DNA of 46,862 nt from Anaerolineae bacterium (GTDB lineage Bacteria; Chloroflexota; Anaerolineae; Aggregatilineales; Phototrophicaceae). The translations under genes were made by a program, and so were the position numbers. The stretch covers positions 1-46,862 of the forward strand of contig JALOOI010000006.1 of the NCBI GenBank assembly GCA_025454495.1, in the 5' to 3' direction. This document shows, in pieces, positions 1 to 46,862 of the stretch (position 1 is the stretch's first letter; every line of letters starts with the position of its first letter). The notes beneath the pieces were generated by a model that worked only from the letters and a program-made list of their open reading frames with translations, had not been told where the DNA came from and searched no databases.

Positions 1-575
1 TCGGTATCAAAATGGATATACAGCGGCCGGTCGGGCAGCGGGTGCGTCAGCAGTTGCTCCACCTGCGGCAGGTGCGTCACCTGGCTGTGGTGCAGCGCGT
101 CGGCTTCGGGCGCGTCCAGGTCGCGGGCATCGGTCAGGATGATGTCCGGCTCTGGCAGCGGCGACAGTCCCACGCCCGCCAGCAGATGCTCGTTGCCGCG
201 CCCCACCAGCGCCGCCAGCGGCATCCCGCCCAGGAACCCGCTGAGCGTGGTCGCGGGCGTGTTAAAATCGCCGTGGGCATCGTACCAGACGACGGCCGGC
301 TGCTGCGCGGCCAGCCCGGCCAGCGCCCCGATGCACGCGGTACAATCACCGGCGAAGATCAGCGGGATGCGCCCCGGATGCGCGACGACAGCCGCCGCCA
401 GCGCCCGATTCACGGCCGTCACGGCATCCGGCGCGGCCGCCGCGGCGACCACCTCCACCCAGGGCGCGTTCAGTTCTGCGGCGATGCCCGTCGCCTGCAC
501 ATCAGCGACGGCATTCACCGCCCCGGCCCGCTCACCGATCCAGTACGGCACGCCCAGGCACACAAAATCCGGCAT
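1..575 (-). CDS. Arginase/agmatinase-family (ureohydrolase) protein, 3' end outside window
   Basis: The first 191 codons are present; the gene runs off the left edge with no stop. The ureohydrolase metal-site signatures are in order: GDCT at residues 76-79, DAHGD at 99-103 and the start of an HFDTD box at 188-192. Known arginases bind two Mn ions with GGDHS, DAHxD and SxDxD motifs. Here the histidine of the first motif is Cys78, so substrate and metal use may differ from arginase or agmatinase. The ATG at 573-575 lies 2 nt after the LysM gene stop, with GGGGCG upstream, so translation is probably coupled to that gene. The fold assignment is firm; the substrate is unknown. Confidence 0.8.
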   Translation of the reverse strand, partial: MPDFVCLGVPYWIGERAGAVNAVADVQATGIAAELNAPWVEVVAAAAAPDAVTAVNRALAAAVVAHPGRIPLIFAGDCTACIGALAGLAAQQPAVVWYDAHGDFNTPATTLSGFLGGMPLAALVGRGNEHLLAGVGLSPLPEPDIILTDARDLDAPEADALHHSQVTHLPQVEQLLTHPLPDRPLYIHFDT

Positions 576-577
576 CG

Positions 578-1555
578 TCAGCGCCCCGGAATGATGAGCG
601 ACTGCCCGGTGTAAATCTGGTTCAAATTCAGCAGCCCGTTGGCCTGGGCGATGCTGTAAATGTTCACCCGAAAATCTGCGGCGATGGCGAACAGGTTATC
701 GCCAGGCTGCACCAGGTAACGCCCGTTGACCACGCGGCGCGGCAGCACCGGGGCCGGCGGCGCGGGCGGGGCCGGGGGCTGCACGATGGGGCCGCCGGTG
801 GGCGGCACGGCCAGCACCTGCCCGGCGAACAACTGCGACGGATTAACGATGTTGTTGAACTGGCGCAGGCTCTCCGGCGTAACCCCCAGGCGCAGCGCAA
901 TGCCCGACAGCGTATCGCCCCGCTGCACCACGTAAATACGCGGCGGAACGGCCGGCGGCACCACCACCGGCGGCGCGGGCGGTACCGGCGTGGCCACGGG
1001 CCCGCCCACCGCCGGGATCACCAGCGTCATGCCGGCCATGATGCGATTGGGATCGGTGAGGTTGTTGGCCGCGGCCAGCGCCTGCCAGGTGGTGCCGTAG
1101 CGCTCCGCGATGATCCGCAGCGTTTCACCGCGATCCACCACATGCGTGCGGGCGAAGGTGGTGGGGCCGCCCACGGCCGGCAGCCGCAGCACCTGCCCCG
1201 CCACCAGCGTGGCCCCGGCCGCCAGGTTATTGGTCTGGCGCAGGGCCTCCACCGTGGTATTGTAGCGCAGGGCAATATCCGTCAGCCGTTCCCCCGGCTG
1301 CACCACATGCTGCGCCGGCGGCGTGAGCACGCTGCCAGGGATCACCAGCACCTGCCCGCGGCGAATGCGATTGGGGTCAATGATGCTATTGCGAATCAGC
1401 AGCGCCTCCACCGACACATTAAAGCGGCTGGCAATCGACTGGATCGTATCGCCCGGTTGCACGGTATAACTGCGCTCGGACTGGGCCGCAGCGGGCAGCG
1501 CCGCCAGCAGCAGCAGCAGCGCCACAATAAGCATCGACAGACGGCGGGCCAACAT
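578..1555 (-). CDS. Secreted protein with five LysM domains
   Basis: 325 residues: an N-terminal signal peptide (hydrophobic run ending AAAQ, about residues 6-25), then five LysM repeats of about 45 residues separated by Pro/Val-rich linkers. Each repeat opens with a form of YxVQxGDT and closes with a form of GQxLxIP. LysM modules bind N-acetylglucosamine polymers such as peptidoglycan. There is no attached catalytic domain, so it is probably a wall or envelope binding protein. I chose the ATG at 1553-1555 because GGAGG sits 5 nt upstream and it begins the signal peptide; an upstream in-frame ATG at 1609 would add 18 non-signal residues. The arginase-family gene follows after 2 nt. Confidence 0.9.
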   Translation of the reverse strand: MLARRLSMLIVALLLLLAALPAAAQSERSYTVQPGDTIQSIASRFNVSVEALLIRNSIIDPNRIRRGQVLVIPGSVLTPPAQHVVQPGERLTDIALRYNTTVEALRQTNNLAAGATLVAGQVLRLPAVGGPTTFARTHVVDRGETLRIIAERYGTTWQALAAANNLTDPNRIMAGMTLVIPAVGGPVATPVPPAPPVVVPPAVPPRIYVVQRGDTLSGIALRLGVTPESLRQFNNIVNPSQLFAGQVLAVPPTGGPIVQPPAPPAPPAPVLPRRVVNGRYLVQPGDNLFAIAADFRVNIYSIAQANGLLNLNQIYTGQSLIIPGR

Positions 1556-1596
1556 GGTTTCCTCCCGGTCATACTTTTGCGCATGGTTTCCCCAGG

Positions 1597-1654
1597 ATTG
1601 TAAACCCATTCGCCCAAAAATGCGCGTCCTTTCGCCGGCTAAATCTGCTACACT
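1597..1654. promoter_or_regulatory. Divergent promoter region between the LysM gene and lpdA
   Basis: Two weak -10-like hexamers face opposite ways: TACAAT on the minus strand (1602-1597) toward the LysM gene and TACACT on the plus strand (1649-1654) toward lpdA. Neither has a convincing -35 element at 16-18 nt. Inferred only from sequence and position. Confidence 0.35.
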
Positions 1655-1689
1655 AAGCGGCGCACTCAGTCCTGTGAGGAGAATTTGGC

Positions 1690-3090
1690 ATGGCCAGAGA
1701 ATATGATGTCATCGTCCTGGGCGCAGGCCCCGGCGGCTACGTCGCCGCGATCCGTGCGGCCCAGCTTGGCAAGAAAACTGCCATCATCGAAAAACATTAC
1801 TGGGGCGGCGTGTGTACCAATGTCGGCTGCATTCCTTCCAAAGCGCTGCTGCACAATGCCGAACTGGCCGACCTGCTGACGCACCATGCCGCCGATTTTG
1901 GCATTCGCGGCACCTTTGAGATGGATTATGGCACGGCCTTCCAGCGCAGCCGCCAGGTGGTGGATAAAACGGTGAAGGGCGTGCAGTTCCTGATGAAGAA
2001 GAACAAGATCGATGTTTATGAAGGCTGGGCCACCTTTGAGGATGCCCGCCGCCTCACCGTGGTGCTCAACAGCGGCAGCAGCGAACAGCTCACCGGCCAC
2101 AACATCATCATCGCCACCGGGGCCACCACCCGCCTCATTCCCGGCACCAGCCTCAGCAGCCGCGTCGTCACCTATGAGGAGCAAATTCTGGAAGATCACC
2201 TGCCGGCCAGCATGATTATTGTGGGCATGGGGGCCATTGGCACCGAATTCGCCTACATCCTCAGCAATTATGGCGTGCAGGTGACGATGGTCGAATTTCT
2301 GGATCATATCCTGCCGCTGGAAGATGAAGAAGTGAGCAAGGAACTGGCGAAAATTTACAAAAAGCGCGGCATCAAACTGCTCACCGGCACCGGCGTAGAG
2401 GGCATCGAAGACACCGGCAGCGGGGTCAAAGTCCACATCACCGACCGCAAAAGCGGGCAAAAAAGCACCCTGGAAGCGGATAAAGTGATGCAGGCGATTG
2501 GCTTCGCCCCGCGCACCACCGGCTACGGGCTGGAAAAAACCGGGGTCAAACTGACGGAGCGCGGCGCAATCGAAATCAATGAGCGGATGCAAACCAGCGT
2601 GCCGCACATTTACGCCATTGGCGACGTGACCGCGAAACTGATGCTGGCCCATGTGGGCGAAGCCATGGGGGTCATCGCCGCCGAAGTGATCGCCGGGGTG
2701 GAAACCACCACGCTGGATTACCTGATGATGCCCCGCGCCACCTACTGCCAGCCGCAGGTGGCCAGCTTTGGCTACACCGAAAAGCAGGCGCGGGAAAAAG
2801 GCTACGACATCAACGTGGCCAAATTCCCCTTCATGGCCAATGGCAAAGCCCGCGGCCTGAATGAAACCGATGGCTTTGTGAAGATCATCAGCGATAAGAA
2901 ATTTGGCGAAATCCTGGGGGCACACCTGATCGGCCCGAATGTGACCGAACTGCTGCCGGAACTGACGCTGGCGCAAAAATGGGAACTGACCCCCGCCGAG
3001 ATCGCCCGCAACGTCCATGCTCACCCCACCCTCAGCGAGGCCATCAAAGAGGCGGCGCACGGGCTGGAAGGCCACATGATTAACTTCTGA
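1690..3090 (+). CDS. lpdA: Dihydrolipoyl dehydrogenase (E3)
   Basis: 466 residues, the usual E3 length. This FAD flavoenzyme reoxidises dihydrolipoamide in the pyruvate, 2-oxoglutarate and branched-chain dehydrogenase complexes and in glycine cleavage, making NADH. It shows the N-terminal FAD Rossmann motif GAGPGG (11-16), the redox disulfide Cys42-x4-Cys47 (GGVCTNVGC), a second GxGxxG for NAD near 180, an FAD-contacting AIGDV segment, and the dimer-interface catalytic His445-Glu450 dyad (HPTLSE). GAGGAG lies 9 nt before the ATG. It is monocistronic, with no E1 or E2 genes beside it, so it may serve several complexes encoded elsewhere. Confidence 0.95.
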
Positions 3091-3099
3091 TCCGCCGCG

Positions 3100-3136
3100 G
3101 CGGCCGGCGGGCGCAGCCCCGCACCCGCCCGGCCGC
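3100..3136 (+). terminator. Possible hairpin terminator after lpdA
   Basis: GCGGCCGG (3100-3107) pairs with CCGGCCGC (3129-3136), and the stem extends inward by CGGG/CCCG with one bulged C. Only a short T-poor stretch (CACCTTT) follows, so intrinsic termination would be weak. Confidence 0.35.
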
Positions 3137-3150
3137 CGCACCTTTCCCGA

Positions 3151-3179
3151 TTGACTTTTAGAACAAAATTTCGTATCAT
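3151..3179 (+). promoter_or_regulatory. Sigma-70-type promoter for the radical SAM gene
   Basis: TTGACT (3151-3156), a 17-nt spacer and TATCAT (3174-3179). The -35 differs from consensus by one base, the spacer is ideal and the region is locally AT-rich. The predicted start is about 35 nt before the GTG codon of the radical SAM gene. Confidence 0.75.
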
Positions 3180-3221
3180 AGCCTTCCAGGTACAGCGCCG
3201 TGATCGGCGGGAGGGAAAGCT

Positions 3222-4370
3222 GTGAACGTTCAGCGCACGCCCGATACCCACGAAAAATTGCAACTGCTCGGCCAGGCCACCCGCTTTGAACCCGCCGGCG
3301 ACGCGCCAGAAACCGAAGGCCGCTATCAATCGCGCAGCCTGGCGGAATGCATCGCCCATCTGCACACCCCGCACGGGGCCAAACCGGTGCTGAAAGGGAT
3401 GCTGACCACCGCCTGCGAGAAAAATTGCTTCTACTGCCCGTTTCGCGCCGGGCGCGGCAAAATGCGCCGCCTCACCTTTCGCCCGCAGGAGCTGGCCACC
3501 GCTTTCGACCGAATGCAGCGGGCCAAACAGGTGGACGGCCTGTTTCTGTCGTCCGGCATTATTCGCGGCGGCGTGACCACGCAGGATAAATTGATCGATA
3601 CCGCCGACATCATCCGGCGGCGGCAGGGGTATCGCGGCTACATTCACCTGAAGATGATGCCAGGATCGGAATATGACCAGATTGTGCAGGCCATGCGCCT
3701 GGCCGACCGCGTTTCCATCAACCTGGAAGCGCCCACCGCTGACCGGCTGCACGCGCTGGCCCCCGGCAAAGACCTGCACGGCGACCTGCTCCAGCGGCTG
3801 CGCTGGGCCCACGACATTCGCCAGCGTTACGGGCTGCGTACCAGCCTGGTGACGCAGTTCGTGGTGGGCGCAGTGGGCGATACGGATGTGGAACTGCTGA
3901 CGCTGACGGCGCAGTTATACCGGCAGATGCACCTGGCACGGACGTATTTTTCCGCCTTCCACCCCATTGTGCAAACCCCGCTGGAGAACACGCCGCCCGC
4001 CGACCCGCTGCGGGAATTCCGGCTGTACCAGGCCAGCTTTTTACTGCGCGATTATGCGTGGGATGTGGAAGACTTGAGCTTCGCCGGCGGCGGCAACCTG
4101 CGTACCGATGTTGACCCCAAACGCGCCTGGGCGGAGGTGCATCTGCGGCAGCAGCCGGTGGATGTGATGCAGGCCCCGCGGGAACTGCTGCTGCGCGTGC
4201 CGGGCATTGGCCCGCGCACCGCCGGGGCCATCATCCAGGCGCGGCGCGAGCGCCACCTGCGCGATCTAGCGCAGCTTAAGGCGCTGGGGCTGCGGGCCCC
4301 GCAGCAGGCCGCGCCGTTTATCCGGCTGGCCGGGGGGCAGCGCCCGCCGCAGCAGCTTACGCTGTGGTGA
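3222..4370 (+). CDS. Radical SAM protein, UDG-linked DNA repair/modification type
   Basis: 382 residues. The radical SAM cluster motif CX3CX2C is Cys65, Cys69 and Cys72 (CEKNCFYC), followed by SSGI and the IHLKMMPG segment typical of the family named putative DNA modification/repair radical SAM protein (rSAM_link_UDG). A C-terminal helix-hairpin-helix (VPGIGPRTAGAI, about residues 327-338) suggests DNA contact. In many genomes this family sits beside a partner fused to or resembling uracil-DNA glycosylase; no such partner is in this window. The start is GTG at 3222, with GGGAGGG 7-8 nt upstream. It has its own promoter and is convergent with proA. The biochemical reaction is not established for the family. 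Confidence 0.85.
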   Translation: MNVQRTPDTHEKLQLLGQATRFEPAGDAPETEGRYQSRSLAECIAHLHTPHGAKPVLKGMLTTACEKNCFYCPFRAGRGKMRRLTFRPQELATAFDRMQRAKQVDGLFLSSGIIRGGVTTQDKLIDTADIIRRRQGYRGYIHLKMMPGSEYDQIVQAMRLADRVSINLEAPTADRLHALAPGKDLHGDLLQRLRWAHDIRQRYGLRTSLVTQFVVGAVGDTDVELLTLTAQLYRQMHLARTYFSAFHPIVQTPLENTPPADPLREFRLYQASFLLRDYAWDVEDLSFAGGGNLRTDVDPKRAWAEVHLRQQPVDVMQAPRELLLRVPGIGPRTAGAIIQARRERHLRDLAQLKALGLRAPQQAAPFIRLAGGQRPPQQLTLW

Positions 4371-4385
4371 GCGCCGCGCCGCCGG

Positions 4386-5672
4386 TCACGGCCGGGGCGT
4401 GTAATCCCCCACGATGATCCATTTGGCGCTGGTCAATTCTTCCAGGGCCATGGGGCCGCGGGCGTGCATCTTCTGCGTGCTGATGGCCACCTCGGCCCCC
4501 AGGCCCAGGGCGCTGCCATCGGTGAAGCGTGTGCTGGCGTTCCAGTAGACGGCCGCTGAATCCACCGCGTTCAGGAAGGTTTCCGCGCGGGCCGGGTCTT
4601 CCGTCAGGATGCCATCCGAATGCTGCGTGCTGTGGCGGCGGATATGGTCGATGGCTTCATCCAGCCCGCTGACCACTTTTAGCCCCAGCGTCAGCCCCAT
4701 CCATTCGGTATCGAAGTCCTCCGGGCCCGCGGCGCTCACCGCGGCCGCGCCGGACAGCAGCGCCAGGGCCCGCGCTTCGGCTTTAAAGACCACCCCCGCC
4801 GGCCCCAGGTGAGCAACCACGCGGGGCAGGAACTCCGCCGCGATGGCTTCATGCACCAGCAGCGTATCCAGCGCATTGCACACCGCCGGCCGCTGCGTTT
4901 TGGCATTGTGGATCACCGGCAGGCAGTCATCCAGGCGGGCATGTTCATCCACGTACAGATGGCAAATGCCGATGCCGCCAATGATGACCGGGATGGTGCT
5001 GTTTTCGCGGCAAAAGGTGTGCAGGCTGCTGCCCCCGCGCGGGATAATCATATCAATGAACTGGTGCAGCTTCAGCATTTGCAGCACATAGCGGCGGTCG
5101 GTGCTGGCGATGTACTGGATGGCATCGGTGGGCAGGCCCGCCTGCGCCAGCCCGGCGTGCAGCGCCGCCAGCAGCGCCAGGTTGCTGTGCAGCGTATCAC
5201 TGCCGCCGCGCAGAATGACCGCGTTGCCCGTTTTGAGCGCCAGCACGGCAATATCCACCGTCACGTTGGGGCGCGATTCGTAAATGGCCCCCAGTACGCC
5301 CAGGGGCACGCGCCGCTTTTTTACATGGATGCCGGTGGGCAGCGTCTGATGGGCGAATTCGTGCCCCACCGGGTCGGCCAGGGTGGCCACGCTGCGGACA
5401 TCGTGCAGGATACCGGCCATACGCTGGGCCAGGTCAATCCGGTCGCGCACCCACAGCGGGTCCGTGCCGGCCGCGATGGCCGCTGCCATATCGCGGGCAT
5501 TGGCCGCCAGAATGTGCGGCGTGTGGGCTTCCAGCGCGGCCGCTATGGCCAGGACGGCCGCGTTCTTCTGCGCGGTGGTCAGCGCGGCCAGCGCATAACC
5601 GGCCGCGCGGGCCCGGGCCCCCATGGCGGGCAGATCAATCTCAGTGGTGGGGGTGACAGGTGCTGCCAGCAT
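4386..5672 (-). CDS. proA: Gamma-glutamyl phosphate reductase (glutamate-5-semialdehyde dehydrogenase)
   Basis: 428 residues. It performs the NADPH-dependent reduction of L-glutamyl-5-phosphate, the second step of proline synthesis. The family hallmarks are present: IYESRPNVTVD (130-140), the PRGGSSL loop (211-217), and the catalytic cysteine Cys265 in NAKTQRPAVCNA. GGAGAACGAGG precedes the ATG by 4 nt. proB, the kinase partner, is not in the window. The gene lies 24 nt downstream of a secreted-protein gene on the same strand and could be co-transcribed with it, although the functions are unrelated. Confidence 0.95.
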   Translation of the reverse strand: MLAAPVTPTTEIDLPAMGARARAAGYALAALTTAQKNAAVLAIAAALEAHTPHILAANARDMAAAIAAGTDPLWVRDRIDLAQRMAGILHDVRSVATLADPVGHEFAHQTLPTGIHVKKRRVPLGVLGAIYESRPNVTVDIAVLALKTGNAVILRGGSDTLHSNLALLAALHAGLAQAGLPTDAIQYIASTDRRYVLQMLKLHQFIDMIIPRGGSSLHTFCRENSTIPVIIGGIGICHLYVDEHARLDDCLPVIHNAKTQRPAVCNALDTLLVHEAIAAEFLPRVVAHLGPAGVVFKAEARALALLSGAAAVSAAGPEDFDTEWMGLTLGLKVVSGLDEAIDHIRRHSTQHSDGILTEDPARAETFLNAVDSAAVYWNASTRFTDGSALGLGAEVAISTQKMHARGPMALEELTSAKWIIVGDYTPRP

Positions 5673-5696
5673 AAAACCTCGTTCTCCGGGTGCCGG

Positions 5697-7250
5697 TTAA
5701 ACCACAAAATAAGCGCCGGGCAGCCAGTCGCTGCCATCGCCGCTGCCATCATCGCCGCCGTCACTGCCATCACCGCCGCCGGCAGCGCCACCATCGCCGG
5801 CATCCCCGACGATCTCACCGCCGGAGTCGCCACTATCCCCGGCGATCTCACCACCAGCGCCGGAATCGCCTGAATCGCCGCCCTCGCCCGAATCGCCGCC
5901 ATCGCCCCCGGAGCCACCCTCATCGCCACCAGAGTCGCCCCCGGAGCCATCATCCCCGGAGCTGTCGTCAGCGTCGCCGCCATCATCATCCCCGGAACCG
6001 CCGCCAGTGCCACCAGAACCACCCGTGGAACCGCCAGCATCGCCGGAGCCGCCGCCCGAACTGCCGCTGTCATCGCTGCCAGTGGACTCATCCGGCAGCA
6101 CCACGTCCGGGAAGGCGGGCAGGATGCCGGTCTCAATGGCCAGATCGACCGCGGCCCGGCAGTCGGCCGCATATTCGGCCGGCACAAACGCGCACGGATC
6201 GGTAAAATCCAGCCCGGTGGCAAAATCGCCGGCGGCGATGGCTTCCAGCAGCGCCTGCTCACACAGGGCGGCCGCCTCGGCCGGCAGATAGGCGCAGGGA
6301 TTGGCTTCCGGGCACAGCGGCGCAGCGGCCGAGGGCGCATAAACGCAGGCCGCCCCGCCAAACTCGGCCGGCACATCGCTGCACGGCGGCAGGAAAGCAT
6401 CGGCTTCATCGCTGCACAGGGCCGCGCCCTCCGCCAGCGCCGCTGCAATCTGCGCGAATTCGGCTTCGGTCAGCACCTCCGCTTCGATCTCGCGCTCCAG
6501 CAGTTGCAGCGGCAGCGCTTCAATCTCCGTGGCTGCGTAGAAACCAATCTCCGCCGCGGCAGTATCCAGGTTAAAATCATCGTCGATAGGCGCGGAAAAT
6601 TCCATCCCCTGGAGGATAAGCTGTTCCACGCCGTCCACCTCAATCACCGCCGAGCCTTCCAGCGTGCGGACGATCATCTGCTCGCCGGGGCGCGACTGGA
6701 ATTTGACGGTCGAACCCATTTGCACATCGACCCCGTTCACATTGAAGGCCACCTGCCCCACACCCTGCGGCGTTTGCACCAGCACACCGCTGGCGGGGGC
6801 TTCGGCACAGGGGGCATCACCGATGCCGGTATTCAGGTAAAAGGCCTGCATGGGGGTCTGGCCGGGGGTGGTGGCATTTTCCAGCGTCACATCCCCAAAC
6901 AGCACAAAAGTCACGTTTTGCCCCGGCATGGTATTGGGCAAATCCGCCTGGAGCTGCATCAACACCAGGCCCCACGCGCCGGCGGCGGTGTCCATGGGGG
7001 CCAGCTCCATCCGGCGGATGCCGGCCACATCGGTGATGTCGCCCACCTGGTCAAATTTAAAGGCCGCAGCACCCGGCTGTGGTTCGGCCGTCAGCGCCAC
7101 ATTGCCAAAACAGGCCTGGTTACGCTGCGTGGACTGGCAAAAACGGTCAATGGATTGCAGCGCCTGCTGCACAATCTCCGGGCAGGTGCCCTGGGCGGTG
7201 GCCACACTGACGCACAGCAGCAGCAGGGTGGCGAAAAAAGCGATACGCAT
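5697..7250 (-). CDS. Secreted FecR-like protein with Cys-rich region and Gly/Ser/Asp-rich tail (paralogue 1)
   Basis: 517 residues. A signal peptide (residues 1-19, ending ATAQ) leads into an N-terminal module shared with the next gene and with the 15978-17990 gene: CPEIV, a second Cys, ACFGNVAL, PGQNVTFVLFGDVTLENA and TGIGDAPC. A FecR-like beta segment follows (MGSTVKFQS to EGSAVIEVDG), then a motif LPLQLLEREI, a Cys-rich region, and a roughly 135-residue tail built almost wholly from Gly, Ser and Asp. I chose the ATG at 7248-7250 because it begins the signal peptide and has GAGG about 10 nt upstream; the open frame extends 51 codons further. Function unknown; an extracellular or envelope location is inferred. 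Confidence 0.85.
   Translation of the reverse strand: MRIAFFATLLLLCVSVATAQGTCPEIVQQALQSIDRFCQSTQRNQACFGNVALTAEPQPGAAAFKFDQVGDITDVAGIRRMELAPMDTAAGAWGLVLMQLQADLPNTMPGQNVTFVLFGDVTLENATTPGQTPMQAFYLNTGIGDAPCAEAPASGVLVQTPQGVGQVAFNVNGVDVQMGSTVKFQSRPGEQMIVRTLEGSAVIEVDGVEQLILQGMEFSAPIDDDFNLDTAAAEIGFYAATEIEALPLQLLEREIEAEVLTEAEFAQIAAALAEGAALCSDEADAFLPPCSDVPAEFGGAACVYAPSAAAPLCPEANPCAYLPAEAAALCEQALLEAIAAGDFATGLDFTDPCAFVPAEYAADCRAAVDLAIETGILPAFPDVVLPDESTGSDDSGSSGGGSGDAGGSTGGSGGTGGGSGDDDGGDADDSSGDDGSGGDSGGDEGGSGGDGGDSGEGGDSGDSGAGGEIAGDSGDSGGEIVGDAGDGGAAGGGDGSDGGDDGSGDGSDWLPGAYFVV
5720..6085 (-). repeat. Low-complexity Gly/Ser/Asp coding repeat
   Basis: Degenerate GGx/GAy/AGy-type codons repeat through the 3' part of the secreted protein gene, encoding runs such as GDSGDSG and SGGDGGDSGE. 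The acidic, flexible tail could bind cations or act as a spacer. The repeat is degenerate, without a fixed unit. Confidence 0.8.
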
Positions 7251-7312
7251 ACGGGTTTGATCCTCTACAATGATGCGGTACAGTGAACATGACGCAACCG
7301 CCGCCCGCCGGG

Positions 7313-8377
7313 TTAACGGCGCGGGCGCGGCGGCGTGGGGCACAGCGGGCGCGTTTCGTCGGCCGGCAGCGGCGGGTCGCCGGGGCGGGGCGCAAACACA
7401 CACGGGCGCTCATCCGCGGGGGGCCGCCGGCCAGGGCGCGGGGGCAGCGGGGGCCCCCAGCCGCCGACCGGGGCCAGCGGGCCCGGCCAGCGCTCAGCCC
7501 GCAGGGCCCCACGGCAGGGCGGGAACGGAGCCTCGCCGCAGGGTGGCCGGCCGCTGTTCAGCCGGTCATGCAGGCGCTGCACGTCTGCGCCGGCCAGCGG
7601 CGGCACAATGCCGATGCCGCGCGGCAGCAGCCCCACCGGCAGCCCCTGCACATCCCGCGTGCCATAGGCTTCCGGCAGCGGCGGCCGGGCCGCCGGCCGC
7701 AGATCACGCCCCAGGGGGATCCGCAGCCGGGCCCCGGCGATGACCGGGTAACTTTGCGCGTCCAGCGTGACGACGGCCGCGCCCTCCACCGGGCTGATGA
7801 GCATTTCATCCGCGGCGGTGGCCTGGAGCAGCACCGTTGAACCCACTTCCATGGCCACGCCGTTCACGTTAAAGGTGACGCTCTCCACCCCGTCGGGCGT
7901 TTGCACCAGCAGGCCGCTGTCCGGCGCAGCCTCACACGGGGCATCGCCGATGCCGGTGGTGAGGTAAAAGGCCTGCATGGGAGCCTGGTCGGCCGCGGCA
8001 GCATTTTCCAGCGTCACATCGCCAAACAGCACAAAGGTGACATTTTGCCCCGGCAGCGTCTCAGGAATATCGGCCTGCAGGCGCATGACCACCAGCCCCC
8101 ACACGCCCGCGGCTTCATCCATGGGTTGCAGCGTCAGGCGGCGAATGGCACTCACGGACACAATATCGCCGGTGTGCTGAAAACGAAAATCGACCGCATC
8201 CGGCTGTGCTTCGGCCGTCAGCGCCACATTGCCATAACAGGCTTCATTGCGCCCGGCGGCGGCGCACAGCGTATCCACCGCCGCCAGGGCCGTCTCCACA
8301 ATGGCCGGGCAGGCCGACTGCCCCGCCACGCTGCCGGCACACAGCAGCAGCCCCATCATCACCAGCCAGCGTTGCAT
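7313..8377 (-). CDS. Secreted FecR-like protein with Pro/Arg-rich tail (paralogue 2)
   Basis: 354 residues, with a signal peptide ending SVAGQ (about residue 20). Its first 210 residues are closely similar to the downstream gene at 5697-7250: CPAIV, RNEACYGNVAL, an identical GQNVTFVLFGDVTLENA, PMQAFYL, TGIGDAPC and FNVNGV, then a FecR-like stretch (EVGSTVLLQA). The C-terminal third diverges into Pro/Arg-rich sequence but keeps matching cysteines (PPC, CVFAP, PLCP). The two genes are 62 nt apart and look like a tandem duplication. GGGGGGAAGCT precedes the ATG. The shorter, compositionally drifted tail may be decaying or under different selection. Function unknown. Confidence 0.85.
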   Translation of the reverse strand: MQRWLVMMGLLLCAGSVAGQSACPAIVETALAAVDTLCAAAGRNEACYGNVALTAEAQPDAVDFRFQHTGDIVSVSAIRRLTLQPMDEAAGVWGLVVMRLQADIPETLPGQNVTFVLFGDVTLENAAAADQAPMQAFYLTTGIGDAPCEAAPDSGLLVQTPDGVESVTFNVNGVAMEVGSTVLLQATAADEMLISPVEGAAVVTLDAQSYPVIAGARLRIPLGRDLRPAARPPLPEAYGTRDVQGLPVGLLPRGIGIVPPLAGADVQRLHDRLNSGRPPCGEAPFPPCRGALRAERWPGPLAPVGGWGPPLPPRPGRRPPADERPCVFAPRPGDPPLPADETRPLCPTPPRPRR

Positions 8378-8392
8378 AGCTTCCCCCCGGCG

Positions 8393-9277
8393 TTAGCGCT
8401 GCGGCACAATCAGCGAGACGTTCATGGTCTGTTCGTCCAGGCGAATATTCTCCAGATTATGCTGCTGCACCCCCAGGCGATTATTCAGGATGGTGTTAAA
8501 CGCCTCCCCCACGGCGGGGAAAACATCGGTATACACCACCTGCACAAAGGCTTCGGAGGGCAGGCCGCCGCCGGTCATGGTGAATTGATCGGGCGTGACC
8601 GGGCGAATCATCAGCACATTGTTCAACCCCTGCTCGCCAGGCAGGATGCTAAACGTAATCAACACGCGGCCCGTCACCAGTGCATCGCCGCCGCTGGCGG
8701 TGATCTCCACCTGCACCCCCTGGGGCACAAAATCCACCAGGGCCGAGGTGACGGCCGGCAGCGACCGCAGCAGCAGGTTTAGCTGCTCCTGGAACTGCGG
8801 CTCGGTGATGATGACCCCGGCCGCAATGACCGGCGTGCCGGTGGACGTGGGGCGCACCGGCGCATCCACGCCGGGCGGCACCGGCGTAAAGGTGGCCAGC
8901 GTGGGCGCTTCGACAATGCGGGCGGTGGCCGTGGCGATGGCCACAAAGGTCGGGTTGGGCGTGCGCGTCACGCGGGGGGTAGCGGTCACGGTGGGGGTGA
9001 GCGTGGGCGTGTGCGACGGCGTGGGCGACGGCAGCGCCGTGGCCGTATAGGTGGGCGTGGCCGTGTAGGTGAGCGACGGCGTGAGCGTGATGGTGGCCGT
9101 CTGCGTCAGCGTGGGGGTGGTGGTGAGCGTGGGCGTGGGGCTGGCGACCGGCGTAAAGGTCTCCGAAGGCAGCAGCGCCACTGTCGGCAGCACCCGGTCA
9201 TCGGTGGCGGGCTGGCAGGCGGCCAGCAGCAGCACCAGCACCAACCCCGGCAGCGTTATCCCCATCCGTAATTTCAT
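8393..9277 (-). CDS. Lipoprotein with Thr/Pro-rich linker and C-terminal beta domain
   Basis: 294 residues. A type II signal sequence ends in LLLAAC, giving a lipidated Cys21. A roughly 90-residue Thr/Pro/Ala/Ser-rich spacer (TPTLT, TPTYTATA and similar) follows, then a folded domain of about 150 residues (EPQFQEQLN to the end) with alternating beta pattern and no family I can name. Such spacers hold domains away from the membrane in Chloroflexota lipoproteins. I chose the ATG at 9275-9277 because it starts the signal peptide; the longer reading from 9319 adds 14 residues with no signal function. It lies 15 nt upstream of paralogue 2 and may share its transcript. Confidence 0.8.
   Translation of the reverse strand: MKLRMGITLPGLVLVLLLAACQPATDDRVLPTVALLPSETFTPVASPTPTLTTTPTLTQTATITLTPSLTYTATPTYTATALPSPTPSHTPTLTPTVTATPRVTRTPNPTFVAIATATARIVEAPTLATFTPVPPGVDAPVRPTSTGTPVIAAGVIITEPQFQEQLNLLLRSLPAVTSALVDFVPQGVQVEITASGGDALVTGRVLITFSILPGEQGLNNVLMIRPVTPDQFTMTGGGLPSEAFVQVVYTDVFPAVGEAFNTILNNRLGVQQHNLENIRLDEQTMNVSLIVPQR
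8985..9165 (-). repeat. Thr/Pro-linker codon repeat
   Basis: Degenerate repeats of a GTGGGCGTG-like unit on the plus strand encode the Thr-Pro linker of the lipoprotein on the minus strand. Spacing is irregular and codon-phased, so this is protein-level low complexity rather than a DNA array. Confidence 0.7.
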
Positions 9278-9351
9278 CACTGTATCCTGTCGGCAGCAAA
9301 CACCACTACAAGCATACACCGCTTTTGCCCGCCGAAAGTTACGCCAGGGGA

Positions 9352-9385
9352 CGAAAAACGCCCCGACCAGGCAGGTCGGGGCGTT
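9352..9385 (-). terminator. Intrinsic terminator after the Fe-S oxidoreductase gene
   Basis: A perfect 12-bp stem (9357-9368 with 9374-9385; arm AACGCCCCGACC on the plus strand) has a 5-nt loop. On the minus strand the stem ends in TT and runs into further T residues (complement of the A run at 9354-9358). It sits 24 nt after the stop of the Fe-S oxidoreductase. Confidence 0.9.
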
Positions 9386-9408
9386 ACAGTCAGGGAATGG
9401 CAGCGGGC

Positions 9409-11463
9409 TTAATCGCCGGCGGCGGGCACCGGCTTCGCCAGGCGCTCGGCCATCAATTCGACCACATCTTTCACCACCGGGCCGGTGCCGGTATTGGCGC
9501 GGACGGATTCAAACATTTGCATACAGAAGGGGCAGCCCACGGCCAGCGTCTCTGCGCCGGTGGCGGTGGCTTCTTCGTAGCGTTCCAGGTTCACGGCCTT
9601 CTGGCCGTGTTCTTCTTCCTTCCAGAACTGGGCCCCGCCTGCGCCGCAGCACAGCGAATTCTTGCGGTTGCGCGGCATCTCCACCAGCGGCGCACCCATG
9701 CCCGTCAGCGCCTCACGCGGGGCGGCCACGATGTCGTTGTGGCGGCCCAGGTAGCACGGGTCATGGAAGGTGACGTTGCTCCACGCGGCCGGGTTCGCAC
9801 TGGCCGGCAGTTTGCCCGCCTGGATCAGTTCGTTAATCAGTTCCGTATGGTGAATGACGGTAAAATCGCCGCCGAACTGGTGATATTCTTTGCCCAGGTT
9901 GTGCAGGCAGTGCGGGCAGGTGGCCACGATGCGCTTCGGCTGCACTTCCTTCAGCGTTTCCACGTTGCCGGTGGCCAGTTCAAAGTACAGGTATTCGTTG
10001 CCGCCGCGCCGGGCCACATCGCCGGTGCAGTTTTCGGCATCGCCCAGGATAGCAAAGTTGACCCCGGCCGCCTTCAGCACGGTGACGAAATCGCGGGCGG
10101 TCTTTTTGGCGCGGTCATCGTAGCTCACGGCGCAGCCCGTCCAGTACAGAATGTCAAATGCGGGGTTTTCTTCCACCGTCGGCACATCCAGCCCTTCGGC
10201 CCAGGCCACCCGGCTGCCGCTGACCCCCCACGGGTTGCCGCGTTTTTCCATGTTGGTGAAGGCCGTCTGGATTTCGCCGGGCATTTCCGCCTGCGTCAGC
10301 ACCAGGTCACGGCGAATGTCCAGGATGTCGTACATCGGTTCATTGCCCACCGGGCAAATATCAATGCAGGCCCCGCAGGCCGTGCAGGCCCACACCGCCG
10401 ATTCGCTGATGACCGATCCCACCAGCGGCGCAGGCGATTCTTCGCCCATGGCCAGCAGGTTAAAATGCTCGCGGATGAAGTAACGTTTGTTGATCTCCAG
10501 CGCCGAGGGCGATAATTCCTTGCCGGTGAGGTACGCCGGGCACACGTCCTGGCAGCGATTGCACTGAATGCAGGCGAAGGCATCGAAGATTTGCGTTTTC
10601 GTCAGGTGTTCCAGCTTATTCGCGCCGAACTGTTCTTTGCTCTCATCGTCAAAATTGACCGGCTCCAGCTCGCCCAGCGAGGTGCGTTTGGGCCGGGTGA
10701 GGAAGTTGAGCGGGGCCATGAACAGGTGCGCGTGTTTGGTATAGGGGAAATAGGGCGAAAAGAGCAGGATGCCGCCCAGGGCCACCCACCAGGCCGCGTG
10801 CCGCAGCGCCGTTAAGCCGCCTTCATCAATGCCGGCAAACAGCGGCGCGACCAGCGTGGCAAAGGGCATGAACGGATCGGCCCCTTCCTGCGCCACCAGC
10901 ACCGCTTCGCCCAGGAAGCGGGCCCCCACATGCAGCATGATGAAGCTGGCGACGATCATCGAATCCGTAAAAACGCCGCCGGCTTTGACGTGGGGGTGCA
11001 GCAGCACATTGTCATGAAACGTGAGGTCTTTTTTGTTGGGCAGCACCAGCCGCCGCAGAATGAAATAGGCCACCCCCACCAGCACGACGATGCTCAGCAC
11101 ATCCGCCGCCAGCCGGTACACATCGTAAATGCCGGCCGGCAGCCCGGTGAGCGCTTTCAGCCATGCCTCAAAACCACTGATCATGCCGATCAGCACATCA
11201 ATGGCATTAACCAGAAAATAGAACGTAAAGCCCAGCACAATGCCCAGGTGGAACAGGCTGGCGACGCGCCGCGTCTTCAGCGTGGTCTCCTGGGTGATAT
11301 ATACCCGTATGGCGGTGAACAGGCGCTGTGGCAAATGATCCAGGTACAGCTTACCTTCGCCCCGGTTGATAATGAGCCACATTTTGTAGAAGCCCTGGTA
11401 AGTTGCCCCGACCGCCAGCAGCGCCAGCAGCACAAACAGCATCTTTTCGATTGGTGAAAGCAT
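9409..11463 (-). CDS. Membrane Fe-S oxidoreductase with CCG domains, EtfAB:menaquinone oxidoreductase-like
   Basis: 684 residues. The N-terminal 250 residues hold about five or six membrane helices of NarI-like character. Two 4Fe-4S motifs follow, CIQCNRCQDVCP and CTACGACIDICP (about residues 295-375), then two cysteine-rich CCG domains as in HdrB/HdrD and GlpC (CAVSYDD, CPHCLHN, HDPCYLGRHND, CCGAGG). This architecture matches the membrane proteins proposed to pass electrons from electron-transfer flavoprotein to menaquinone (EMO type). No etfA or etfB is adjacent, so the donor is inferred from the family only. GAGG lies 10 nt before the ATG. It is monocistronic with a strong terminator, and a lactate- or succinate-linked role cannot be excluded. 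Confidence 0.85.
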   Translation of the reverse strand: MLSPIEKMLFVLLALLAVGATYQGFYKMWLIINRGEGKLYLDHLPQRLFTAIRVYITQETTLKTRRVASLFHLGIVLGFTFYFLVNAIDVLIGMISGFEAWLKALTGLPAGIYDVYRLAADVLSIVVLVGVAYFILRRLVLPNKKDLTFHDNVLLHPHVKAGGVFTDSMIVASFIMLHVGARFLGEAVLVAQEGADPFMPFATLVAPLFAGIDEGGLTALRHAAWWVALGGILLFSPYFPYTKHAHLFMAPLNFLTRPKRTSLGELEPVNFDDESKEQFGANKLEHLTKTQIFDAFACIQCNRCQDVCPAYLTGKELSPSALEINKRYFIREHFNLLAMGEESPAPLVGSVISESAVWACTACGACIDICPVGNEPMYDILDIRRDLVLTQAEMPGEIQTAFTNMEKRGNPWGVSGSRVAWAEGLDVPTVEENPAFDILYWTGCAVSYDDRAKKTARDFVTVLKAAGVNFAILGDAENCTGDVARRGGNEYLYFELATGNVETLKEVQPKRIVATCPHCLHNLGKEYHQFGGDFTVIHHTELINELIQAGKLPASANPAAWSNVTFHDPCYLGRHNDIVAAPREALTGMGAPLVEMPRNRKNSLCCGAGGAQFWKEEEHGQKAVNLERYEEATATGAETLAVGCPFCMQMFESVRANTGTGPVVKDVVELMAERLAKPVPAAGD

Positions 11464-11535
11464 GACGTGCCATCCTCAAATAACCGTGGACAGTGGAACG
11501 CTGGTTTCTCATCCGTTCCTTATTTCACAACCTCA

Positions 11536-11564
11536 AGTGTACCATCCTGTGCCCAAAAGACCAA
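11536..11564 (-). promoter_or_regulatory. Candidate promoter for the Fe-S oxidoreductase
   Basis: On the minus strand, TTGGTC (11564-11559), a 17-nt spacer and TACACT (11541-11536). It lies about 75 nt upstream of the start codon. Both hexamers match consensus at four of six positions. Confidence 0.45.
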
Positions 11565-11670
11565 CACGCCCCGGCATGATAAACCTCACCTTCTGCGGCG
11601 GCGGATGTAAGCAGGCGGGCACTGTGCGCGTCTGAGAACCAGTGATTAGCCACGGATGGAGTGCAGCAGC

Positions 11671-12258
11671 ATGATTGATTTTTCCCCGGTCGATAAAGGC
11701 GAGATGAAAATTCTGGAGTTTTCCCGGTCATTCAGCGCGGAGGATTTAAAACGGGTGACGGCCGAGAGCATTGATTTTATGCTGGCGCTCATCGCCGACC
11801 TGGACGATGCCGCGGTGACGTTTGACCCCATCGACCCGGAGGCCAATGATCCGTTTGCGAAGCCGGGCGAGGAAAAAATTGGCTGGAGCCTGGCCCATTT
11901 GATCGCCCATGTGACGGCCAGCAGCGAAGAAAATGCGGCTTATGCCTCCATCCTGGCGCGGGGCATCGCTTACCCGGCGGAGCCGCGCCTGCGCTACGAA
12001 ACGCCGTGGCAGGACCTCACCACGCAGGCGCAGTGTGTGCAGCGCCTGGAGGAGAGCCGCCGCCTGCGCCTGGGCTACCTGGCCGCCATGCCCGACCAGC
12101 CCGACCTGGTGACGCTGCGCGGGCTGTCGCCGCGCTATGTGGAGCGCTTCGGTGATATGAATGCCTTTGCCTCGCTGCTGTTCGGGCTGTGGCATGAAGT
12201 GGGCCACCATGCCCAGATGCAGGAAGTGCGGCGGCAGGCGCTGGCCGCCAGAGCCTGA
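11671..12258 (+). CDS. DinB-like (DinB/YfiT superfamily) putative metalloenzyme
   Basis: 195 residues. The four-helix-bundle DinB pattern is visible: a helix with WSLAHLIAHV (first His pair) and a late helix GLWHEVGHHAQMQEV with more histidines, which together would form the three-His metal site of the superfamily. Members include thiol-dependent transferases and many unassigned proteins, so no substrate can be given. I placed the start at the ATG at 11671, with GGAG 9 nt upstream; the in-frame ATG at 11656 has no ribosome site. It is followed after 94 nt by the lipid kinase gene on the same strand. Confidence 0.75.
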   Translation: MIDFSPVDKGEMKILEFSRSFSAEDLKRVTAESIDFMLALIADLDDAAVTFDPIDPEANDPFAKPGEEKIGWSLAHLIAHVTASSEENAAYASILARGIAYPAEPRLRYETPWQDLTTQAQCVQRLEESRRLRLGYLAAMPDQPDLVTLRGLSPRYVERFGDMNAFASLLFGLWHEVGHHAQMQEVRRQALAARA

Positions 12259-12352
12259 CCGGGCAGCGAGAATCAGCAACGTCGGCCGGGTGACAGGGTT
12301 CATCTTTACACCTGATGTGTGTTTCTGTGTACTGCAACCCTGAGGGGGTCTT

Positions 12353-13258
12353 ATGCCGGCTGCGCTGGTCATCATCAATCCCCATGCCGCCGCCGGGGCC
12401 GCGGTACAGGTGTGGCACAGCATCGAGGCCGATTTTCAGCGCCGCTTCGGCGTGCCCGAAGTCGTCATTACGCAGTCGGCGGCAGAAATTCCGGGGCACA
12501 TCGCGGCGGCCGCCGCGGCCGGCATCCGCCAGGTGATCTCGGTGGGTGGCGATGGCACCAATCACGCGCTCATCAATGCGCTGGTACACCACAACCAGGC
12601 ACAGCCAGACCGGATGCTGACCTATGCCGCGCTGCCGGCCGGGACGGGGCAGGACTGGGCGCGGGGTATGGGGATGCCGCTGCACGCCCGCGCGGCGCTG
12701 GACTGGCTGGCCCGGGCCAAACCGCGCACGATTGATCTGGGGCATGTGGCCTATGATGACCAGGCCCGCTATTTCCTCAACATTTCCAGCGCGGGCATCA
12801 GCCATGATGTGGTGCAGCGGGTGGAAAAAGCCGATAAGCGCCGGCCGTGGACGTTTTTTAACGCGGCGGTGGCGGCCATCCTGCGCTACCAGCCCGAAGC
12901 GGTGACGGTACGGCTGGACGGCGAACCGTGGTACGCCGGCCGCATGTACATCATCGCCATCGCCAACGGAAGCTATTTTGGCCAGGGCATGTATGCCGCG
13001 CCCATGGCCCGCATTGATGATGGCTGGCTGGATGTGCTGGTGATGGCGGCGGTGAGCCGGCCGCGCCTGCTGGCCACGCTGCCCACCCTGTACAACGGCA
13101 CGCACCTGCAAAATCCGGCGGTGCGCGTCGCCCGGGCCCGGCGCATCGAGATCGACTGTGCGGCCGGCCGCCTGGGGATGGATTTGGACGGCGAGCCGGC
13201 GGCCGGGCAGCGCCTGGTCTATACCGTGCAGCCCGCCCGGCTGCACATCCTGGGTTAG
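12353..13258 (+). CDS. Diacylglycerol kinase-family lipid kinase
   Basis: 301 residues. The DAGK catalytic signature is clear: NPHAAAG near residue 9, GGDGTNH (65-71) for ATP binding, a PAGTGQDWARG segment, and the C-terminal DLDGE. The family phosphorylates diacylglycerol or related lipids (DgkB, YegS, BmrU). The exact lipid is not predictable. The GQDWAR stretch replaces the commoner GTxNDFAR. GAGGGGG lies about 5 nt before the ATG. The stop codon overlaps that of the convergent receiver gene in the tetranucleotide TTAG (13255-13258). Confidence 0.85.
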   Translation: MPAALVIINPHAAAGAAVQVWHSIEADFQRRFGVPEVVITQSAAEIPGHIAAAAAAGIRQVISVGGDGTNHALINALVHHNQAQPDRMLTYAALPAGTGQDWARGMGMPLHARAALDWLARAKPRTIDLGHVAYDDQARYFLNISSAGISHDVVQRVEKADKRRPWTFFNAAVAAILRYQPEAVTVRLDGEPWYAGRMYIIAIANGSYFGQGMYAAPMARIDDGWLDVLVMAAVSRPRLLATLPTLYNGTHLQNPAVRVARARRIEIDCAAGRLGMDLDGEPAAGQRLVYTVQPARLHILG

Positions 13259-13692
13259 CGCAGCACGCTTTTAAACGCCCGCGGCCCGTACTGGTCGATC
13301 ACCAGCGGGCGCACCGCGTGCAGCCCCGCCGCGCCTTCGGCCGTCAGCCGTTTGAACAAATCCATAAAGCCGTGCGGCTTCACCAGAAACACATCACAGC
13401 CTTTATCAAACGCACTCTGCATCAGCGACGGTTCATCGTACATGGTGGCCACGATGAGGCACGCCTGCGGGAAGGCCCGCCGCAGCCGCAGTGTTAGCTC
13501 CAGCCCGTTCAGATCAGGAATTTCCATGTCGATGACGGCCAGCGCCAGGCTGCTCAGCCGGCCGGCCTGTTCCAGCGCCGCCGCGCCGCTGGCGACCCCG
13601 TAAATTTTAAAGCCCGCCTGGCCCAGCAGACGCTCAAAAAAAATCCGGTTGGCATCCGTATCTTCAATCACCAGCGCAACATTGTCGGACAT
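13255..13692 (-). CDS. Single-domain response regulator (receiver only)
   Basis: 145 residues, a CheY-like receiver and nothing else. It shows the acidic pair Glu10-Asp11, the phospho-acceptor Asp55 in AVIDMEIPD, Thr83 and the conserved Lys105 in LVKPHG. There is no DNA-binding or enzymatic output domain, so it probably signals by protein contact or works in a relay. It is the last gene of the histidine kinase operon, 23 nt after the preceding receiver gene. GGGATGAGA precedes the ATG. Confidence 0.9.
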   Translation of the reverse strand: MSDNVALVIEDTDANRIFFERLLGQAGFKIYGVASGAAALEQAGRLSSLALAVIDMEIPDLNGLELTLRLRRAFPQACLIVATMYDEPSLMQSAFDKGCDVFLVKPHGFMDLFKRLTAEGAAGLHAVRPLVIDQYGPRAFKSVLR

Positions 13693-13715
13693 AGCTGTAT
13701 CTCATCCCTGAACCA

Positions 13716-14270
13716 TTAAGAAGATTTTTCGGCAGAAGAGGGTTTATTTTCAGCATCAGGCGCGGGCCCCGGGGGCGGCAGCAGGACCTCGCTGGTTTCG
13801 GTCGCTTTCGGGTCGAGGGCCAGGGCCTGCACCACGCCGGTCAGGTGTTCAGCGGAAAATTCTTCGGTCGCCGGGGACAGCGCCCCGGCATCCAGCCGGG
13901 CCAGCGCCTCCGTTTGCACCTGGTAACGCTGGAACAGGTCTACCAGGCGGGCCACCGGGATGGGTTTGGGCATATAGTCATCGCAGCCGGCGGCCAGGCA
14001 GCGCTCTTTATCGCCCACCATGGCATAGGCCGTCACGGCGATGATGGGCATGGTATGCCCCAGTTCGCGCAGGCGGGTGACGACTTCCAGCCCGTTCAGC
14101 CCGCCGGCCAGTTGAATATCCATCAGGATGAGATGCGGCTGCACCAGGTCAATTTTACGCAGCGCTTCCTCGCCATCAATAAAATTAATCACCTCATGAT
14201 TGCCCATGCGGGCCACCCGCTTCACCAGGAACAGATTGGCCGGGTTATCCTCCACATATAAAACGCGCAC
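13716..14270 (-). CDS. Response regulator receiver with Pro/Ser-rich C-terminal tail
   Basis: 184 residues. Receiver domain (1-120) has Glu7-Asp8, phospho-acceptor Asp51 (LILMDIQLAGG), Thr80 and Lys102 in MPKPIP. This pattern is typical of receivers used with hybrid or HPt relays. The last 60 residues are a non-domain tail ending in PPPGPAPDAEN and acidic/Ser residues. The start is GTG at 14270 with GGGAGG 7 nt upstream; that ribosome site overlaps the end of the kinase gene, whose stop is only 3 nt away, so the two are probably translationally coupled. Confidence 0.9.
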   Translation of the reverse strand: MRVLYVEDNPANLFLVKRVARMGNHEVINFIDGEEALRKIDLVQPHLILMDIQLAGGLNGLEVVTRLRELGHTMPIIAVTAYAMVGDKERCLAAGCDDYMPKPIPVARLVDLFQRYQVQTEALARLDAGALSPATEEFSAEHLTGVVQALALDPKATETSEVLLPPPGPAPDAENKPSSAEKSS

Positions 14271-14273
14271 CGT

Positions 14274-15779
14274 TTAACCTCCCTGGCCGGCAGCGGTGGA
14301 AGACGGTGCTGCCAGCGGGGTTTCCGCCAGCAGCCGGCGATCCGGCTGTGTTTCGCTGCCATTCTTATCCTGACCATGATAACGCTTGATGGTGAAAAAG
14401 AAGGTGCTGCCCTCCCCCACGGTGCTGGTCAGCCAGATGCGCCCCTGCATCAATTGCAGCAGTTGATGGCTGATGGCCAGCCCCAGGCCGGAGCCAGAAC
14501 GCGGGTCGCGCCCGCTGGCTTTGGCCTGTTGAAATTCCTGGAACAGGCGGGTGTGGTATTCTTCGTCAATGCCGGTGCCGGTATCCTGCACGCTAAATTC
14601 CAGCTCATCCTCCAGCACGCGCAGCCGCAGGCGGATGAAGCCGCTGTCGGTATATTTACAGGCGTTGCTGTACAGGTTCAGCAGCACCTGGCGCAGGCGC
14701 GTTTCATCCGCCCAGGCCGGCGGGATCGTCTCCGGCAGTTCCTGCTCCAGGCGCACCGGGCGCTGGCCCAGCAGCCCTCTGGCCGTGGAGATGACGGCGG
14801 CGATCACGGGGGTCACATCCACTTTTTGCGGGTGAATTTCCAGCTTGCCCGCGTCCACTTTGGCCAAATCCAGAATATCGTTGATGACGTGCAAAAGCTG
14901 GCGGCCGCTGTTGTAAATTTGCCCCAGGTCTTTTTCGTAGGCGTTGGGCAGGGTGACGTTATCGTACATGATGGGGAATTCCAGCATGGTTTCGCTGAAG
15001 CCGATGATGGCATTCAGCGGGGTACGCAGTTCGTGGCTCATGTTGGCCAGGAATTTACCGCGGAAGGTTTTGGCTTCTTCCGCCTGGGCTTTCGCCTGTT
15101 CCAGATCGCGGTTGGTTTCCAGCAGCTTATCCGCCAGGGCTTCGCTGCGCTTCAGGCTCAGTTGCAGCGCCTGGCGTTTTTCAAACAATTCTTCGTTGGT
15201 ACGGCGTTCCCGCTGGTAATTGCTGAGCGCCCATTCCGCAATCTGGTACAGTTCACCCGTCACCTGGGCGGCCAGCAGGGCGCTGAGCAGCATGAGGAAG
15301 ACGGCAAATACCTGATGCACGGTGAGATTTGCCGGGGTGAGCAGCGAGGGCGCGGCCAGCACAATCACAGCACAAGTGCAGGCCATCCCCACCGTGCTGA
15401 GGGGCGACAGCAGCAGCCCGATGATGAAAACCACCATCGGGAAGGCAAAGGGCAGCAGTTCGCGGGCCGTGGCATCGCCCAGGGTCATCATCAGGCCGAT
15501 GCCCGCCGCCGCCCCCAGGCCATAGGCCCAGGCGGCCGGGCGAGTATGGCCGCGCACCAGCAGCAGGTGCGTCACCAGGCAGCCGAACATGATCGTCCCC
15601 AGGCCCAGGGCAATGCTCACGTTGCCACTTTGCGCCTGGCGGCCGCCGGACGTAATGCCAAACGTCAGCAGCAGCATGACAGCAATGCCACACACCACCA
15701 GGGTGGAGCGATACAAAATTTTGAGACGGTCAGTTTTGACTTCCAGGGCAAAATCTTCGCGGGATGGCAGTGCCGTCAT
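14274..15779 (-). CDS. Membrane sensor histidine kinase
   Basis: 501 residues. About six N-terminal membrane helices (28-175) with almost no extracellular loop are followed by a coiled coil (about 195-240), an HisKA dimerisation domain with phospho-acceptor His249 in FLANMSHELRTPLNAI, and an HATPase_c domain with N box (NLYSNACKYT), DTGTGI and GSGLGL boxes. The input is probably membrane-embedded, such as membrane state or a small hydrophobic signal. I chose the ATG at 15777-15779; a GTG two codons earlier (15785) is an alternative, and neither has a strong ribosome site. It leads an operon with two receiver-only regulators. Confidence 0.9.
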   Translation of the reverse strand: MTALPSREDFALEVKTDRLKILYRSTLVVCGIAVMLLLTFGITSGGRQAQSGNVSIALGLGTIMFGCLVTHLLLVRGHTRPAAWAYGLGAAAGIGLMMTLGDATARELLPFAFPMVVFIIGLLLSPLSTVGMACTCAVIVLAAPSLLTPANLTVHQVFAVFLMLLSALLAAQVTGELYQIAEWALSNYQRERRTNEELFEKRQALQLSLKRSEALADKLLETNRDLEQAKAQAEEAKTFRGKFLANMSHELRTPLNAIIGFSETMLEFPIMYDNVTLPNAYEKDLGQIYNSGRQLLHVINDILDLAKVDAGKLEIHPQKVDVTPVIAAVISTARGLLGQRPVRLEQELPETIPPAWADETRLRQVLLNLYSNACKYTDSGFIRLRLRVLEDELEFSVQDTGTGIDEEYHTRLFQEFQQAKASGRDPRSGSGLGLAISHQLLQLMQGRIWLTSTVGEGSTFFFTIKRYHGQDKNGSETQPDRRLLAETPLAAPSSTAAGQGG

Positions 15780-15830
15780 AGTCACCGTCTTAAGAGAACT
15801 TTATTTAACGAGATTTTAAGTTACCGTCAT

Positions 15831-15858
15831 TGTATAACAAATGCCGGGCAACATACAA
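15831..15858 (-). promoter_or_regulatory. Promoter of the histidine kinase operon
   Basis: On the minus strand, TTGTAT (15858-15853), a 16-nt spacer and TATACA (15836-15831), within the most AT-rich stretch of the region. The predicted transcript start is about 45 nt upstream of the ATG. Confidence 0.6.
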
Positions 15859-15916
15859 ACGTTTTATTCATCCTGAATTGATGATCTTCATCACCGGCGG
15901 GCTAACGGAAGATAAC

Positions 15917-15943
15917 AAAAGACCCCGGCACGGGGCCGGGGTC
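15917..15943 (-). terminator. Intrinsic terminator after the SH3/FecR-like gene
   Basis: A perfect 9-bp stem, GACCCCGGC (15921-15929) with GCCGGGGTC (15935-15943), and a 5-nt loop. On the minus strand it is followed by TTTTGTTAT. A second, longer GC hairpin (15953-15974, 10 bp) lies between it and the stop codon at 15978. Confidence 0.85.
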
Positions 15944-15977
15944 ACACACAGCCGGCGGCCCCGGGGGGCCGCCGCGC

Positions 15978-17990
15978 TTAACGACAGTTGATGCTGTACA
16001 CCACAAAATCCCCTTTGGAGGCGATGATTTGAAGCTGGAATGTGGTGGGCACGTCAAAGGTATAGGTGAGGGTGCGATTTTCGCCGGAACGGGCCAGCAG
16101 GTTGCCGCTGCCATCCGCCAGGCGCGTATAATCGCCAAATTCGCCGCGGAAGATGATGCCGCCGCCCACTTCCAGCACCAGGGTTGCGCCGGCGCTGGCC
16201 GTCCACGTGCCGCCAACGGCCGCGGCTTCGACACCATCCGGGAACAGGAAGGAGCCGGTGGCCGCAGCCGCGCCGCACAGTTCGCCGCTTTCGCTGGAAA
16301 CGATGCTGAGGGCCGGGGCGGCCGTGCCGGTGGGGGCGATGGTGGCCGCGGCCGGCAGGGCCGGGGCCGCGACAGGTGCGCCGGTGAGTGCGCCGCAGCC
16401 GGCCGAGGCCTGCACCGTATCAAAGCGGATGAAACCGCGTTCCGTCTGGTACCACAGGAACGGGCCTTCGGCCACGGCCGCGCTGGCAGCGATGGTTTCG
16501 CCCGGCTGGAGCAGCGCCACCACTTCAAAATTGGTGCCGGCCCCGCTGCGAATATTACGCACGGTGTCTGCGGCCGTCAGCAGGCAGGGTTCGGCGGTGG
16601 GCTGCGGCGTGGCCGCGATGGGCGCAGTGCTGATGCCGCCGACGGTGCCTTCCGTGGCCGGGGCGCTGTCACTGCCGGCCGCCGGAGCCGCCACCAGCGC
16701 AAATTCCCGCGGCAGCAGGGTAATGGGCAGCGCCGCCAGGCGGGCCGCGTCCGCCGGGCTAACGGCGGGTTCGCCCTGCGGCTCCAGGTTGGCGCTCATC
16801 GTCACCGACAAACGGCTGCCGGTGGTGCCGCTGATGGTGGTTTCGCCCACCGTCAGGCGGGCTTCGCCTTCCAGCACGCTCACCAGCAGCGCCGCGCCGG
16901 CCTGCGCCTGGATGAAGGCCGTCCCGTTGAGGGTAATCACCGCATCATTGACGCGCAGCCGCACCCCCGCTTCCAGGGCGATGCCCGAAGGCGACTGCAC
17001 CAGGATGCCGCTATCGGGCGTGTTCGTGCAGGTGGCGGCCGTCACCGCGCTGAGCAGGCTGATGGCCTGCATGGGGCCAAATTCCGGCGGGCTTAAATCC
17101 GGCCGCGGCGAGTCGGCACTGACGAAGGGCAGCGTTTCTGCCCCGCCGGTGACATCCAGATACGGCGCATACACCCAGCCAATGCCGCCGAAGCGACCCG
17201 GAATTTCAATGCGAATCCACTGCTGGTCGCGGCTGCGACCCGTCACCGTCACCTGTTCGGACGGGGTTAACTGCCACACCACCACCCCGGACGTATCCGG
17301 CGTGCGGCGGACGTTGATGCCGCTGGTGGCCAGCACGGTGGCGCTGCGGGCCCCGGCCGAGAAAAGCTGGCCGTCATCCGCAATGGTCACATCACCCACC
17401 ATCACGAAAGCGGTGTTCAGCGGCGGGCTGGCCGCATCCGTGGAACTGAGCGGGAACTGCGCCGTGACCACCGTCCAGGCGCGGCTTTCCGTATCCAGCG
17501 TCCGCAGCCGCAGCTCGCTCAGGTCGGCCAGGCGGGCTTTGTTGCCGGGCAGTTCAAATTGAAAATCGGGCAAATCCGCCCGCGGCGAGGCTTCGATGAC
17601 CCCGTTACCCAGGCAGGCTTCACCGCTGGCCAGGGTGGGACAGGTGAGGGCGGTGGCGTTGTAGGCATCCTGCACCAGCGCCGGGCACAGATCGGTACTG
17701 CTGGCGGGCTGCTGAAGCACGCCCCCGGCCGGAGCGCTGCTATCGCCGGGGGCGGCCGGGGTGGCCAGCGCCTGCGAGCCGGGGGGCAGCATGGCCGTGG
17801 GCAGCGCCGACAGCGTGGGAATGGTGATGGGCCCCAGGGCGGGCTGAGCGCTGCCGGTGCCCCCGGTGGATAGCGCCGGGATGGGGGTCGGCTGCGCCGG
17901 GGCGGGAATCGGTGTGGGCTGCTGCGCCAGCACCGCGGCCGGCAGCAGCAGCAGTGCCACAGAGAATAATAATCGTCTCGTTTGCATCAT
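15978..17990 (-). CDS. Secreted protein with SH3b-like and FecR-like domains (paralogue 3)
   Basis: 670 residues. The signal peptide ends VLAQ (about residue 22), followed by a Pro/Thr/Ala linker. A module homologous to the two secreted proteins at 5697-8377 follows (CPALV, GEACLGNG, VMVGDVTI, DSGILVQSP, then a FecR-like stretch and LPITLLPREF), interrupted by a bacterial SH3-like domain (SGINVRRTPDTS to GWVYAPYL). A second SH3-like domain (VRNIRSGAGTNFEVV to RGFIRF) and a C-terminal beta domain complete it. SH3b domains often bind wall peptides, suggesting an envelope role. GGAG lies 8 nt before the first of two tandem ATGs. It is closed by a strong terminator. Confidence 0.85.
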   Translation of the reverse strand: MMQTRRLLFSVALLLLPAAVLAQQPTPIPAPAQPTPIPALSTGGTGSAQPALGPITIPTLSALPTAMLPPGSQALATPAAPGDSSAPAGGVLQQPASSTDLCPALVQDAYNATALTCPTLASGEACLGNGVIEASPRADLPDFQFELPGNKARLADLSELRLRTLDTESRAWTVVTAQFPLSSTDAASPPLNTAFVMVGDVTIADDGQLFSAGARSATVLATSGINVRRTPDTSGVVVWQLTPSEQVTVTGRSRDQQWIRIEIPGRFGGIGWVYAPYLDVTGGAETLPFVSADSPRPDLSPPEFGPMQAISLLSAVTAATCTNTPDSGILVQSPSGIALEAGVRLRVNDAVITLNGTAFIQAQAGAALLVSVLEGEARLTVGETTISGTTGSRLSVTMSANLEPQGEPAVSPADAARLAALPITLLPREFALVAAPAAGSDSAPATEGTVGGISTAPIAATPQPTAEPCLLTAADTVRNIRSGAGTNFEVVALLQPGETIAASAAVAEGPFLWYQTERGFIRFDTVQASAGCGALTGAPVAAPALPAAATIAPTGTAAPALSIVSSESGELCGAAAATGSFLFPDGVEAAAVGGTWTASAGATLVLEVGGGIIFRGEFGDYTRLADGSGNLLARSGENRTLTYTFDVPTTFQLQIIASKGDFVVYSINCR

Positions 17991-18030
17991 AAAGTATGCT
18001 CCGCAAAAGGTGGCGGGTTCGTCTAAAGGT

Positions 18031-18128
18031 ATTATAACTGCGATTCGCCTGCCTCACATGCTGCGTATCGTAAACGCCGGGCAATAAGCGGGCGGGTCAG
18101 TGCGCCGCCGGCACAGGGCGGTTATAAT
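18031..18128. promoter_or_regulatory. Divergent -10 elements between paralogue 3 and the beta-propeller lipoprotein
   Basis: TATAAT occurs on the minus strand (18036-18031) toward the secreted protein and on the plus strand (18123-18128) toward the lipoprotein. Neither has a recognisable -35, which hints at activator dependence or an extended -10. Confidence 0.55.
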
Positions 18129-18186
18129 AGCCACACCGGCCCGGCTGCGGGCCGCCGGCACCCGACACCCTGATGGAGCGCGGCCG

Positions 18187-19431
18187 ATGAAACGCCTGAT
18201 TCTGGTTTTTGTGATGGGCCTGCTGCTGAGCGCCTGCCAGCCGTCGCGGGCGCTGCCCACGGCCATTGATCTGGCCGCAGCGGCCGATGCCGCGGCGCAA
18301 ACGGCCACTGCCGCCGCGCCCACCGCCAGCGCGACTCCGCGGGCGCTGCCACCCACTTTCACGCCCACCGTCACCGCCACCGACGCGGCCACCCCCGCGC
18401 CCATCCCCACCCGCACCCCGGCCGGCTACCAGGGCGCGGGCACGCTCTACTACATCTACAATGGCGATGCCATCGCCGCGGTGGATGGCGACGGGCGCAA
18501 TAACAACCTCATCGTCACGTTTGGCGTGGGGCGCACCCTCAGCGATCTTACCCTGTCGCCGGATGAAACGCTGCTGGCCTATGTCGCGCCCGGCAATGGC
18601 AGCGCCCGCGAGGTCTTCATCAGCAGCCGCGATGGCACCTACACCCAGCAGGTCTCCTGCCTGGGGCTGGCGGATGTGCGCCAGGTGACCTGGCTGCCGG
18701 ACGGTCAGCAGCTCGCCTTCTTCGCGGCAGCGCAGCCCGGCGCAGCGGGGGATATTTACATCGCCTCCTACATCGGCGCGAACACCTGCCCGGAGGGCAA
18801 CGGCCAGCGCGTGCTGGTGCCGCTGCAAAGCCCCGATCTGCGCGGGCTGACGTTTACGCCGGATGGCCGCATTTTGTATTACGCCGGCGGCGGCAGCGAT
18901 ATTTACGCCTGGGACATCGCCACCGGCAACCGGGCCCGCCTCACCTTTGCCAGCAGCGATGGCAGCGATTTCGCGCCGGTGCATCACCCGGTGACGGCCA
19001 CGCTGGCCTATTTACGCACCCGCCGCGCCGAAGCCACCGGCCTGCCCGGCGGGGCGCTGGTGCTGCTGAACAATACCGCCCGGATGCCCGCGCAGCCGGC
19101 CAGCCCGCCCGGCGATTTTCTGAACGCCACCGGCTTACGCTGGAGCGCCACCGGCGGGCTGCTGCTCATCACCACGCCCAACCAGGTTTACACGCTGGAC
19201 AGCACTGATGGTGAACTGACGCTGCTCACCGGCAGCACCCTGGTGAACCCGCAGGCTGCCGCCCGCCCGGACCTGCGCGAAATTGCCTTCACCACCACCG
19301 ACAGCCAGGGCGTGCGCCAGCTTTACATCGTCAACCGCGACACCGGCAGCACGCGCCAGCTTACCGCCAACCCCGAAGGCACCATCACCGACCCGGTGTG
19401 GGCCGCGCCGCTGCCCCCGGAGGACGCATGA
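18187..19431 (+). CDS. Lipoprotein with TolB/WD40-like beta-propeller repeats
   Basis: 414 residues. The signal sequence ends in LLLSAC, so Cys17 is lipidated. An Ala/Thr/Pro linker (about residues 30-80) leads to a beta-propeller built of PD40-type blades, seen as repeated LSPDETLLAYV, FTPDGRILYYA and similar S/T-P-D-G strands with AYLRT and AFTTT edges. Such propellers bind ligands or proteins in the periplasm or outside the cell. GGAG lies about 9 nt before the ATG. Its TGA overlaps the ATG of the next gene (ATGA), implying coupled translation and a shared role. Confidence 0.85.
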   Translation: MKRLILVFVMGLLLSACQPSRALPTAIDLAAAADAAAQTATAAAPTASATPRALPPTFTPTVTATDAATPAPIPTRTPAGYQGAGTLYYIYNGDAIAAVDGDGRNNNLIVTFGVGRTLSDLTLSPDETLLAYVAPGNGSAREVFISSRDGTYTQQVSCLGLADVRQVTWLPDGQQLAFFAAAQPGAAGDIYIASYIGANTCPEGNGQRVLVPLQSPDLRGLTFTPDGRILYYAGGGSDIYAWDIATGNRARLTFASSDGSDFAPVHHPVTATLAYLRTRRAEATGLPGGALVLLNNTARMPAQPASPPGDFLNATGLRWSATGGLLLITTPNQVYTLDSTDGELTLLTGSTLVNPQAAARPDLREIAFTTTDSQGVRQLYIVNRDTGSTRQLTANPEGTITDPVWAAPLPPEDA

Positions 19432-20438
19432 GCCACCCGCTGCTGAACCGCTACCCCACGCCGCCGCACCACCCCAACGATCCGCGCAGCCGCCCGCGCC
19501 CGCCTTACGGGCCGCCCCCGCCGCCCGACCGGCGGCCGGAGCCGCTGACGCGCAACGTGCTGATGATTACCCATAACCCGGTGCTGCGCTCCCAGGGCGG
19601 GGCCACCCTGCGCGATTTCTTCGGCTGGTACGAGCCGGATGAACTGGCCGCCGCCTGCATTGACGATTTGCACTTCGCCACCTATGGCTATGCCCGCTAC
19701 AGCATCACCGAAAAGATCGTGGTGGATGGCTACCCGGTGAAGCGCGACGGTTTTCGCTACGATGAACACAGCTATCTGGAAGCCTGGCGCACGCGCCGCT
19801 TTCATGAGCCGGACGGGGTGGATTATCTGCGGCTGGTGGAGGAATTTAACCTCATTCCACGCCTGAACAGCGGCGCAATCGATGAGGTGTGGCTGTTTGG
19901 CCATCCCTATGGCGGCTACTACGAGTCGATCATGGGCGGGCCCGGCGCGTTCTGGTGCAATGCGCCCGCGCTGGCCGGCACCGAACACGCGCACCGCCGC
20001 TTCGTCATCATGGGCTTCAATTTTGAGCGCGGCGTGGGCGAAATGCTGGAGGACTTCGGCCACCGGGCCGAATCCATCCTGGCCAGGGTGTTTGAACAGG
20101 TGCCGCCCCCCGCCAATCTGTGGGCGCAGTTCATCCGCTGCGACCGGCACCAGCCAGGGGCTGTGACCGAATGCGGCAATGTGCATTTCGCCCCCAACAG
20201 CGAGCATGATTATGACTGGGGCAACCCGCGCCCGGTGCTCAGCCGCTGCGATACCTGGTACCACTTCCCGGATTTGCGCGGCGAACCGCGCCCCGTCACC
20301 TGCCAGGAATGGGGCGACGGCGCGATTCGCCTGCATCATCTGTGGTGGTTTCGCCATTTTCCGCACCTTAAAGGCGCGGCGGATGGCATCGCCTGGAACT
20401 GGTGGCAGTATATTCTGGATCCGAACACCGTTCCGTAA
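19428..20438 (+). CDS. Conserved protein of unknown function
   Basis: 336 residues, no signal peptide. The first 40 residues are Pro/Arg-rich, then a well-ordered sequence rich in aromatic residues, His and Cys (NVLMITHNPVL, FGHPYGGYYES, NVHFAPNSEHDYDWGN, a WNWWQYILDPN ending). The paired Tyr/Trp and polar clusters suggest a folded enzyme or sugar-binding domain, but I cannot name a family. The start ATG overlaps the lipoprotein stop by 4 nt, with GGAGG 4-5 nt upstream. It is convergent with hisS, with 11 nt between the stops. Confidence 0.8.
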   Translation: MSHPLLNRYPTPPHHPNDPRSRPRPPYGPPPPPDRRPEPLTRNVLMITHNPVLRSQGGATLRDFFGWYEPDELAAACIDDLHFATYGYARYSITEKIVVDGYPVKRDGFRYDEHSYLEAWRTRRFHEPDGVDYLRLVEEFNLIPRLNSGAIDEVWLFGHPYGGYYESIMGGPGAFWCNAPALAGTEHAHRRFVIMGFNFERGVGEMLEDFGHRAESILARVFEQVPPPANLWAQFIRCDRHQPGAVTECGNVHFAPNSEHDYDWGNPRPVLSRCDTWYHFPDLRGEPRPVTCQEWGDGAIRLHHLWWFRHFPHLKGAADGIAWNWWQYILDPNTVP

Positions 20439-20449
20439 GCGGGCCGAAT

Positions 20450-21787
20450 TCAGGCGGGCAGCAGGTGGCGCAGCGCGGCCGGCAGGTCGGCGCGGGGAAC
20501 GGTGGTTTCGCTGGCATCCGCCAGGCGCTTCACCTTCACCACCCCCTGCGCGATCTCGTCACTGCCCAGGATGACCACCAGCGGAATACGCTTTTTATCG
20601 GCATATTCAAATTGTTTGCCCAGCTTCAATTTACCCTCGGCCATGTACAGCTCGGTGCACAGGCCGGCGGCGCGTAATTCGGCCGCCAGCCGGGTGGACT
20701 CAGCGCGGGTATCTTCGCTGAAGATCGTCACCAGCGCCTGCACCACCGTACCGCCGATGTGGGCCGGATACAGGTTGAGGTCGTCCATCAGGTCAATGAA
20801 GCGCTCAATGCCCAGGGAGATGCCGGTGGTGGGCAGGCTCTCCTTGCGGAACATGCCAATCAGTTGATCGTAGCGGCCGCCGCCGCTGATGCTGCCCATA
20901 CCACCGCCTTTGAAGACGGCTTCAAAGATGGGGCCGGTGTAATAGCCCAGGCCGCGCACCATGGTAAAATCGAATTCGTAGAAGGCGGGCGGTATGTTCA
21001 GCGCGGCCATGTGCTGCGCCATGTCGCGCAGTTCGGCGATGCCCTCGCGGGCTTCGGCGCTGCCCTGCATCAACGTTTCGGCGGCATCCAGCGCGGCCAG
21101 GCCGGGGCCCTGCGCCTGGAGCAGCGTCATCATGCGGGCCACCACCGCCGGCGCAATGCCGCGGCCGCGCAGTTCCTCGGCCACGCCGTCCGCGCCAATT
21201 TTGTCGAATTTATCCACGCTGCGGTACAGGTCGGCCAGTTGGGCAGTCTCCACCCCGGCATACTGCCCCATGCCCGTCAGCAGCTTACGATTGTTGATCT
21301 TCACCACCACCTCGACAAAGCCCAGGCGTTGCAGCACCGTCACCAGCAGGCTGATGAGTTCGGCATCGGCGGCCATGCTGCCCACGCCCACAATATCAGC
21401 ATCGCACTGGTAAAATTCGCGGTAGCGGCCGCGCTGCGGCCGTTCCCCGCGCCACACCGGGGCGATCTGGTAGCGGCGAAAAGGAAATTTGAGGTCATTT
21501 TCGTACTGGGCCACCACCCGCGCCAGCGGCACCGTCAGGTCATAGCGCATGGCCAGCGGGTCTTTATCGCTGCGGCCGTGCTGCGCTTCAAAGATAAGCT
21601 GTTCGGCATCTTCGCCATATTTGCCGAACAGCGTTTCGCGCAGTTCCAGCACCGGCGTTTGCAGCGGCTCAAAGCCGTAGCGGTGAAAGACCTCGCGGAC
21701 GGTGGTGATGACGTAATCGCGCTTGAGCATCGCTTCCGGCAGAAAATCGCGGAAGCCTCTGGGCAGGCGGGGCTTAAGGTGAGGCAT
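20450..21787 (-). CDS. hisS: Histidyl-tRNA synthetase
   Basis: 445 residues, a class II synthetase that charges tRNA-His. Visible signatures: PRGFRDFLP at the N terminus, RYDLTVPLAR in motif 2 surroundings, RGERPQRGRYREFYQ (motif 2 and the histidine-specific region), RGLGYYTGPIFE (the HisA-type signature) and GISLGIERF (motif 3), then the C-terminal anticodon-binding domain. AAGGA lies about 10 nt before the ATG. About 150 nt of leader separates it from the upstream methyltransferase and carries a His-codon leader peptide and attenuator, so its expression is probably tuned by His-tRNA charging. Confidence 0.96.
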   Translation of the reverse strand: MPHLKPRLPRGFRDFLPEAMLKRDYVITTVREVFHRYGFEPLQTPVLELRETLFGKYGEDAEQLIFEAQHGRSDKDPLAMRYDLTVPLARVVAQYENDLKFPFRRYQIAPVWRGERPQRGRYREFYQCDADIVGVGSMAADAELISLLVTVLQRLGFVEVVVKINNRKLLTGMGQYAGVETAQLADLYRSVDKFDKIGADGVAEELRGRGIAPAVVARMMTLLQAQGPGLAALDAAETLMQGSAEAREGIAELRDMAQHMAALNIPPAFYEFDFTMVRGLGYYTGPIFEAVFKGGGMGSISGGGRYDQLIGMFRKESLPTTGISLGIERFIDLMDDLNLYPAHIGGTVVQALVTIFSEDTRAESTRLAAELRAAGLCTELYMAEGKLKLGKQFEYADKKRIPLVVILGSDEIAQGVVKVKRLADASETTVPRADLPAALRHLLPA

Positions 21788-21830
21788 ATGGCGGCATCCT
21801 TGTCTGTGCGTGCATGACGAATGGCAGAAT

Positions 21831-21856
21831 CAAAAACAGCGCGACCGGCATCGCGC
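21831..21856 (-). terminator. Attenuator terminator in the hisS leader
   Basis: On the minus strand GCGCGA (21856-21851), loop TGCCGG and TCGCGC (21844-21839) form a perfect 6-bp GC-rich stem immediately followed by TGTTTTTG. It sits between the leader-peptide stop and hisS, 44 nt before the hisS ATG, so it would end transcription before the gene. Confidence 0.75.
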
Positions 21857-21884
21857 GGGAACAGGCACGGGCGGGATGCGGTCA
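21842..21884 (-). promoter_or_regulatory. Antiterminator pairing in the hisS leader
   Basis: On the minus strand TGACCGCATC (21884-21875) can pair with GATGCCGGTCG (21852-21842) through nine base pairs and a single bulged C. This consumes the loop and parts of both arms of the terminator hairpin, so the two structures are mutually exclusive. The first partner begins about 8 nt after the leader stop codon, where a ribosome at the stop would cover it. Confidence 0.65.
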
Positions 21885-21892
21885 GGCGGGTA

Positions 21893-21934
21893 TCAGGCTG
21901 AAGGGTGGTGGTGTGAACGCTGTTCTGTCATCAT
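21893..21934 (-). CDS. His-rich leader peptide of hisS
   Basis: A 13-codon frame, MMTEQRSHHHPSA, with three consecutive CAC codons at positions 8-10, a stop at 21893 and hisS about 105 nt further on. It parallels the hisL attenuation peptide of enteric bacteria in design, here before a synthetase gene. Its first ATG falls at the predicted transcription start, so it would be a leaderless message. A stalled ribosome on the His codons would leave the antiterminator segment free; a ribosome reaching the stop would mask it. Too short for standard gene callers. Confidence 0.75.
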   Translation of the reverse strand: MMTEQRSHHHPSA

Positions 21935-21940
21935 GGCTTC

Positions 21941-21970
21941 AGTATACGCCAGCGGCCGGGGGGCTGGCAA
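21941..21970 (-). promoter_or_regulatory. Promoter of the hisS leader
   Basis: On the minus strand TTGCCA (21970-21965), an 18-nt spacer and TATACT (21946-21941). Six nucleotides separate the -10 from the first leader ATG, which would place +1 at or next to that A. The promoter lies just before the stop of the upstream methyltransferase gene. Confidence 0.7.
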
Positions 21971-21989
21971 CCGCCAGTCTCGCCCGGCC

Positions 21990-22769
21990 CTACGCGGGGC
22001 CGGCCAGGTGCTGGCGCTGCGCTTCAAACAGGATGACGGTGGCGGCCATGGCCGCATTGAGCGATTCTGTGCCGGCGGCCATGGGGATGGCGATGCGGGT
22101 GGCGTTAAGCCGGGCGGCCGGCCGGGCCCCGTGGGCCTCATTGCCGATGATGAGCGCGTGCGGGCTGCGCCAGTCCACCGCGCTGTAGGGCTGTTCGGCA
22201 TCGCCGGCGGCCAGGTACACCGTCACCGCTTCGCAATAGGTGGCGATCTCCGTCCAGGCGGCTTCCACCAGCGGCAGCCGGAAATGGGCCCCCATGCCGG
22301 CCCGCAGCACTTTGGGGTTGTAGGGGTCAACGCATTCCGGGGCCAGCAGCACCACCTCCACGCCGGCCGCCGCGGCCGTCCGCAGCAGCGTTCCCATATT
22401 GCCCGGTTCGCGCACGGCATCCAGAATGAGGATGCGCCCCGGCTGGCGCGGCATTCGCGGCATGGGCAGCGGGAAGACAGCGATCATGCCCTGGGGCTGC
22501 TGCGTTTCGCTGGCGTGCTTAATGACATCCGGCGCGGCCGGCATCAGCACCGCCCGCGTCGCCTGGAGCGCGGCCACCAGTTCATAATCGGCCGTTTGCA
22601 GGTCATACAGCACAAAATCCGGCACATGGCCGCACAGCAGCGCATCGCGGATGAGGCGTGCGCCCTCCAGCGGAATTTTGCGTTCCTGGCGGCGGGCGCG
22701 GGCGCTCTTTTGCAGCGCGGCGGCCAGCTTCACACGGGTATTTTGCAGGCTGGTGATGACATCGTTCAT
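21990..22769 (-). CDS. SpoU/TrmH-family RNA 2'-O-methyltransferase
   Basis: 259 residues. An N-terminal substrate-binding domain (RRQERKIPLEGARLIRDAL) precedes the knotted SPOUT methyltransferase domain. Its motifs are present: motif 1 around LDAVREPGNMGTLLRTA, motif 2 around LIIGNEAHG, and motif 3 around IAIPMAAGTESLNAAMAA. The family methylates a ribose 2'-OH in 23S rRNA or tRNA (RlmB or TsnR like); the site is not predictable. GGAGG lies 7 nt before the ATG at 22767-22769; the ATG two codons earlier overlaps the ribosome site. It follows the infC-rpmI-rplT operon terminator and precedes hisS. Confidence 0.9.
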   Translation of the reverse strand: MNDVITSLQNTRVKLAAALQKSARARRQERKIPLEGARLIRDALLCGHVPDFVLYDLQTADYELVAALQATRAVLMPAAPDVIKHASETQQPQGMIAVFPLPMPRMPRQPGRILILDAVREPGNMGTLLRTAAAAGVEVVLLAPECVDPYNPKVLRAGMGAHFRLPLVEAAWTEIATYCEAVTVYLAAGDAEQPYSAVDWRSPHALIIGNEAHGARPAARLNATRIAIPMAAGTESLNAAMAATVILFEAQRQHLAGPA

Positions 22770-22802
22770 GGGCATTCCTCCGGGCCGCCCGGCGGTTGAA
22801 TC

Positions 22803-22826
22803 AAAACAGGGTCATTTTCGACCCTG
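22803..22826 (-). terminator. Terminator after rplT
   Basis: On the minus strand CAGGGTC (22826-22820), loop GAAAAT and GACCCTG (22813-22807) form a perfect 7-bp stem followed by TTTTGATT. It lies 28 nt past the rplT stop and closes the infC operon. Confidence 0.8.
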
Positions 22827-22854
22827 CCTGAGGACTGCGCCGGGTAGCGGCGGC

Positions 22855-23208
22855 CTATTGGTGCTGCTGGCTGAGCGCCGCCAGCTTGCGGAAAGTGTCG
22901 GCATCGCGCACGGCCAGGTCGGCCAGCATTTTACGATCCAGCTCCACGCCGGCCTGCTTCAGCCCGTAGATAAAGCGGCTGTAGCTGAGGCCGTTCAGGC
23001 GGGCGGCGGCGTTAATCCGCACGATCCACAGGCGGCGGAACTGACGTTTGCGGGCGCGGCGGTCGCGGTAGGCGTACCACAGGCTTTTGAGCATGGCTTC
23101 ATTGGAGCGGCGGAACAGCGTCCCGCGGGACAGCCACTGCCCTTTCACCATCTTCTTGATTTTGTTGTGCCGCCGGCGGCGGACGACACCGGTCTTTGAT
23201 CTTGGCAT
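22855..23208 (-). CDS. rplT: 50S ribosomal protein L20
   Basis: 117 residues, the standard length. L20 binds 23S rRNA early in large-subunit assembly. The basic N-terminal extension ([10 protein letters not shown]) and the conserved [17 protein letters not shown] region are present. It is the last gene of the conserved infC-rpmI-rplT operon, 74 nt after rpmI, and is followed by a terminator. In Escherichia coli and Bacillus subtilis L20 or its partners repress this operon by binding the leader; a comparable leader was not identified here. Confidence 0.97.
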
Positions 23209-23282
23209 GGTGTTGCGGCTCCTTCAACAGCCGGGGACAGCCGTTTGCGCCCCGGTGCGTGCATAACAGAGGTAAGACCGGG

Positions 23283-23540
23283 TCAGGCCGGCGGGTTGGC
23301 TTTGTACTTGCCCAGGTAAGGGGCCAGAATGCGAATGCGCCGGGCGAAGGCTTTGTTGCCCACCGTCGTCACTTTGTCCAGCGCCCGCTTCACCCGCCCG
23401 GACTTACGGCGGCGGAAGTGGCTTTTGCCGCCGCGGGTACGCACGACGATGCCGGTGCCGGTCACACGGAAACGCTTGGCGGTCGCCTTGTGCGTCTTCA
23501 GTTTATACTTCTTCGGGTCTTTCGTCTTTTTTCTGGTCAC
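23283..23540 (-). CDS. rpmI: 50S ribosomal protein L35
   Basis: 85 residues, about 20 longer than the usual 64-66. The core KTHKATAKRFRVTGTG and a run of basic residues identify it. The extra length is an N-terminal Lys-rich stretch (TRKKTKDPKKYKL) and a C-terminal KYKANPPA. The start is GTG at 23538-23540 with AAGGG 4 nt upstream; there is no later in-frame ATG before the core. It lies 19 nt after infC. Confidence 0.93.
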   Translation of the reverse strand: MTRKKTKDPKKYKLKTHKATAKRFRVTGTGIVVRTRGGKSHFRRRKSGRVKRALDKVTTVGNKAFARRIRILAPYLGKYKANPPA

Positions 23541-23559
23541 GTTGCCCTTACTCCGCGTG

Positions 23560-24111
23560 TTATTTCTTCTCGGCCAGCGGCGCGAGGATCATGAGCATAT
23601 CCCGCCCTTCCATATTGGGGGACTGCTCCACCTGCGCCACATCGCTCAACAGTGTTTTAATCTCATCCAGGGTTGCGCGTCCCAGATGCGAATGGGTAAT
23701 TTCGCGGCCGCGAAAGCGCACCCGCACCCGCACCTTCATCCCTTCGACCAGCCATTCCCGCGCCTGCTTCAGCTTAAAACCAATGTGGTAATCATCGGTT
23801 TTGGGTTTAAGCTGAATTTCCTTGATTTCTACCTTAACCTGATTCTTGCGGGCTTTGCGCTCTTTGCGCTGCTGTTCATACTGAAATTTGCCATAATCCA
23901 TCACACGGCAAACCGGCGGGCTGGCATCCGGCGCAACTTCCACCAGGTCCATGCCCATGTCCGACGCAATTTCCAGCGCGCGTTCCAGAGACACAAGTCC
24001 CATATTGCGCGAGGTTGGCGGGCCGTCTTTTTCTTTATTTTCTTCTTCGACGATCAGCCGAACTTCACGCGCACGTATTTCACGATTAATACGGTAATCC
24101 GAGGCAGCTAT
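23560..24111 (-). CDS. infC: Translation initiation factor IF-3, probable AUA start
   Basis: 183 residues from the proposed start. IF-3 binds the 30S subunit, prevents premature 50S joining and rejects non-canonical start codons. The N domain (DYRINREIRAREVRLI), linker (DYGKFQYEQQRKERKARKNQ) and C domain (KTDDYHIGFKLKQAREWL, VRVRFRGREITH) are complete. The frame is open back to an ATG at 24183, but that ATG has no ribosome site and lies inside the best promoter. ATA at 24111 has GAAAGGG 7 nt upstream and gives the usual IF-3 length. Non-AUG starts (AUU, AUC) are known for infC and let IF-3 repress itself. Confidence 0.9.
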   Translation of the reverse strand: MAASDYRINREIRAREVRLIVEEENKEKDGPPTSRNMGLVSLERALEIASDMGMDLVEVAPDASPPVCRVMDYGKFQYEQQRKERKARKNQVKVEIKEIQLKPKTDDYHIGFKLKQAREWLVEGMKVRVRVRFRGREITHSHLGRATLDEIKTLLSDVAQVEQSPNMEGRDMLMILAPLAEKK

Positions 24112-24173
24112 TGCTTTGCCCTTTCGAACACTTTTTACTGACGGGAATGGCTGTGCTGGAACAGCGCCGACAA

Positions 24174-24202
24174 ATCGTAGCATAAAGGCCGGTGGTGGTC
24201 AA
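24174..24202 (-). promoter_or_regulatory. Promoter of infC-rpmI-rplT
   Basis: On the minus strand TTGACC (24202-24197), a 17-nt spacer and TACGAT (24179-24174). The start would be near 24167, downstream of the ATG at 24183 and about 55 nt before the AUA codon. Confidence 0.6.
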
Positions 24203-24303
24203 TGTGAAAACCGTGTTAAACGCCGCCGGCCGGGGGTGCTGGTGCCGGCCGCGCCCCCGCCCCGCCGCTGCGTCAGCGGGGGGCACGGGGCAGCGACCAC
24301 AGA

Positions 24304-25725
24304 TTAACGCACCGGCAGGGTATCCAGCGCGGCCTGGGCTTCTTCAAAAGCGTTGATGGCGGCATCCACAAACTGCGCCTGGGTGGTGGCGATCTGCGTG
24401 AGGGTGGCGGGGGCGGCGCAGGCGGCTTCAAAGGCCTGCCAGGACTGGCGCGACAAATCCAGCCCGGTATTGATGTTGACGGTAGCCTGTTGCAGCACCG
24501 GCACTTCTGCGCCCAGGTCGGGCGGAAGCTGGTAATCCTGCGGCAGGCCGGGGGCGGGCAGCGTGAGGCAGCCGGCGGTTGCGCCGGTGGTGACGACATC
24601 CGTCCAGTACGCCCGCAGCACAATCATATGCCCGCGGGAGCCGATCATGGTATCAATGATCTGCTGCATCCCCAGGCGCTGCGAGCGAATATCGCGCGGA
24701 TCGACCGTGGGCGAGGGGGTGACGGTGATGGTGGGCGTAAGCGAAGGCGTGGGCGAGGGCGTGGCGGTCATCGGCGCGGGGGTGGGCGGCACCGTGACCC
24801 CGGCCCCGGCCAGGATACCGGGCAGCACATTCATCCCCGCCTGGGCCAGGGTCAGTTCGCCGGCCAGGCGGCTGGCTTCGGCGGCCGTCAGCGCCGGTGT
24901 GGCCAGGCAGTGATTGCTGAGCGCCTGGCGGGCACCGCTGTAGGCCGTTTCGACGGTGGCCAGCGTGTCGGCGGCCTGCACCAGGGCCGGGCTGGCCGCG
25001 GCCACCTCCGCCGGCACGGTCAGCGGCACGCGCTCGATGGGCGTATTAAGGACGGTGCAATCCGGCGGGGTGCCGCTGCTGATGGCCGCCAGGGCCAGTT
25101 GCACGCCGTTAATATCTGCGCTGAGGCTGAGATAATCCGCGCTGAGCTGCTGTGCCACCGCCTGCGCAGAGGCCGGCGCGGCCGCCACTTCCAGCGTGGG
25201 GGTGGTTTCCGGCGCGGGGCCGGCATCACCGCCGCCCCCGCCGAGCAGGGCCCCCACCAGCAGCAGCAGGACAAAGCTCAGCGTGAGGCCCACCATCGCC
25301 CGGCGCAGCGTGGCTGGCTTCACCCGGGCCGGCCGGCCCGGCTGCCGCGTCTCCACGATCTCCTGCAACAGGTCGGCGGCGTACTGGCGAATTTCCTCAT
25401 CGTCATTTTCCAGCGCTTCTTGCAGCGCCCGGAACATGCCCAGCGATTGGGCCGCCGCTTCTTTTATGCCGGGCGTTTTATCTTTCTGGTACACCAGCAC
25501 CAGCGGCTCGATGGCTTTAATCTCGCCCAGTTCCCCCAGCCGCCGCACCGAGGCCAGCCGTTCTTCCGCTTTATACTTTTTCGGCGCTTTGATGATGGCA
25601 ATATGACGATCTACGTCCTGCATAAAGACAGCGAGCTTGCGCTCAAAATCGTCATCTCCGCCGGACGCGGCATCATCATCCAGACCTTCCAGGATCTCAT
25701 CGTCCTGTTCAGCTTGTGGCGGCAT
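24304..25725 (-). CDS. HEAT-repeat membrane protein with extracellular domain
   Basis: 473 residues. The N-terminal 130 residues are cytoplasmic: an acidic head (LEGLDDDAASGGDDD), then HEAT-like helical repeats (RLASVRRLGELGEIKAIEPL, KEAAAQSLG, RQYAADLLQEI). One membrane helix (about 146-162) follows, then a helical extracellular region split by a Thr/Pro linker (TPSPTPSLTPTITVTPSP). The arrangement suggests a scaffold joining a cytoplasmic partner to an envelope domain. Function unknown. GAGAGGAAACCG precedes the ATG. Confidence 0.75.
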   Translation of the reverse strand: MPPQAEQDDEILEGLDDDAASGGDDDFERKLAVFMQDVDRHIAIIKAPKKYKAEERLASVRRLGELGEIKAIEPLVLVYQKDKTPGIKEAAAQSLGMFRALQEALENDDEEIRQYAADLLQEIVETRQPGRPARVKPATLRRAMVGLTLSFVLLLLVGALLGGGGGDAGPAPETTPTLEVAAAPASAQAVAQQLSADYLSLSADINGVQLALAAISSGTPPDCTVLNTPIERVPLTVPAEVAAASPALVQAADTLATVETAYSGARQALSNHCLATPALTAAEASRLAGELTLAQAGMNVLPGILAGAGVTVPPTPAPMTATPSPTPSLTPTITVTPSPTVDPRDIRSQRLGMQQIIDTMIGSRGHMIVLRAYWTDVVTTGATAGCLTLPAPGLPQDYQLPPDLGAEVPVLQQATVNINTGLDLSRQSWQAFEAACAAPATLTQIATTQAQFVDAAINAFEEAQAALDTLPVR

Positions 25726-25806
25726 CGGTTTCCTCTCTTAAGTCGGGGTATCCTTCACACCGGCAATAATAACCTGTTCAGCGCCCCTGAGCAATTTATC
25801 CCGGCG

Positions 25807-26337
25807 TTACGTCAGTGCGGCCCAGTCCCCGGCGGGCATTTTTTCGCCGGCCATGATGGCCACGCTGAGGCGATTTTCCGCCGGGGTGAGGGGGCATGAC
25901 CACTGCGGCCCGTAGGCGCAGTACGGGTTATAGGCTTCGTTAAAATCGACGTGAAACTGCCCCTCCGCCAGCGCCACCGGCTCCAGATAGCGCCCGGCGG
26001 GGTACGTTTCCGTGCCGGCCAGCGCATCCACAAAGGGCAAAAAATAGCCGTGCGGGGTCTGGTAAATGGTGAGGCGGGCCACGGCCTGCCCCACATTAAA
26101 CTCAAACGCGCCATAACGCCGGTACCAGCGCGTGTCGCCGGTGGTGGTCTGGATGGTCACATCCTGCCGATCCTCAAACACGCTCACGGCCACGGTCAGG
26201 TCCAGGCGCGGGTTCGGCAGGAAATAGCTTAAGCCGGTGAAGACCTGCTTTTGCGCGGCGCTCAACGGCGATTGCGAATGCGTCTTAAAAAAGTGATCTT
26301 TTTGTGCCCGCAGGCTCACCAGACGCTGTGTATCCAT
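25807..26337 (-). CDS. DUF1684 family protein
   Basis: 176 residues, cytoplasmic. The family signature is clear: FLPNPRLDL near the start, a central YRRYGAFEF segment, and the near-invariant FNEAYNPYCAYGPQWSCPL followed by PAENRLSVAI. The paired cysteines and aromatic residues in that motif are conserved across DUF1684, whose activity is not known to me. GGAGG lies about 9 nt before the ATG. No clear operon partner. Confidence 0.88.
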   Translation of the reverse strand: MDTQRLVSLRAQKDHFFKTHSQSPLSAAQKQVFTGLSYFLPNPRLDLTVAVSVFEDRQDVTIQTTTGDTRWYRRYGAFEFNVGQAVARLTIYQTPHGYFLPFVDALAGTETYPAGRYLEPVALAEGQFHVDFNEAYNPYCAYGPQWSCPLTPAENRLSVAIMAGEKMPAGDWAALT

Positions 26338-26423
26338 CTTGCAGTTCCTCCCTCACACATCAACAGGCAGTTTTGGTCAGGCCGTTTCGGCCGCCCTCCG
26401 TGGCTAACGTTGCGGTGGTGGCG

Positions 26424-26975
26424 TTAGCGGGCCTGCGCCTGCCACCACACCTCCAGGCGCTCGATGATCTCCGGCAGGGTGAAGGCCTGCTGCACCAGGG
26501 CCAGCTCCTGCGCGTTGATGTAGGGCGTATCGGCCAGCATGGTGAGCAGCGGCTGCCAGAATGCGCCGTACAGGATGAAAGGCCGCGGCGGAATGGCCCG
26601 CAGCCGGAAAAGCTGCCACACCTCCGCCACTTCCTGCACCGTGCCCACCCCGCCCGGCATGACGACGTAGCCATCCGGTTCATGCGTCAGGTGGTGCAGC
26701 CGGTCGCGCAGGGTATCATACTTAATTTCTTGCTGCACCCACGGGTTCACCACGCGCTCGCCGATCAATTCAAGCTGGCGCACCGTCACCCCGATGACGT
26801 GGCCGCCGGCTTCGGCGGCCCCCTGGCTGGCGGCCGACATCACGCCGGCATAGCCGCCGGTCATCACCGCGTAGCCGGCCTGCGCCAGCATCTGCCCCAC
26901 CGTGCGCGATTCAGCATAGAGGGGGTCTTCTTCCGCCAGACGGGCGCTGCCATAGACGGCGATAGTACGCTTCAT
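26424..26975 (-). CDS. LOG-family Rossmann protein (TIGR00730-like)
   Basis: 183 residues. The family hydrolyses nucleoside 5'-monophosphates (cytokinin-type or general) at the N-glycosidic bond. Motifs: YGSARL near the N terminus, TGGYAGVMSAASQGA (about 39-53) and the hallmark PGGVGTVQE (about 107-115). The last has Val where LOG enzymes carry another small residue and keeps the catalytic Glu. A role in nucleotide salvage is inferred. It lies 44 nt downstream of the glycosyltransferase on the same strand. Confidence 0.85.
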   Translation of the reverse strand: MKRTIAVYGSARLAEEDPLYAESRTVGQMLAQAGYAVMTGGYAGVMSAASQGAAEAGGHVIGVTVRQLELIGERVVNPWVQQEIKYDTLRDRLHHLTHEPDGYVVMPGGVGTVQEVAEVWQLFRLRAIPPRPFILYGAFWQPLLTMLADTPYINAQELALVQQAFTLPEIIERLEVWWQAQAR

Positions 26976-27019
26976 GGGTATCTCCTGTGTGTGCTTCTAT
27001 GAAAGTGCGAATCCATGGG

Positions 27020-29551
27020 TCAGGGCAGCGTGAAGGCTGCCAGGCGCAGGCGATCATCCGGCGGGCGGGTGCCCTGCTGCGTCACCGGCAGGCGGGCCAG
27101 CGTCACCGGGTGATACCAGCCGGCATATAACGTCACATCACGGTTGCGGTCACGGTTGTCGGTAGCGGTATCCGGCAGGTTGAGCGTGACCGTCGTGGCT
27201 ACCGTTTCGCCCGGCAGCCAGTGCCCGGTCGGGTAACGGCCGTCAAAGGGCGGGCCATCATGCTGCGCGATGATGTTCCCGGCGCTGTCCTGCACATGAA
27301 TGAACAGCGTGGCATCCTCCGCCGGCGGGCGCAGCACCTGCCAGTAGAGCGTCAGCGCCAGCGGGCGGCCGGCGGCCAGGTCGGCCGGCGGCGGATCAAA
27401 GGCGATGTGCGTCAGTTGCAGGGTGTCGTTCACCAGCGCGGATTCCAGCGCCACGGCGGTGGCCGGCGGGGGCGGCGCGGGCGGCAGCGGCACCACAAAA
27501 CGCCCGGCCAGCAGGCGCTCCCCCGCCTGGCGCGTGTCGGTCGCATCCACCACCGGCACAAACGTATCCCGCGGCTTGACGAACACCCCGATCGACAGCC
27601 GGTAAGCGCCCGGCGGCGCGTCCGCAAACAGGGGAATTTCGGCCACCACCGGGATCACCTGCCCCGGCTGCCACATGGGGGTAGGATACAGCCAGTTATA
27701 AATCCAGAAGGTGGTGGAGCCGCGGCTGCCCCCCAGGTGATCGAAGGCCTGCACCACCATCCAGTAATCCGTGGCGGTGGGTTTGAGCACCTCCAGGAAC
27801 AGCGTGGGGCGCAGCAACTGCCCCGGCGTGGCTGCCCGCGGGACGTGCAGCGCGACCAGCCGCAGCGTGTCATCAAAGACGGCGTTCACCGGCGTTTGCG
27901 GGGTGACAACGCCGCCAAACACCGCTGCGCCCTGCACCGGCAGCGTGATACCGATTTGCCACGACTCCGGGCCGGGGGCGAACAGCGGGGTGCCGGTGGT
28001 CTCCACCCGCTGCTGAAGCGCGGCCGCTTCGTCGGCGGGGAGGGCGGGCAAAATGACGATTTCGCCGCTGGCGGGCAGCAGCAGCGCGTACTGCTGCGCC
28101 AGTCCGTAGGGCGGGAAGTCGTAGCCGGTGCGCGGCGGCAGGATGATTGCGCCATCCGGCAGCGCTTCGCCGGCGCGGTAGCCGCGCACGGTATGGTAAT
28201 GCTGCGGCCGCAAAATCACCGTCACATTGGGATGCAGCACCAGCGCCATGGGCACATACAGCGGCTGCGGGCTGTTCAGCACATGGCGGTTGAAGGCATT
28301 CACCCCCAGGTGATACAGCGCGTGCAGCCCGGAATGGGTGTAGGGATCGCTGCGAATGGCGGGATTTTCGTCAAAATGATAGCGCACGTGGGCGGCGGTA
28401 TACGCCAGGCTGCCGGCCGTGAGGGCCAGCAGCAGCGGCGCGGCCAGCCAGGGCCGGGCCAGCCGCAGCAGCGCCCCGGCCCCGGCCGCCACGATCAACG
28501 CCAGCGGCGCATAGGTGCCGATGAGGCGCAGCGGGTGATCCGGCTCGCCGGAGAGGATGGCGGGCAGCGCAAACGCGCCCAGCAGCAGCAGCGGCAGCAG
28601 CCAGAAGGGCCTGCGCCAGTGCCACAGCAGCACCGGCACGCCGATCAGCGCCAGCAGCAGCAGCGCCGGGTTCAGGTGGCCGCTGGTGAGCGTCGTATAT
28701 TGAATGTACTGGGTGGCCGGGGTGGGCAGCGCCACGCTTTGCCCGTAAGTCACCAGCGCCGCCAGAAAAGCGCCCGGATCACGCACGGGGTTGATGCCGG
28801 GCAGCACCTCCAGCCGCGTCGTCAGCCAGTTGGGAATGCTCACCAGCAGGAACAGCCACGGCAGCAGCATCAGGCCGAAGCCGGCCAGGTACGCCAGCGT
28901 ATTGCGCCAGGCGGGCAGCGGCCGGCGGTACACCAGGCGCAGCAGCAGCGCCAGCGCCAGCACCACCAGGGGGAACATGAGGCCGCTGAGGTAAAACATC
29001 AGCGCCAGCGCAGAACATACCCCGGCCAGCCCGAAATCACGCGGGCGGGCGGAAGCCAGCGCCACCAGCAGGCACCACAGCGCCAGCAGCGGCAGCGGCA
29101 CGATCCACGCGGCGCGGTAAATGCTGCGGCTGATGATGACGTAAGCCGGCACACTGGTCAGCGCCAGCATGGCCACCAGGGCCATCTCACGGTTGAAGGC
29201 GTGGCCCCGGTACAGCCGCCGGGCCAGCCGCCCCACCAGCGCCACCGCCACCAGGCTTTGCAGCACGCTGAACACATGGCTGGCGAAGGGGGTGATCCCG
29301 GCCAGGCGCAGCCACACCGCCCGCACCATGGCATCGAAGGGTTCGGGCGCGTCGTAAAAATACAGCGGCATCCCGTAGCCGTCGGCAAAGCGCCAGGCAC
29401 GATACAGGTACACCGTTTCATCATTGTGCAGGCCATCCGGGATGCGGGCCAGGCCGTAAACCCGCAGCGCAAAGCCGCCCAGCAGCACCAGCACGGCCAG
29501 GCCCAGGTATAGCGGCCGCGCACGCCGCGTTGCCGAAAGAGGAAGCGTCAT
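27020..29551 (-). CDS. GT39/ArnT-like membrane glycosyltransferase
   Basis: 843 residues. The N-terminal half (about 1-410) has ten or more membrane helices with the lumenal acidic motif HNDETVY after the first helix, as in polyprenyl-phosphate-dependent GT39/GT83 enzymes. The C-terminal 430 residues are soluble beta-rich domains outside the membrane, with two blocks resembling carbohydrate-binding sandwiches (ALHVPRAATPGQLL, LTLYWQVLRPPAED). It would transfer a sugar from a lipid carrier to an envelope acceptor; donor and acceptor are unknown. The ATG at 29551 has no strong ribosome site. Confidence 0.8.
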   Translation of the reverse strand: MTLPLSATRRARPLYLGLAVLVLLGGFALRVYGLARIPDGLHNDETVYLYRAWRFADGYGMPLYFYDAPEPFDAMVRAVWLRLAGITPFASHVFSVLQSLVAVALVGRLARRLYRGHAFNREMALVAMLALTSVPAYVIISRSIYRAAWIVPLPLLALWCLLVALASARPRDFGLAGVCSALALMFYLSGLMFPLVVLALALLLRLVYRRPLPAWRNTLAYLAGFGLMLLPWLFLLVSIPNWLTTRLEVLPGINPVRDPGAFLAALVTYGQSVALPTPATQYIQYTTLTSGHLNPALLLLALIGVPVLLWHWRRPFWLLPLLLLGAFALPAILSGEPDHPLRLIGTYAPLALIVAAGAGALLRLARPWLAAPLLLALTAGSLAYTAAHVRYHFDENPAIRSDPYTHSGLHALYHLGVNAFNRHVLNSPQPLYVPMALVLHPNVTVILRPQHYHTVRGYRAGEALPDGAIILPPRTGYDFPPYGLAQQYALLLPASGEIVILPALPADEAAALQQRVETTGTPLFAPGPESWQIGITLPVQGAAVFGGVVTPQTPVNAVFDDTLRLVALHVPRAATPGQLLRPTLFLEVLKPTATDYWMVVQAFDHLGGSRGSTTFWIYNWLYPTPMWQPGQVIPVVAEIPLFADAPPGAYRLSIGVFVKPRDTFVPVVDATDTRQAGERLLAGRFVVPLPPAPPPPATAVALESALVNDTLQLTHIAFDPPPADLAAGRPLALTLYWQVLRPPAEDATLFIHVQDSAGNIIAQHDGPPFDGRYPTGHWLPGETVATTVTLNLPDTATDNRDRNRDVTLYAGWYHPVTLARLPVTQQGTRPPDDRLRLAAFTLP

Positions 29552-29602
29552 AGGAGCGTCGTCATCTCTGGCGGCCCGGCCCGGTGCCGCCCGCGGCCAC
29601 TT

Positions 29603-29622
29603 AAAAAAAAGACCCGCCGGGT
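29603..29622 (-). terminator. Terminator after tRNA-Ser
   Basis: On the minus strand a short ACCC-GGC-GGGT hairpin (29622-29612) is followed by C and eight T residues. It lies 19 nt past the tRNA 3' end. Confidence 0.6.
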
Positions 29623-29640
29623 GGGCGAGCCTGCTGGTGA

Positions 29641-29727
29641 CGGAAGAGGAGGGATTCGAACCCTCGATACCCTCTCAGGTATACCCGTTTTCGAGACGGG
29701 CCCATTCAACCGCTCTGGCACCCTTCC
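29641..29727 (-). tRNA. tRNA-Ser(CGA)
   Basis: 87 nt. Acceptor stem GGAAGGG pairs with CTCTTCC with one G-U. The anticodon stem CCCGT/ACGGG encloses loop CTCGAAA, giving anticodon CGA, which reads UCG. A long variable arm (TACC, loop, GGTA) marks a class II tRNA. T arm GAGGG-TTCGAAT-CCCTC. The discriminator base is G, as expected for serine, and the CCA end is not encoded. Confidence 0.95.
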
Positions 29728-29810
29728 ATACGCGCATGGTACCACAGCCCCCGGCGCAGGAAAACCCTAAATTTTCGGGCGCGGCGGGCTACAGCGGTCA
29801 TCATCTGCGT

Positions 29811-29816
29811 TATAAT
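29811..29816 (+). promoter_or_regulatory. -10 element for the GlsB-type gene
   Basis: A consensus TATAAT about 38 nt before the ATG, with no recognisable -35. The context GTTATAATGG resembles the -10 element before the 18187 lipoprotein. Confidence 0.55.
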
Positions 29817-29853
29817 GGTGGCATCAGGACTCAGCATAGAGAGGCAAAACAGC

Positions 29854-30168
29854 ATGGAAGTGATTACCTGGCTCATCAGTGCGCCGTTTATCTGCATCGG
29901 CTGGATCATTCTGGGGTTTGCGGCCGGGGCGGTGGCCCGCCGCCTGATGGGCACGAAGAATTACCCCATCTGGCAGGATTTGCTGCTCGGCATCATGGGG
30001 GCGGTGGTGGGCGGCTTCCTGGTGAGCTTCGTGGGCGGGCTGGTGGATGTGGATGTGTATCGCCGGGCGGAATCTGGCCTGGCGCTGTACTGTGCCAATT
30101 TCGTCGTGGCCACCATTGGCGCGATGTTTTTGATCTTTGTGCGGCGGCGGATCACCGGCGGGCGCTAA
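29854..30168 (+). CDS. GlsB/YeaQ/YmgE-type small membrane protein
   Basis: 104 residues with three membrane helices (about 5-27, 40-68, 78-98). Gly-rich segments (GFAAGAVARRLMG, LLGIMGAVVGGFL) match the transglycosylase-associated stress membrane protein family. The family is often stress-induced; its molecular role is unsettled. GAGAGG lies 9 nt before the ATG at 29854, and the longer open frame from 29815 lacks a ribosome site. Its stop overlaps that of tadA in the tetranucleotide CTAA (30165-30168). Confidence 0.88.
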   Translation: MEVITWLISAPFICIGWIILGFAAGAVARRLMGTKNYPIWQDLLLGIMGAVVGGFLVSFVGGLVDVDVYRRAESGLALYCANFVVATIGAMFLIFVRRRITGGR

Positions 30169-30665
30169 GCCGGGGGGCGGTAGGGCCGGCGGCCGTTCTG
30201 GCCTTCGGCCCGCAGGCGGCGGAAGAATTCGCGCAGCAGGCCGGCGGCTTCTTCCGCCAGCAGGCCGCTGTCCACCTGTACCTGGTGGTTAAGCTGCGGG
30301 TGGCGCAGCAGGTCGATGAGGCTGCCGCCGGCCCCCGCTTTGGGGTCGGGGGTGGCATACACCAGGCGCGGCAGCCGGGCCAGCACCATCGCGCCGGCGC
30401 ACATGCTGCACGGCTCCAGCGTGCAGTACAGCGTTACGCCATCCAGCCGCCAGGTGCCCAGGGCCTGCGCGGCCTGGCGAATGGCGAACATTTCGGCATG
30501 GGCGGTTGGGTCATGATCGGCTTCGCGCCGGTTGCCCCCGCTGCCGATCACCTCACCGGCATACACGGCCACCGCGCCCACCGGCACATCATCGGTCAAC
30601 AGCGCGTCCCGGGCCCGGGCCAGCGCCAGGCGCATCCAGCCGGCATCTTCCGGCGTAAACAGCAT
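30165..30665 (-). CDS. tadA: tRNA-specific adenosine deaminase
   Basis: 166 residues. It converts A34 to inosine in tRNA-Arg(ACG), an essential wobble modification. Zinc deaminase motifs are complete: HAE (HAEMFAIRQ) with the catalytic Glu, and PCSMCAGAM supplying the two zinc cysteines. DDVPVGAVAV and NRREADHDPTAHAE are typical of TadA. I used the ATG at 30663-30665, 5 nt after the upstream gene's stop; TTG at 30674 is an alternative. Translational coupling to that gene is likely. Confidence 0.93.
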   Translation of the reverse strand: MLFTPEDAGWMRLALARARDALLTDDVPVGAVAVYAGEVIGSGGNRREADHDPTAHAEMFAIRQAAQALGTWRLDGVTLYCTLEPCSMCAGAMVLARLPRLVYATPDPKAGAGGSLIDLLRHPQLNHQVQVDSGLLAEEAAGLLREFFRRLRAEGQNGRRPYRPPA

Positions 30666-30670
30666 CAACC

Positions 30671-31096
30671 TCAATCATCCTGATCGTCTTCGTCCAGCTC
30701 CAGGCTAATGCGTACCCGCCCGTTGGTTTTGTGGGCGAAGGCTTCGGCTTCTTCGGCCGCTTTCAGCGCCCGCTCAATCACCACCTGCTGGTTGACCGGC
30801 GGCGGGGGCGGCGGCACCACCGGGCGCACGGTGGGCGGCGGCGGCGGGGGGCCATCATCCGGCGGGATGATGGGTTTCTGGCTGATGGGCGGTTCTTCCG
30901 GCGTGGGATGATGCACGGCGCGGCGCACTTCCAGCGCCAGGGCCACCAGCGCCACCAGCGCGGCGATCACCCCGGCCACCAGCACCGCTTCCGGGCGCAC
31001 GCTGACCGGCACACTGCCCCGCAGCGCGGCCACCGCCAGTCCCAGCACCACCAGCGCCACCAGCAGCAGTATTCGTCGCACCCATCGTATCATCAT
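30671..31096 (-). CDS. Small membrane protein with Pro-rich linker and acidic tail
   Basis: 141 residues. Two membrane helices (about 7-28 and 38-58) near the N terminus are followed by a Pro-rich segment (PPPPPPTVRPVVPPPPPP), a short helix (ERALKAAEEAEAFAHK) and an acidic tail ending DEDDQDD. Not a family I recognise. Tandem ATGs at 31096 and 31093 sit 3 and 6 nt after GGAGG, so either may be used. It is upstream of and probably co-transcribed with tadA. Confidence 0.7.
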   Translation of the reverse strand: MMIRWVRRILLLVALVVLGLAVAALRGSVPVSVRPEAVLVAGVIAALVALVALALEVRRAVHHPTPEEPPISQKPIIPPDDGPPPPPPTVRPVVPPPPPPVNQQVVIERALKAAEEAEAFAHKTNGRVRISLELDEDDQDD

Positions 31097-31239
31097 CCGC
31101 CTCCATGAACCGGCACCGGGGCTTTTTCCCGGCGCTGCCCTGCTCTGTTTGCATTGTAGCACGGTTTCGCCCCCGGCCGGCCCGGTGTTGCGGGCGGCCG
31201 GGGCCGTTTCTGCACGAATATTCAGGAAGCGGCGGCCGG

Positions 31240-32202
31240 TCAGGATTTTTGCGGCCGATCCTGATCGTGATTCTGATCCTGCCAGGCATCACCGGTATCC
31301 ATGTCCAGCCAGGCCTGATCTTCGATCTTCGCCTCAAATTCGCGGGCGGTGCGCGTGCTGCGCTGCGCCCGGCGCAGCGGCGTATCTTCCGGCGCGGGCA
31401 CGGCCGACTGCCGGCGGGCCAGGCGCTGGCGGCGCTCGGCGACCTGGGTTTTGGGGTCATCGGGCACGATGGGCGGGGTGGCCGGGGCCGCGGGCCGGGC
31501 CGGGGCCCGCGCCGGTTCTGGCGCAGGCGGGGCCGACCGGGGGCGCAGCGGCCGGCGGTTGTAGTACAGCATCTCCAGCAGGCCCAGCAGGGCAAACAGC
31601 GTCAGCGAAGCGCCCAGCCCGGCCAGCGCCGCCCGGTCTACCGGGTCTACATAGCCCGGCACGGTGAAATAGGGCACCACATCGCCGCCGGTGGAGCGCA
31701 CCATGCGGTAAAATTCGGCATCCACCCGGGTATCGACGCGGGTGAACAGCCACAGCGGCCGGCCCAGCGCCCGCGCCGCGATGACATAATCGCCCACCTG
31801 GTCAAAGTCGCGGTTTTCGTAGAACAGGTTGCGCGTGTTTTTGCTCTCAGCGATGTAGGTATCGGTCACAAAATCCGGGCGGCGATAATCTGAAAGAAGC
31901 TGCGCGTAAACGTAACACGCGCGGCAGTCCGCCGGCGGCGGGGTGGTGCGGCGGGTTTCGTTGCAAAAGCACTGGCGTTGATCGGGGCTGTCGTTGCGGG
32001 GTACGCCGCCCAGGTCGGCGGCCAGCACGCGCTCACCGTCCAGCCCAATTTCACCGGCGCTGCCCTGGCCGGTGGTGAGGGGCATATCACTGGAATAACG
32101 CCGCCCGGTGGGGTTGGGGGCGGTAACGTTCAGCAGCAGCACGGTGCACACCACCGCCACCAGCAGCGATGACAGCCAGCACAGACGGCGCAAGAGCAGC
32201 AT
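31240..32202 (-). CDS. Membrane protein with PD-(D/E)xK nuclease-like core
   Basis: 320 residues. Helix 1 (8-26), a central region (about 30-180), helix 2 (191-214), then a Pro/Ala/Arg-rich tail with a charged helix. The central region has a cysteine cluster (Cys78, Cys80, Cys93, Cys96) and RRPDF-VTDTYIAESKN, giving Asp110, Glu119 and Lys121 in the spacing of a restriction-endonuclease-like active site. The following QVGDYVIAARALGRPLWL, FTRVDTRV and VVPYF pattern resembles toxin-type REase folds. The start is uncertain: ATG at 32202 has AGGAAAG 8 nt upstream; TTG at 32220 is the alternative. Nuclease activity is an inference. Confidence 0.65.
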   Translation of the reverse strand: MLLLRRLCWLSSLLVAVVCTVLLLNVTAPNPTGRRYSSDMPLTTGQGSAGEIGLDGERVLAADLGGVPRNDSPDQRQCFCNETRRTTPPPADCRACYVYAQLLSDYRRPDFVTDTYIAESKNTRNLFYENRDFDQVGDYVIAARALGRPLWLFTRVDTRVDAEFYRMVRSTGGDVVPYFTVPGYVDPVDRAALAGLGASLTLFALLGLLEMLYYNRRPLRPRSAPPAPEPARAPARPAAPATPPIVPDDPKTQVAERRQRLARRQSAVPAPEDTPLRRAQRSTRTAREFEAKIEDQAWLDMDTGDAWQDQNHDQDRPQKS

Positions 32203-32214
32203 AAGCAGCGCTTT

Positions 32215-32245
32215 CCTCAATACTCAGCTTACGATTGAGGTAAGC
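32215..32245. repeat. Overlapping inverted repeats upstream of the REase-like gene
   Basis: CCTCAAT (32215-32221) pairs with ATTGAGG (32234-32240), and GCTTAC (32227-32232) pairs with GTAAGC (32240-32245). The two hairpins are mutually exclusive. The first includes the ribosome-site region of the minus-strand gene. It may be an operator or an RNA switch. Confidence 0.55.
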
Positions 32246-32264
32246 ATAACACAAAATAACACCG

Positions 32265-32732
32265 CTAAAACATGGACATCTGGCGGGGTTTCTCCGTGCT
32301 TTTCTTCTTCTGGCTGTCGGCACTGTCGGCGGCGGGCGGGGAGGCGGGCCGGTCCAGATCTACCCCGCTGAACAGCAGGCCGGTGGCGGCCGGTTCGGGT
32401 GACGGCAGCGGCTCCGGCGGGGGCAGCGGCTGCCCGGCGACATCGTGACCGGCTTCCAGCACCTCATCCATGCAGGCGGCGCAGGTGCATTCCGCCGGAT
32501 GCACCTGGAAAGGAAGCTGCGCGGCATCCGGCACGAAATCGGCCGGCATGTCTTCGGCCCGCAGGGTGGCCTCCAGGTACAACTGGCGCAGTTCGTCATC
32601 GGTAAAGCCCACGCGCTCCAGCACCTTCACCAGCGAGCGCCGCGTTACGTCGTCGCCGGTGCGGATAACGTGCCGGTAATGCTCACACAGGCAGCGCCGC
32701 CATTCTTCAAAAAAGATGCTGCGTTCCGTCAT
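32265..32732 (-). CDS. Small protein with CxCxxC motif and C-terminal clamp-binding-like peptide
   Basis: 155 residues. A helical N-terminal region (FFEEWRRCLCEHYRHVI) carries two cysteines, followed by CTCAAC (Cys82, Cys84, Cys87), then a disordered Pro-rich segment ending KPRQMSMF. The terminal QMSMF matches the Q-x-x-(L/M)-F pentapeptide by which polymerases and repair proteins dock on the bacterial beta sliding clamp. GGAGG lies 5 nt before the ATG. It sits 24 nt downstream of the beta-CASP nuclease gene and may be in the same transcript. Family unknown; the clamp link is inferred from the motif alone. Confidence 0.7.
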   Translation of the reverse strand: MTERSIFFEEWRRCLCEHYRHVIRTGDDVTRRSLVKVLERVGFTDDELRQLYLEATLRAEDMPADFVPDAAQLPFQVHPAECTCAACMDEVLEAGHDVAGQPLPPPEPLPSPEPAATGLLFSGVDLDRPASPPAADSADSQKKKSTEKPRQMSMF

Positions 32733-32756
32733 CCATGCCTCCGCGGGCCTGTCGCC

Positions 32757-34169
32757 CTAAAGCGTTTCAATGCTAAACTGCTGCCCGATCTCCGGGATGT
32801 CCACCTGCATCTGGTACGTTTCGTGCAGGGCCTGCTTCAGCGCGGTGGCCGGTGCCAGTTCGCCATGCACCAGGAAAGTGCGGCGCGGGCGCTGCTGCAT
32901 GGCCCCCACCCAGTGCAGCAGGTCGCTGCGGTCGGCGTGCCCGCTGAAGCCGTCCAGCACTTCCACCCGCGCCCGCAGCGGGTATTCATCGCCGAAGATG
33001 TGCACACGGGGCGCTTTTTCCACCAGCCGCCGCCCCAGGGTATGCGGGGCCTGCCAGCCGGTGATGAGTACGGTATTGCGCTCATCTTCGATGCGGTTTT
33101 TAAGGTGATGCAGCACCCGCCCGAATTCGGCCATGCCGCTGGCGCTGATGATGATGCACGGCGTATGCTCAAAATTCAGCCGTTTGCTCTCCTCCAGCGA
33201 TTGAATGTAGGTGAGCATGTCGAAGCCGAAAGGATCGGTATTGCCCGGCTGGAGCATGAAGCGGCGGGTTTCCTCGTCGTAGCATTCCGGGTGCAGCTTA
33301 AAGACCCCGGTGGTATTCACGGCCAGCGGGCTATCGACATAGATGGGCATCCGCGGAATATCGCCCTGCTCGTACAGGCGGTGCAGCGACACCACAATCT
33401 GCTGGGTGCGGCCCACGGCGAAGGCGGGCATGATGACCGAGCCGCCGCGCTTCACCGTCTCATTGATGATCTGCTCCAGGCGCTTTTCTGAGCCGACCAT
33501 GGCCCCGTGTTCGCGGTCGCCGTAGGTGCTCTCCAGAATCAGCACGTCGGCCCGTTCAATCAGTTCCGGGTCGCGGATGATGGGCAGCCCGTTCTGCCCC
33601 AGGTCGCCACTGAAGACGAAGACATACTCACGCCCCAGGTCAGCATCGGCAATTTCCAGCACGGTGATGGCGCTGCCGAGCATGTGGCCGGCATCCTTAA
33701 AGGTGAGGTGGATGCCGGGAGCGATCTGGCGGCGGCGGCCATACCCCTGGGAGATGAAATATTCCAGCGCTTTCAGCGCGTCTTCCTGCGTATAAATCGG
33801 CTCTACCGGCGGCTCGCCCTTTTTGCGGCGCTTCTTGTTCACAAATTCCACATCGCGCTCCTGGATGTGGGCGCTGTCCAGCAGCATGGTGGCGCACAGG
33901 TCGCGGGTGGCGGGGGTGCAAATGATGTCGCCCCGGAAGCCATTTTTCACCAGGTTAGGGATGTTGCCGGAATGGTCAATGTGGGCGTGCGACAGAATCA
34001 TCAGGTCAATGGAGGCCGCCTCAAATGGCAGGCGCACATTGGCGCTGTAGGACTCGGAACGCCGCCCCTGCACCAGGCCACAATCCAGCAGAATGCGCGT
34101 GCCATTCACCTCGAGCAGGTGGCGAGAGCCGGTAACGGTGCGGGCAGCACCATAAAACGTCAGTTTCAT
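32757..34169 (-). CDS. MBL-fold beta-CASP exonuclease
   Basis: 470 residues. The metallo-beta-lactamase core has motif 2 SHAHIDHSG (His61, His63, Asp65, His66), DAGHMLGSA for motif 3 and FSGDLGQ for motif 4. The beta-CASP insert includes PAFAVGRTQ, ISASGMAEFGR and GFSGHADRSDL. This is the CPSF/YSH1-like bacterial group, related to RNase J but shorter, active on RNA 3' or 5' ends. The start is ATG at 34169. It lies 39 nt after rnd in a run of nucleic-acid enzymes. Confidence 0.92.
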   Translation of the reverse strand: MKLTFYGAARTVTGSRHLLEVNGTRILLDCGLVQGRRSESYSANVRLPFEAASIDLMILSHAHIDHSGNIPNLVKNGFRGDIICTPATRDLCATMLLDSAHIQERDVEFVNKKRRKKGEPPVEPIYTQEDALKALEYFISQGYGRRRQIAPGIHLTFKDAGHMLGSAITVLEIADADLGREYVFVFSGDLGQNGLPIIRDPELIERADVLILESTYGDREHGAMVGSEKRLEQIINETVKRGGSVIMPAFAVGRTQQIVVSLHRLYEQGDIPRMPIYVDSPLAVNTTGVFKLHPECYDEETRRFMLQPGNTDPFGFDMLTYIQSLEESKRLNFEHTPCIIISASGMAEFGRVLHHLKNRIEDERNTVLITGWQAPHTLGRRLVEKAPRVHIFGDEYPLRARVEVLDGFSGHADRSDLLHWVGAMQQRPRRTFLVHGELAPATALKQALHETYQMQVDIPEIGQQFSIETL

Positions 34170-34208
34170 GCCGGTTTATCCTTGTCTACGCGGTGGTCAG
34201 CAACCCGT

Positions 34209-35348
34209 TTAGCGGCGCATACTGGCCACCACCGCCAGCAGTTCTGCGCCATAGGCCTGCAAGCGCCACGGCCCCATGCCGTGAATTTGCGCCAGTGCCT
34301 GCGGGGTGGCCGGCAGGCTGGCAGCGATGTCGCGCATCACCCGGCGCGACAGGATGAGGCTGGCATCCAGCCCGCGCTGCGCGGCGCGTTCTTTGCGCCA
34401 GGCGTGCAGCAGCATGTAGCGCTCGGCAATGACCGGATCAGGATTTTCGGAATCCGGCGGGGTGGGCAGGCGGCTGCTGCGGCCGCGCTCCAGGGCGGCC
34501 AGCAGATGCTCACCATAGAGGCGCACCTGCCATTCCTGCACCCCGCGCAGGTGGTTCAATTCGCGCAGGGAGGCCGGGTTGTGGCGGGCGACTTCCACCA
34601 GCAGGCCATTGCTCATGATTTTGTAGGGCGGCACATCGGCTTCGCGGGCCAGCCGGTCGCGCTCCATGTATAACTCGCTCAGGTGGGCCATCTGCCGCCG
34701 GTTGAGGCCGCCGGTTTTGCCGATCTTCCAGTAGGCTTCCGGGTCAAAATCGGTGGCGCTGCCATCCACGCGGGTGGCATCGCCGAAGATTTCCAGCGCT
34801 TCTTCCAGCCGCCCCGGCACATTCAGGCGTTCCAGGAAAATATCGCGCAGGCGCGGCAGGTAGTGGGTGTCCATCTGGGCGTAGCGCAGGCTCTCGGCCG
34901 GCAGCGGGCGCAGCAGCCAGTTATCAAGCTGGTGGCGCTTATCCACCGTCACCCCAAAATGCGCCGCCAGCAAATCCGCCAGGCCGATGCTGGTTTCGCC
35001 GCACAGGCGGGCGGCCAGGCTGGTATCGAACAGGTTGTTCACCTCAAAGCCGTAATCGTGCTTCAGCAGGATGAGGTCATATTCGGCGGCGTGGAACACC
35101 TTTTCAATCGCCGGATTGGCGATGAGATCGCCCAGGGGCTGCATCCGGGTGATGGGCAGCGGGTCGATGATGTAATCGGCCTGGCGGGTGGAAACCTGGA
35201 TGAGGCACACCCGCCCCTGATAGGCGTACATGCCGTTGGATTCAGTGTCGATGGCCAGCAGCGGCTCACGGGCGAGCTGCGGCAGCAGCGCCTCAAAAGC
35301 CTCATCCGTCTGGATGAGGGCTGCGGGCTTCAAGCCATTGGCGGTCAT
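34209..35348 (-). CDS. rnd: Ribonuclease D
   Basis: 379 residues. A 3'-5' exoribonuclease that trims tRNA and other small RNAs. The DEDDy active site is visible: Asp34 and Glu36 in LLAIDTESNG, an Asp in FHAAEYDLILL, and YAQMDTHYL with the Tyr and last Asp. HRDC-type helical domains follow (LSELYMERDRLARE and a C-terminal LAQIHGMGPWRLQAYG). The ATG overlaps the corA stop by 4 nt (ATGA at 35345-35348), so its translation is coupled to that gene. Confidence 0.92.
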   Translation of the reverse strand: MTANGLKPAALIQTDEAFEALLPQLAREPLLAIDTESNGMYAYQGRVCLIQVSTRQADYIIDPLPITRMQPLGDLIANPAIEKVFHAAEYDLILLKHDYGFEVNNLFDTSLAARLCGETSIGLADLLAAHFGVTVDKRHQLDNWLLRPLPAESLRYAQMDTHYLPRLRDIFLERLNVPGRLEEALEIFGDATRVDGSATDFDPEAYWKIGKTGGLNRRQMAHLSELYMERDRLAREADVPPYKIMSNGLLVEVARHNPASLRELNHLRGVQEWQVRLYGEHLLAALERGRSSRLPTPPDSENPDPVIAERYMLLHAWRKERAAQRGLDASLILSRRVMRDIAASLPATPQALAQIHGMGPWRLQAYGAELLAVVASMRR

Positions 35349-36262
35349 AACCAGCCGCGCCTCCGAAAGAACAGCAGCATCGCCACCGCAATCCCGATCA
35401 TCGTCAGCGCCACGATCAGGAAGCTATCCGGGTGTTCTGCCAGCGGTAAAGTGATATTCATGCCATAAATGCTGGAAATGAGCGTCAGCGGCAGCATCAA
35501 CACCGACATCACGGTGAGAATACGCATGACTTCGTTCACGCGGTAGGTGGCCAGCGTGTTGGCCGTATCCGCCAGGCTGTTGATGACTTCGTAATTTTCG
35601 TCGATGATGTCGCGCTCGCGGTGCAGATGATCGGCAATATCGCCGAAGTATTCTTCCATATCTTCGCGCAGGATGGGGTATTCGCTGCGTTCAAGCTGTT
35701 CAATGATGGGCACCTGCTGGCGAATGATGCGCCGCAGGGCGATGACATCGCGGCGAATCAGCCCGATTTGCTGAATGATGGAACGCCCATCGCTGCTGAA
35801 GATGGTTTCTTCCACCTCGCGGATGTTGCTATCGACCTTACGCAGGATGGGCTGCACATAATCCACCAGCATATCAATCATGACGTAGAAGGCATGGTTG
35901 GCCCCCCGTGCCAGCAGGCGCTGGCGCTGGGCTTCGCTCTGGTCGCACAGGGTATACAGCGTCTGCATGGGCTTCAGCAGGTTATCATGCACCGTGACCA
36001 CATAGCCGCGGCCGATGATAAAATCCACCTCGCGGGCCCGCGACAGCGACTGACGATGATCGAACTGGGGAAAGTGCATGGTCACAAACAGGTATTGATC
36101 CTGCACATCAATTTTCGGGCGCTCGGTGGGGCTGCGTAAGTCTTCCAGGTTCAGCGGGTGAATGTAGGGAAACATCTCCCGCAGTTCCTCAATATCTGCC
36201 GGCGTGGGATACACGATATTGACCCAGGTCACCCGTCCGTAAACAATTGTATGCAGCACCAT
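35345..36262 (-). CDS. corA: CorA-family magnesium transporter
   Basis: 305 residues. A long cytoplasmic funnel domain (about 1-240) of beta strands and long helices leads to two C-terminal membrane helices. The selectivity signature YGMN is at 266-269, at the end of the first of them. Mg2+, Co2+ or Ni2+ uptake is the family role. The ATG at 36260-36262 is the first credible start, although it has no clear ribosome site; the frame stays open to 36433 but that extension lies over the opposing promoter. It is followed without a gap by rnd. Confidence 0.9.
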   Translation of the reverse strand: MVLHTIVYGRVTWVNIVYPTPADIEELREMFPYIHPLNLEDLRSPTERPKIDVQDQYLFVTMHFPQFDHRQSLSRAREVDFIIGRGYVVTVHDNLLKPMQTLYTLCDQSEAQRQRLLARGANHAFYVMIDMLVDYVQPILRKVDSNIREVEETIFSSDGRSIIQQIGLIRRDVIALRRIIRQQVPIIEQLERSEYPILREDMEEYFGDIADHLHRERDIIDENYEVINSLADTANTLATYRVNEVMRILTVMSVLMLPLTLISSIYGMNITLPLAEHPDSFLIVALTMIGIAVAMLLFFRRRGWL

Positions 36263-36347
36263 GTCGTTATTATGGACTGAGAGCCAGCGGCGGGCAATAC
36301 GCTCTTTGGGCCCACGCGGGCGACCGGCGGCCGGGGGTGTAAAATTT

Positions 36348-36376
36348 TTGACAGGCCTGCCAGATTGTGCTATAGT
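36348..36376 (+). promoter_or_regulatory. Strong sigma-70-type promoter of the bc complex operon
   Basis: TTGACA (36348-36353), a 17-nt spacer and TATAGT (36371-36376). The -35 is perfect and the -10 is one base off. A roughly 120-nt leader follows, holding a 6-bp hairpin (CGCATG at 36420-36425 with CATGCG at 36431-36436). Confidence 0.85.
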
Positions 36377-36502
36377 GTGGGGGCTGAGATTGTGACATTT
36401 TTCGCATTCATATAAACACCGCATGAATACCATGCGAGCAGATTATATGGGCCTGGTGTGTTGTCCACTCAGAATGTGTCGTTGGCAAGGAGAAAAGTGT
36501 AG

Positions 36503-37135
36503 ATGGCGACAGCAAATCCAGCCAAAAGCGATGCGGCATCTCGCGCCAGCATTGCCAGAACCGCGCCAGAGTCGGCGGTGGCGCAGGCACAACCGGCGGT
36601 CTCGGTCGCCGCGCCCAGCCGGCGGGAATTTCTGTATTACATCTGGGGTGCATCCATCGCGCTGATGCTCGGTCAGTTCGGGGCCGCCACCATCTGGTTT
36701 GCTTTCCCGCGCTTCCGGGAAGGCGAGTTCGGGGGGGTCTTCCCCTTTGACCCGGTGGAATTACCGTCCACCGGCGATGCGCCATTCTTCGTCGCTTCCG
36801 GGCGCTTCCATGTGGCCCACACCGATGGCGGCGTGATGGCCCTGTACGGGGTGTGCACTCACCTGGGCTGCCTGCCCAAATGGGCCCCCACCAATGAACG
36901 CTTTGAATGCCCCTGCCACGGGTCTAAATACCGGGCCGATGGCACCTGGATCGAAGGTCCGGCTCCGCGCGGGCTGGATCATTTCCCGGTGCGGATCGTC
37001 TATTCGGATGGCAGCGAAGCGGAGAGCGCAGGCCTGACCCCGATTGTGCTGGCGGAAAACAAGCAAATTGTGCGCATCGAAGTGAACACCGGCCGCCGTA
37101 TTCTGGGGCCGGGGCATGACGTTACAGCACTGTAA
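36503..37135 (+). CDS. Rieske 2Fe-2S protein of the cytochrome bc complex
   Basis: 210 residues. The N terminus is Ala-rich and cytoplasmic, then one membrane anchor (about 45-67) preceded by SRREF, and the Rieske fold outside. Box I is CTHLGC (Cys118, His120, Cys123) and box II CPCHGS (Cys136, Cys138, His139); Cys118, His120, Cys136 and His139 hold the cluster, and Cys123-Cys138 form the disulfide. It moves electrons from quinol to cytochrome c. GGAG lies about 10 nt before the ATG. It is the first gene of the operon with cytochrome b (44 nt later). Confidence 0.95.
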   Translation: MATANPAKSDAASRASIARTAPESAVAQAQPAVSVAAPSRREFLYYIWGASIALMLGQFGAATIWFAFPRFREGEFGGVFPFDPVELPSTGDAPFFVASGRFHVAHTDGGVMALYGVCTHLGCLPKWAPTNERFECPCHGSKYRADGTWIEGPAPRGLDHFPVRIVYSDGSEAESAGLTPIVLAENKQIVRIEVNTGRRILGPGHDVTAL

Positions 37136-37179
37136 AGCGCAGGCTACCTGTCAACCGTCTATGAAAGAGGCTTAAAGTT

Positions 37180-39072
37180 ATGTCCATTCTTCCCTTTCCG
37201 TCCTTCCTGGACGATGTGCGCGAGAAGGGTCTGAAGAAGGCAGTCCTGGAAGGTGTCGACGAAACCGTCCAGCGTATTACCGCCGGGATGAACATCCAGG
37301 ACATCCGCGAGGCGCTGCGTGGCGACCCGCCGAGCCGCCGCCCCAACCCGCGCCTGTCACCCCACGCGGATGGCTTCTGGCTGCACATGCGCCCCGGCTA
37401 TTTCCATCAGGATATGACCGGCATTTACCCCACCTTTCGCCTGGGCTGGTTATCCACCTATTTTGTGGTCTTTGAAACCATCACCGGCCTGCTGCTGATG
37501 CTGTGGTACACCCCGTCGCCGGAACTGGCCTACGGGAACATGCTGAAAATTTTGAACAACGTGCCCCTGGGGCAGTTCATCCGTGACCTGCACCGCCTGG
37601 GCGCGGAAGCCATGGTGTTGATCGTGGCGCTGCACATGATGCGAACCTGGGTGACGGGCAGTTATAAAAAGCCGCGCCAGTTCACCTGGTTTACCGGCGT
37701 GCTGCTGCTGACCATCACCGGGCTGCTGAGCTTCACCGGCTACCTGCTGCCGTGGGATCAACTGGCGCTGTGGGCGGTGACGATTGGCGCTTCCATGGCC
37801 GAAGCCACCCCGGTCATCGGCGAGCAGGTGAACCTGCTGGTGCGTGGTGCGCCGGAACTGGGCGCGAACGGGCTGCTGCGCTTTTACCTGGCGCACGTGC
37901 TGCTGCTGCCGCTGCTGCTGTTCATCTTCACCGGTGTGCATTATTACAAGGTCATCATTCACGGGCACAGCCTGCCGCCGCGCGTGGAAAATATCGGCGA
38001 AGATACCGCCAAGCGCGTGCCGCTGGATAAGCGCGTCTACTTCATCCCGGACGTTCTGACCAACGAATTGATGTGGCTGGGCGTGACCACCTTCATCATG
38101 GTGGTGCTGTGCATCTGGTTCTACCATGCACCGCTGGAAAGCCACGCCGACCCGCAAAATACCCCCCTGGGCACCACCGCCCCCTGGTACTTCCTGTGGA
38201 TTCAGGGAGCGCTGAAACTGGGCGATAAATTCTTCTGGGGTATTCTGTTCCCCACGCTGGCCCTGGGGGCGCTGTCGCTGCTGCCCTACCTGGATGTGAC
38301 ACCCAGCCGCCGTTATGCTCACCGCCGCATTTCGCTGTCGGTGGCCATGGGGCTGGTGTCCTTCACCACGGTGCTGAGCTACATGGGGCTGCCCGAATTT
38401 GCCGTGGCCACCGCCGCCGAAACCGAAATTTTGCATGAACTGACCATGGAACCGGCCCATAACCACGTCGGCAAGATGCGTACTGTGCCCTACGCGCAGC
38501 TTGTGCCGGGGGCCTATACCACCCTGCAACTGGAAAGCGACAACCCGCGGGCCGCGGTGGAAGAATTCAACGAAGAGATGGCCGGCCGCATCGTCTGGGA
38601 TCCCAACCAGGAAGGCGGTAAATTCGTCACCGAGTATGACTTTGTGGAATTCCGCCTCACCAGCACCGATCATCTCATCAATATGCCGGCCAGCTTCCGC
38701 ACCGTGCCGGACGACGCGCCGCAGCTTTACAGCGTGCTGAAGACTTTCGCCCATGAACTGGAAGAACGGCATGGCGAACTGCCCGGCGCACGCGGCATGA
38801 TCGTCGTCAGCGATTACCAGCCGGGGCTGCGCCGGGTGGATATGGCCATCATCTGGGATGGCGTGGAAATTGAAAATGGCCGCGCCAAACTGGATGAAAC
38901 CGGCAATCCCATTCCGCTGCTCGTCCGCGATGCTGAGGGCAACGTGCGTATGATGCAGGATGCGGACGGCAATGTGCTGCTGGACGAGGCTGGCAACCCG
39001 ATCCCGGTGCAGGAACGCCGCATTTACACCCGTCACATTTACCTGCACGTCGATTCAGCCTACTTCGACTAA
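37180..39072 (+). CDS. Cytochrome b (b6 and subunit IV fused) with long soluble tail
   Basis: 630 residues. Eight or so membrane helices span about 85-410. Heme ligands are His138/His152 and His239/His254; the 15-residue step of the second pair is b6-type rather than mitochondrial. The Qo motif reads APWY (334-337), lacking the acidic residue of PEWY. The subunit IV portion is continuous with the b6 part. Residues about 412-630 form an extra soluble domain, rich in charged residues and with two copies of LDExGNPIP. Such a tail is not in standard cytochromes b. The fused protein would oxidise menaquinol and deliver electrons to the Rieske protein. Confidence 0.94.
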   Translation: MSILPFPSFLDDVREKGLKKAVLEGVDETVQRITAGMNIQDIREALRGDPPSRRPNPRLSPHADGFWLHMRPGYFHQDMTGIYPTFRLGWLSTYFVVFETITGLLLMLWYTPSPELAYGNMLKILNNVPLGQFIRDLHRLGAEAMVLIVALHMMRTWVTGSYKKPRQFTWFTGVLLLTITGLLSFTGYLLPWDQLALWAVTIGASMAEATPVIGEQVNLLVRGAPELGANGLLRFYLAHVLLLPLLLFIFTGVHYYKVIIHGHSLPPRVENIGEDTAKRVPLDKRVYFIPDVLTNELMWLGVTTFIMVVLCIWFYHAPLESHADPQNTPLGTTAPWYFLWIQGALKLGDKFFWGILFPTLALGALSLLPYLDVTPSRRYAHRRISLSVAMGLVSFTTVLSYMGLPEFAVATAAETEILHELTMEPAHNHVGKMRTVPYAQLVPGAYTTLQLESDNPRAAVEEFNEEMAGRIVWDPNQEGGKFVTEYDFVEFRLTSTDHLINMPASFRTVPDDAPQLYSVLKTFAHELEERHGELPGARGMIVVSDYQPGLRRVDMAIIWDGVEIENGRAKLDETGNPIPLLVRDAEGNVRMMQDADGNVLLDEAGNPIPVQERRIYTRHIYLHVDSAYFD

Positions 39073-39142
39073 GGCAGTATCTCGCAGGGGGCGGCCTGCC
39101 CCCTGCCTGTCATCCGCAGGGTCACACAGGACTAGAGAACTC

Positions 39143-40468
39143 ATGCTGATTAACCGTTTTGTCATCAACAGCATCGAAGGGCGCATCCTGGCCGGCATCA
39201 CCATGTTCGTCGCGGTGATGATCCTGGTCGGGTGGGTGGCGATCAACGAACCCGCCCGCATGGCTTCCTTCGAAGAGCAGCATCTTGGCCGCTCGATCGA
39301 GCGTGGTGGCGAACTGTTCGCCGCCAACTGCTCCACCTGCCACGGCAAGGACAGCCTGGGCATTGCCGGCCGCGCCCCGGCGCTGCGTAACCCGCAGCTT
39401 TTCGGCTTTAATTTTATCGATGCCGTCAACGGGCAAATCCTGGGGCTGGAGCGCCAGTGGAATGACCTCGATACGCAGCTCGAAACGCTTAATACGGATC
39501 GCGGGGCGCTGACGGCGGAACTGGGCAGCGGCACCGTGACGGCCGAGCGCCAGACGGAAATTGCCACCCGCCTCACCGAAATCAACGCCCAGATCAACCC
39601 GGATGACCCGGAGAGCATCGCCGGGCGCATCGCCGCCCTGCAGGCGCAGCTTGAACCGCTGTATGCCGAGCGCGATACGCAGTTGATGGCGCTGGAACAG
39701 GCGATGCTGGCGGATTACCTGCCCAAATACAACCAGATGCGCGCCGCTGCCGACAGCGGCGGGGTGACGGAGAAATTCAGCTTCACCGTGTATCTGGATC
39801 AGGATGCCGACCGCCTGGCCCAGGTGGGCTGGGGCGGTGACCTGGCCGGTTACATCCGCACCACGCTGATCCATGGCCGCCCCGGCAGCAACAATCTGTG
39901 GCCCCAGGCCATGGTCGCCTGGTCACAGACGGGCGGTGGCCCGCTGCGGGCTGACCAGATCGACGATATTGTGAATTACATCCTCAATTACAACAAAGGC
40001 GATGCCTGGACGCTGGAAGACCTGTATGCCGTGCAGCAGTTCGCCCGGCTGCCGGGCAGCGGTGGCGCTGGCCCGGCCGTGGCCACCCTGGGCACCGATG
40101 TCGATAGTGCTGTCACCGCGGTAGCCGCCCTCACCGGCGATGCCGATCGTGGCAAGCAGCTTTACGAAGGTCAGGCGCGGTCGCAGGCCAATGCCCGCTT
40201 CGGCTGTTCGGGCTGCCACATGGGCGGCTCCCAGGCCCCGGATACCGAATTGACCTGGGCCAATGTCACCGGGCAGCGCCTCAACGAAGCGCAGTTCGCC
40301 GGCTGGACCCCGGAACAGTATCTCATCCACAGCATCGTGCTGCCCAATGAATACATCGTCACCGGCTATTCTTCCGGCGTGATGCCCGCCAACTTTGGCG
40401 AGCAGATGACCGCCCAGGACATGGCGGACATCATCGCCTACCTGCGCAGCTACGCCGAAGGCGGCTAA
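39143..40468 (+). CDS. Membrane-anchored diheme cytochrome c of the bc complex
   Basis: 441 residues. One N-terminal membrane helix (about 14-35), then heme site 1 (CSTCH, Cys63-His67) in a first domain interrupted by a roughly 100-residue coiled coil (about 95-195). Heme site 2 (CSGCH, Cys355-His359) lies in a C-terminal domain with a Met ligand in SGVMPANF (about Met414). It replaces cytochrome f/c1. I chose ATG 39143; the open frame back to 38960 overlaps cytochrome b and has no signal. The operon ends in a hairpin terminator. Confidence 0.93.
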   Translation: MLINRFVINSIEGRILAGITMFVAVMILVGWVAINEPARMASFEEQHLGRSIERGGELFAANCSTCHGKDSLGIAGRAPALRNPQLFGFNFIDAVNGQILGLERQWNDLDTQLETLNTDRGALTAELGSGTVTAERQTEIATRLTEINAQINPDDPESIAGRIAALQAQLEPLYAERDTQLMALEQAMLADYLPKYNQMRAAADSGGVTEKFSFTVYLDQDADRLAQVGWGGDLAGYIRTTLIHGRPGSNNLWPQAMVAWSQTGGGPLRADQIDDIVNYILNYNKGDAWTLEDLYAVQQFARLPGSGGAGPAVATLGTDVDSAVTAVAALTGDADRGKQLYEGQARSQANARFGCSGCHMGGSQAPDTELTWANVTGQRLNEAQFAGWTPEQYLIHSIVLPNEYIVTGYSSGVMPANFGEQMTAQDMADIIAYLRSYAEGG

Positions 40469-40492
40469 CCCCGCCCTGCGTCACCAATCCGC

Positions 40493-40513
40493 AGCCCCGG
40501 CCAGGCCGGGGCT
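40493..40513 (+). terminator. Terminator after the bc complex operon
   Basis: AGCCCCGGC (40493-40501), loop CAG and GCCGGGGCT (40505-40513), a perfect 9-bp stem, followed by GTTGTATT. The T tract is broken. Confidence 0.7.
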
Positions 40514-40628
40514 GTTGTATTACACACCCTTACATTCGTCACCCGCAAACCCTGTGACCTGTCGCTGCAAAGGTGCCTGATTTGTGCTACCATGCAGCAG
40601 GATAGCCCATACGCAGGAGATGGATGGT

Positions 40629-41363
40629 ATGCAGAGATCAATTCCTCACTGGCTGCTGACGGCCGCTGTGGCCGCGCTGCTGCTGCTGGCCGCCGGGCTG
40701 CTGGCCGCGCAGGAAGCCCCGCCGGCCGCCACCGCCGACCCCGACTGCACCCCCGCCCGCCTGAAGGAACAGCAGGAACTGTTCGCCATGGCGCTCAACT
40801 TTGATTTTGAGAATAACCCGACGATCTCCACCGAGAATCTGTTCCGCCTGGGCGTGCTGTACCAGCAACTGGCGGTGCGCTGCGGCTTCGCCCCCGCTGA
40901 GCAGGATGTGGAAAATATCATCGATCTCACGCTGGAGATCACCACCCTGGAGGCGGTCATCGCCGCCCGCGCCACCGGCGACAATGTGGAAGAAGTGCTG
41001 GCGGAACTGGAAAATTACACCGGCGACCCGCTGATGGGCCAGCTTTTGTACAACGGGCTGGAACCCACGCTGGACGGCGCAACGCTCACCTGCATGACCT
41101 GCCATCAGGGGGTGACGGCCCCCACCACCGAAGCGTCATGGACGCGCACGGTGGAGGTACGCCTGGCGGATAGTGCGCTGGCCGGCTACACCGCCGAACA
41201 ATACCTGGTGGAGAGCATCCTGCGGCCGTCGCGCTACATCGCGCCCGGCTACAATGACGGCCTGATGCCCAACACCTACGGTACGCGGCTGGATATGCAA
41301 ATGCTGGCCGATATTCTGGCCTTCCTGGAGAGCCAGGATCAGCCCGTGCCGCCGGAAGGCTGA
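40629..41363 (+). CDS. Monoheme cytochrome c with long N-terminal region
   Basis: 244 residues. A signal peptide or anchor (about 8-28) is followed by a helical stretch of 110 residues without heme, then CMTCH (Cys155-His159) and a C-terminal class I fold with the Met-containing GLMPNTYG. The C-terminal domain (SALAGYTAEQYLVESI, ADILAFLES) resembles that of the diheme cytochrome two genes back (FAGWTPEQYLIHSI). It is probably a mobile or membrane-tethered electron carrier from the bc complex. GGAG lies 9 nt before the ATG at 40629. Confidence 0.9.
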   Translation: MQRSIPHWLLTAAVAALLLLAAGLLAAQEAPPAATADPDCTPARLKEQQELFAMALNFDFENNPTISTENLFRLGVLYQQLAVRCGFAPAEQDVENIIDLTLEITTLEAVIAARATGDNVEEVLAELENYTGDPLMGQLLYNGLEPTLDGATLTCMTCHQGVTAPTTEASWTRTVEVRLADSALAGYTAEQYLVESILRPSRYIAPGYNDGLMPNTYGTRLDMQMLADILAFLESQDQPVPPEG

Positions 41364-41367
41364 GCCA

Positions 41368-41411
41368 GCCCCGCCCCACGGCTGCTCTCGGGGCGGCCGC
41401 GGGGCCTTTTT
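41368..41411 (+). terminator. Terminator after the monoheme cytochrome gene
   Basis: GCCCCGC (41368-41374) pairs with GCGGGGC (41399-41405) around an inner GC-rich loop and is followed by CTTTTT. Confidence 0.7.
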
Positions 41412-41449
41412 ACGCCCCGCCTGCCCTGCTTCGCCGGCGGGGAATGCGC

Positions 41450-41455
41450 TACAAT
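41450..41455 (+). promoter_or_regulatory. -10 element before the small membrane protein gene
   Basis: TACAAT in the context GCGCTACAATAACGG, 39 nt before the ATG, without a clear -35. Confidence 0.4.
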
Positions 41456-41494
41456 AACGGCGGATTCACAACACCACCAACAGGGGGCAACGAT

Positions 41495-41719
41495 ATGACC
41501 ATGCGATTCATGTTTGGCCGGGGGATGGCGCTGCTGCTCATCCTGCTGGCGGCCGGCAGCGTGCTGGCGCAGGAAGAAGCCGCGGCCGCGACCGAAGCCG
41601 CCCCGGCGACCGGCCTCACCCTGGGAATGCTGTTGATCGGCATTGGCGGGCTGCTGCTGGTGGGGCTGCTGACGGCGGGCAAAGACCAGCCGGAAGCCGA
41701 TGCTGAAAGCCAGGCCTGA
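41495..41719 (+). CDS. Small signal/membrane protein of unknown function
   Basis: 74 residues. A signal peptide (MALLLILLAAGSVLAQ) is followed by an acidic/Ala stretch (EEAAAATEAAPA), one membrane helix (about 43-63) and a short acidic tail. GGGGG lies 8 nt before the ATG. It sits between the cytochrome genes and ccmE, so it may be an accessory subunit of the bc complex or oxidase, like other single-helix proteins. No family recognised. Confidence 0.65.
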   Translation: MTMRFMFGRGMALLLILLAAGSVLAQEEAAAATEAAPATGLTLGMLLIGIGGLLLVGLLTAGKDQPEADAESQA

Positions 41720-41757
41720 CCGCACAGCGCCGGGGGGCCGATGGCGCAAAAAAAGCC

Positions 41758-41773
41758 TGTGATAAAGTTCACA
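41758..41773 (+). promoter_or_regulatory. Perfect CRP/FNR-family palindrome over the ccm promoter
   Basis: TGTGA-TAAAGT-TCACA, all ten half-site positions as in the Escherichia coli CRP consensus. Its centre is about 28 nt upstream of the start predicted from the TATAAT at 41782-41787, so it covers the -35 region. That position favours repression by a CRP/FNR-family protein. Confidence 0.55.
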
Positions 41774-41781
41774 ATATCCCG

Positions 41782-41787
41782 TATAAT
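41782..41787 (+). promoter_or_regulatory. -10 element of the ccm operon
   Basis: A consensus TATAAT 53 nt before the ccmE ATG, with no -35; that position is occupied by the palindrome at 41758-41773. Confidence 0.6.
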
Positions 41788-41839
41788 CAGGGGCAAGGGG
41801 ATGTTGTGTTGTAAGTAAGTGAGCGAGAAGGGAATGAGC

Positions 41840-42373
41840 ATGGCACAGTTAGCCTGGGAAAAAACGGGCGGGGCCGCGGCTGCCGGCAAGCGCAAGCGCG
41901 GCAGCCACGCACGGCTTAAATTTCTCATTGGCGGCGGGCTGATCCTGGCAGCCGTCCTGTATCTGGCGCTCTCCGGCACCATGACCGGGGCGCGTTTTTT
42001 CATCTCCGTGGCCGAAGTCGCCCATAACCCGGCCCTGGTCGGGCAGAGTGTGCGGCTCACCGGTGCTGTCCTGGGTGAGAGCATCGTCTACGATTCGCAG
42101 ACCGGCGATTTGCGCTTTACCGTCGCCCACATCCCGGATACATTCGACGATCTGGCCGCAGCGCTGCACCAGGCCGTCAACGATCCGGCCCGCACGCGCC
42201 TGGTCATCCAGATGGAAAACCAGGTGATGCCCGACCTGCTGCGCCACGAAGCGCAGGCCATCGTCAGCGGCAAAATGGGCAGCGACGGCATTTTTTACGC
42301 CACAGAATTGAATCTCAAATGCCCCAGTCGCTTTGAGGATGGCACACCTGATCTGACTGCCGCGCAGTCATAG
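41840..42373 (+). CDS. ccmE: Heme chaperone CcmE, CxxxF variant
   Basis: 177 residues. One membrane helix (about 27-46) and an OB-fold domain outside (AHNPALVGQSVRLTGAV, DLRFTVAHIPDTF). CcmE carries heme covalently to CcmF. The usual heme-binding His (HxxxY) is replaced by Cys161 in LKCPSRFE, as in the Cys-type CcmE of archaea and some Desulfovibrio; the axial-ligand Tyr is Phe165. The start ATG at 41840 has GAAGGG 6 nt upstream; ATG 41834 and GTG 41819 are less likely. It leads the ccm operon, 9 nt before ccmF. Confidence 0.88.
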   Translation: MAQLAWEKTGGAAAAGKRKRGSHARLKFLIGGGLILAAVLYLALSGTMTGARFFISVAEVAHNPALVGQSVRLTGAVLGESIVYDSQTGDLRFTVAHIPDTFDDLAAALHQAVNDPARTRLVIQMENQVMPDLLRHEAQAIVSGKMGSDGIFYATELNLKCPSRFEDGTPDLTAAQS

Positions 42374-42382
42374 GGGGGCGCT

Positions 42383-44473
42383 ATGCTGGCTGAACTGGGT
42401 CTGGCGGCGCTGGCGCTGTCGTTTGTGGCGGCGCTGTATGCGCTGGTGATGAGCGTGGCCGGCGAGCGCCTGCACCGTGAGGCGCTGGTCATCAGCGGGC
42501 GTAATGCCGCGCTGGCCACCTTCCCGCTGCTGCTGGTGGCCACCGGGGCGCTGCTGGTGGCGCTGCTCACCCGCGACTATCAGATTGCCTATGTGTGGTC
42601 GGTGACTGACCCGCAAACGCCGGATTTCTTCCGCTTTACGGCGCTGTGGGGGTCGCAGCGCGGGTCGCTGCTGTTCTGGTGTTTAACCATGAGCCTGTTC
42701 ACCACCGGCGCGATCCTGCTCAACTGGCGCAGCGACCGCCGGCTGATGCCCTACAGCATCGCCTTCATGATGGCCGCGCTGCTGTTCTTCGTGGGGCTGG
42801 TGCTGTTCCTGGAAAATCCCTTCACCCGCTTCTGGATTTTGCCCGCGGCCCCGGCCGACGCGCAGGTGGTGGAGACGGCGCTCATCCCGCCGGGGGCTGT
42901 GCTGCCGGATGCCACCCGCCTGGCAGATACGTCGCAGGGACTGAACCCGCTGCTGCGGCACTTCGGCATGATTATTCACCCGCCGATGCTGTACCTGGGC
43001 TTTGTGGGCTTCACCGTGCCGTTTGCCTTCGCCATGGCCGCGCTGGCCAGCGGCGATTTATCCAGCAACTGGATTAAAGCCACCCGGCGCTGGTCGCTGA
43101 TTGCCTGGCTGTTTTTGAGCCTGGGCCTCATCCTGGGCGGGCGCTGGGCCTATGATGTCCTGGGATGGGGCGGTTACTGGGGCTGGGACCCGGTGGAGAA
43201 TGCGGCCTTTTTGCCCTGGCTGGTGGGCACCGCCTTCATCCACAGCGTGATGATTCAGCAGAAGCGCGGCATGTTGAAAGTGTGGAACATGTTTCTGGTG
43301 ATCGCCACCTTCAGCGCGGTGATGTTCGGCACCTTTGCCACCCGCAGCGGGGTCATCGAAAGCGTGCACAGTTTCGCCCGCTCCGAAGTGGGCTTCCCCA
43401 TGCTGGCCTTCTGGGGGACGATGACGCTGATCGCGCTGGCGCTGCTGCTGTGGCGCTGGCAGCGCGGCGACCTTCAGGATGAGCATCATTTCACCGGGCT
43501 GCTGAGCCGCGAAACGCTGTTCGTACTGAACAATATCATCTTCATGGCGCTGACGGTGGTCATCTTCTGGGGCAGTTTTGGCGCACCCATCCTCTCGGAA
43601 CTGTTCACCGGCACCGAAATCACGCTGGGCGTGGATTATTTTATGCAGGTTACGCCGCCGCTGTTCCTGGCGATGTATGTGCTGATGGGCATCGCGCCGC
43701 TGTCGGCGTGGAGCGCCACTTCCGTGGCCCGCCTGGGGCGGGCGCTGTTCGTGCCGGCGCTGCTGACGGGCGCGGCGCTGCTGCTGATTGGCCTTAGCAG
43801 CCCGCTGACGCTGGTCGCGCTGATCGGTTACGGGGCGGTGCTGCTGGCCGGCTTCGTGGCGATGGTGGAAACCGTGCGCGGGGCCGCGGCCCGGCGGGCC
43901 ACCCGCCGCGAAAGCTGGCCGCGGGCGCTGGCGGCCCTGTTCGGGCGCAATCAACGGCGCTACGGCGGCTACCTGGTGCATCTGGGGATTACGGTGATTG
44001 GCATCGGGGTCATTGGCAGCACGGTCTTTCAACTGGAGACGCGGCGCACGCTGGCCCAGGGCGAAACCACCCGCATCGATGCCGAATATGAACTGCGCTA
44101 CGATGGCTTTGAACGCGGCCTCGCGGCCGATGGCCGCACCATCAACACCGCCACCGTGACGGTGTTCCGCGATGGCGCGGTGGTCACACAGCTTCGGCCG
44201 CGCATTGACGATTACCCGGACATGCCCATGACCATCGCCGGGGCCCACAGCACGCTGGAAAAAGATTTTTACGTGCTGCTGACCGGGGTCGATACGGCCG
44301 GCGCGGTGGCCACCTTCAAAGTGTACATCAACCCGCTGGTGAACCTGGTGTGGTGGGGCGGCCTCATCCTCATCCTGGGGACGCTCATCGCCACCTGGCC
44401 GCGGGAAAGCGCCCCGGAACGGGCCCGCGTGACGCAAACGCTGCGCGGCCGGCGGCTGGAGGCAGCCGGATGA
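42383..44473 (+). CDS. ccmF: Cytochrome c heme lyase CcmF
   Basis: 696 residues, with about 14-15 membrane helices. CcmF joins heme from CcmE to apocytochrome thiols. The tryptophan-rich WWD domain is WGGYWGWDPVENA (262-274), flanked by histidines in LRHFGMIIHPPMLYLG (from about 191) and the later FIHSVMIQQ. A large C-terminal extracellular loop precedes the last helix, as in other CcmF proteins. GGGGGCGCT precedes the ATG, and the stop overlaps the ccmH start (ATGA at 44470-44473). Confidence 0.95.
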   Translation: MLAELGLAALALSFVAALYALVMSVAGERLHREALVISGRNAALATFPLLLVATGALLVALLTRDYQIAYVWSVTDPQTPDFFRFTALWGSQRGSLLFWCLTMSLFTTGAILLNWRSDRRLMPYSIAFMMAALLFFVGLVLFLENPFTRFWILPAAPADAQVVETALIPPGAVLPDATRLADTSQGLNPLLRHFGMIIHPPMLYLGFVGFTVPFAFAMAALASGDLSSNWIKATRRWSLIAWLFLSLGLILGGRWAYDVLGWGGYWGWDPVENAAFLPWLVGTAFIHSVMIQQKRGMLKVWNMFLVIATFSAVMFGTFATRSGVIESVHSFARSEVGFPMLAFWGTMTLIALALLLWRWQRGDLQDEHHFTGLLSRETLFVLNNIIFMALTVVIFWGSFGAPILSELFTGTEITLGVDYFMQVTPPLFLAMYVLMGIAPLSAWSATSVARLGRALFVPALLTGAALLLIGLSSPLTLVALIGYGAVLLAGFVAMVETVRGAAARRATRRESWPRALAALFGRNQRRYGGYLVHLGITVIGIGVIGSTVFQLETRRTLAQGETTRIDAEYELRYDGFERGLAADGRTINTATVTVFRDGAVVTQLRPRIDDYPDMPMTIAGAHSTLEKDFYVLLTGVDTAGAVATFKVYINPLVNLVWWGGLILILGTLIATWPRESAPERARVTQTLRGRRLEAAG

Positions 44474-44928
44474 CGCGCTCACTGCTGACGCTGGCCCTGC
44501 TGCTGCTGTGCCTGCTGCCGGCCCGGGCACAGCGCCTGGTGACGCAGGATGACATCACCCTCATCGCGGAAAAATTGTACTGCCCGGTGTGCGAAAATAT
44601 CCCGCTGGATGACTGCGGGATGCCCGCCTGCCTGGAATGGAAAGATGAAATCGGCCGGGCGCTGGCCGCCGGCCAGAGCGAAGACCAGATCATTGCCGGC
44701 TTTGTGGCCCGCTATGGTGAGCAGGTGGTGGGCGTGCCACAGCAGCCGGGGCTGCGGGCGCTGGCCCTGGTCACACCCTGGCTGCTGGTGCTGCTGGTCA
44801 GCGCCGGCGGCTGGCTCACTTTTCGGCGCTGGCGGCGGGCCACCCCCGGCCCGGCCCCGCTGCCCGCAGTCACGGGCACGGCCGGCGAGGCCGAAGATTA
44901 TCGCCAGCGCCTGGAGCGCGATGTATAA
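44470..44928 (+). CDS. ccmH: CcmH thiol-reducing protein with an extra cysteine pair
   Basis: 152 residues. The signal peptide ends ARAQ (residue 21), followed by a three-helix domain with the redox motif CPVC (Cys38-Cys41), one membrane helix (about 97-116) and a short tail. CcmH helps reduce apocytochrome cysteines and present them to CcmF. Beyond the usual CxxC, the inserted DDCGMPAC carries Cys49 and Cys54 in place of the SIADS region of typical CcmH. GGAGG lies 7 nt before the ATG. Confidence 0.92.
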   Translation: MTRSLLTLALLLLCLLPARAQRLVTQDDITLIAEKLYCPVCENIPLDDCGMPACLEWKDEIGRALAAGQSEDQIIAGFVARYGEQVVGVPQQPGLRALALVTPWLLVLLVSAGGWLTFRRWRRATPGPAPLPAVTGTAGEAEDYRQRLERDV

Positions 44929-44971
44929 CGCCCGGAGACCCCGTTCAACTCTGTAGATAGATGTGCCTGGT

Positions 44972-45583
44972 ATGGATGAACTGGAAGTTTTACTGGACAG
45001 CCACGAGCAACGAAAAAAACACCCCGCGAAAGCCGCTCCGCCGCGCCAGGGCATCACCCCGCTGGCGGTGGTGCTGCTGGCCGGGACGGCGCTGGTGGTG
45101 GGCCTGCTGGCGCTGCAACTGGCGCGGCAGAACGAAATTCAGCCGCAGCCGGGCCAGCCCGCCCCCGCGTTTCAACTGGTGGATTTTGCCGGGCAGCCCT
45201 TCAGCCTGGCGGATTACCGGGGGCAAATCGTCGTCCTCAATTTCTGGGCGAGCTGGTGCGCCCCCTGCCGCGATGAAGCGCCGGATTTGCAGGCCATCCA
45301 CGAGGCCTATGCCGGCCGGGGCGTGACGATCCTGGGCGTGAACTGGCTGGATAGTGACAGCGCCGCCCGCGCTTTTATGCAGGAATTCGGCCTCACCTAC
45401 CGCAACGCGCCGGATACGGGCGAGGTGGTGGCGAAGCGCTACAACATTCAGGCTGCGCCGGAAAATTTCATCCTGGATCGGCAGGGGGTGGTGGTGCAAA
45501 CGATCATCGGGCCGCTGGATTATGACCGGCTGGTGGTGCTGCTGGATGACCTGCTGGCCGCCGACAGCGAGGGCACCTCATGA
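44972..45583 (+). CDS. ccmG: TlpA/ResA/CcmG-type thiol-disulfide oxidoreductase
   Basis: 203 residues. One N-terminal membrane anchor (about 30-50) and a thioredoxin fold outside with WCAPC (Cys96, Cys99) after VVLNFWAS. The partner cis-Pro lies in AAPENFILD. It keeps apocytochrome c thiols reduced for heme attachment. The ATG at 44972 is preferred over a GTG at 44963; neither has a strong ribosome site. The stop overlaps the next start (ATGA at 45580-45583). Confidence 0.9.
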   Translation: MDELEVLLDSHEQRKKHPAKAAPPRQGITPLAVVLLAGTALVVGLLALQLARQNEIQPQPGQPAPAFQLVDFAGQPFSLADYRGQIVVLNFWASWCAPCRDEAPDLQAIHEAYAGRGVTILGVNWLDSDSAARAFMQEFGLTYRNAPDTGEVVAKRYNIQAAPENFILDRQGVVVQTIIGPLDYDRLVVLLDDLLAADSEGTS

Positions 45584-45960
45584 GCGTGGAAGGTCTGCTG
45601 CTGGCGCTGCTGCTGGCCGGGCTGACGTCCGCCTGGGTCGGGCGGCCGCTGCTGCGCCGCCAGGGGGATGTGGCCGCGGTGTTCCTCAGCAAACAGCAGG
45701 AACGCGCCCGCGCCTATTATGAGCGTGTGCTGGCCAATATCCGCGACCTGGATGAAGATTTTAACACCGGCAAGATCAGCCCGGAGGAATATGCCAGCGA
45801 GCGCGAGCAGTGGGTGCAGCGCGGCATGATCGTCCTGAAGCTGATAGACGAACTGGACGCACAGCACAATATCATCGACAATACACAGGCGGACGACGCG
45901 GCAATTGATGCGGCCATCGAAGCCGCCATCCAGGCAGCCCGCGCCGAGCCGGTCTCATAA
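45580..45960 (+). CDS. CcmI-like cytochrome biogenesis protein (N-terminal type)
   Basis: 126 residues. One membrane helix (about 5-21) followed by a charged helical region (RARAYYERVLANIRDLDEDFNTGKISPEEY) that resembles the N-terminal part of CcmI, including its leucine-zipper-like loop. The TPR domain that binds the apocytochrome C terminus is missing, so it may be a short form acting with another protein. Placement in the ccm operon supports the assignment. Confidence 0.75.
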   Translation: MSVEGLLLALLLAGLTSAWVGRPLLRRQGDVAAVFLSKQQERARAYYERVLANIRDLDEDFNTGKISPEEYASEREQWVQRGMIVLKLIDELDAQHNIIDNTQADDAAIDAAIEAAIQAARAEPVS

Positions 45961-45990
45961 CGCCCACCGGTGAAACAGGATGGTTCTGTG

Positions 45991-46862
45991 ATGCCTACTT
46001 CCCTGCGGCAGCGGGTGCGCCCCGCGGCGGCCGCCCTGCTGGCCCTGCTGCTGAGTGCCTGCGGCGGGCTGGCCGGCGAGCCGCAAATCGTCGCCACGCT
46101 GCCCGTGGCCACCCCCACCACATTGGTGCTGCAACCGCCCGACCTGAGCCGCGGCGCAGCGCTTTATGCACAGCACTGCACCGCCTGCCACGGGCTGGAT
46201 GGCGCGGGCCAGGGCGAACTGGTGCTCAATGGCCAGGTGCCGGCCATGCCCTCCTTTCTGGATGATGCCCATGTGGGCGCAAAACTCCCCGATGATTACT
46301 ACCAGATCGTCACCGCGGGCAACCTGGAAAGGCTCATGCCCCCCTGGCGCGATACGCTGACGGAACAGGAACGCCGGGATGTGAGCCTGTACGTGTACAG
46401 CCTGCGCTATACGGCCGCGCAGCAGGAGGAAGGGCGCAGCCTGTACGCGCTGGAATGCGCCCGCTGCCATGGCCCGGACGGCCGCGGCGATGGTGAGGAG
46501 ATGGTCGCCAGCGGCCGCGGCGCTTTCGATATGACCGATCTCAGCCAGATGCTGTATCTGAGCGATGAGTCCATGCTAACCACCCTGCGCGAAGGCGTGG
46601 GCGAAACCATGCCCGCCTATGCCGATGACCTGAGCACCGCGCAGATGCGGGCCGTCATCGCTTATGTGCGCGGTTTTAGCCGGGCACAGCCGGCCGCGCC
46701 CGCCCCGGAGAGCACCGAAGCCGCCCGGCCGGCCAGTGTCAGCATCCGCGGCCGCGTGACCAATGGCACCACCGGCGGCACCGTGCCGCCAAGGCTGACG
46801 GTGTACCTGCGCTATGGCAACCAGGCCGCCGGCCTGCAAACGCTGGAAACCACCCTCCAGCC
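45991..46862 (+). CDS. Diheme cytochrome c lipoprotein, 3' end outside window
   Basis: 290 codons are present with no stop. The signal sequence ends LLLSAC (Cys24), so it is a lipoprotein. Two class I heme c domains follow: CTACH (Cys63-His67) with Met in LMPPWRD, and CARCH (Cys156-His160) with Met in TMPAYADD. An Ala/Pro linker leads to a beta-rich domain (SVSIRGRVTNGTTGG) that continues off the edge and resembles carboxypeptidase-regulatory or Ig-like folds. The ATG at 45991 follows AGGA by about 11 nt. It lies 30 nt after the ccm genes and is a likely client of that machinery. Confidence 0.88.
   Translation, partial: MPTSLRQRVRPAAAALLALLLSACGGLAGEPQIVATLPVATPTTLVLQPPDLSRGAALYAQHCTACHGLDGAGQGELVLNGQVPAMPSFLDDAHVGAKLPDDYYQIVTAGNLERLMPPWRDTLTEQERRDVSLYVYSLRYTAAQQEEGRSLYALECARCHGPDGRGDGEEMVASGRGAFDMTDLSQMLYLSDESMLTTLREGVGETMPAYADDLSTAQMRAVIAYVRGFSRAQPAAPAPESTEAARPASVSIRGRVTNGTTGGTVPPRLTVYLRYGNQAAGLQTLETTLQ

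Follow-up and report, generated by a model that had tools for sequence, protein, structure and literature searches.

Is the histidyl-tRNA synthetase gene (hisS) of this Anaerolineae bacterium controlled by a short histidine-rich frame lying in front of it, and does such a control still operate in this genome? In the stretch of 46,862 nt analysed here (hereafter the window), the site lies on the minus strand, in the 202-nt gap that separates hisS from a SpoU-type methyltransferase gene (21990-22775). The gene order at the locus (20450-24183, minus strand) is infC, rpmI, rplT, SpoU methyltransferase, hisS, and this hisS is the sole one above the TIGR00442 cut-off in the genome. The order parallels that of the attenuated synthetase operon pheM-pheST in E. 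coli, which likewise follows infC-rpmI-rplT; in the window it is hisS that comes after these genes and the SpoU methyltransferase. Two other frames flank the region, one of 346 aa convergent to hisS (19398-20435, plus strand; no Pfam match) and one of 473 aa upstream of infC (24307-25725, minus strand; no NCBIfam match).

An earlier note on this DNA had proposed a complete His-codon attenuator at this site, made up of a promoter, a 13-codon frame with three His codons, a segment able to pair with the terminator loop (nine pairs, one bulge) and a GC hairpin followed by TGTTTTTG. All of these parts were found on the minus strand (Table 1). The 5' part reads TTGCCA-N18-TATACT-GAAGCC-ATG ATG ACA GAA CAG CGT TCA CAC CAC CAC CCT TCA GCC TGA, with a spacer of 18 between the two promoter elements, and the TGA is followed by TACCCGCC TGACCGCATC, 18 nt and then GCGCGATGCCGGTCGCGC TGTTTTTG. 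The segment TGACCGCATC can pair with GATGCCGGTC(G) through 9-10 pairs with one bulge, as proposed. The leader ATG is located at 21934, six bases past the -10 element, so the usual +1 would be the A of this ATG.

Table 1. Positions within the window of hisS and of the parts of its leader
Feature	Position	Strand	Basis
hisS, histidine--tRNA ligase, proposed regulated gene	20450..21787	-	TIGR00442, 382 bits, cut-off 287
-35 element TTGCCA (TTGCAA in relatives)	21965..21970	-	sequence; relatives keep TTGCAA-N17-TATACT
-10 element TATACT, ends 6 nt before leader ATG	21941..21946	-	sequence; relatives
Leader peptide frame MMTEQRSHHHPSA, 13 codons, leaderless by promoter position	21893..21934	-	relatives have His-run frames in this position
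Three consecutive His codons CACCACCAC, proposed stall site	21905..21913	-	sequence; alignment of relatives
Segment 2, 5' half of antiterminator, TGACCGCATC	21875..21884	-	pairs with terminator apex; homologous pairs covary
Segment 3 GATGCCGGTC, terminator loop and upper stem, partner of segment 2	21843..21852	-	pairing
Terminator hairpin GCGCGATGCCGGTCGCGC, -10.9 kcal/mol	21839..21856	-	prediction; homologous stem paired in relatives
U-rich tail TGTTTTTG	21831..21838	-	sequence; also in sister species
Shine-Dalgarno-like AAGGA before hisS	21797..21801	-	read by eye in sequence

To compare this arrangement with that of relatives, 98 genomes of the family (Chloroflexota, Anaerolineae) were used for whole-genome searches, and 88 upstream regions were anchored on the hisS start. 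The regions were scanned for a short frame with a His pair whose end lies within 60 nt of a terminator. A His-run frame just before a terminator was detected in 31 of the 87-88 family hisS upstream regions, while Met came next in the same scan with 6 and every other residue gave 5 or fewer. Among 1740 shuffles of the family regions, none contained a His frame together with a terminator. The element has no counterpart in about two thirds of the family. The earlier note had pointed to hisS upstream regions of relatives as the place to look for His-rich short frames and a paired terminator and antiterminator, and both were found there.

Comparison of the relatives revealed a common layout. The typical order is TTGCAA-N17-TATACT, the frame, a stop codon overlapping GACCAACG, about 25 nt, and AGCGCAGAC-GTTG-GTCTGCGCT-TTTTTT, in which the pairing partner of GACCAACG is CGTTGGTC, the loop and upper part of the terminator. 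The dedicated promoter is part of the conserved leader. The leader frames have about 10-18 codons with 2-6 His codons (for example MICHHHHGNAYPC, MAFPHHHHAQMEIG, MNRHHHLRLNR and MSIHHHTLIR), and segment 2 usually starts 13-26 nt past the last His codon.

The pairing of both helices was analyzed in a plain MAFFT alignment of 31 leaders, which was not fitted to structure. In the antiterminator helix, 80.6% of cells were paired, compared with at most 46% when the helix was slid, and double changes were present in 8 of 8 pairs. In the terminator helix, 97.8% of cells were paired, with double changes in 5 of 9 pairs. The antiterminator uses columns 88-96 and the terminator stem is formed by 80-88/94-102; because columns 88 and 94-96 of the stem are common to both, the two helices compete. 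Within the His run, CA is kept at codon positions 1-2 and the third position is C or T.

These features would allow the following switch. When charged tRNA-His is ample, the ribosome would run to the stop codon and mask segment 2, which the stop overlaps in most relatives; the terminator would then fold and transcription would stop. When charged tRNA-His is short, the ribosome would wait on the His codons and leave segment 2 free, and the free segment would capture the emerging terminator apex, so that hisS would be transcribed. We calculated the folding of 29 leaders with the ribosome edge placed 13 nt past the first base of the A-site codon. In this calculation, which leaves out pseudoknots and kinetics, a ribosome on the His codons gave a mean probability of 0.82 for apex-upstream pairing (partial transcript) and 0.33 for the full terminator, and a ribosome at the stop gave 0.24 and 0.86, respectively. 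The expected direction was obtained in 27 of the 29 leaders and the reverse in none, so the stall and stop geometry described by the earlier note holds for the family. A smaller set from outside the family showed the contrast in the same direction, more weakly. In about one third of the leaders the terminator wins at equilibrium even with a stalled ribosome, so antitermination in these leaders would be kinetic, with the antiterminator forming first.

A conserved His attenuator of hisS is well supported, because the scan, the covariation, the occurrence in other families and the ribosome-position folding all speak for it. In this respect the main claim of the earlier note stands: the His-codon attenuator before hisS is real, and it is conserved in many genera and in four families of the order. 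We consider it likely that the element is a ribosome-mediated transcription attenuator of hisS, a conserved RNA of one Chloroflexota order, and that the window copy is a divergent, leaderless member of it.

How far the switch survives in the window is a separate matter, and the function of the window copy is uncertain. In the window's genus the attenuator may have degenerated, with the His leader staying while the switch is lost and hisS is expressed constitutively or controlled otherwise (by Rho or at translation); this is a serious possibility, to which we give somewhat less than even weight. Several peculiarities of the window copy speak for such a loss. Counted from the first base of the stop codon, segment 2 starts 11 nt downstream, and a ribosome at that codon would barely reach it, covering one or two of its bases; here the stall and stop geometry of the earlier note fails. 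Because of this position of the stop, the switch is predicted to lean towards read-through. Folding predicts a terminator probability of about 0.00-0.03 with the ribosome at either His or the stop, and the terminator appears only with the ribosome edge at about stop+18 or beyond. Additionally, the window stem is the weakest of 15 compared, and the T tract is broken by a G. The motif TGACCG lies 20 nt past the last His codon where 21 would be in frame, and the window stop has thereby lost the overlap with it that most relatives have. A one-base deletion is a possible cause of the early stop; in four other leaders (L039, L060, L068 and L080) the frame likewise stops a few bases upstream of segment 2 and out of frame with it. 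Covariance model R3, which was trained on the other copies, gave no match at 21829-21922, and a score of 23 bits for the window was discarded, as the model behind it had included the window copy.

The sister species (L007) adds to both sides. Its leader encodes the six-His peptide MIIFNIHPHQHHPHSH and shares the TATACT-N6-ATG start and the TGTTTTTG stretch with the window copy, while no recognisable terminator stem or antiterminator was found in it, and another mode of control is possible there. Against a complete loss of the switch, the parts of the window copy are all still in order, with 23 nt from the last His codon to segment 2 as in relatives, and the pairing of segment 2 with the apex exceeds chance (the hairpin-apex match of the flank was equalled in 4 of 1000 flank shuffles). 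Furthermore, the promoter, the start and the His run persist in both species. Position, part order and spacing suggest the kinship of the window copy with the Chloroflexota hisS leader RNA. The attenuator called complete in the earlier note has its parts in order, but the model trained on the other copies misses it and its sister lacks a recognisable terminator, so the word is too strong for the window copy. Read as written, the window switch would lean to read-through and may have become weak or altered, or be in decay; the window's genus may have a weakened or changed switch.

It is improbable that the leader works mainly on hisS translation or via Rho instead of intrinsic termination. Such an action would fit the sister leader with no intrinsic terminator and the variable spacing from terminator to hisS among relatives (24-173 nt). 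However, the terminators of relatives have strong GC stems with covarying pairs and T tracts behind them, and the conserved alternative helix breaks the terminator, not the hisS start.

Chance was evaluated for the window copy as well. The promoter TTGCCA-N18-TATACT is the only promoter-like site in 1 kb, where 0.1 is expected. One terminator was found against 0.9 expected per kb, which by itself is not significant, and the folding energy of the whole 144-nt leader showed no gain over shuffles (z 0.5), which is uninformative. A His-triplet frame with a terminator appeared in none of 3000 dinucleotide shuffles of the 330-nt upstream region. The combination of the window parts is significant, though the terminator alone and the whole-leader fold are not. 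It is thus very improbable that the terminator of the upstream gene and an accidental His triplet simply coincide in a GC-rich stretch; the frequency of such terminators and the lack of excess stability agree with coincidence, whereas the shuffles, the 31 relatives with a His-run frame in this position and the covariation do not, and for the family the chance reading is already refuted. Slightly less probable still is a functional small His-rich peptide, for example a metal-binding one, which the runs of 2-6 His residues would suit, since the peptides share no sequence outside the His run and what is constrained is the RNA pairing and how far segment 2 lies from the His codons.

Returning to the attenuator, a further point of the earlier note was a leaderless leader frame. 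Concerning LEADERLESSNESS, the distance from the -10 element to the start was bimodal in 43 leaders with a clear promoter. In 9 of the 43 it is 6-11 nt, and 8 of these 9 have no Shine-Dalgarno motif; in the remaining leaders the frame starts 19-52 nt from the -10 element, and about half have a Shine-Dalgarno motif. The short class covers both species of the window's genus, in which the -10 element ends 6 nt before the ATG and no Shine-Dalgarno motif is present, and also members of other genera. It is credible that leaderless leader frames, as judged from promoter position only, are a recurrent minority form of this RNA (about 8 of 43). For the window, the leaderless frame is plausible and common to the sister species, with the 5' end placed by the promoter.

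To determine how widely the RNA is spread, covariance model R1 was searched against genomes of the family and the order, which gave matches in 33 of 98 family genomes (12 of 24 genera) and in 44 of 154 genomes of the order. Three further families of the order (f2, f3 and f5) also have the element before hisS, with weak matches. Eight weak matches (L214-L218 and L222-L224) lie directly upstream of hisS and all have His-run frames. In L219 and L230, which also have His-run frames, the match is followed by a low-molecular-weight phosphotyrosine phosphatase (LMWPc) gene and then, further downstream, by hisS, which suggests an operon of the two genes under His control. A third match before an LMWPc gene (L221) also has a His-run frame, and the DNA covered for it contains no hisS; these three leaders belong to another family of the order. 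In L217 (match 905-1001, plus strand) the gene behind the leader is of a distant hisS type with 35% identity to that of the window; the leader may have survived a replacement of the gene, or may have passed from one HisS type to another. Seven weak matches (L211-L213, L220, L225, L231 and L232) were rejected as false after each was read. In L232 (about 1400-1600), a gene end encoding DHDHHNHNHAH followed by a terminator had produced the false match to the leader model, which calls for caution in His-run searches.

Beyond the order, no true match was found in samples of 396 and 400 genomes from the class and phylum, in which few candidates were scored per genome, and this is weak negative evidence for absence outside the order. 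Similarly, 30 hisS upstream regions from other Anaerolineae families contained no His leader with a terminator; the HisS there is of a different type (25-32% identity). The Rfam search gave no leader match in the window at the gathering or a relaxed threshold and none in ten loci, and no match to the T-box model at either threshold; Rfam is without this RNA family. A tRNA gene (29641-29727, minus strand) is the sole Rfam match in the window at the gathering threshold. With the same scan, for which the 31 of 88 hisS regions served as positive control, no His leader was found at 30 hisG loci, where about 1.5 kb upstream was covered and a leader before hisZ could be partly missed, and no Phe or Trp leaders were found at 30 pheS and 30 trpS loci.

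More tentatively, and with less than even confidence, we propose that the RNA is an order-wide regulator of hisS outside Rfam whose antiterminator takes the terminator apex and not the 5' arm, and that several lineages, that of the window included, are leaderless, so that the switch would need leaderless initiation in addition to charged tRNA-His.

Most known cases of leader-peptide attenuation come from Proteobacteria, Actinobacteria and some Firmicutes, and no report of it in Chloroflexota was found in the literature examined. The mechanism is of a known kind with close precedents. In Bacillus, a His leader peptide has been predicted for hisS* and hisZ (Naville and Gautheret 2010, PMC2965389). 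The two systems have in common a short frame with a His run and a transcription attenuator upstream of a hisS-family gene; they differ in phylum and in the gene served, which is a paralogue in Bacillus, where the main hisS has a T-box, and the only hisS here. His leaders of the his operon occur in gamma-proteobacteria and also in Firmicutes lineages (PMC9413887). These share with the present leader the tandem His codons, the terminator opposed to an antiterminator and the coupling of translation to transcription, whereas the target here is hisS and not biosynthesis, with no similar leader near hisG, and the partner of segment 2 in the Chloroflexota RNA is the terminator apex together with the top of the 3' arm.

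Leader-peptide attenuation of aminoacyl-tRNA synthetases is likewise represented by pheST of E. coli, where it is established (Springer et al. 1985, cited in PMC4082710), and by trpS and leuS of Streptomyces, where it is predicted (PMC1262725); amino acid, enzyme and RNA differ from those described here. For leaderless leaders, the trpL transcript of Sinorhizobium meliloti starts directly with the leader frame (PMC7298713), and a study of leaderless transcripts put forward the Cys-rich upstream frames of mycobacteria as attenuators (PMC4633059). Those cases concern other amino acids and genes, and leaderlessness in our RNA is read from promoter position only. The earlier note had called a leaderless leader controlling a synthetase a distinct arrangement, a view that is not supported: the leaderless leader is a minority form of this RNA, and both His-leader control of a hisS gene and leaderless leader peptides have been described before. 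As far as the literature examined shows, what is new is the occurrence in Chloroflexota, a conserved, unlisted RNA serving the sole hisS, an antiterminator aimed at the apex, and the repeated leaderless forms.

The finding would extend leader-peptide attenuation to another deep phylum and to a sole histidyl-tRNA synthetase. The intact relatives are a ready comparative set, and the recurring leaderless form would offer a natural experiment on whether a timing-sensitive attenuator can work with leaderless initiation.
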